DNA of 39,322 nucleotides from an uncultured Rickettsiales bacterium (GTDB taxonomy: Bacteria; Pseudomonadota; Alphaproteobacteria; Rickettsiales; UBA1997): contig CAJQHK010000031.1 in the NCBI GenBank assembly GCA_905478165.1, positions 1 through 39,322 on the forward strand, written 5' to 3'. The position numbers and the translations under genes are program-made. Every line of letters begins with the position of its first letter. Positions within the stretch are counted from its first letter, which is position 1. The notes below the pieces were generated by a model. That model was given only the letters and a program-made list of their open reading frames with translations. It did no database searches and was not told where the DNA came from. This document shows, one piece after another, positions 1 through 39,322 of this stretch.

Positions 1-1190
1 TACTTTATCACCTTTGATACAACACCAGCACCTACTGTTCTACCACCTTCTCTGATAGCAAAACGAAGACCCTCTTCCATAGCAATTGGTGCAATTAGCT
101 CTACTGTTATTTTAACATTATCACCAGGCATTACCATTTCAGTGCCTTCCGGAAGAGTAACTGAACCAGTTACATCGGTAGTTCTGAAATAGAATTGCGG
201 TCTATAGTTTTTAAAGAAAGGTGTATGTCTACCACCCTCTTCTTTTGTTAATACATAAACTTCTGCCTCAAATTCTGTATGAGGAGTAATTGATCCTGGC
301 TTACAAAGAACCTGACCTCTCTCAACATCTTCTCTTTTTGTGCCTCTAAGTAGGATGCCAGCATTATCACCAGCCATACCTTTATCAAGAAGCTTTCTGA
401 ACATTTCGATACCAGTACAAATTGTTTTTTGAGTATTATTGATACCTACAATTTCAATTTCTTCACCAACTTTAACAACACCTCTTTCAATTCTACCGGT
501 TACTACCGTACCTCTTCCTGAGATAGAAAATACATCTTCTACTGGCATTAAGAATGACTGATTTATCGCTCTTTCTGGCTCAGTAATGTGTTCATCAACA
601 GCATCCATCAATGCTTTAATAGATTGAGATCCAATTTCTGACTCATCACCTTCTAGTGACTTTAAGGCAGAACCCTTAATAACTGGAATGTTGTCACCAT
701 CAAAATCATAAGAAGAAAGTAATTCTCTGACTTCCATTTCTACTAATTCAAGAAGCTCTTCATCTTCTACTTGATCAACCTTGTTTAAAAATACTACTAA
801 AGATGGAACACCAACTTGCTTAGCAAGAAGAATATGCTCTCTGGTTTGAGGCATAGGTCCATCAGATGCAGATACCACTAAGATACCACCATCCATTTGA
901 GCAGCGCCAGTAATCATATTCTTTACATAATCAGCATGACCTGGACAATCTACATGAGCGTAGTGTCTTTTTCCTGTTTCATACTCTACGTGAGCAGTGT
1001 TAATAGTAATACCCCTTTCTTTTTCTTCTGGAGCGCCATCAATATCATCATAATTCCTTTTTTCTGCTAAACCAGAGTTAGATAGGTAATGAGTAATAGC
1101 AGCAGTAAGAGTTGTTTTGCCATGATCAACGTGACCAATGGTTCCAATATTAACGTGAGGCTTGTTACGATTAAAAGTTTCTTTATTCAT
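1..1190 (-). CDS. tuf: Elongation factor Tu (3' end cut by window edge)
   Basis: Minus-strand translation [32 protein letters not shown]...[15 protein letters not shown]; the stop codon is just outside the window. Not in the supplied ORF track. Confidence 0.97.
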
Positions 1191-1224
1191 TATTTAATTA
1201 ATTTAAATGATATTTAAATATAAA

Positions 1225-1359
1225 TTAGACGGCAAGCGTTTTTCTACCCTTAGCCCTTCTTTGATTAATTATATTTCTACCGGCTTTAGTTGCCATTCTA
1301 GCTCTGAAGCCATGGCTTCTTTTACGCTTAATTTTACTTGGTTGATATGTTCTTTTCAT
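1225..1359 (-). CDS. rpmH: 50S ribosomal protein L34
   Basis: Translation [44 protein letters not shown]; below the ORF-track length cutoff. Confidence 0.97.
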
Positions 1360-1360
1360 T

Positions 1361-1831
1361 TTAACGTTTTCTAAATGTTGAAGCCTTTCTCGCCTTCTTT
1401 AATCCGTATTTTTTTCTTTCAACTTTCCTGGAATCTCTGGTTAGGAGTCCATTTAGTTTTAAAATTTGACGATTAGCTTCTAGATCAAAATCATTCAATG
1501 CTCTTGCAATGCCTAAAGATACGGCACCAGATTGACCAGTTTTACCACCGCCTCTTGCATATATTACAATATCAAATTTATCTTTATTTTTAGTAATATT
1601 CAACGGCTTAATAGCTATGTCGACAAGCTCCTGTCTAGTAAAGTAAGGAAGCAACTCCATATTATTTATTGTAATTTTACCATTACCCTTAATTAAAAAA
1701 ACTCTTGCAACAGCTTCTTTTCTTTTACCTACAGTGTGGATTCTACCTAGAGCATCCTTAATAATTTTTCTTGAAGATTTTTTCTCCTCCTGATTACTAA
1801 CTTCAATTATATCTTGACTTATTTCAACCAT
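1361..1831 (-). CDS. rpsI: 30S ribosomal protein S9
   Basis: [18 protein letters not shown]...[29 protein letters not shown]. Confidence 0.97.
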
Positions 1832-1833
1832 TA

Positions 1834-2292
1834 TTATTTAGAATTTTTTTTGTTCAAAGACTTGATATCCAAAATTTCAGGCTGTTGAGCTTGATGTGGA
1901 TGAGTATCTCCATTATAAATGAATAGTTTTTTCATTCTTTGACGACCTAGAGAATTTCTAGTCATCATTCTCTCTATAGAATTACGAAGCAACCTTTCAG
2001 GATTTTCACCTCTTAAAGTATCCTTAGCAGTTCTAGATTTAATACCACCTGGATAACCAGTATGCCAGTAATGATGTTTTTGTTCTAATTTTTTACCAGT
2101 TAGAGTAATTTTTTCGGCATTATAAATTACCATATAATCACCACAATCTAAATGAGGAGTGTATATAACCTTATCCTTACCCATTAAAATTTTTGCTACA
2201 ATAGTAGACACCCTACCTAAAACTAGATCAGAAGCGTCAATTGCAAACCACTTTCTTTTGATTTCTGATGGCTTTGCTGAATATGTATTCAT
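1834..2292 (-). CDS. rplM: 50S ribosomal protein L13
   Basis: KRKWFAIDASDLVLGRVSTIVAKILMGK...; adjacent to rpsI as usual. Confidence 0.97.
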   Translation of the reverse strand: MNTYSAKPSEIKRKWFAIDASDLVLGRVSTIVAKILMGKDKVIYTPHLDCGDYMVIYNAEKITLTGKKLEQKHHYWHTGYPGGIKSRTAKDTLRGENPERLLRNSIERMMTRNSLGRQRMKKLFIYNGDTHPHQAQQPEILDIKSLNKKNSK

Positions 2293-3026
2293 CTTAAAAT
2301 AAATTATTGAAAAGAGTTAGATCTTATAATTGACAATTTTTTTGTCAATAAAAATCTATCAATAAAATACATCTTTATTGAATTTTAGACCTAATCGAAA
2401 AAAACCCCACTAAAAATGTACAAATAAAATAAAGTTAAACAACTAAATTAAATATATTATGCTTTGAGGTAAATAATGAAACCCTAACAATAACCACATA
2501 TATATTATAAATCTTAACCTTATAAGCAATAAATAAGGGATATCAAGATTATTTCTTATAATTGTAAATATTACAACCAAAGAATATAGTAGTACACAGA
2601 TTGATGCAGAAATTACCATAATATCTCCCATATACATTAGTGATAATGTAATTGCGGTAATTACCACCTGATCAGCAGCTGATAATGTGCAAGTGGGCGT
2701 CAAGGATACCATGAAACAACAGTAACCACAATCCTATTTTTATAGAAAGGAAAGGATGTGCTATTGTACTTGGCAATCAAAAATAAGAGAAATTATAGTT
2801 ACGCGTGTTGGTGCGCAACTGATACTAGATAAAATCCTAACTAGTGGACAAAATAAATAAGATCTCAGATCTTGACCCCCAGCTTATAAATTTTCCTTCA
2901 GACTCTGAATAGCAATTATTTTATCTTTTTATTACAAATTTTATCAACTATACCCTTATGATTAAGGGATCTACTGGTAAATAGGTGTAAATCTAAAATT
3001 ACAAGACCTCTTCTTTTTATTTACCA

Positions 3027-4310
3027 CTAGGATATAAATTGAATTACCTGATCTAGCTTAATACTAGATCTTTCTGAGCTTCTCCTATATCTTACTTCAG
3101 CACAATTCTCTTTAATTGATTTTGGACCAATAATAATTTGAATTGGTATGCCAATTAGGTCGGCATTGGATAGTTTTACACCAATATTAGCGATTGTATC
3201 ATCATAAAGAGTATCTTTACTTTCTTTTAATTTCTGATATAAATCATTACAAACCTCTGAACATTGCTCATTTTCCGGCTTAAGATTAACTAAATGAACG
3301 TCAAAAGGAGAGACTTCTTTAGGCCAGACAATGCCATTTTCATCATTATTAGCCTCAATAATTGCTGCAATCAATCTCGAGACCCCAACACCGTAAGAGC
3401 CCATTAAAGGATAGGTTTTTTTACCCTCACTATTAGTAACTGAAGCATTTAAAGCTTTAGAATATTTATCTCCAAAATGAAAAATATGACCAACCTCAAT
3501 TGAGCGGTGCGATTTAACATTTTTAGCATCAATTGGGCAAGTCTTTTCATCATACATATCGTCAGCTGCACTGTAAAGATTTTGTAATTCATTAATATTG
3601 TCTTGATTAATTTTACCTTTTAATTTATCAAAATTTTTATCATAATAAATAATACTCTCGCCTGTTTCTGCTAAGACGTGAAATTCATGAGATAAATTTC
3701 CGCCAATTGCACCAGTATCAGCCCTTACCGCAATTGCATCCAAACTTAATTCTTTAAAAATTTTAAAATAAATTTTATAAAAATTATCATAGGTTCTCTT
3801 GGCATCTTCAAATGTTGAGTCAAAAGAATAGGCATCCTTCATCATAAATTCTCTGGCACGCATAACGCCGAATCTAGGTCGAATTTCATCACGAAACTTG
3901 GTCTGAATCTGGTAAAATGATTTTGGTAAATCCTTGTAGCTTGCAATATTATTACGAAAAATGTCAGTCACCACCTCTTCATGAGTTGGACCAAATAACA
4001 TATCTCTATCATGACGATCCTTTATTCTAAGCATTTCTTTACCGTAAGAATCGTAACGACCGGATTCAGACCACAATTCTTTTGGTTGAATAATTGGCAT
4101 TAAAATTTCATTACAAGAAATTTCTTCCATATTTTTCCTAATGATGTGAGAAATTTTTTGTAAAACCTTGAGACCTAAAGGTAAAAATGTATAAATACCA
4201 GAATTAGTCTGACGAATCATGCCTGCCCTAACCATTAAACGATGAGAGGTGATTTTAGCATCAACCGGATTCTCCTTCAAGGTTGGAATAAAATATTTTG
4301 ATAATCTCAT
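3027..4310 (-). CDS. proS: Prolyl-tRNA synthetase, short form without the INS editing domain
   Basis: MRLSKYFIPTLKENPVDAKITSHRLMVRAGMIRQTNSGIYTFLPLG...; motif 2 and 3 regions present; 427 aa. Confidence 0.96.
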   Translation of the reverse strand: MRLSKYFIPTLKENPVDAKITSHRLMVRAGMIRQTNSGIYTFLPLGLKVLQKISHIIRKNMEEISCNEILMPIIQPKELWSESGRYDSYGKEMLRIKDRHDRDMLFGPTHEEVVTDIFRNNIASYKDLPKSFYQIQTKFRDEIRPRFGVMRAREFMMKDAYSFDSTFEDAKRTYDNFYKIYFKIFKELSLDAIAVRADTGAIGGNLSHEFHVLAETGESIIYYDKNFDKLKGKINQDNINELQNLYSAADDMYDEKTCPIDAKNVKSHRSIEVGHIFHFGDKYSKALNASVTNSEGKKTYPLMGSYGVGVSRLIAAIIEANNDENGIVWPKEVSPFDVHLVNLKPENEQCSEVCNDLYQKLKESKDTLYDDTIANIGVKLSNADLIGIPIQIIIGPKSIKENCAEVRYRRSSERSSIKLDQVIQFIS

Positions 4311-4727
4311 AAAATTAATTTAAAGATAGTAATTAATATTGTTACGGGGTGTAAATATTAAAATGAAAAAATAAAATAGTCAAAACTCTATATTAATATT
4401 AATTAACGTAGTAATGTCTTTTACTTAAAGTATCTCTGCATTACTGATGCCAATTATCTAAAACACTAGATAAAATAGTAAATAATCTAACTTCACCTTT
4501 TAACAAAGTTTCTAAAGTAGAAATAATGGCTTTTACCCTTACAATACATCACTTCATTTAAGACTCTACATGCTGAAGAAATACCTCTAAATAGCAATGA
4601 ATAATAAAATAATAACAAATATTTATGACAACATTAAAACCCCTCAAAAACTTGCTGCAACTTCTCTTTTTCATAATGGTGGTGAAGCAAATTCCAATTA
4701 TCTTTAAACTTACTCTATAGACGGATT

Positions 4728-4790
4728 GTACCAATTCCCACCTTTAAAGCAGTTTTTTTTGAAATATTTTTATTCATAAATTATTAAAAA
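4728..4790. repeat. Family-2 palindromic element, one arm
   Basis: taccaattcccacctttaaagcagttttttttgaaatatttttattcataaattattaaaaa; matches the arms at 16948-17007 (reverse complement), 11805-11850 and 36848-36910. Confidence 0.75.
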
Positions 4791-5149
4791 TACTTTGTGG
4801 AGAATGATAAAATATCATATCAATTTTGGAATTAAAGCTCTAAAGAGACAGCGGTAACAACATTTTATCAGGCACGAATCCACAACTTCCAATAAAAATA
4901 TTATTGTAAATTTATCAATATCAGAGTTATTGTCGCAAACAAGACGATGCTCATCTTGAGAAAAATAGTAAAAGCGTCCAAAAATTTTATTTGTTTTTTA
5001 GATAAGAATTATTTAGATACATCTTCACCAGTAACAAAGCCCGTAACAAGTATGTTACATAGGTTTATTGTCCAGATTTTTCTCATAAAAATAGCAATCA
5101 GTAACTGCTGCAATTTCAGAAGTAGTAATAAGTATAAAGTTTTTTATTT

Positions 5150-7042
5150 TTAGGAGAGTTTTTTAATAAATTCTTCTAAACTTAAAACTTCCTCCTTCTT
5201 ACTTCCAAATTCTCTAATACTTATTTTATTTTCATCAACCTCTTTTTGTCCAATAATAGCAATATATGGAATTTTTTGCAAAGAATGCTCCCTAATTTTG
5301 TAATTAATCTTTTCAGAACGAAGATCTATCTTGACGCGAAAACCATTCTCTTGTAGATTATTTAAAACATCTTTAGCGTAATCGTCAAATTTATTACTAA
5401 TAGTTGCCACCACAATCTGCACTGGAGAAAGCCACAATGGAAAGGCGCCTCCAGTATTTTCAATTAAAATACCAATGAATCTTTCTAAAGTTCCTAAAAT
5501 TGCCCTGTGAATCATTACCGGATTCTTCTTCGATCCATCTCTATCGATGTAAGTCGCGCCAAGTCTCTTAGGCATAATAAAATCAACTTGCAAAGTTCCA
5601 CATTGCCAATCGCGGCCTATAGCATCAGTTAATATAAATTCTAATTTTGGCCCATAAAAAGCACCCTCCCCTTCATTAATTTCATATTCTAAACCTGCCT
5701 TTTGTACCGCCTCTCTCAGTGCTTTTTCAGACTTATCCCAAGTCTCGTCACTTCCAACCCTGACTTCCGGTCTAGTTGAAAATTTTACTTTTACCTCATT
5801 AAATCCAAAATCATGATAAATTTCTTGTAATAACTTACAAAAGGTAACGGTTTCATCATTAACTTGACCTTCTTCACAAAAAATATGAGCATCATCTTGA
5901 TTAAAAGCCCTAACTCTCATTATTCCATGTAAAGATCCAGAGGATTCGTTTCTATGACAGCAACCAAACTCCGCCATTCTAAGAGGTAAATCGCGATATG
6001 AGGTAAGTTTTTGATTAAAAATTTGGATATGAGCTGGGCAATTCATGGGTTTAATAGCCAACGTCCTATCTTCACTTTCGGCAATAAACATATTTTCCTT
6101 GAACTTGTCCCAATGGCCAGATTTTTCCCACAAGACTCTATCAATTAATTGCGGAGTTTTAACTTCAATGTAACCATTATTTTTAATCTTTCTTCTAATA
6201 TAATTTTCGATAGTGAGGTATAATTCGTAACCTTTTTCATGCCAAAAAACTGAACCAGTCGCTTCTTCCTGAATATGAAATAAATCTAGCTCCTTACCCA
6301 ATTTACGATGATCTCTTTTTTCTGCCTCCTCTAATCTATGTAAATGCTGGTCAAGATCTTCCTGACTTAAAAAGGCGGTTCCATAAATTCTCTGCAACAT
6401 TTCATTATTAGAATCACCCCTCCAATAAGCACCAGCTAGCTTTAAAAGCTTAAAATATTTTACATAAGAGGTTGATGGTAAGTGAGGTCCACGACAAAGA
6501 TCAATAAAATTACCTTGACGATAAAGTGTTACTTCCTCATCTTTTGGTAAATCTTGAATAATTTCTGCCTTATATTTCTCACCCTTTTCTAAAAAAAAAT
6601 TAATTGCCTGATCACGATCCCAGACCTCTCTAACTAATTTTTCATTTCTTTTAACAATTTTGCGCATTTGTTTCTCAATCTTTTCTAGATCGGCTATTGT
6701 AAAAGGCTCTTTTGTTGCAAAATCATAATAGAATCCATCCTTAATTGCAGGGCCAATTGTTACTTGCACCCCATCAAATAATTCCTGCACAGCCTCAGCC
6801 ATTATGTGAGCTGCGTCATGACGAATAATTTCCAGAGCCTCAGGAGATTTACTAGTAATTAACTCAATTTTAGCATCAAAAGGAATTTTTCGCGACAAAT
6901 CCCATAAATTATCGTTAATTTTAATAGCAAAAGATGTCTTTGCTAAAGATCTTGAGATAGAATTTGCAATGTCAAATCCAGTAGAATTTTTATCAAATTC
7001 CCTCACATTACCATCTAGAAAAGTAATATTTATTCTGTTCAT
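5150..7042 (-). CDS. thrS: Threonyl-tRNA synthetase
   Basis: TGS N-terminus, [44 protein letters not shown]. Confidence 0.98.
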
Positions 7043-7051
7043 TAAATTGTC

Positions 7052-7657
7052 TTAAAAATTATTTTTTGTTAAAAATTTTAACAACTTCCTAAAAGCATCC
7101 GATCTGTGACTAACTACCTCCTTTTCTTCTGCAGAGATCTCAGCAAAAGTTAAATCACTGGCATTTTTAATAAAAATTGGATCATAGCCAAAGCCGTTAC
7201 TACCTCTGGGCGGAAATTGCAGAACGCCATCTACCCTACCCTCAAAAGAATTTACTTCGTTGGTTTTCGGATTGTAAAGTGACAAATTGCAAATAAAATA
7301 AGCGGAAACCACCTCCTTCCCTGGATCAATATTCTTCTCTTTTAATTGTTGTTTAATAGCCTCAAAAGCAATATTAAAATCCTTATCTGGAGCCCAACGT
7401 GCAGAATGAATACCAGGATTACCTCCTATCGCAGGAATAACTAAGCCAGAATCGTCAGCTAAAGCAATCTCACCCACATGATCACCATAATATTTAGCTT
7501 TAATAATTGCATTTTCTTCAAAAGTTAGTCCATCTTCCTCAGGTTCACAGAGCTTATGATCATTAATGCCGAAAGCTTCAATATCAATGTTTTGTAATAA
7601 TTTAGAAATCTCAGATAATTTACCCTTATTACCAGTTGCGACTAGAACTTTCTTCAT
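7052..7657 (-). CDS. rdgB: Non-canonical purine NTP pyrophosphatase, RdgB/HAM1 family
   Basis: MKKVLVATGNKGKLSEISKLL...ALADDSGLVIPAIGGNPGIHSARWA. Confidence 0.96.
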   Translation of the reverse strand: MKKVLVATGNKGKLSEISKLLQNIDIEAFGINDHKLCEPEEDGLTFEENAIIKAKYYGDHVGEIALADDSGLVIPAIGGNPGIHSARWAPDKDFNIAFEAIKQQLKEKNIDPGKEVVSAYFICNLSLYNPKTNEVNSFEGRVDGVLQFPPRGSNGFGYDPIFIKNASDLTFAEISAEEKEVVSHRSDAFRKLLKFLTKNNF

Positions 7658-7773
7658 ATTTAAATATGGTAAATTTATTATTTAATTCTACAATTTCAAA
7701 ATTAATTTTTATATTAAAAATAATACCCCCAACACTATATTGCAAATTTATTATTTACTCAATCATTAATTTT

Positions 7774-8751
7774 ATGGATAAAAATATTAAAAATATCATA
7801 GGATATAATGAAATAGAAAAAAACCTATGGCAAAATTTCTTAAATGGTAAATTGCATCATTGTAATTTAATAAGTGGCGAAAAAGGCAATGGTAAGGCTA
7901 GTTTTATTAAAGAATTTGCAAAAAGAATTACATCTCACGGCCAAACAACAGAACAAAATATCAATAATCATCCAGACATATTAATAGTGAGTGGAGAATC
8001 TAATAAAAAAAATGGGAAAGAAAAAATTTTAATTGACGACATTAGGGAGATTAAAAGTTTTACTAATTTATCCGGAAGTATATCTAAAAATAAAGTTATT
8101 GTAATTGACGCTATTGATGATGCCAACAAAAATGCCTGTAACGCACTATTAAAAACCATAGAGGAGCCAAATAAAAACATATTTATATTTATCATCAATC
8201 ACAATATTAAAAATATTCCAGATACTGTAAAATCACGATCTAATATTATAAAAAGAAAAAATTTTAATTTTAAAAGTTGGTCCAAAATAATCAAAGACCA
8301 ACTACACAATATTTCAGAAGAAGATTTAAAAAACCTGTATCTAATCTCGCCAAATTCAATAGGTGAATCAATTATATTGCATGAAAGCAAATGGCTTGAT
8401 ATGTATAAAAATTTAATTTTATCACTTACTTCATCAAAGAAACTTGAAATTATAAATTTTAGTGAAATAATATCATCTTCTGAAGTAAATTTTAATATTT
8501 TTAAAAAAATTATATTTTTTGTATTTTTGCGAATTACGAAAATTATATTTTTAAAAAAAATAGACCTTATTTCTTCAGAAGAAAGACTATTGCACGATGG
8601 AAATTTTAATATGGAGAGAATATTTTTTACCCAAGATAAAATAAATATCTTTTTAAGCGAATCAAAGCTATTTAATCTTGATCAAAGATATTCTGTATTA
8701 AATATAATTTTACTAATAAAATCAAACTTCAATAACCATGACAACCACTGA
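7774..8751 (+). CDS. holB: DNA polymerase III delta' subunit (start moved from 7636 to MDKNIKNIIGYNEIEKNLWQ)
   Basis: IIGYNEIEKNLWQNFLNGKLHHCNLISGEKGNGKASF...NALLKTIEEPNKNIFIFIINHNIKNIPDTVKSRS. Confidence 0.88.
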   Translation: MDKNIKNIIGYNEIEKNLWQNFLNGKLHHCNLISGEKGNGKASFIKEFAKRITSHGQTTEQNINNHPDILIVSGESNKKNGKEKILIDDIREIKSFTNLSGSISKNKVIVIDAIDDANKNACNALLKTIEEPNKNIFIFIINHNIKNIPDTVKSRSNIIKRKNFNFKSWSKIIKDQLHNISEEDLKNLYLISPNSIGESIILHESKWLDMYKNLILSLTSSKKLEIINFSEIISSSEVNFNIFKKIIFFVFLRITKIIFLKKIDLISSEERLLHDGNFNMERIFFTQDKINIFLSESKLFNLDQRYSVLNIILLIKSNFNNHDNH

Positions 8752-9088
8752 AAAGCCTATATTCGATAATGATTTCTTTAATGGCGTAACTGATGGAGAT
8801 GAAGAATTTAAGGACGCACTCATCAAAATTTTTATATCGAGCACAGAAAATCAAATAATTGAAATAAAAAAAGTTGCCTACTCTACCGAATGCGACCAAA
8901 ATAATTGGTATTCCGCCTTACACTCACTAAAAGGGTCTTGCTCTTCAATTGGAGCTATAAAACTAACTAGTTTTATAATAGATAAACAGAGCATGTCTGA
9001 AGAATTAAATACAGAAGATAAAATTGAGGCTTATGAAGAAATACACAGGTTGTTGGGAGAAGTAAAATCCGAAATATTAAAAATTTAA
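8738..9088 (+). CDS. Hpt (histidine phosphotransfer) domain protein
   Basis: SALHSLKGSCSSIGAIKL matches the Hpt phospho-His motif HxLKGS; overlaps the end of holB. Confidence 0.8.
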   Translation: MTTTEKPIFDNDFFNGVTDGDEEFKDALIKIFISSTENQIIEIKKVAYSTECDQNNWYSALHSLKGSCSSIGAIKLTSFIIDKQSMSEELNTEDKIEAYEEIHRLLGEVKSEILKI

Positions 9089-9102
9089 AATTAAAATAAT
9101 TT

Positions 9103-9834
9103 ATGACAAAAAAAGCGTTAACAGTAGAACATGTATATAAATCATTTGGCGCGAGAGAAACGCTAAATGACATATCTCTATCTGTTGATGCTAATGAAAT
9201 ATTGGGGTTCATAGGTCTCAACGGAGCTGGAAAAACTACCTTGATAAAAATTATTATCGATTTACTAGATTCTGATTCTGGTCAAGTCAAGATTTTTAAT
9301 CAAGACCATAAATCACCAAATTCCAGACGCAATATTTGCTACTTACCAGAAAAATTTCAACCATCGAACTATTTAACTGGTATTGATTTTATAAAATTAA
9401 ATCTTGGACTACATGGTGCTGATTTTAACCTAAAGGAAGCTGAAATATTGTCAGAAAAACTAGATCTAGATCCAAAATTTTTACCAGAAAAGATTTCGAA
9501 ATATTCGAAGGGGATGACTCAAAAAATTGGACTTATCGCTAGCTTCTTGACCAAAAATAAATTAATTATACTAGATGAGCCTATGAGCGGTCTTGACCCA
9601 AAAGCAAGAATCGTTCTAAAAAATCAATTGTTAGACTACAAAACTCAAGGTAAATCTATATTTTTTAGCTCTCATATATTATCTGATATTGATGAAATTT
9701 GCGATAAAATTGTAATTCTACATGATGGTAAAATTATTTTTACTGGAAATAGCAATATTTTAAAAAAAGAATACAACACTGATAATTTAGAGAAAGCATT
9801 TATTAAATCGATATCTATTAATACCCACCCATAA
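9103..9834 (+). CDS. ABC transporter ATP-binding protein (ABC-2 type)
   Basis: Walker A GLNGAGKTT, signature SKGMTQKIGL (variant), Walker B LIILDEPMSGLDP. Confidence 0.93.
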   Translation: MTKKALTVEHVYKSFGARETLNDISLSVDANEILGFIGLNGAGKTTLIKIIIDLLDSDSGQVKIFNQDHKSPNSRRNICYLPEKFQPSNYLTGIDFIKLNLGLHGADFNLKEAEILSEKLDLDPKFLPEKISKYSKGMTQKIGLIASFLTKNKLIILDEPMSGLDPKARIVLKNQLLDYKTQGKSIFFSSHILSDIDEICDKIVILHDGKIIFTGNSNILKKEYNTDNLEKAFIKSISINTHP

Positions 9835-9968
9835 TGTAGCACTTAGGTAAATTAACTTAGGTCAAAAATTTATTATTAAATCTATACTTAATATCATAAT
9901 ATAATTTATCTGAATTTTAGCCACAAATAAAAAAGCATAGATGTTGTATTACAGATGAACTTCGGTAT
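9820..9968. repeat. Family-1 palindromic element copy C
   Basis: aatacccacccataatgtagcacttaggtaaatt...aaaaaagcatagatgttgtattacagatgaacttcggtatt; interior aligns with copy B (27034-27200) and the reverse complement of copy A (23929-24093). Confidence 0.85.
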
Positions 9969-9971
9969 TGC

Positions 9972-10057
9972 ACAGCGTTAACATAGGATGGTTGTTTTTT
10001 AGAAATTTTAACCTTATAATACTTTACCAATATAATGTATTATAACGAGAATTGGTA
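9972..10057. repeat. Family-2 derivative directly abutting copy C
   Basis: gttaacataggatggttgttttttag...ttttaacctt...taccaat...attggta; interior is the reverse complement of the 20386-20410 and 36905-36925 segments. Confidence 0.6.
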
Positions 10058-10078
10058 TTATTTTACATTTAAATAAAA

Positions 10079-10492
10079 ATGATAGTTAAAGATTTTTCAT
10101 TAGAAATAGTTAGAGAGCTTGAAATTGGAGTTAATACTTTCCTAAAAAGATCGATTAAATATTCTCCTTTTAAATTATTTTATACTTTGTTTAAAAAATC
10201 TTATCCAAAATTGATGAATGATATTAGGAATTATATTTCCGAAGATATTGAGGATATTTTAAGAAAATATAATAATTTTCATATGAATGAATTAAGTAAC
10301 GAAAGTTATGATTTATCGCAAAAAGGAGAGTTCTTACTAGAATGCTATGAGAAACTTGGACGAGAACTCTTTGAAAGACACTTAACCGTTAAAAAAGCTT
10401 TTAACTTAATATCAAAATCATCATTTAGGCAAGAATTTTATAAAATTTTCTTGGAAGAGGTGAAGCTAACACTTTATCAAAATATCAATTAG
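10079..10492 (+). CDS. Hypothetical protein
   Basis: 137 aa intact ORF, predicted mostly helical; no family recognised. Confidence 0.55.
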   Translation: MIVKDFSLEIVRELEIGVNTFLKRSIKYSPFKLFYTLFKKSYPKLMNDIRNYISEDIEDILRKYNNFHMNELSNESYDLSQKGEFLLECYEKLGRELFERHLTVKKAFNLISKSSFRQEFYKIFLEEVKLTLYQNIN

Positions 10493-10660
10493 TAATTACT
10501 CAGTCCCTTTAAGTAGTCAAAAAAATTTTTATAAAAAACTATTGATATGATTTTAAAGTTTGGTGATGATTTTAATCCAAAAGATGAAGGGGAAATATTC
10601 AATATCAGGCTTTCGGATTCACGCCTCCGTTCTCAAGGTAAAAAATAATTAAGAAGGTTT

Positions 10661-11869
10661 TTATAAATTACGGTAGATTTCTATGGTGTCTGATATCATT
10701 TTTTCACTAGAAAAATACTTCTTAACTCTATGCCTAGCTTTAACGCCAATTTCCCTCCTTTTTTCTAAATCTAAAGATAATACATGCAATATTTTTTTCG
10801 ACAGATCGGATGAACTTTGATGGTCGCACAAAAACCCAGTCTCAAGATCTACGATAGTCTCCTTTGATCCGCCTAAATTTGTTGCAACAATTATTTTTTC
10901 CATAGCTCCCGCCTCGGTTGCAATCCTGCCAAAAGCCTCTGGTCTTGTGCTTGTAGACAGAACAACGCTAGAAATCATATAAAGTGCAGGCATATCAGAA
11001 ACATGGCTTAAAATTTTAACTTTACCACTCAAACCACTCTCCCCTATTTTCTTTTCCAAGTTATTAATATAACTTTCGTTTGACTTTCCAACCATTAAGC
11101 AAATAAAATCTTCAGATTTAATCATGCTCAACGCATCTAAAAGCAGATCATGACCCTTCCAAGAAGTGAATCTTCCAGGAAGTAAGATAACACTCTTATC
11201 ATCTGTTAATTGTAATTTTTCTATAATTTTTACAATTCTTTCTTTATTAACATTGTCCTTGTTGAAATATTCTACATCAGAACCTCTGTGAATTACCTTT
11301 ACCTTACTTTCTGGAACTAGATATTCCTTAATAATATGGCTTTTTATAAAGTTTGACACAGCAATTATCAAACCCGACCTAACCATTATGGAGTTGTATT
11401 TTCTTTTTAAGAAAGAGTTGCTAGACAAAAAACCCTTAAAGGAATAAGAGCCATGAAAAGTAGTAACAAACTTGCAACTTGCCTTTTTACAAGCAAAATA
11501 GGTACTCCAGGCTGGAGCTCTGGATCTAGCGTGACAAATATCAATATTATATTTTTTAATAATCTTAACTATGCTAAAAATATTAAGAATAATACGAATA
11601 GGATTCTTACTATGAACCGGTAAATATATATGACGAATTTTATGACGCTGAAATTGCCTCAACATTGATCCCCCTGCCGAAATCACTATGATGTCTAAAT
11701 TATCACAGGATAAAGAAAATTTCGACAAATCAAGTACACCCCTCTCAACTCCACCATTTTCAATGGTTGGTAAAATTTGAGCAACAGTAATTTTTTTATT
11801 AACACCCTTTCCCATCTTTAAAGCAGTTTTTTTCAAAATATTTTTATTAACATCCGTTTTAACCCTCAT
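10661..11869 (-). CDS. Glycosyltransferase family 4-like (LPS-type)
   Basis: VAQILPTIENGGVERGVLDLS...LPGRFTSWKGHDLLLDAL...STRPEAFGRIATEAGAMEKIIVATNLGG. Confidence 0.92.
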   Translation of the reverse strand: MRVKTDVNKNILKKTALKMGKGVNKKITVAQILPTIENGGVERGVLDLSKFSLSCDNLDIIVISAGGSMLRQFQRHKIRHIYLPVHSKNPIRIILNIFSIVKIIKKYNIDICHARSRAPAWSTYFACKKASCKFVTTFHGSYSFKGFLSSNSFLKRKYNSIMVRSGLIIAVSNFIKSHIIKEYLVPESKVKVIHRGSDVEYFNKDNVNKERIVKIIEKLQLTDDKSVILLPGRFTSWKGHDLLLDALSMIKSEDFICLMVGKSNESYINNLEKKIGESGLSGKVKILSHVSDMPALYMISSVVLSTSTRPEAFGRIATEAGAMEKIIVATNLGGSKETIVDLETGFLCDHQSSSDLSKKILHVLSLDLEKRREIGVKARHRVKKYFSSEKMISDTIEIYRNL

Positions 11870-11895
11870 ATTTTAAAGGTAAAACAGTGGAAAAT
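11805..11895. repeat. Family-2 palindromic element copy L, inside the 5' end of the glycosyltransferase CDS
   Basis: accctttcccatctttaaagcagtttttttcaaaatatttttatt...catattttaaaggtaaaacagtgg; both arms match copy G (36848-37019) with the interior deleted. Confidence 0.75.
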
Positions 11896-11901
11896 GTTAC
11901 A

Positions 11902-11995
11902 ATACCAATGTTTATCTATAATGTAATATTTACGCTTCTTATTTTTGACCCAAACTATTTTACCTAAATGCCACACTGTAGATGAGCTTTGTCAT
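11902..11995. repeat. Family-1 palindromic element copy D (internal deletion)
   Basis: ataccaatgtttatctataatgtaatatttacgcttcttatttttgacccaaactattttacctaaatgccacactgtagatgagctttgtcat; both ends match copy A, about 70 bp of the centre missing. Confidence 0.8.
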
Positions 11996-12006
11996 GGTAG
12001 CATTTA

Positions 12007-13293
12007 TTATTTTATCACTTCTGGATTAACTACAATAGTCTCGCTCCTATCTGGGCCAGTAGAGATAATATCAATATTTATACCACAAATTTCTTCAATT
12101 TTTCGAATATATTTTATTGCATTTTCTGGCAAATCTTCAATCTTCTTAATATTTCTAATTGAAGATTTCCAGCCGGCAACTTCTTCATAAATTGGCTTAA
12201 CTATATTTTGTAAATCAATTCTATTTGGTAGATAATCGTATATTTTGCCATCAATGTCATAAGAAGTGCAAATTTTAATTTTATCCATTTTATCTAAAAC
12301 ATCTAACTTTGTTAAGACGACAGATTTTATGCTTGATAAGGTTATTGCTTTTTTAACAAGAGCCGCATCAAACCAACCGCATCTCCTATCTCGACCTGTA
12401 ACAGTTCCAATTTCGGCACCCTCTAACTTCAAAAAATTACCTACCTCATCATTTAATTCGGTTGGAAAAGGTCCAGAACCAACGCGAGTTGTATAAGCCT
12501 TCAGAATTCCAATAGTTTTGTCAATAGATGACATAGGAGTACAACCACCAACAAAAGCCGAACTACTAAGAGTGTGTGAAGAAGTGACAAAAGGATAAGT
12601 TCCGTTGGTAACATCTAAAAGAGCTCCCTGAGCTCCCTCAAACATAACATTTTTTTTAGAGCTTAATTTTCTAGTAATATCAAAAGAATCCTTAGAATAA
12701 GATATAATTTCATCTTTAATGTCTAAAATCTCCTTCAATATTAAATTAAAACTAACTTTATCCAGACCCAAACCAGCCCTCAAGATATTATGAAAATAAA
12801 GGATATTTTTTAACCTTTCAGAGAGTATGTCCTCATTCATTAAGTCGCAAATTCTTATAGACCTTCTTCCAACTATATCCTCATAAGCAGGACCTATGCC
12901 TCTACCCGTAGTTCCAATTTTCTTCTCTCCCTTGTTACTTTCCAACAACGCATCCAAATCCTTATGAAAAGAAAAAATCAAAGAACAATTGTCGGCGATA
13001 TTTAGGTTATTTGGAGTAATATTTATACCAGCTTTTTGTAAGGTTTTAATTTCTTTTAGTAAAGTAAAAGGATCAACCACGACTCCGGAACCAATAACAG
13101 AATATTTGTTCTGAATTAATCCAGAAGGTAAGATGCTCAATTTATAAGTTTTACCTTTGCTTTTAATAGTATGTCCAGCGTTATGACCACCCTGAAATCT
13201 AACTACGGCATCAAAAGAGTTGGATAAAAAATCTACCAACTTTCCTTTACCCTCATCTCCCCACTGAAGACCCATAATAACAATATTGCTCAT
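12007..13293 (-). CDS. purA: Adenylosuccinate synthetase
   Basis: MSNIVIMGLQWGDEGKGKLVDFLS...GTTGRGIGPAYEDIVGRRSIRICDL. Confidence 0.98.
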   Translation of the reverse strand: MSNIVIMGLQWGDEGKGKLVDFLSNSFDAVVRFQGGHNAGHTIKSKGKTYKLSILPSGLIQNKYSVIGSGVVVDPFTLLKEIKTLQKAGINITPNNLNIADNCSLIFSFHKDLDALLESNKGEKKIGTTGRGIGPAYEDIVGRRSIRICDLMNEDILSERLKNILYFHNILRAGLGLDKVSFNLILKEILDIKDEIISYSKDSFDITRKLSSKKNVMFEGAQGALLDVTNGTYPFVTSSHTLSSSAFVGGCTPMSSIDKTIGILKAYTTRVGSGPFPTELNDEVGNFLKLEGAEIGTVTGRDRRCGWFDAALVKKAITLSSIKSVVLTKLDVLDKMDKIKICTSYDIDGKIYDYLPNRIDLQNIVKPIYEEVAGWKSSIRNIKKIEDLPENAIKYIRKIEEICGINIDIISTGPDRSETIVVNPEVIK

Positions 13294-13448
13294 TATTTTG
13301 TTTTTTTATTTATAAATACTTTACCACAATAAGGACATGTAACATGTGCCTTATTTTCGATATCTAAGTAAATCAAAGGATGCTTAGACATGACATTGTC
13401 ACCGCTGCAAGATACTTTTTTTATTTGATTTACACCTGCCTTCGCCAT
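13293..13448 (-). CDS. CHCC-type zinc-finger protein (NDUFS6-like, zf-CHCC)
   Basis: Own translation: MAKAGVNQIKKVSCSGDNVMSKHPLIYLDIENKAHVTCPYCGKVFINKKTK; C..H..CPYC spacing; stop overlaps the purA start; not in the ORF track. Confidence 0.85.
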   Translation of the reverse strand: MAKAGVNQIKKVSCSGDNVMSKHPLIYLDIENKAHVTCPYCGKVFINKKTK

Positions 13449-13579
13449 ATTTGTCAGAATATTAATTTTCTTAAGAAATTATAATTATTTTATTTTAATA
13501 TTTAATAATATATAATTCTGCCTAACTTCTTTATTAACCTAAGCACTATAAATAGTAAGGATTAATTTAACACTTCTTA

Positions 13580-15397
13580 ATGAATTCTAGGAACGTCAAT
13601 TTAAGCAATAAAATAAATTTTATGCAAGTAAGAAAAGTTATTTTTACCATCTTACTATTATTTTCATACAATCTAAAGGCAGCCAGTACAGAATTTTACT
13701 CAAATAGTAACGAATCAGCTAAGGTAGCTGTTCTATCAACGTTTAATAAAGAGAATGATTTAATTCTAGCTGTTCATTTCAAAATTGAAAAAGCTTGGCA
13801 TATCTACTCCCCAAATAAAGATAAATCTTACCAAGAACCTAAATTTAATTTCACAGGATCTGGTAATATTGATAGTAGCAACTATGATATTTTGTGGCCA
13901 AAAGCAATAATAAAATCTGAAAAATTTGACGATATTATTTATCAATACAGCGCCTATCAAGATGAAATAATAATTCCAATAAGACTACGTGTTATAGACA
14001 AAAATAAGGATATAAAAATAAATTTAGAAATCGATTACAGCATATGCAACAAGGTGTGCGTACCAGCAAAAAATACTTTATCAACTTACATCAAAAAAAA
14101 TAGCATCGATTATGATTTACTATCTAAAATTAAAAAACTTTCTAACGAGGCTGAGGATACTTTTAATTATAAATATCTCTTAAAAATTATTATTTTTGCA
14201 CTTATTGGGGGCTTGATTCTAAATATTATGCCCTGCGTATTGCCAGTTTTGTCGATAAAATTAATATCTATCACAAAGCATAAAAACCTTAAAGACTCTC
14301 AGGTAAAAAAAATGTATTTTGCAACAATTTTAGGGATAATTTTTACCTTTTTGATATTAGCTCTACTTACCGCATTATTAAGAGAGTTAGGAAGTTCATT
14401 TGGCTGGGGATTGCAATTTCAAAATCCATATTTTTTAATTACCATATCCATAATCCTAACCATCTTTATTTCAAATTTATTTGGAAATTTTGATATAAAT
14501 TTTAACTTTAATTTAGCCTCTGGACTGAATCAGAAAATTACCGAGAAAGAAAAAAAAAGAAACATATTTATTAGCAACTTTCTCTCTGGAATATTAGCTG
14601 TTTTATTAGCAACTCCATGTTCTGCGCCATTTCTTGGAACATCAATATCTTTTGCCTTAACTCAAGATATATCAACAATCTTAATTATATTTTTTGCCAT
14701 ATCTGTTGGGTTTTCCTTCCCTTATTTTGCATTAATATTATCTCCACATTCTATCAAATTATTGCCGCGATCTGGATCTTGGACAATAATTGTTAAATAT
14801 GTAATGTGCGCCCTACTAATTATGACATTAATATGGATTATATATGTAATATTAAGCAATATTGGTCTCGTTTCATCAGTGTTAACTGTTCTACTGCTAA
14901 TTAGCATATTAATATTCCTAAAATTAAGTAATAAGAAAATCAACCACCCCAAAAGATTGTTAATTTTATTACTTCTATCCGCCATAACTTTAATTTTCCC
15001 CATTAAACTTCAAAATCAAATAGAATATAGAGAAAATAATTCTAAAAAATTATGGGTAAAATTTGACCAAAAATTAATTGAAAAATATATAAATCAAAAC
15101 AAAATTATATTAATTGATATTACTGCAGACTGGTGTATAACTTGCAAAGTTAATAAATTAATAGTTTTAGATACGCAACAAATTACAGATAAAATAAAGT
15201 CGGGAGAAATTATTGCAATGAGGGGAGACATGACGAAAACAAATCAAAAATTACTAGATTTTATGGCTAATTACAATCGCTACGCTATACCATTTAATAT
15301 TGTTTACGGCCCCAATGCTAGAGATGGAATATTAACATCAGAATTGTTAACAATGAAATCCTTGCTAGATATAATAAAAGAGGCATCAAATAAATAA
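13580..15397 (+). CDS. dsbD: Thiol:disulfide interchange protein DsbD
   Basis: N-terminal periplasmic domain with YSICNKVCVPAKNTL, TM core NIMPCVLPVLSIK and ATPCSAPFLG, C-terminal thioredoxin DITADWCITCKVNKL. Confidence 0.93.
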   Translation: MNSRNVNLSNKINFMQVRKVIFTILLLFSYNLKAASTEFYSNSNESAKVAVLSTFNKENDLILAVHFKIEKAWHIYSPNKDKSYQEPKFNFTGSGNIDSSNYDILWPKAIIKSEKFDDIIYQYSAYQDEIIIPIRLRVIDKNKDIKINLEIDYSICNKVCVPAKNTLSTYIKKNSIDYDLLSKIKKLSNEAEDTFNYKYLLKIIIFALIGGLILNIMPCVLPVLSIKLISITKHKNLKDSQVKKMYFATILGIIFTFLILALLTALLRELGSSFGWGLQFQNPYFLITISIILTIFISNLFGNFDINFNFNLASGLNQKITEKEKKRNIFISNFLSGILAVLLATPCSAPFLGTSISFALTQDISTILIIFFAISVGFSFPYFALILSPHSIKLLPRSGSWTIIVKYVMCALLIMTLIWIIYVILSNIGLVSSVLTVLLLISILIFLKLSNKKINHPKRLLILLLLSAITLIFPIKLQNQIEYRENNSKKLWVKFDQKLIEKYINQNKIILIDITADWCITCKVNKLIVLDTQQITDKIKSGEIIAMRGDMTKTNQKLLDFMANYNRYAIPFNIVYGPNARDGILTSELLTMKSLLDIIKEASNK

Positions 15398-15437
15398 CAA
15401 TTAATAACATTTTATATCAACATACACCTTTGTATAA

Positions 15438-15992
15438 ATGATGGATGATTTAAACTTTAAGATAAAAACTATTATTAGCGGTGTAATGACATTAATATTT
15501 AAAATATTACTTATTACCTTAGCGCTAGGTCAAAACTCTCTTGCAGCAAAAAGTCAAAGCACATCTTTTGAAGATTGGCACTTTTATACTGATGATAGTA
15601 AGGGGAAGAAAATTTGTTATACCTACTCCCTACCAAAAAAAAGTGAGGGTAATTACAGAAAAAGAAATAAACCCTATTTTATGGTTAAAAATACTGAAAA
15701 CGGTAATTCAGAAATCACAGTATCGTCAGGATTTGTATATCAAAATAATTCAGAAGTGCAAATATCACTAAAAAACAAAAAATTTAATATTTTTACCTTT
15801 GAAAATTTAGCTTGGTCATACAATATGAATCAAGATCTAGATATCAATAAGGAAATGAAAAAAAATAATTTTCTTGAAATATATTCAATCAATAAATATG
15901 GCAAATATTCTCGGGATACATACTCTTTAAATGGATTCAACCAAGCCTACAATAAAATAATTCAAATTTGCAATAATCATGAACATCATTAA
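15438..15992 (+). CDS. IalB-like (invasion-associated locus B family) secreted protein
   Basis: N-terminal hydrophobic signal; SFEDWHFY...KKICYTYSLPKK...AWSYN...DTYSLNGFNQAYNKIIQIC follows the IalB pattern. Confidence 0.75.
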   Translation: MMDDLNFKIKTIISGVMTLIFKILLITLALGQNSLAAKSQSTSFEDWHFYTDDSKGKKICYTYSLPKKSEGNYRKRNKPYFMVKNTENGNSEITVSSGFVYQNNSEVQISLKNKKFNIFTFENLAWSYNMNQDLDINKEMKKNNFLEIYSINKYGKYSRDTYSLNGFNQAYNKIIQICNNHEHH

Positions 15993-16072
15993 GCCCTACA
16001 CCTGCCTAAAAACAATATATGTGTCAGGAAATATATCTGCAGATTATCTTTTAACAAAATTACTTAATACAA

Positions 16073-16294
16073 ATGACAAAAAATAAAGAAAATATAGTTG
16101 ATATGTCAAACATGACATTCGAAACTGCCATGAAAAGATTGGAAGAAATTGTATCTGACCTATCCTCTGGAAAAGCAAATCTTGAGGATATGGTTTCATT
16201 ATATAAGGAAGGAAACTTGTTAAAGAAATTTTGTAGTAAAAAAATTTCTGACGCTAAAATGGAAGTTGTTAATATTCTTGAAGATAAAAATTAA
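16073..16294 (+). CDS. xseB: Exodeoxyribonuclease VII small subunit
   Basis: MTFETAMKRLEEIVSDLSSGKANLEDMVSLYKEGNLLKKFCSKKISDAKMEV. Confidence 0.92.
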   Translation: MTKNKENIVDMSNMTFETAMKRLEEIVSDLSSGKANLEDMVSLYKEGNLLKKFCSKKISDAKMEVVNILEDKN

Positions 16295-16905
16295 TGACTA
16301 ATCTATTATCAAATCATGCAAATTTGATATATTTAGGCTTAATATTATTTTTTTTAATATTAAATTTTATTAGCAGCGATAAGGGTGGAATATTTATGGC
16401 TCTCAAGCATATATCCATATGGATAATTATAATTCTAATTATCATCATTGGGTATAGCTATCGTTACGAACTAAAAGATGTCAAAGATAAGGTTGTGAGG
16501 GAGTTGAATCCAGGATCATCAACGCACAAACAAAAACTTAAGGCGATTACTATCAACAAAGCAAATGATGGTCATTTTTACCTAAATACAATAATAAATG
16601 GACAAAAAATTCAATTTTTAGTCGATACCGGAGCTAGTAGTGTAGCGCTAATCTTAGATGATGCTAAAAAAATAGGTATAAATCTTAATGAAATTAAATT
16701 TAATAAAGTTTATCATACGGCAAATGGTGAGGCATATGGAGCATCTATTACATTAGATCATTTAATCGTCGATAATATTAAATTTAAAAAAGTTCCCGCC
16801 TCCATTATGTCTTCGGATATGGGAATCTCTCTTTTAGGTATGAGTTTTCTGAATCGTTTGAAAAAATTTGAATTTAAAAATAATAATTTAATTTTATATT
16901 ATTAA
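16294..16905 (+). CDS. TIGR02281-type retropepsin-like aspartic protease (Rickettsia APRc-like)
   Basis: N-terminal TM segments, then GHFYLNTIINGQKIQFLVDTGASSVALILDDAKKIGI...GISLLGMSFLNRLKKFEF. Confidence 0.88.
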   Translation: MTNLLSNHANLIYLGLILFFLILNFISSDKGGIFMALKHISIWIIIILIIIIGYSYRYELKDVKDKVVRELNPGSSTHKQKLKAITINKANDGHFYLNTIINGQKIQFLVDTGASSVALILDDAKKIGINLNEIKFNKVYHTANGEAYGASITLDHLIVDNIKFKKVPASIMSSDMGISLLGMSFLNRLKKFEFKNNNLILYY

Positions 16906-16947
16906 TTATGCCAATTATCAATCTATTAACAGAGGATCGGCATTATT

Positions 16948-17007
16948 TAATAATTCATGAATAAAAATATTTTAAAAAACTACTTTAAAGATGGGAATTG
17001 GTATTAG
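16948..17007. repeat. Family-2 palindromic arm (copy J) overlapping the aas-like start codon
   Basis: ttaataattcatgaataaaaatattttaaaaaactactttaaagatgggaattggtatt = near reverse complement of 4728-4790. Confidence 0.8.
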
Positions 17008-19108
17008 GCAATTATTTAAATTATTTTTTAAAGTTAAGATTAACGACCTAAATCCTTACATAAACTCTAAAAAAGGTACCATTTTCATCTCTAATCTTAC
17101 CTCCTATTTAGATATCTTTATCTACGCCACTTTCTTACCTAAAAAACTAATAATAATCCTAACTAAGCCCAAGGAATCAAACTTATTACTAAATTTTCTT
17201 TTTAAAATATTCAATATTTATCTGATAGAAAGCGGAAGATCTTCAGATATAATTAAACTAGTAAAGAAAATAAAAAATGGCAAAAAATGCTTGATTTTTC
17301 CTGAGTCAAAACCGAACTATAAAGGTTCTATCGCAAAAATTTATGAAGATAGTCTAATAATAGCACAAAAAACTGATTCAGAAATTATTTCAATAAATAT
17401 AAGTAATTCACAGAACTCAATTTTTTCTAAGAAACTTCCATATTTAAGAAAAAAAATATTTACTAAAATTAATATTCATTTCTCAAAAACAATGAAAGTT
17501 CAATTAAATAAAAATTTAAACCGAAGAGACAAAAGAAGATTTGCCAAAAAACAGCTTTTTAAAATAATGTCAGAAAACTATTATGACGCAATTCAAAAAG
17601 ATAAAACTCTATTTTCTAAACTACTTGAAACCAAAAATAATATAAAAAATAAAGTAATAATTACCGACTTCAATCAAACAGATATCACTTACAATAAGCT
17701 AATTATTGGATCAATTATTTTGGGAAAAAAGATATCCAAACAGACGAAGGAAGAAAAAAAAATTGGCTTATTATTACCAAATATTTCGGCTGCAATGGTT
17801 ACTTTTTTTGCCTTACAATTAATTGGTAAAATTCCTGCGATTTTAAATTTTTCTAATGGCACCGATAGACTTCTCGGATCAATTCAAAATTCTAGACTAA
17901 AATATATCTATTCTTCAAAATTATTTATTAAAAAAGCTAAATTAGGCAAATTTATTAAACTAGCGGAAGAAAAAAATATTAAAATCATCTATCTAGAAGA
18001 TTTAAAATCTGAAATCTCCACCTTAAATAAAATTACAGCAGTTTTTAAATCAAATTTTATTACAAAATATCTAAAAAAAATTAACAAAACTACGGCAGAT
18101 GATATTGCTATAATTTTATTTACTTCAGGATCAGAAGGTAATCCCAAAGCTGTTGCACTGACTCATAGAAATATTAACAGCAATATTGCTCAACTTAAAT
18201 CTATTATTGATTTTAACCCATCTGACAAAGCTTTTAATGCTATGCCAATTTTTCATTCTTTTGGCCTGGTTATTGGATCTATTTTGCCAATTTTTTCTGG
18301 CATTAAAACTTATCTTTACCCTTCCCCCATTCATTACAATAAAATACCAAACTTAGTATATAATTTTTCTGCGACAATTACTTTTGGCACTAATTATTTC
18401 TTAAAAAAATATAGTGAATTTGCTGACAATCTAGACTTCTCTTCGGTTAGGTACATTTTTGCTGGTGCAGAAAAAATTACTTCCGATACTAAAAATATTT
18501 ATTTTGAAAAATTTGGTGTCAGAATATTAGAAGGATATGGCGCAACCGAAACCTCGCCAGTTGTTTGTTTAAACACTCCAAGGTCAAATAAATTTAACAC
18601 AATTGGACAAATTTTACCAAGAATAACTTACAAGATAGAAAAAATAAAAAATATTTCTGAAGGAGGATCTTTGTTAGTAAAGGCAGATAATGTCATGAAA
18701 GGCTATTTAGATTTAAAAAATCCTGAGAGAGTTAAAGAGAGAGAGGAATATTATAATATGGGTGACGTAGTTCGTATTGATGAAGATGGTCACCTTATAA
18801 TTACCGGCAGAATAAAAAGATTTATTAAGATTGCTGGTGAAATGGTTTCGTTAAATCTAATCGAATCCTATATTAGAAAAATTTCCCCAAACAACAATCA
18901 CGCCGTAATTTCTTTTATTGATAGCAGTTCTAAAGAAAATATGTCTTTATTTACTGATGATAAGAGTCTAAATTTAGAAAAAATTATAAAAATCTTTAAA
19001 GAAAAAAACATTGGAACGATTTTTATACCAAGGAACATTGAATATGAAAAAAACATCCCTATTTTAAATACAGGGAAGATTGATTACAATAAATTAGAAA
19101 ACAAATAA
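16991..19108 (+). CDS. aas: Acyl-ACP synthetase / 2-acylglycerophosphoethanolamine acyltransferase-like fusion (Aas)
   Basis: PlsC-like acyltransferase N-domain (IFPESKPNYKGSIAKIYEDSLIIAQKT) plus AMP-binding domain (ILFTSGSEGNPKAVALTHRNI, LEGYGATETSPVVCLN, GDVVRIDEDGHLIITGRIKRFIKIAGEMV). Confidence 0.9.
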   Translation: MGIGIRQLFKLFFKVKINDLNPYINSKKGTIFISNLTSYLDIFIYATFLPKKLIIILTKPKESNLLLNFLFKIFNIYLIESGRSSDIIKLVKKIKNGKKCLIFPESKPNYKGSIAKIYEDSLIIAQKTDSEIISINISNSQNSIFSKKLPYLRKKIFTKINIHFSKTMKVQLNKNLNRRDKRRFAKKQLFKIMSENYYDAIQKDKTLFSKLLETKNNIKNKVIITDFNQTDITYNKLIIGSIILGKKISKQTKEEKKIGLLLPNISAAMVTFFALQLIGKIPAILNFSNGTDRLLGSIQNSRLKYIYSSKLFIKKAKLGKFIKLAEEKNIKIIYLEDLKSEISTLNKITAVFKSNFITKYLKKINKTTADDIAIILFTSGSEGNPKAVALTHRNINSNIAQLKSIIDFNPSDKAFNAMPIFHSFGLVIGSILPIFSGIKTYLYPSPIHYNKIPNLVYNFSATITFGTNYFLKKYSEFADNLDFSSVRYIFAGAEKITSDTKNIYFEKFGVRILEGYGATETSPVVCLNTPRSNKFNTIGQILPRITYKIEKIKNISEGGSLLVKADNVMKGYLDLKNPERVKEREEYYNMGDVVRIDEDGHLIITGRIKRFIKIAGEMVSLNLIESYIRKISPNNNHAVISFIDSSSKENMSLFTDDKSLNLEKIIKIFKEKNIGTIFIPRNIEYEKNIPILNTGKIDYNKLENK

Positions 19109-20028
19109 TGCGGCAAACAGATTACTTATTACCAATTGGATTTTACGACTTAATAGGTGAGGAGGCAAAAAATAATGAAAAAATTATTCAAATAATCAAA
19201 GATTCATTTGAAAAAGAAAATTTTAACATAATAAAAACTCCTTTACTGGAGTTTGATGATAAAATTGATGATGATTCCTTTAAAACAATGGATATTTTAT
19301 CAAAAAAATTCCTTAAAATTAGGAATGACATAACTCCACAAATCATAAGATTAGTTGAAACAAAGTTTGTTAATGAAAATTCAGAATTAAAATTATCTTA
19401 TATTGGCGATGTTTTGAAGTTTGAAAATAAAGATTTATTTTATGAGAGACAATTAACACAGGCTGGAATTGAAATTATATCACCAACATCAAAAGATGTA
19501 AATTTTTATATAATTGATATTATTTTAAAAATTTTAGAAAAATTAAAACTAGAAAATAATCTTATTAGCTTTTCTGTTCCAGGAATCTTATCCAGATTAA
19601 TTACTAAGTTAGAGATCTCTAATCCAGAAAATTTAATAAAATCTATCAAATCTAAAGACATCCTTAATATCAAAAAATATGGTGAAAAATTTTCTGATAT
19701 TTTATTGCAAATTACCCTCGAAAATTTTGATAAAAACTTAATCAATGAAAAAATTTTAGAGCCTGAAAAGAAAAACATTAAAAAAATACTAGAAATAAAA
19801 GAAAGAATAGAAAAAAAATATCAAAATACTAAAATAGATATCGACTTATTCGATGACAATCTGTCTTTTCAAGAAAATTTTGGCTTCATGATGTTTGTTG
19901 ATAATTTTAAATATCCAGTTTCTCGAGGAGGAGAATACAAGATAGGCCAAAAAGAAGCTGCTGGTGGCACAATATATGTAAACCACCTAACGAAAATAAA
20001 AAATTTAAAGCCTATCATAAAAACTTGA
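19108..20028 (+). CDS. hisZ: ATP phosphoribosyltransferase regulatory subunit-like (HisZ, class II aaRS paralog)
   Basis: LLPIGFYDLIGEEAKNNEKIIQII...KIRNDITPQIIRLVETKF...FYERQLTQAGIEIIS. Confidence 0.75.
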   Translation: MRQTDYLLPIGFYDLIGEEAKNNEKIIQIIKDSFEKENFNIIKTPLLEFDDKIDDDSFKTMDILSKKFLKIRNDITPQIIRLVETKFVNENSELKLSYIGDVLKFENKDLFYERQLTQAGIEIISPTSKDVNFYIIDIILKILEKLKLENNLISFSVPGILSRLITKLEISNPENLIKSIKSKDILNIKKYGEKFSDILLQITLENFDKNLINEKILEPEKKNIKKILEIKERIEKKYQNTKIDIDLFDDNLSFQENFGFMMFVDNFKYPVSRGGEYKIGQKEAAGGTIYVNHLTKIKNLKPIIKT

Positions 20029-20278
20029 ATTATACAGTTAGATGAGTAGTTTTAAATTTGCACTTTATTGAGTAGTAACCCTGATTATCATGGCAAACAA
20101 ACTTCTTATCTGGAAGAGGAGGTATTTTGAGCTGAAGAACAAGATAGATATGGTAAAAGAACTTCTTTTATAGATTTAAATTCAGGATCATTGATGAGAC
20201 CATTCATTTAACTGTGTAAAGTCAGTTTAAGTCTTTTTGGAAAATGATTTTCCAATTGCTAACAATTATAGTACATTT

Positions 20279-20356
20279 TGATGTGGATACACTTCTCCGG
20301 ACAGATTTTTAACAATTATTAATAAAAATTATGTCCGGAGAAGTGTAGCCACATCA
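20279..20356. repeat. 78-bp perfect-type palindrome, IS3-like TIR pair (possible MITE)
   Basis: tgatgtggatacacttctccggaca - 28 nt - tgtccggagaagtgtagccacatca; 24/25 arm complementarity. Confidence 0.85.
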
Positions 20357-20380
20357 TTTAGAGTATTGTAAGATTATAAT

Positions 20381-20472
20381 TGTCAAAAAAACGACCACCC
20401 TATGTTGATAAGTTAATTACTTTGAGATGAAAAAGAAATATGTTTTAACTTATATATTTTAAGGATAATTTG
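20381..20472. repeat. Family-2 partial copy I
   Basis: ttgtcaaaaaaacgaccaccctatgttgataag...ttaacttatatattttaagg; aligns with 36900-37010 and 30955-31045. Confidence 0.65.
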
Positions 20473-20480
20473 CTTATGAA

Positions 20481-21278
20481 TTAATTTTCTACTGCCATTT
20501 CTAGGATTATAGGAATATGATCGGAAGGCCTTTCTTTGACTCTAAAATCAACTAAAAACTTTGCATCAGTAATGTTATCTCTTAGGTTTGGGGTTACCCA
20601 AATATGATCTAAACGTCTTCCTCGGTTAGATTTCATGGGGTCTTTTGCCCTATAACTCCACCAACTATACAATCTTTCTTCAGCCCCTATTTTATACCGA
20701 TGAGAATCAACCCAATTTAAAGTTTTTTGCAAATTATTCATTTTTTCTACTTCGATTGCAGTGTGAGAAACAACCTTCAATAATTGCTTGTGAGACCAGA
20801 CATCCATCTCAAGAGGAGCGACATTCATGTCACCAACCATTATCAATTTATCATTCTTAGAATAACTTTTAGCAAAATATTCTGCCATATAATCTAAAAA
20901 TTTTAATTTAAAATCAAATTTTGGATTAATATTTACATCAGGTTCGTCACCGCCAGCAGGAACATAAAAATTATGAATCTTAATGCCGGATTTGGTTACG
21001 GCAGAGATATGTCTTTTGTCTTCGGAATCTAAAATTTTATAAATCTTGATATTTTCTAAAGGCTGTTTTGATAAGATTGCTACGCCATTATAAGATTTTT
21101 GACCTGAAAAATAAATATTTTCTAAACCAAAAGACTTTAACTCCTCTAGAGGAAACTCGCTATCCTGTACCTTTGTCTCTTGTAAACAAATAATATCAGG
21201 TTGTTGCTCAAGAATTAATTGCTTTAAAAGCGGAGCTCTAAGTCTAACGGAGTTAATATTCCAAGAAATAATTTTCAT
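20481..21278 (-). CDS. xthA: Exodeoxyribonuclease III
   Basis: MKIISWNINSVRLRAPLLKQLILEQQPDIICLQETKVQD...GRRLDHIWVTPNL...PSDHIPIILE. Confidence 0.97.
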   Translation of the reverse strand: MKIISWNINSVRLRAPLLKQLILEQQPDIICLQETKVQDSEFPLEELKSFGLENIYFSGQKSYNGVAILSKQPLENIKIYKILDSEDKRHISAVTKSGIKIHNFYVPAGGDEPDVNINPKFDFKLKFLDYMAEYFAKSYSKNDKLIMVGDMNVAPLEMDVWSHKQLLKVVSHTAIEVEKMNNLQKTLNWVDSHRYKIGAEERLYSWWSYRAKDPMKSNRGRRLDHIWVTPNLRDNITDAKFLVDFRVKERPSDHIPIILEMAVEN

Positions 21279-22051
21279 AATCTATGAATTCTAATGTAAT
21301 CAATATTTTTTTGAACCAAATAACTTGTTACAATATCAGTTTTTTCATTAATAGTTTTACCAATGAATTCGTCTTTTTCAAGGAAATTTAAAAATCCTTT
21401 TCTAGAATGTCCAATATATAGGGGCAAATTTAAAATTTTTAACTCCTCCACTCTAGTAATAATATCAATATTTTGTTGATAATTTTTGCCAAAACCAATC
21501 CCAGGATCAAAAATTATACTTTCCTTTTTAATTCCAATTTTAGTTAAAATCTCCACCCTTTCCTTCGCCCACTTAATTAGTTCAGTAATTATATCAAGAT
21601 TTCTATCAATAGTTACGTCTGGATTAGATGGAACACCTAAATTATGCATTAAAATCAGTTTTTTTTGTGACATTCTTGCAACCTCTTGCATCCCGACACT
21701 TTTAAAGCCACTTACATCATTAATGACATCAATACCAATTTCTAAGGCTTTTTTAAAATTTTCTGGATGATAAGAGTCAAGCGCAACTTCAATATTTTTA
21801 CCAGACATCTCTTTAAATTTTCTAACTTCATCAATAATAGAAGGTAAAATATCTTTCAACCTCTCCCACTCTTCATTTGCCATTATAGGGCCTGCACCAG
21901 GACGAGTTGATTCCGCACCAACATCAATCATATCAGCTCCAGAATTCAATAATTGCTTTAAATGAACTAAAGATGTGTCTTTTTTATTAAACTTTCCTCC
22001 GTCACTAAATGAGTCAGGTGTTAAGTTTAAAATTGCTACAAATTTTGTCAT
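21275..22051 (-). CDS. folP: Dihydropteroate synthase
   Basis: AILNLTPDSFSDGGKFN...DMIDVGAESTRPGAGPI...GIGFGKNYQQNIDII. Confidence 0.96.
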   Translation of the reverse strand: MTKFVAILNLTPDSFSDGGKFNKKDTSLVHLKQLLNSGADMIDVGAESTRPGAGPIMANEEWERLKDILPSIIDEVRKFKEMSGKNIEVALDSYHPENFKKALEIGIDVINDVSGFKSVGMQEVARMSQKKLILMHNLGVPSNPDVTIDRNLDIITELIKWAKERVEILTKIGIKKESIIFDPGIGFGKNYQQNIDIITRVEELKILNLPLYIGHSRKGFLNFLEKDEFIGKTINEKTDIVTSYLVQKNIDYIRIHRL

Positions 22052-22123
22052 AATATTAAAAAACTTTTAACTTTAATAAATCTCTGCAAAACCTTACTAG
22101 ATTCTTAAAATAAAAAATATATC

Positions 22124-23434
22124 CTAGAATTTAGCTATCACTTCAATAAATTTTTTAATATCCTCCTCCAGAACTGATTTATGATTTTGAATAAAATTAT
22201 CAATATTTTTCTCAATCTCCTTTCTGTATTTTTGATCTTTAAAGATCTTTAAAGCATAAAAATAAAGCTCATCCTCATCTTTACTCATCTGACAAACAGC
22301 GCCCTCTTCTAATTTTTGATAAATCTCATTAAAATTAGAGGTATATCTACCAGAAATAATGATATTCTTGTGCTGCAAGGCCTCGTAAGGATTATGACCG
22401 CCAATATTATCAGAAAAAGAACCGCAAATAATTGATAAATTACTCATATGATAAAATAAATCCATGTAACCAATTTCATCTACAATAAAAACATGATCTT
22501 CCTTTGTCACTCTTTGATTGTCACTTAAAAATTTTACTCCTGATGGTAATAATTTTTTTACTTCTAATTTTCGATGTGGATGACGAATAGCAATGATAGT
22601 TAATAAATTATTAACATCTTTTTTTAATTTATTATGTAAATCAATAATAATACCTTCTTCGCCCTGATGAGTACTAGATGCAAAAAGAATTTGACGATCT
22701 TTAAATTGTCCCTGAAATTTTTCTAATAATTTTGGATCAATTTCTTTTTTTTCCACGTCTTCCTTTAGGTTTCCAAAAGAAAAAACTTCTTTTTCCGACA
22801 ATAACTTAAATTTTTCTTGATCTCCTGAGCTTTGAGCAATAATTAAGTCAAATTTAGAAAATAATTTTTGAGCTGATTGATATTTTTGCCATTTTTTAAA
22901 TGATTTGTCAGAAATCCTAGCATTAATAAGAGTTAATTTAGCAGAAAATTTAGCAGAAAAATTAAGTAAATTAAACCAAATTTCAGATTCAAAAAAGATT
23001 ACAATATTTGGTCTCCAATACTTAATAAATCTTCTGGCAGTAAAAAATTTATCCAAAGGAATGAATTGGTGGGTGATATTTTTTGGCAATTTATTAGCCA
23101 AATTTTTGGCAGAAGTAACCGTTCCAGATGTAAATAAAATTTGATAATTAGGATAATTATCCTGTATCTTGGAGATAAATTTAAGAGCAGAGTTTGATTC
23201 TCCAACAGATGCGGCATGAATCCAGATTAATTTTTCTTTTGTTTTTTTAGCGGACGGAAAGCCAAATCTCTCTAAAAAACGAGATTTATGCTCTTTACCC
23301 TTGATTAAGCGAAATAAAAAGTAGATATCAATTATTGGAGATAATATTATCGACAATAATTGATATAAGAGTAACATAATTAGACGAAATATGAAATAAA
23401 CACAAAGATAAAGTAGGCTTAGAAATAATACCAA
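22124..23434 (-). CDS. waaA: 3-deoxy-D-manno-octulosonic acid (Kdo) transferase
   Basis: LIWIHAASVGESNSALKFI...NYQILFTSGTVTSAK...FASSTHQGEEGIII...GGHNPYEALQ. Confidence 0.94.
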   Translation of the reverse strand: MVLFLSLLYLCVYFIFRLIMLLLYQLLSIILSPIIDIYFLFRLIKGKEHKSRFLERFGFPSAKKTKEKLIWIHAASVGESNSALKFISKIQDNYPNYQILFTSGTVTSAKNLANKLPKNITHQFIPLDKFFTARRFIKYWRPNIVIFFESEIWFNLLNFSAKFSAKLTLINARISDKSFKKWQKYQSAQKLFSKFDLIIAQSSGDQEKFKLLSEKEVFSFGNLKEDVEKKEIDPKLLEKFQGQFKDRQILFASSTHQGEEGIIIDLHNKLKKDVNNLLTIIAIRHPHRKLEVKKLLPSGVKFLSDNQRVTKEDHVFIVDEIGYMDLFYHMSNLSIICGSFSDNIGGHNPYEALQHKNIIISGRYTSNFNEIYQKLEEGAVCQMSKDEDELYFYALKIFKDQKYRKEIEKNIDNFIQNHKSVLEEDIKKFIEVIAKF

Positions 23435-23461
23435 GACCCACCTTAAAAACTATGTTAAAAA

Positions 23462-23854
23462 TTACTTAGCTACAGTTTCAGCTTCTTTTTCAACTTTTGC
23501 AGATTCTAATTTTTCTTTCTCCTTCTCTATTTTTTCTAAGGCCTTAGCTTTAGCACCATAACCTTTATCTCTTACAATAAATTTTGGCTTATACTTTTCA
23601 GCACCCGCAACACCTAAAGAAATTAATAAATTAGCGACTCTATCACTTGGAACAGCACCAACCTTCAACCAATGCTCAGCTCTTTCCTTATTAATAACCA
23701 ATCTTTTTTCATTATCAGACTCTAAAAGAGGATCAAAATAACCAACTTTTTCTAAAAATTTACCATCCCTTGGAGCGGTAACATTTGCAGCAACAATTTT
23801 ATAAAAAGGCTTTCCTTTTCTACCAGCTCTAGCTAATCTTAGTTTTACACTCAT
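23462..23854 (-). CDS. rpsP: 30S ribosomal protein S16
   Basis: MSVKLRLARAGRKGKPFYKIVAANVTAPRDGKFLEKVGYFDPL. Confidence 0.97.
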   Translation of the reverse strand: MSVKLRLARAGRKGKPFYKIVAANVTAPRDGKFLEKVGYFDPLLESDNEKRLVINKERAEHWLKVGAVPSDRVANLLISLGVAGAEKYKPKFIVRDKGYGAKAKALEKIEKEKEKLESAKVEKEAETVAK

Positions 23855-23895
23855 TAATATTTGTTAAATTTTTCGGATAAACCGAATCTTAAATC

Positions 23896-23922
23896 ATACC
23901 ACACCATAGATAAAAATGGTAT
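23896..23922. repeat. Minimal ATACCA...TGGTAT palindrome next to family-1 copy A
   Basis: ataccacaccatagataaaaatggtat. Confidence 0.5.
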
Positions 23923-23928
23923 CACTCT

Positions 23929-24093
23929 ATACCAAAGTTAATCTATAATGCAACATTTATGCTTTTTATTTTTGGAAAAAAATTATCACAAAACTTATCT
24001 AAATATATTTCGATATTAAGCATAAATTTAATAATAAATTTTTGACTCAAACTAATTTACCTAAATGTTGCATTATAGATGAACTTTGGCATT
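23929..24093. repeat. Family-1 palindromic element copy A (full length)
   Basis: Ends ataccaaagttaatctataatgcaacattta ... taaatgttgcattatagatgaactttggcat: about 31 bp inverted repeats, 29 matches. Confidence 0.9.
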
Positions 24094-24147
24094 ATTGGCA
24101 GAGTTGGTTATGATAAATTAAAATAATCTTATTATCAAGAAAAAACA

Positions 24148-24795
24148 ATGGAAATTGAATGGAAGACAGATGATAAAGAAGTTTCTTTTGAAGAGTCGAT
24201 AAAATTTATGGAAAAAAGAAATAGAGAGGTCATCAACAAAAACTCTCCTAACCTTGTGTGGCTTACCTCCCACCCCTCCCTTTACAGCGCTGGTATTAGC
24301 GCAAAAGATAGCGACCTTTTGGAACCAAAAATTCCTGTTTTCAAAACTAATCGCGGTGGAAAATACACTTATCACGGCCCTGGAATTAGAATTATCTACG
24401 TAATGTTTGACTTAAAAGAGCTTTTTATGCCAAATAGGCCAGATATTTCTAAATTTATTAATTTATTAGAAAATTGGATTATTAATAGTCTGTCAAAAGT
24501 TGGGATTAAGGGTGAAATCAGAAAAGATCGTGTAGGAATTTGGGTCAAAACCAACAATAGTGAAGAGAAGATTGCAGCTATCGGTATTAAATTAAAAAAA
24601 TGGGTTACTTATCATGGAATTGCCGTAAATATTAATCCTAATTTACAATATTTTAATGATATCATACCCTGTGGTATTAAAGAATTTGGAGTAACTTCTT
24701 TAGAGAAATTAGGCATTACTACTACTCAAGAAGAGTTTGACAAAATATTACAAGAGGAATTTACAAAAATTTTTGAAGAATTTACGAAAAAATAG
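24148..24795 (+). CDS. lipB: Octanoyltransferase (lipoyl-protein ligase B)
   Basis: HPSLYSAGISAKDSDLL...RGGKYTYHGPGIRIIYVMFDL...RVGIWVKTNN...KIAAIGIKLKKWVTYHGIAVNI. Confidence 0.96.
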   Translation: MEIEWKTDDKEVSFEESIKFMEKRNREVINKNSPNLVWLTSHPSLYSAGISAKDSDLLEPKIPVFKTNRGGKYTYHGPGIRIIYVMFDLKELFMPNRPDISKFINLLENWIINSLSKVGIKGEIRKDRVGIWVKTNNSEEKIAAIGIKLKKWVTYHGIAVNINPNLQYFNDIIPCGIKEFGVTSLEKLGITTTQEEFDKILQEEFTKIFEEFTKK

Positions 24796-24818
24796 ATCGA
24801 GCTTACTTGTTTACCTCA

Positions 24819-24841
24819 TCAAAGTAAAAAAAATACTTTGA
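24819..24841. terminator. Candidate hairpin between convergent lipB and Nramp-like genes
   Basis: tcaaagta aaaaaaa tactttga: 8-bp perfect stem, 7-nt loop. Confidence 0.35.
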
Positions 24842-24895
24842 CTCCCCTACTTTACAAGGGTATTTTGGGAACTGAGTTTGTTTTTTTTAAGAGAT

Positions 24896-26140
24896 CTAAA
24901 AAAACTTTACCCACACAAAAGCTAGAACAAATATACTCATAAATACTAACCCAATAAAACTAAGGATCTTTAAGTAAATATTTGGATGAAATTTTTTTGC
25001 CAATAATTTTGAAGTCACCACCTTGTAATTTAAAAAAGCAAAAAATGGCGCAAAAAGAAAAGAAATTATAGTTACAATATCCACTATTCTTTGAAAGTCA
25101 TTGACAAAAAAATAAATTATCGCGAAGGCAAGAGAGCAAAAAATAATAGTTAATTTTAATCTCTGTCTTTTTTCACATTCTTCATCGCTATTATTTAGAA
25201 TTTGCAATCCAACAGAAATACTACGAGGATAAATGTCGATCACCGTAATTGTAGTTGATAGAATCGCCGTTAAAATCGCTGTTGCAATGATAATTTTTGA
25301 CCAATTCCCAATTGTTAAACTATAGAGAGAAAGTAGTTGTCTTGCAAAATCAGGTCCGCTTTTTGAGATTTCTATTCCAGAGTGATGAAGAACTAAAGCT
25401 CCAAGTGTAACAAAAAAAATAGCAGTGATAATAATCAAAATATATCCAAAATTAAAATCAAACTTAGCTTGTTGGAAGTTAATTTTATGACCTCCCTTGT
25501 TTTTTGCTTGCAGCCAAAGAGAATACCAAACACCTATTTCCATTGGCCCCGGCATCCAACCCATTAGAGCAATAACAAAGGGAAAATTACTAGAATTCCA
25601 AACTGAGTCAATATAAGTAATATTACTTTGATCTGGGTTGTGACTGGTTATAGCAAAAATTACTGCAAAAAATGTTGAAAAAAACAATAATAACATAAAA
25701 ATTTTCATGACATTATCAAGAAAATCATAGTTTTTTAAAGTTATTATGGCGACAAAAGTTACCATTATAATCAAAGTAATGATCTTGGTATCAAGAGTTA
25801 GACCTAAAACGGTTTTAGAAATTCCACCAGCAACATAAGAAAGCAAGGCGATAGATCCGATTGCAGCGATAATATTTGTAACTACAAAGAATCTTAAGAA
25901 ATTTTTATGCAGCCTATTATATGCCTGCAATAGATTCTCCCCCGTTGCTCCCGTATATCGAAAACCGTATTCAATAAAAGGATATTTCACAATATTAACA
26001 AGAACAACTATCCATAAAAGCTCAAAACCAAAATATCCACCCGCCCTAGTTGATTGAATTAGATGAGAAACTCCAATTGCAGCTGATGCTGCTAAAATTC
26101 CTGGTCCAAGATTATTTAAAAAACGAATTATTTTTTGCAT
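24896..26140 (-). CDS. Nramp-superfamily transporter, non-canonical motif (likely start MQKIIRFLNN at 26140)
   Basis: LGPGILAASAAIGVSHLIQSTRAGGYFGFELLWIVVLVNIVKYPFIEYGFRYTGATGENLL; multiple TM segments. Confidence 0.85.
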   Translation of the reverse strand: MQKIIRFLNNLGPGILAASAAIGVSHLIQSTRAGGYFGFELLWIVVLVNIVKYPFIEYGFRYTGATGENLLQAYNRLHKNFLRFFVVTNIIAAIGSIALLSYVAGGISKTVLGLTLDTKIITLIIMVTFVAIITLKNYDFLDNVMKIFMLLLFFSTFFAVIFAITSHNPDQSNITYIDSVWNSSNFPFVIALMGWMPGPMEIGVWYSLWLQAKNKGGHKINFQQAKFDFNFGYILIIITAIFFVTLGALVLHHSGIEISKSGPDFARQLLSLYSLTIGNWSKIIIATAILTAILSTTITVIDIYPRSISVGLQILNNSDEECEKRQRLKLTIIFCSLAFAIIYFFVNDFQRIVDIVTIISFLFAPFFAFLNYKVVTSKLLAKKFHPNIYLKILSFIGLVFMSIFVLAFVWVKFF

Positions 26141-26144
26141 ATAA

Positions 26145-27002
26145 TTAAAAATCAATATCCAAACCAATGTCAACAGCATCAATAGAATTGGTTAATTCCC
26201 CAACTGAAATGTAATCAATCTCCAAATCTAAAATCTTATCAATAGCATCTAAATTAACTCCTCCAGAAACCTCAATTTTTACCTTATTAGCAATAATATC
26301 CTTAGCTTTACGCATCTGCTCAATATTCATATTGTCAAGCATGATAATATCAACATCATATTGTACTGCATCACGAACTTGCTGCAAATTATCACATTCG
26401 ATTTCAATTGGAATGTTGATATTCTTAGAACAGATATTGTTAAGAGCATTTTTTACGCCGCCAGCAGCAGCAATATGATTATCTTTAATCAATATCGCAT
26501 CAAAAAGAGAGAAGCGATGATTGTAGCCACCACCTATCCTAATCGCATATTTATGTAAGTGACGAAATCCTGGGATGGTTTTCCTGGTATCAAGAATTTT
26601 AGTTTTACTATCGCCAATTTTTTTTATAAATTTATTAGTTTTGGTAGAGATGGCACTAAGATGTTGCAATAAATTTAAAATTATTCTCTCGCTAGCAAAA
26701 ATTAATCTTGCATTACCAACGCCGTGAATAATAACCTCTCCAGTCTTAACTGCAGCACCATCAGAAAAATTTTCTTCAAAGGTAATATTGTTCTTCTCAT
26801 ATCTAGTGGCGATTTTATTAAAAATTGTTGCCACGAATAAAGATCCACAAAGGATCATATCCTGCCTTGCTCTAATAGAAAATTTTACATTTACATCTTC
26901 TAACAGAATGTTATCAGAAGTAACGTCTGACTGATTAGACAAATCCTCTTCAATTGCTAAATCAATTATTATTTCGGACCAATAATGAATATCTTTCTTC
27001 AT
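26145..27002 (-). CDS. nadC: Nicotinate-nucleotide pyrophosphorylase (quinolinate phosphoribosyltransferase)
   Basis: ILDTRKTIPGFRHLHKYAIRIGGGYNHRFSLFDAILIKDNHIAAAGG. Confidence 0.97.
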   Translation of the reverse strand: MKKDIHYWSEIIIDLAIEEDLSNQSDVTSDNILLEDVNVKFSIRARQDMILCGSLFVATIFNKIATRYEKNNITFEENFSDGAAVKTGEVIIHGVGNARLIFASERIILNLLQHLSAISTKTNKFIKKIGDSKTKILDTRKTIPGFRHLHKYAIRIGGGYNHRFSLFDAILIKDNHIAAAGGVKNALNNICSKNINIPIEIECDNLQQVRDAVQYDVDIIMLDNMNIEQMRKAKDIIANKVKIEVSGGVNLDAIDKILDLEIDYISVGELTNSIDAVDIGLDIDF

Positions 27003-27033
27003 TTTTACTTATTTTTATTTTTAATAATCGATT

Positions 27034-27200
27034 CTATAACAAAGTTTATCTACAATAAGACATTTAGGTAAATTAGTTTGGGTCAAAAATTTATTATTAA
27101 ATCTATATTTAATATCGGAATATATTTAGCTAAATTTTATGATAATTTTTGTCTAACAATAAGAAGTATAAATTCTACACTATAGATGAGATTTGGTATT
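27034..27200. repeat. Family-1 palindromic element copy B (full length)
   Basis: tataacaaagtttatctacaataagacatttaggtaaattagtttgggtcaaaaatttattattaaatct...tacactatagatgagatttggtatt; opposite orientation to copy A. Confidence 0.9.
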
Positions 27201-27950
27201 ACAGTTCTTAGGATTAACATTTGACTCTTTTAATTTTTCTAGCTGCTCCTTTACAAAGATATTCATAAAAAATAAATCACTAATAATATCAGGGTCAGTT
27301 TCACCATCATATTCATTGTATTTATCTCTTAAATCCCTCATAATTAAAAATGATCGACAATAATTACCCATTTTTGAATGAATAATAGCCGGCATCTGCT
27401 TTGTAAAATATGGAGCATTTGGGTTCTTAGTTTTACTTAATTTATAAGCAAGTCTTAGAGCTATCTTATCGTTCTTAACAAACATTTTACTTAACGTTAC
27501 CGCCTGAAACATCCACCACCAATTTTTATCAATATCCTTTTCAGCATATTCCTCTAAAAATTTTACAATCCAAGCAACTCTAGATTGGTCAGGAACGGAG
27601 CTATAAAAATAAGTTGCAATTGAGGGGGTAAATTTAGATTTATAATTTAATTCTGATAGAGTCTTCAACCAATTATATAGGAGTTTGTAATCATATTTTT
27701 TAAGAGAAGTATAATTACCGAATTGGTCTCCGGAGTTTTGCAATTTTATTGATAGGTTGCGAAAATAAAACTCTTTATCGCCAAAGGATAAACCTTCTAT
27801 AGATTTTTTTGTTTGTAATTTTGGTAAAATATCTACCTTTGACTTAATATTCTCAGTATTGTACCAAAACATGATTTGCAATAGCACAAAGAATGAAAAG
27901 AAAACAAAGTTAATTCTATCCATATTAAAATTGCTTCCTGTTAAAATCAA
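27180..27950 (-). CDS. Hypothetical protein translationally coupled to an ABC-2 permease
   Basis: 256 aa intact ORF (possible start MDRINFVFF at 27922); overlaps 27925-28686; last codons NTKSHL* lie in family-1 copy B. Confidence 0.65.
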   Translation of the reverse strand: MILTGSNFNMDRINFVFFSFFVLLQIMFWYNTENIKSKVDILPKLQTKKSIEGLSFGDKEFYFRNLSIKLQNSGDQFGNYTSLKKYDYKLLYNWLKTLSELNYKSKFTPSIATYFYSSVPDQSRVAWIVKFLEEYAEKDIDKNWWWMFQAVTLSKMFVKNDKIALRLAYKLSKTKNPNAPYFTKQMPAIIHSKMGNYCRSFLIMRDLRDKYNEYDGETDPDIISDLFFMNIFVKEQLEKLKESNVNPKNCNTKSHL

Positions 27951-28686
27951 AAAAGCACATAAAGATCATTAAAAATACATAGATAATAGATTGCGATAAT
28001 ATGACTAATAAATCAGTATAAGAAATATTAGCGCCATAAATTAACCATTCACTTTTAGCAAACAAATCTAATCTTGGAATAATAGTGGATATTACTTTTG
28101 TAATGAACTTTCCAAATGAGTTAAAATTGTAAATCCCGTCTGAAAACGAAATATTCATAACGAAAAATCCCATCATTCTAGATATGACATAAAAACCAAA
28201 CGATGCCAGAACTGAAAAAACTGCACTTTTAAAGATAAATGACGCCAAGATAGCAAAGGAAATAAATATTAACGATTCTAGTGTGATAGATAGTGACCAA
28301 AAAAATAACCCCAAATAATTAACCTCTGGTAGGATAGAAATTAAAATAATCAAAGGTAATAAAGCAAAAACCGAAACTATGAAAAATCCTAATATGTAAG
28401 ATAAAATAAATTTACTCCTCGATATGGATTTACTTAAAAAAAATTCTACCTCCCTATTATCAAAAGATTTTCTGATATTAAAACAAATAAAAATAATAAT
28501 ACCTATTGCAAATAAAATTCTGCCCGACCCCGCAACATAAACAATAGAAAATTGATTATTTTCAGAAAATGCACTACTTCCTATTAGAACAGAAATTCCA
28601 AAAGCAACCAAAAGAGATATAACTACTCCGACATAAAGCCAGTCTCTCATGGCAGTCATCAAGACATATTTTAAAATAGAAATCAT
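27925..28686 (-). CDS. ABC-2 type transporter permease subunit
   Basis: About 6 TM segments; MRDWLYVGVVISLLVAF...REVEFFLSKSISRSKFILSYILGFF is typical of ABC-2 permeases. Confidence 0.75.
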   Translation of the reverse strand: MISILKYVLMTAMRDWLYVGVVISLLVAFGISVLIGSSAFSENNQFSIVYVAGSGRILFAIGIIIFICFNIRKSFDNREVEFFLSKSISRSKFILSYILGFFIVSVFALLPLIILISILPEVNYLGLFFWSLSITLESLIFISFAILASFIFKSAVFSVLASFGFYVISRMMGFFVMNISFSDGIYNFNSFGKFITKVISTIIPRLDLFAKSEWLIYGANISYTDLLVILSQSIIYVFLMIFMCFFDFNRKQF

Positions 28687-28959
28687 ATTATAATTTTTGA
28701 CAAGTTACTGTTGTAATGTTTATTGATTAAAGAACTTCGTAAAAATAACTCGAACATTATCAAAATATTTGTTCTTTTAGGGTTTATTTTTAACCGCAAA
28801 ATAAGATTGTAATTGGTATTAAAAATAAAATCTAAAAAGTAAAATGTTTTACTAAATAACATAAATTGTTTCTACAATAACCTTAATGATAAATTTAACC
28901 TTAAGATAATTTCAGTAAGGACTGGTATGTGAATAATATTAATCATACAGAATAATTTA

Positions 28960-30546
28960 CTAAAATTCTCTTACACTATTTGAAAAGGTATCGTGAATTT
29001 TCTTATCTTGAGAATTTGTACCCTTTCCAACCTCAATAATAGTAGCTTTTACAAAAATTACAGTTTCAATGATATCACTCTTACTTGAGCTAAATTTAAA
29101 CAAATGACCTAAAATAGGAATTTGACTTAAAAAAGGTATGCCAGATTCATTTTTAGTTACATCCTCCTTCATTAGACCACCAATAACTAGAGTATCGCCA
29201 CTCTTAATTCTGGCTGTAGTCTCAATTGTTCTTGTGTTAACTTGGGGTACGGTATTATTAAGAGAGGTACCATCAGCACCGGTTGAGGGATCGGAAATGG
29301 TACCAGAAACAACTGATAATTCAGGAAAGACATTTAAAGTAATCTCTCGCTTGTCTAAATCAATAGAGGGAGTTATTCTTAAAGACGCGCCAACAGGAAC
29401 TTCATTTTTAGTTGCGCTAATTACCGTATTAATATTATTACCACCGTTACCAGAACCAACGGCAGTATTAGTATTGGATGTGACGGTAAAGTAAACCAGA
29501 CTATTTTCAAACTTAACAGAAGCTGTTTGATTGTTTAAGGCGATAACTCTTGGACTTGAGATACCTTTTGTAACACCAAATTTATCTAAAAGAGAGATAT
29601 TAAAATTACCAACAGCCCCTAATATACTACCGGTAGTTACTAGTTTGATAATCGAATCACCAGCGGTACCTTGTGGACCAGTTAAAACTGAAGAACCAGA
29701 AGAATTTGCCATATCCCAGTCAATACCAGACCTATATTCATCATTTAATTTTACCTCTACAATCTTTGCCTCGATTAAAACCTGGGCAAAAGAATATTTA
29801 TTTACCATATCAATATATTGTCGAGCCGCGTCCTGCTGGACTCTACTAGCCAAAATGGTAATTATTCCTGACGGTTTATTGTAGGTAATTGTTGCGTCAG
29901 GCTGAACCTTCACAGGAATCTCAACCTCAGTTACAACTTCGTTACCTTCATTATCAATCGTGACTTTTTCTTCAATTTTTGGTTTTGGATTTTTCTTTAA
30001 AGATCCAAATATATTCTGTAAACTAGACTCTAACTCTCCCCATAACTGACTATTAGGCAAATACCCTACCTGATAATATTCGATATAATTTTTATCAGAC
30101 TGAAAAGACATAACGCCATTATTGATGACATATCTTATTTTAGCCATCTTGCAAATACGATCAATAACCTCTTTTAATGGGCGATTTCTGGCATTAATAA
30201 TAATCTCACCAGATATGTCAGGACTTATATCCATTTCTGTATCAGTTATCCTTGCTAATTCAAACAATATGTCCCTGACAGGAACTGGGTCAGCAGCTGA
30301 GAATGAAATTAATTGATCTCCATACTGCGTCTTAGGTTCTGGAGGGGAGATGATCATCTTAGAAACTCTAGGTATTGAAGGAGCAAACTTATCATCAACA
30401 ACAATATCCTTCTTTACAACTCTTTTTTTAATAATAGCATCCCTTACAACATCCCTAGATAATCTAGAATCAACCAGATTGGGGTTGCAAGCGTATAAAA
30501 ATGAAATTGCAAAAATTACTATAAAAACTTTCTTCAAAAAATCCAT
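28960..30546 (-). CDS. Secretin lipoprotein (PilQ/MshL/GspD family)
   Basis: Lipobox FLYACNPN; short N0/STN-like domain; VLIEAKIVEVKLND..GIDWD; VPQVNTRTIETTARIKSGDTLVIGGLMKEDVTKNESGIPFLSQIPILGHLFKFSSS. Confidence 0.93.
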   Translation of the reverse strand: MDFLKKVFIVIFAISFLYACNPNLVDSRLSRDVVRDAIIKKRVVKKDIVVDDKFAPSIPRVSKMIISPPEPKTQYGDQLISFSAADPVPVRDILFELARITDTEMDISPDISGEIIINARNRPLKEVIDRICKMAKIRYVINNGVMSFQSDKNYIEYYQVGYLPNSQLWGELESSLQNIFGSLKKNPKPKIEEKVTIDNEGNEVVTEVEIPVKVQPDATITYNKPSGIITILASRVQQDAARQYIDMVNKYSFAQVLIEAKIVEVKLNDEYRSGIDWDMANSSGSSVLTGPQGTAGDSIIKLVTTGSILGAVGNFNISLLDKFGVTKGISSPRVIALNNQTASVKFENSLVYFTVTSNTNTAVGSGNGGNNINTVISATKNEVPVGASLRITPSIDLDKREITLNVFPELSVVSGTISDPSTGADGTSLNNTVPQVNTRTIETTARIKSGDTLVIGGLMKEDVTKNESGIPFLSQIPILGHLFKFSSSKSDIIETVIFVKATIIEVGKGTNSQDKKIHDTFSNSVREF

Positions 30547-30625
30547 ATTATAATGACTATTTATTAGATATAATAGATAAGTAAACGACTAACTGCCTCA
30601 ATTATCATAAAGAATTTAACTTCAT

Positions 30626-30743
30626 TTTTTGAGATAAAATTAATAAAAATCCTTAAGAAATATAAAAATATCTCCCCCTGGTTTTACTAACTTTGTTTCA
30701 AAAATATTTTACTAATGATTGTTTATTTTTAAATAGTAATGAT
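30626..30743. repeat. Diverged dispersed repeat (family 3), copy 1
   Basis: Aligns along its length with 35886-36003 (ctccc...tttactaa...aaatatt...cta.atgattgtt.a.ttttaaat.gtaat). Confidence 0.5.
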
Positions 30744-30904
30744 CTATACGACAAAAATAGATTAATTATAAATTTAAATCAACATCAAATATTAAAATAA
30801 TCTTAACTAAGAATTATAAATCATAGAGCAAAATTAATACGCCCTTAAAAGAATAATAATTGCTTTCTAAATTAATTGTCCTAAAAACTCTTCATTTATG
30901 TTAA

Positions 30905-31059
30905 TTTTCACCTTTAAAGAAGTTTTTTCTTTATCTTTTACTCCTAAACAATCAAAAACTCTTGCACCCTATGTTAATAGGTTGATGATTTAAGGATAAT
31001 AAGGATGGAGAAAAAATCTGCTCTATAACTTGTATATTTTAAAGGTGGGAATCGGTATT
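30905..31059. repeat. Family-2 palindromic element copy H
   Basis: ttttcacctttaaagaagttttttct...caccctatgttaatagg...tataacttgtatattttaaaggtgggaatcggtatt; arms inverted. Confidence 0.75.
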
Positions 31060-31104
31060 ATTCCCCAAAAAAAACCCCACTTAATATAATTTTAACCTGG
31101 GTCA

Positions 31105-31131
31105 ATACCAAAATTCATCTATAATGCAAAA
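31105..31131. repeat. Family-1 terminal fragment E just upstream of the flavoprotein start codon
   Basis: aataccaaaattcatctataatgcaa. Confidence 0.65.
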
Positions 31132-31139
31132 CACGTGAA

Positions 31140-32255
31140 ATGAAATTTATTATATTAGGATCAGAAATAGATAATTTAGTAAACGCCTATTTTCTAGCAA
31201 AATCTGGACACCAGATCACAATAATTGAGAATAAAAACAGAAAAGAGTGTGTGGCTCATGACTCTTTATCCTTTCAGTTTGACCCAATCCTTACAAATGA
31301 TATCGCAGAAAAAGACCTTAAATCAAAAATAACAAACCTATTTCATAAAAATAAATTTAACCAAAAAATTACAGAATTAATTTTAAAAAATAAAAGTGCC
31401 TTAATAAAATTGTTAGAAACTGAGAAAATTACACTAAAAAATAAAAGAGTCGGTTTGCTTCACCTATACAAAAATAACCCTCAAAATAAAATTAGGGATA
31501 TAAAGAAAAAGTCAGGATGGCAATCCAATTACAAAATTTTTAGTCAAGAGGAGTTGATATCACTAGGACTAGCATTAGACTATGAAAAACAAATAATTTC
31601 TGGAGCAATTTTGTCTCAAAATGATTTTACAATAGATAGGCAGTCATTCATAGATGATTTAAAAAAGATATGTCAGGTAAAATACAAAGTAAAATTTGAA
31701 AAAAATTTAGAAATAAAAAATATCTTAACAAACTGTAAAAAAATTACTGGAATCCATACGGACAAAAAAGTGTTTGTTGCAGACTACTACATAATTAATA
31801 TAGATGATCACAACCTAGAATTGTTAAAATCCATAAACATAAAGATTGTTCCAAATTTTAAGTATAAAATTAAAATATTCACTGATATTGAGAACATTAA
31901 AAACCCCCCTCCCAAACATAACTTAATAAACCATTCAGATCAAATAACTTACCATATCAACAAAGATTATTATAAAATAGAAATCCCAATTAATAAAAAA
32001 ATTTACACAAAAATTAAATCAACCTTAAATTGGGAATATTTGAATAAAATAAATCACGCAAGCTTATTGGAGGTAAAAGATTACAAAAATATTAAATACT
32101 ACTTAGAGAAGGAGCAATATTTTAAAAACGGGGTGCCGTTAAGCTCTGTATCAAAAAAATATAGTAATTTATTCTTAAATGGAGGGTACGGCAATGTAGA
32201 TTTTAATCTATCATTTAGCATGTCGGATCTTATACCATCTAAACTTCCCAATTAG
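31140..32255 (+). CDS. DadA-like FAD-dependent oxidoreductase with degenerate nucleotide-binding motif
   Basis: MKFIILGSEIDNLVNAYFLAKSGHQITIIENK (Rossmann-like), LALDYEKQIISGAILSQNDFTIDRQSFIDDLKKIC, C-terminal LFLNGGYGNVDFNLSFSMSDLI. Confidence 0.6.
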   Translation: MKFIILGSEIDNLVNAYFLAKSGHQITIIENKNRKECVAHDSLSFQFDPILTNDIAEKDLKSKITNLFHKNKFNQKITELILKNKSALIKLLETEKITLKNKRVGLLHLYKNNPQNKIRDIKKKSGWQSNYKIFSQEELISLGLALDYEKQIISGAILSQNDFTIDRQSFIDDLKKICQVKYKVKFEKNLEIKNILTNCKKITGIHTDKKVFVADYYIINIDDHNLELLKSINIKIVPNFKYKIKIFTDIENIKNPPPKHNLINHSDQITYHINKDYYKIEIPINKKIYTKIKSTLNWEYLNKINHASLLEVKDYKNIKYYLEKEQYFKNGVPLSSVSKKYSNLFLNGGYGNVDFNLSFSMSDLIPSKLPN

Positions 32256-32265
32256 TATCAAAGCA

Positions 32266-32715
32266 ATGCTAAAAAAAATTATTTTTTGCTTAGGGTCAAA
32301 CATAGGAAACAAAAAACAGAACCTAGATTTGGCAGAAAAATACCTAACTAAAGATTTAAAATTATCCAACTTAAAAAAATCAACCATTCTACAGAATAAA
32401 GCTATGACGCTGCCGGAATCTCCTGCAGAATGGGACATCGATTTTCTTAACATAGCAATTGGAGCCGACATAAATATATTGGAATTTCCTCCCCTAAAAA
32501 TACTAGAAATCTGCAAAAATATTGAAAAAAAAATAGGTAGAAAAGATGGAGAAAAATGGTCCCCAAGAGAGATTGATATAGATATTGCTAAAATTGAAAA
32601 TTTAAAAATTCATATTGATAATAAATTAACCATACCGCATCCCGGAATTTATGATCGCGACTTCTTTATTAAAACCATATCAGAAATAGAAGATGAGAAC
32701 ATCAAGCTAACGTGA
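32266..32715 (+). CDS. folK: 2-amino-4-hydroxy-6-hydroxymethyldihydropteridine pyrophosphokinase
   Basis: IFCLGSNIGNKKQNL...SPAEWDIDFLNIAIGAD...KIGRKDGEKWSPREIDIDIAKIEN. Confidence 0.93.
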   Translation: MLKKIIFCLGSNIGNKKQNLDLAEKYLTKDLKLSNLKKSTILQNKAMTLPESPAEWDIDFLNIAIGADINILEFPPLKILEICKNIEKKIGRKDGEKWSPREIDIDIAKIENLKIHIDNKLTIPHPGIYDRDFFIKTISEIEDENIKLT

Positions 32716-32741
32716 TGCAAGGATAAATTTAGATACAAAAA

Positions 32742-33335
32742 CTAGAGAAGAACCGCTAAACTATCAATAGCAAAACCTAAAATACAATTCCTCCTCCCTT
32801 CTACCTCTTCAAATAATTTGTAACCATTTTCTTCAAATTTATAGCTACCAGCACATCCCCACGGACGATCTAAATCAACATAATCAATAATTTCTTTTTC
32901 GGTAAGATTTTTCATCTTTAGAATTGCAATCTCATAATGACTAGCAATGATTCGATTATTTTGATAGATGAAGATGGCATTATTTTGAATATGTCTTTTG
33001 CCATTCATTTTTTCTAACTGCCTAATTGCGCCCTCTCTATCTATTGACTTAGAAAGAATTTTTTTACCTAACTCACAAATTTGATCAGAGCCTATTACCA
33101 CTGATTCTGAATATTTTTCTGCGACTGATAAGGCTTTGTTTTTTGCTAAAAAATTAACCTGATCATAAATATCAAGATCTTTGATATCATTTTTAGCGGA
33201 CTCTTCATCAAATATCGGAGAAATTGCAATGAAATTAATATTCAAATCCTCCAAGATTCTTTTTCTAATGAAAGAGGTGGATGCTAAAATTATTTTCTTT
33301 TTCATAATTATCTTAATAGCATTAATTATTTTCAA
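32742..33335 (-). CDS. maf: Maf-family nucleotide pyrophosphatase
   Basis: KKKIILASTSFIRKRILEDLNINF...VVIGSDQICEL...DRPWGCAGSYKFEENG; start possibly internal. Confidence 0.9.
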   Translation of the reverse strand: MKIINAIKIIMKKKIILASTSFIRKRILEDLNINFIAISPIFDEESAKNDIKDLDIYDQVNFLAKNKALSVAEKYSESVVIGSDQICELGKKILSKSIDREGAIRQLEKMNGKRHIQNNAIFIYQNNRIIASHYEIAILKMKNLTEKEIIDYVDLDRPWGCAGSYKFEENGYKLFEEVEGRRNCILGFAIDSLAVLL

Positions 33336-34257
33336 TATTTTCCATTATCATCTTACCAATATCTGGTCTAAAATGCACCCCATCATAATAATTAGCAGCA
33401 TTTGTAGTTAATTTATTAAAATACATAAAGTTGTAAACCGAGTCAGAATACCTCTTAGCGTCTCTTACGCAAGAATCATAAATCTTCTTACTCTTAATAT
33501 AAAATAAAAATTTTGGATGAAAATCTGGCAAAAAAACAGTGACTATCTTACTTTTTGGATTCTTTAAACGAATTTTAGACAAGTTTGTTTCAAAATTATT
33601 ATTATACTCTGCTAATTCATAATCTTTTTTAGCCTCATTCTCCCAATTTACTATATCAATTTTTGAACCCTCTTCTTTTTTAAATCCTTTTTTAATTTTA
33701 ACATTTCCTCTATCATAAACAGTACTCTTTTGACTAAAAAATTTTAAAAAATTTCGAAATGAATAAATAATAGTATCATAACTAAGTAACTGCTTATATT
33801 GATAAAAAGGTGATTTTGTATTTTGAAAATAAAATTCCGGACCTCGCCAATATATATCCCTCTTGAGACAGGAAGAAAAATCAATTCCCAAAATAATATA
33901 TTTTGGATTTCCCATATTTTCCTTAAAAAACTCAATATAATCATAATATTCATCCGGCCTCATATCGGAGACGGAATAATTAAATAACTTACTTTTTTTA
34001 AAATGATTTTGATCTATATAAGTTACCTTACTATTACCAACCATAACAGAATCATATTTTTCTTTGGTAAAAAATATTTTATTTGTTTTTTGCTGCCTCT
34101 CATTAAAACCCTGCTGTTGATCATTTAAAAAATTCTCTTGATCAGAGATCCAGAGGGGATCATTGAAGTAATTTACAATTACCACTAATAATAAAATTAA
34201 CAATGTAGCTCTTAAAGAGCTGTAGAACCAGTCCTTGTGAGTCATATCATTTGCCAT
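33322..34257 (-). CDS. Putative SGNH-like membrane-anchored partner of the MBOAT protein
   Basis: N-terminal TM; SVMVGNSKVTYIDQNHF resembles a GxS block; C-terminal YYDGVHFRPDIGKMI resembles a DxxH block; adjacent to the AlgI-like gene. Confidence 0.65.
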   Translation of the reverse strand: MANDMTHKDWFYSSLRATLLILLLVVIVNYFNDPLWISDQENFLNDQQQGFNERQQKTNKIFFTKEKYDSVMVGNSKVTYIDQNHFKKSKLFNYSVSDMRPDEYYDYIEFFKENMGNPKYIILGIDFSSCLKRDIYWRGPEFYFQNTKSPFYQYKQLLSYDTIIYSFRNFLKFFSQKSTVYDRGNVKIKKGFKKEEGSKIDIVNWENEAKKDYELAEYNNNFETNLSKIRLKNPKSKIVTVFLPDFHPKFLFYIKSKKIYDSCVRDAKRYSDSVYNFMYFNKLTTNAANYYDGVHFRPDIGKMIMENIENN

Positions 34258-34360
34258 ATAAAAAAGCCGTAAAAAGAATTAAAAAATTGACGTCTTATCT
34301 GGATATACTTAAATTTTATTAAAAAATTTTATCCTAGAAGATAAAGGGTAATTACTATTA

Positions 34361-35785
34361 TTAGAAATTAAAATATAAAAATTCACTTGTCTGATGAAAT
34401 GACAAGAGAGGAACTGACAATAAAACCAAAGTAATAAAATAAAATCTTCTATTTGGTTTAAATATTTTTATTAATTTCTCCGCGTCTTTACTAACAATAG
34501 GTAGGATGTAATAAATAGTAATCAATGATAATATTAAAATTAGATATTCCACACTTTTAAAACGAATAAACTGCATGAAAACTAGGTAATTATCATAAAA
34601 ACCAAAATTATCACCAGATAATAAAAACATGTTTTTTAAAATTTGCAAAGCTTGATTAAAATTTTCTGCCCTAAAAAAAACCCAAGAAATATTAATAAAA
34701 TTAAAAGTTAAGAACCAGGCTGTAAAATTATTAACTCTGATATTGAATCTTTGCCAAAATTTATGAGCACAAATTGCAAAACCATGCAAAAATCCCCAAA
34801 AAATAAAATTCCAACCAGCGCCATGCCAAAAGCCGCTAATTAAAAATACAATCATCATATTGCGGTAAATTTTAAAATTACCCACCCTATTTCCTCCCAT
34901 AGGAATGTAGATGTAATCTTTTAAAAATTTTGACAAAGTTATATGCCAACGATTCCAAAAATCAGCAACATTTAACGCCTTATAAGGAGAATTAAAGTTA
35001 AAAGGTAACTTAATATTAAACATTAAAGCAATACCAATGGCCATATCGGTATAACCACTGAAATCAAAATAAAGCTGAAAACTGTATGACAGAGTTGCTT
35101 TCCAAGAGTCAAAAAATGAAAGATTTTGATAGTCTTGATAAGAAGTGTTAACAATTTCTGCTAAATAATCAGCAATTACAACCTTCTTAAATAAACCTAC
35201 GGAAAAAATAAATAAACCGAGGGCAATATTATTGTAATTAGTAACCTTAGTTCTAAGACCTGAAAATTGTGGCATCATTTGAGCGTGATGAACAATTGGA
35301 CCCGCTATTAATTGTGGAAAAAAACTAACAAATAAAGTGTAATTAATAAAATTTTGATCTTTTAACTTTCTATAATAGCAATCAGCAATGTAGGCGATCT
35401 GCTGAAAAGTAAAAAAACTAATTGCTAAGGGTAATATGATTATTACTGAATTATCAAATAGATCTGGGTAAAAAATAGCAACATTATCAAGAAAAAAATT
35501 ACAATATTTAAAATATCCAAGAAGCGAAATATTGAATAGAATAGCAATGAAAAAAATTACTTTATTCGCCTTCTTTATCAGAGAATTTCCTAAAAAATAA
35601 TTAACTAAAATTGAAGATAGCAAGATGGGAAGATATTTTATATCCCAATATGAGTAAAAAAATAAAGAGGTAAAAATAAGTAAAATCTTTGACGCAACAA
35701 CCAATCGCCTTTTTAATAAAATATGATAAAGGATTAAAGTAATAGGTAAAAATAAAAATATGTATTCTATCGAGTTGAATAGCAT
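34361..35785 (-). CDS. MBOAT O-acyltransferase, AlgI-like
   Basis: MLFNSIEYIFLFLPITLILYH...LYFDFSGYTDMAIGIALMF...NRWHITLSKFLKDYIYIPMGGNR...SGFWHGAGWNFIFWGFLHG. Confidence 0.96.
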   Translation of the reverse strand: MLFNSIEYIFLFLPITLILYHILLKRRLVVASKILLIFTSLFFYSYWDIKYLPILLSSILVNYFLGNSLIKKANKVIFFIAILFNISLLGYFKYCNFFLDNVAIFYPDLFDNSVIIILPLAISFFTFQQIAYIADCYYRKLKDQNFINYTLFVSFFPQLIAGPIVHHAQMMPQFSGLRTKVTNYNNIALGLFIFSVGLFKKVVIADYLAEIVNTSYQDYQNLSFFDSWKATLSYSFQLYFDFSGYTDMAIGIALMFNIKLPFNFNSPYKALNVADFWNRWHITLSKFLKDYIYIPMGGNRVGNFKIYRNMMIVFLISGFWHGAGWNFIFWGFLHGFAICAHKFWQRFNIRVNNFTAWFLTFNFINISWVFFRAENFNQALQILKNMFLLSGDNFGFYDNYLVFMQFIRFKSVEYLILILSLITIYYILPIVSKDAEKLIKIFKPNRRFYFITLVLLSVPLLSFHQTSEFLYFNF

Positions 35786-35885
35786 TTATTTCAAAGGAAG
35801 TGTCTTAAAATCCTCCAATAGTAATTTTATTACGGTAATTATCATACAAAAAGATGTAAAAAAAATTAAAAAATCTAGTTTTATC

Positions 35886-36003
35886 TTTTTGATTAAAATT
35901 GTTAAAAAACTTTAAGAAAAATAATAATACTCCCTTTATTTTTTACCAATTCTATCCAGAAATATTCCGCTACATTGTTCACTTTTAAATGATAATTGGT
36001 ATT
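35886..36003. repeat. Diverged dispersed repeat (family 3), copy 2
   Basis: Pairs with 30626-30743; right part bounded by accaatt...aattggta. Confidence 0.5.
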
Positions 36004-36328
36004 TTTTAAAAAATAAAACATTATCTTGAATTATTATTAATCCTCTTGATAATTGAAGCTGCAAAGGTGGACGACTGCTCTATTAATCTGGTCAGATTAG
36101 AAATAAAGCAGCCACATGTAGAATTAGTTGGGTCATCTTTGCGCTCATTAGTTATAAGTTACATTTTTAATGTGCCTAATGATATTCACACAATATTTTT
36201 TTATTACACTTACAGCCTCCACAAGTCTTAATACTCAAGAAAAAGAAAGAACAAATATAAACTTCTTTAATATGCAGACTTATTGCATGATGATTTTGAA
36301 GGATATAAGGGGTAATCTCATGCCAAAA

Positions 36329-36438
36329 ATTATCATAAAATTTAGCTAAATATATTCCTTAGGGCGGTCATTTTTTGTCAATTTTAACCTTAAAGTATTT
36401 AAAAAAGGCTACTTTAAAGATAGGAGTTGGTACAATAT
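36329..36438. repeat. Composite: family-1 interior fragment fused to a family-2 arm
   Basis: catgccaaaaattatcataaaatttagctaaatatattcc (family-1 interior) followed by gggcggtcattttttgtcaattttaaccttaaagta...ggctactttaaagataggagttggtac (family 2). Confidence 0.6.
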
Positions 36439-36581
36439 AACTCTCCAGAATCTAAAACCTCCTTCCAATATTGTTCTATGTCTTAACTTTGAAATACTTA
36501 CTCACCCCTAAGTAAACTAGTCTTCGGTGTTTAAAAGAATAAAAAATCTCTGTGGACATTTTAATTCCAAGCAGACCTATA

Positions 36582-36718
36582 ATACCAAAATACATCTTCA
36601 TTTTTTTACTTGTCATTTACAGAGAGACTTGTCAAGTACGGGCATATTACAGTCGTTTTTCACAAATGTTAGATAAAAAATTTTAATATATTGCTTATCT
36701 TGAGATGTATTTTGGCAT
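36582..36718. repeat. Palindromic element with ATACCAAA ends and a different interior
   Basis: ataccaaaatacatcttca ... tgagatgtattttggcat; inverted ends about 19 bp, interior not matching family 1 or 2. Confidence 0.7.
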
Positions 36719-36847
36719 AATATACAACCCGCCTTTTAAACCAAAAAAATTATAAAATTTATCTTACTAAGTGTGAATCAAATAATAACTTTTGAATAAA
36801 ACTAGTTTTCTTAAATATTGTGCGGAAATGATATTTGATATTAAAAT

Positions 36848-37019
36848 TATACCATTTGCTATCTTTAAGGCAGTTTTTTTCAAAATATTTTATTCATAAA
36901 TTGTTAAAAAACGACTATCCTGTGTTAATAAGGAGTAGGACTTTTTAATGATTTAGGAATAAAAAAGATACAGAAAGAAACCACTTTAACTTGCGTATTT
37001 TAAAGGTAGGAGTGGTATA
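36848..37019. repeat. Family-2 palindromic element copy G (full length)
   Basis: ataccatttgctatctttaaggcagtttttttcaaaatattttattcataaattgttaaaaaacgactatcctgtgttaat...ttaacttgcgtattttaaaggtaggagtggtat. Confidence 0.85.
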
Positions 37020-37103
37020 AGAAGTAATATAATATAAATAGCAACTCCATTACAGATGAGAAATGGAGTAACATAATGATTAATCAGTGATATATGAAAA
37101 TAA

Positions 37104-37568
37104 TTATCTATAGTGAGCGAAAGCTTTGTTAGCTTCGGCCATTTTAAATACTTCTTCTCTTTTTTTAACAGCCCAGCCTTTATTGTTCATAGAATCAATG
37201 ATAACTTCCGTTAGCTTAGAAACTAGATCCTTAGCATTTGATTTTTCAACAGCAATGTTAAACCATTTCAAAGCAAGAGTGGTTGCCCTTCTTGCATTAA
37301 CTTCTGAAGGAATTTGATAGGTAGCGCCACCAATTCTTTTAGATTTAACTTCGATTCTTGGAGTCGCATTATCGATAGCAACCTTAAAAACTTCCAAAGG
37401 ATCGCGACTCAGTTTTGCTTCAATAACATCGAAAGATTCATATAATGATTTGGTAACGGTAGATTTTTTACCACCCTTCATCAATCTATTGATGAATCTA
37501 GTAATCACAGCTTCATTATATTTTGAATCTGGTAAAACTGGTTTAATTTTTGCAGCTCTTCTTCTCAT
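37104..37568 (-). CDS. rpsG: 30S ribosomal protein S7
   Basis: MRRRAAKIKPVLPDSKYNEAVITRFINRLMKGGKKST. Confidence 0.97.
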   Translation of the reverse strand: MRRRAAKIKPVLPDSKYNEAVITRFINRLMKGGKKSTVTKSLYESFDVIEAKLSRDPLEVFKVAIDNATPRIEVKSKRIGGATYQIPSEVNARRATTLALKWFNIAVEKSNAKDLVSKLTEVIIDSMNNKGWAVKKREEVFKMAEANKAFAHYR

Positions 37569-37589
37569 AAATTTAAATTTTATTTTTTG

Positions 37590-37961
37590 TTATTTTGGTT
37601 TTTGAGCGCCATATTTAGATCTGCCCTGCTTCCTGTCCTTAACACCTTGAGTGTCAAGAGTTCCGCGAACAACATGATACCTAACCCCAGGTAAATCCTT
37701 AACTCTACCGCCCCTAATAATTACAGCATTATGCTCCTGCAAATTATGACCTTCACCACCAATATACCCAATAACCTCATAACCATTAGTTAACCTAATA
37801 CGAGCAACTTTTCTCAGTGCTGAGTTAGGCTTTTTAGGAGTCGTCGTGTAAACACGAGTACAAACACCTCTCTTTTGAGGACATTTTTCCAAAGCTGGAA
37901 CCTTATTTTTTTTAACTTGTTTTCTTCTTGGCTTCCTAACCAATTGGTTAATAGTCGGCAT
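37590..37961 (-). CDS. rpsL: 30S ribosomal protein S12
   Basis: [57 protein letters not shown]. Confidence 0.98.
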
Positions 37962-38016
37962 ATAATGATATTATTTTAAATACTTTTACAACAAATTTGT
38001 ACAGATTGAATTGATC

Positions 38017-38044
38017 ATTTTATGACGAGAAAAACAATTGTCAA
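38017..38044 (-). promoter_or_regulatory. Candidate sigma70-like promoter for rpsL-rpsG
   Basis: Minus strand TTGACA - 16 nt - TAAAAT, about 55 bp upstream of the rpsL start. Confidence 0.5.
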
Positions 38045-38178
38045 TTATATATTTAAATAGCTGTAATTAACAAGATTATTATTTTAGCATTAATTTGTTG
38101 AAAAGTTAAAATAAATAGTTATCATTTGTTGCTAAATACACTTAAATATACTCAAATAAATTAAAATATAATTAAATA

Positions 38179-38502
38179 ATGGCAAATACTAAATCAGCAA
38201 AAAAGGCTATCAGAGTAAGTCAAAGAAAAAAAGAAATTAATAGATCTGTAATCAGCAGAATTAGAACTATTCAAAAGAAAGCAAAGATTGCAGTTGAAAA
38301 AGCAATAGCAGAAAATAATACAGAAAACACTGCAGCAGCAAAGATTGCTATCATCGCCTTTGAAAAAGAAGTAAAAACAGGTGTTACAAAAAATATTCTT
38401 ACATTAAACACCGCTTCCAGAAAGGTTAGCAGATTATTCTCCTATCTTAAGAAAAACCAAAATCAAGAGACTAAAAAAGTCACTAAGGAAAAAGTTGTTT
38501 AA
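38179..38502 (+). CDS. rpsT: 30S ribosomal protein S20
   Basis: MANTKSAKKAIRVSQRKKEINRSVISRIRTIQKKA...NTASRKVSRLFSYLKKNQ. Confidence 0.95.
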   Translation: MANTKSAKKAIRVSQRKKEINRSVISRIRTIQKKAKIAVEKAIAENNTENTAAAKIAIIAFEKEVKTGVTKNILTLNTASRKVSRLFSYLKKNQNQETKKVTKEKVV

Positions 38503-38515
38503 AAAACAACTTTTT
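38491..38515 (+). terminator. Rho-independent terminator of rpsT, overlapping its stop codon
   Basis: aaagttgtt taaaa aacaacttttt: 9-bp stem followed by T-run; rpsT stop TAA is in the loop. Confidence 0.7.
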
Positions 38516-38549
38516 ATCCAAAACTCTCTATAAAATCACAATTCATATT

Positions 38550-38625
38550 GGGGCTATGGCGCAGTTGGTAGCGCGTTTGCGTGGCACGCAAAAGGTCGGG
38601 AGTTCGAGCCTCCCTAGCTCCACCA
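38550..38625 (+). tRNA. tRNA-Ala (anticodon GGC), CCA encoded
   Basis: GGGGCTA acceptor pairs with TAGCTCC; gttcgagcc T-loop; anticodon GGC in gcgtggcacgc; ends ACCA. Confidence 0.95.
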
Positions 38626-38948
38626 TTCTTTTAAATTTAAAACCTCTCTCTTGCGATTATTTGACGTTTTCCAATTAGGGCTGTAAGCCCAGTATTGGCA
38701 GGCTTTCGTGGGTTTTCTAAATTCCTTACATGAGGTCACAAAAAATCAAATCCACCCAACTTTTTGCTAAAATTGAGATAAAATTCTCTCTCTTTCTCTA
38801 GCCATGTTGTATTTTCAAAAAATGACATCATCGGGTTTTGTTGGCTCCAGCGATTTCGCCCTGTAGTTGCAAAAGTGGTAAGCAAAGGAGTTTTTGGTGT
38901 TTTTTACGAAACCGTGACTCTTTATCTGCTTGAGTATTTCAGAATTAA

Positions 38949-39242
38949 TTGCTAATTTTAATTATATTCAAAATCATTAATCGAATGAAAAAATTGAAAA
39001 ATAACCAAGTTTCCAAAAGTAATACAATTGCAAAAGTTAGAGAATTAATAGATCATCTAACGGAGAAGGAGTTGATGATTGCCAATAAGCTAATAGTTGA
39101 TAAATTGAAATTTTTGCAAAAATCAAAATCCCTGCAAGCAATGTCTAATTTTTGCATTGGCGATACAGTGTATTTTGAAAAAGATTATGAGATGGTTGAT
39201 CTGTCAACAGTTTTCCGGACACTAAATTTAAACAGATTTTAA
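38949..39242 (+). pseudogene. Small conserved-type ORF truncated by an IS insertion near codon for ...YFEKDYEMVD
   Basis: Likely start MKKLKNNQVSK; LTEKELMIANKLIVDKLKFLQKSKSLQAMSNFCIGDTVYFEKD then DLSTVFRTLNLNRF* encoded by the IS end. Confidence 0.6.
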
Positions 39243-39322
39243 AGATTTCTTTAAAAACCTGTTTCTTTTTTCAAACTCGACTGGTGCTAAATAATTATTA
39301 GCAGAGTGAATTCGAATTCGAT
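39202..39322 (-). mobile_element. IS3-family-like insertion sequence end (cut by window edge)
   Basis: Minus strand transposase C-terminus RIRIHSANNYLAPVEFEKRNRFLKKSLKSV* (stop at 39228-39230), then terminal tgtccggaaaactgttgaca. Confidence 0.8.

Follow-up and report, generated by a model that had tools for sequence, protein, structure and literature searches.

A MITE-like palindromic repeat appears to supply the start codon of a glycosyltransferase gene, and of other conserved genes, in a Rickettsiales genome

The window, that is, the whole 39,322-nucleotide stretch of DNA analyzed here, belongs to a low-GC genome of 1.2 Mb, a close relative of which is labelled "Rickettsiales bacterium". 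On the minus strand of the window, the adenylosuccinate synthase gene purA lies upstream of a gene for a GT4-type glycosyltransferase (GT), and the region between their conserved parts holds two different palindromic repeats, namely, a family-1 element and a copy of the family-2 element, referred to as copy L (Table 1). The first-pass annotation had reported that the GT ORF opens with MRVKTDVNKNILKKTALKMGKGVNKKITVAQILP ahead of the expected N-terminus, that its initial ATG lies in the right arm of a palindrome and that this palindrome is one copy of a dispersed repeat. All three observations hold: the ORF has this start, the ATG falls in the right (distal) arm of copy L, and a genome search with the copy L stretch recovered 43 dispersed places, with E values down to 5e-13 excluding self.

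Table 1. Coordinates of the genes, repeats and candidate start codons within the window.
Feature	Position	Strand	Evidence
Family-2 copy consisting of one arm plus terminal repeat	4729..4790	+	repeat search
GT4-type glycosyltransferase, N-terminus predicted to be element-encoded	10661..11869	-	Pfam PF13439 and PF00534; 76% identical ortholog from residue 24
Copy L, internally deleted family-2 MITE-like palindrome	11803..11891	-	repeat search, consensus alignment, shuffles
ATG (Met19), third in-frame GT start, terminal inverted repeat (AAAG-ATG-GGA)	11813..11815	-	start census; ortholog-like length
TTG, second in-frame GT start, proximal arm	11834..11836	-	start census, arm alignment
ATG (Met1), first in-frame GT start, distal arm	11867..11869	-	start census, arm alignment
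Palindromic element of family 1, a separate repeat, between purA and copy L	11902..11995	.	repeat families D1, D4, D7
purA, adenylosuccinate synthase, upstream neighbour of GT	12007..13293	-	domain search and synteny
Family-2 copy J, with the predicted start of the next gene at its terminal-repeat ATG (16991)	16924..17003	+	repeat search, start census
aas-like acyltransferase/acyl-ACP ligase, predicted MGIGI start from copy J	16991..19108	+	start census, domain search, synteny
Family-2 copy, near full length	30903..31058	+	repeat search
Family-2 copy, full length	36849..37018	+	repeat search

Aligned copies define the family-2 element as an imperfect palindrome of ~169 bp with the ends TACCAATTCCC...GGGAATTGGTA, terminal inverted repeats that are present in the full-length copies. 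A genome query with a better copy than copy L recovered 50 places, and ~44 distinct places were retained from the loci fetched around the copies. Identical 3-bp TAA/TTA flanks border 7 of the 11 full-length copies in this genome (mean of 3.6 when left and right flanks were shuffled, p 0.009) and 18 of the 27 full-length copies in G010, a genome from another genus within the same bacterial family that carries many related copies (shuffled mean 9.9; 0 of 5000 shuffles as high). The element leaves no room for a transposase gene. Its short length, terminal repeats, many copies, lack of a transposase and target site duplication together make the family MITE-like. An Rfam search of the window matched nothing except tRNA and SRP RNA, and plasmid records gave no match to the family-2 consensus.

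Read outward, the consensus arm encodes MNKNISKKTALKVGIG and is open to its end, and the opposite end of the element, reading ..LYILKMGIG, is likewise open. The peptide NKNILKKTALK found in the GT ORF therefore belongs to the conserved frame of the arm itself. To this extent, the earlier proposal that copy L shares its frame with copy J stands; it does not extend to the continuation of that frame in copy J, where one A fewer in the A-run causes the MNKNILKNYFKDGNWY ORF to close rather than run on. Even old copies keep the coding (GCAG) arm at ~95% similarity to the consensus, compared with ~77-80% for the rest of their sequence. The idea that this arm is better conserved solely in copies fused to genes was rejected, as most copies show the pattern, fused or not. 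Since unfused copies share it, the conservation does not demonstrate that the peptide is under selection; a transposition signal, gene conversion and selection are candidate causes.

Copy L retains ~89 of the 169 bp, about the first 47 and the last 40 positions, and the bounds first proposed for it have been refined to those of an old, internally deleted copy. Of the 49 bases of its proximal arm (11851-11803 on the minus strand), 42 agree with the consensus, against a mean of 24.6 and a maximum of 31 in 1000 dinucleotide shuffles; in the distal arm (11877-11852), 20 of 26 bases agree, with at most 19 in the shuffles. Together with the copies found genome-wide, this rules out chance resemblance. 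The distal end is badly decayed. TAA at 11800-11802 adjoins the copy, and the other flank has decayed, such that the duplication is partial (TAA vs AAA). In copy L, the ATG that is conserved among arms (ATGAAT) has shifted out of frame (ATGTTAAT), so that the called ORF start is a different ATG, located in the distal arm.

An element-free counterpart of the locus is found in G002, a genome of the same genus (its locus sequence is identical to that of L031, "Rickettsiales bacterium isolate C-137"), with 82% identity to purA and 76% to the GT. There, the two genes are 4 nt apart and no element is present: the TAA of purA is followed by TTTA and then by ATG AGT ATA TCA GAT AAA AAG ATA ACT (MSISDKKITIAQILPSIESGGVERG), with MSISDKKITIAQ as the native GT start. 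The distance from purA to the conserved GT sequence is ~190 bp longer in the window, the excess being filled by the family-1 repeat and copy L. The junction between copy L and the GT reads ..GGGAAAGGGTG, TTA, ATAAAAAAATTACT, which places the insertion a few codons inside a G002-type gene, not upstream of it. The comparison with orthologs suggested in the first-pass annotation does not refute an element-derived N-terminus, in that the NKNILKKTALK-type peptide is absent from the syntenic G002 gene and orthologs mostly begin at about residue 24 (aligning from about residue 24-28, with a few weaker matches extending further upstream). At the genome level, G002 gave no match at E<=0.001 to the family-2 copy at 4730-4830, and only two fragments of ~24-31 nt to the full family-2 consensus. 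As only 1 of the 2 same-genus relatives retains the GT, the other genome being 63% complete, the evidence for the empty site comes from a single genome together with more distant orthologs.

We compared the possible initiation codons of the affected genes by counting in-frame ATG, GTG and TTG codons before the conserved region; near-cognate ATT and ATA codons further downstream are conceivable additional starts. Upstream of KITVAQ in the GT, there are 3 such codons, ATG (codon -25), TTG (-14) and ATG (-7), and all 3 lie inside copy L. Whichever of them is used, the GT start codon would consist of element DNA, a conclusion supported by the sequence and, given the element-free G002 gene, in agreement with the original claim.

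For three further genes, gltX (TIGR00464), ispE (TIGR00154) and the aas-like gene (a PRK06814-type acyltransferase/ligase match, below the model cut-off), the only ATG, GTG or TTG codons are element-encoded, at sites that are empty in G002, whereas yidD (TIGR00278) is ambiguous. The gltX gene (L028) reads MNKNISKKTALKTKIGTICRFAPSPTG, compared with MTVICRFAPSPTG in G002, and the element ATG is its sole in-frame ATG, GTG or TTG before RFAPSPTG. In ispE (L116), which reads MNKSILKKTSLKRRSAIIARSFAKINL, the in-frame starts are the element ATG and TTG only, while the gene in G002 and G001 begins MKITAKS[FP]AKINL; the G002 orthologs align from residue 13 of gltX and residue 16 of ispE. The aas-like gene begins MGIGIRQLF.., the terminal-repeat ATG of copy J being the sole ATG, GTG or TTG near its 5' end, and the native start of the G002 type (MKFFLQLFFK) is gone. 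In yidD (L072), the element peptide is present, but a native-like ATG persists beside the element. The element-encoded N-termini are MNKNISKKTALK (gltX), MNKSILKKTSLK (ispE) and MNKNILKKITLK (yidD), such that the predicted peptide NK[NS]I[LS]KK recurs in the unrelated GT, GltX, IspE and YidD. All 5 loci (GT, gltX, ispE, yidD and aas) have the same upstream gene in this genome and in G002, and the gap from that gene to the conserved coding sequence is longer than in G002 by ~190 nt for the GT (two elements) and gltX, ~77 nt for ispE, ~128 nt for yidD and ~87 nt for the aas-like gene. Among the 44 family-2 places, fusions to conserved genes occur at 5' ends only, the GT having been flagged in the "inside" element class merely because its ORF begins in the distal arm. 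Elsewhere in the genome there is a second, more distant gltX-like gene. Within the window, a 436-aa ORF at 22124-23434(-) starts from a TTG beside a weak terminal-repeat-like 20-mer (4 mismatches), which may be due to chance.

None of the candidate GT starts inspected is preceded by a clear Shine-Dalgarno motif, so the sequence cannot pick among them on that basis. The starts of relatives lie mostly 10-17 codons before the ILP motif (12 in G002), and Met19 lies 13 codons before it; given this ortholog-like distance, we rank Met19 first and Met1 second, and initiation at Met19, within the terminal repeat, is most likely. Production of the full 24-residue leader from Met1, which would add MRVKTDVNKNILKKTALKMGKGV as an RPE-like extension, is possible, though we do not consider it probable. 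Met1 gives the longest ORF, the NKNILKKTALK frame is still open in copy L, and gltX and ispE have no ATG, GTG or TTG other than starts of NKNI-type leaders, which suggests that Lys-rich leaders are tolerated; nevertheless, Met1 lies 31 codons before ILP and arises from a variant distal-arm base rather than from the arm's conserved ATG. Hence, of the extension of ~22-24 residues proposed initially, the element-derived initiation is upheld and the full length is less certain, as Met19 would yield a protein of ortholog-like length.

Alternatively, the annotated starts might be artefacts, with translation beginning at a near-cognate codon downstream (e.g., the ATT of KIT) and the element being a neutral upstream insertion. 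The native-like ATG beside the element in yidD indeed indicates that not every in-frame element is needed, but four different conserved genes would each require a rare start other than ATG, GTG or TTG where their syntenic orthologs use ATG, and we find this quite improbable. Least credible is an effect on expression (as a promoter, an RNA hairpin or insulation from purA) with an incidental coding role: the palindromic element does sit in an operon-like gap, and bacterial MITEs may work at the RNA level, as in the RNase III processing of NEMIS transcripts (PMC2229807), but most of the palindrome has been lost from copy L and regulation leaves unexplained why start codons occur only inside the element.

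We therefore consider it very likely that copy L inserted into the early codons of the GT, that the native ATG was lost and that initiation now takes place on element DNA, and that gltX, ispE and the aas-like gene underwent the same kind of event. The element, the empty site, the synteny and the absence of other ATG, GTG or TTG codons are read from the sequence; the order of events, the start used and the production of protein are what we infer, with parsimony giving the ancestral state. Presumably, a degenerate MITE-like palindrome entered a TTA/TAA within the first GT codons, just behind purA, cutting off the native ATG, which would later have been lost. The outward, stop-free frame of the element with its start codons (ATG..NKNI[L/S]KKTALK, then [A/G]TG-GGA-ATT-GGT) would have run in frame into the GT, and it is to this open frame with starts at the element end that the gene would owe its survival, using Met19 or else Met1 with its Lys-rich leader of ~24 residues. 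Since GGTA forms the end of the element, the duplicated TAA/TTA is read within ATA/ATT and the frame stays open, so that an early-codon insertion would be rescued with a chance of roughly 1/3. In genes that the cell needs, only such in-frame rescued insertions would persist, and this persistence filter alone can explain the pattern of start fusions; selection for a portable start codon is possible. That the family is organized so as to survive insertion at gene starts, with a portable start codon selected across at least two genera, seems unlikely to us. The idea stays open in view of the related G010 element, which reads MVKNILNISYLKMDFG in the equivalent arm; among the G010 stretches taken, 75 outward ends were checked and no convincing case of start capture was found.

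The RPEs of Rickettsia appear to be the nearest analogue. These palindromic Rickettsiales repeats of 105-146 bp have terminal inverted repeats and an open frame that continues into conserved genes, often ones with metabolic functions (PMC2229807, PMC10969869). A guanylate kinase that carries an RPE is both translated and active, and the RPE target duplication is listed as "?" (PMC2229807). The family-2 element is likewise a short palindrome with terminal repeats and an open frame fused to conserved genes (translation being predicted), but it is 169 bp long, its TAA/TTA target duplication of 3 bp is clear, and its fusions replace gene starts, where they provide the start codon, whereas RPEs interrupt genes internally. 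Among the 44 places, no full family-2 element is read through inside a gene, and NCBIfam gave no RPE-domain match for the fused stretch, which is short and was compared by protein models rather than with RPE nucleotide sequence. The parallel to in-frame RPE insertion drawn at the outset is thus apt as to the kind of phenomenon, which here takes the form of N-terminal start replacement. Enterobacterial MITEs RU-1/ERIC, RU-2/YPAL and RU-3 also fuse with ORFs, RU-2 at the N-terminus of YP_0349 (Delihas 2007, PMC2759123), and by description resemble family 2 as MITE-like repeats with frames fused to adjoining ORFs, N-terminal cases included; in family 2, by contrast, the fused genes can be paired with syntenic orthologs that lack the element and have native starts, and outside the element no ATG, GTG or TTG start is left. 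The 107-bp Correia/NEMIS element of Neisseria, also a MITE, has open frames that are abundantly joined with other ORFs (PMC2229807); it is likened here by description and differs in its host. Repeated start-codon replacement of this sort is undescribed in the literature searched, which mostly lay outside subscription journals, and we judge the family-2 captures to be a variant within the known MITE/RPE coding fusions.

These loci provide clean before-and-after gene pairs in which a mobile repeat appears to have taken over the initiation of conserved genes, including that for glutamyl-tRNA synthetase (translation being predicted), and they would show that RPE-like invasion of proteins also reaches gene starts and occurs in a further Rickettsiales lineage. 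Selection on elements to carry outward start codons thereby becomes testable; were the portable-start reading true, the family would represent an insertion-tolerant mobile element able to restore in-frame initiation. For gene calling and N-terminal annotation in such genomes, repeats of the family-2 type should be treated as coding.

As for the source of mobility, a 3-bp TAA/TTA duplication beside terminal repeats would fit a transposase of insertion sequences with short T(N)A-type target duplications, e.g., parts of the IS5 family. The duplication is of the same type, but the loci examined (4 PF01609 loci in this genome, those from a PF13359 search and 4 PF01609 loci in relatives) are not framed by family-2 termini at both ends, and none qualified as the parent transposon. 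G001 contains few element fragments. In G010 (loci L219-L251, e.g., L225, L230 and L235), some copies are nested head to tail in the termini of others, and several contigs end close to related elements. Family-1 palindromes occur in the window at 9826-9969, 11902-11995, 23929-24092 and 27040-27199, with ends like TACCAAAGTTNATCTATAATG. Their termini begin with TACCAA, as do those of family 2, and the two families are possibly mobilised by one transposase.
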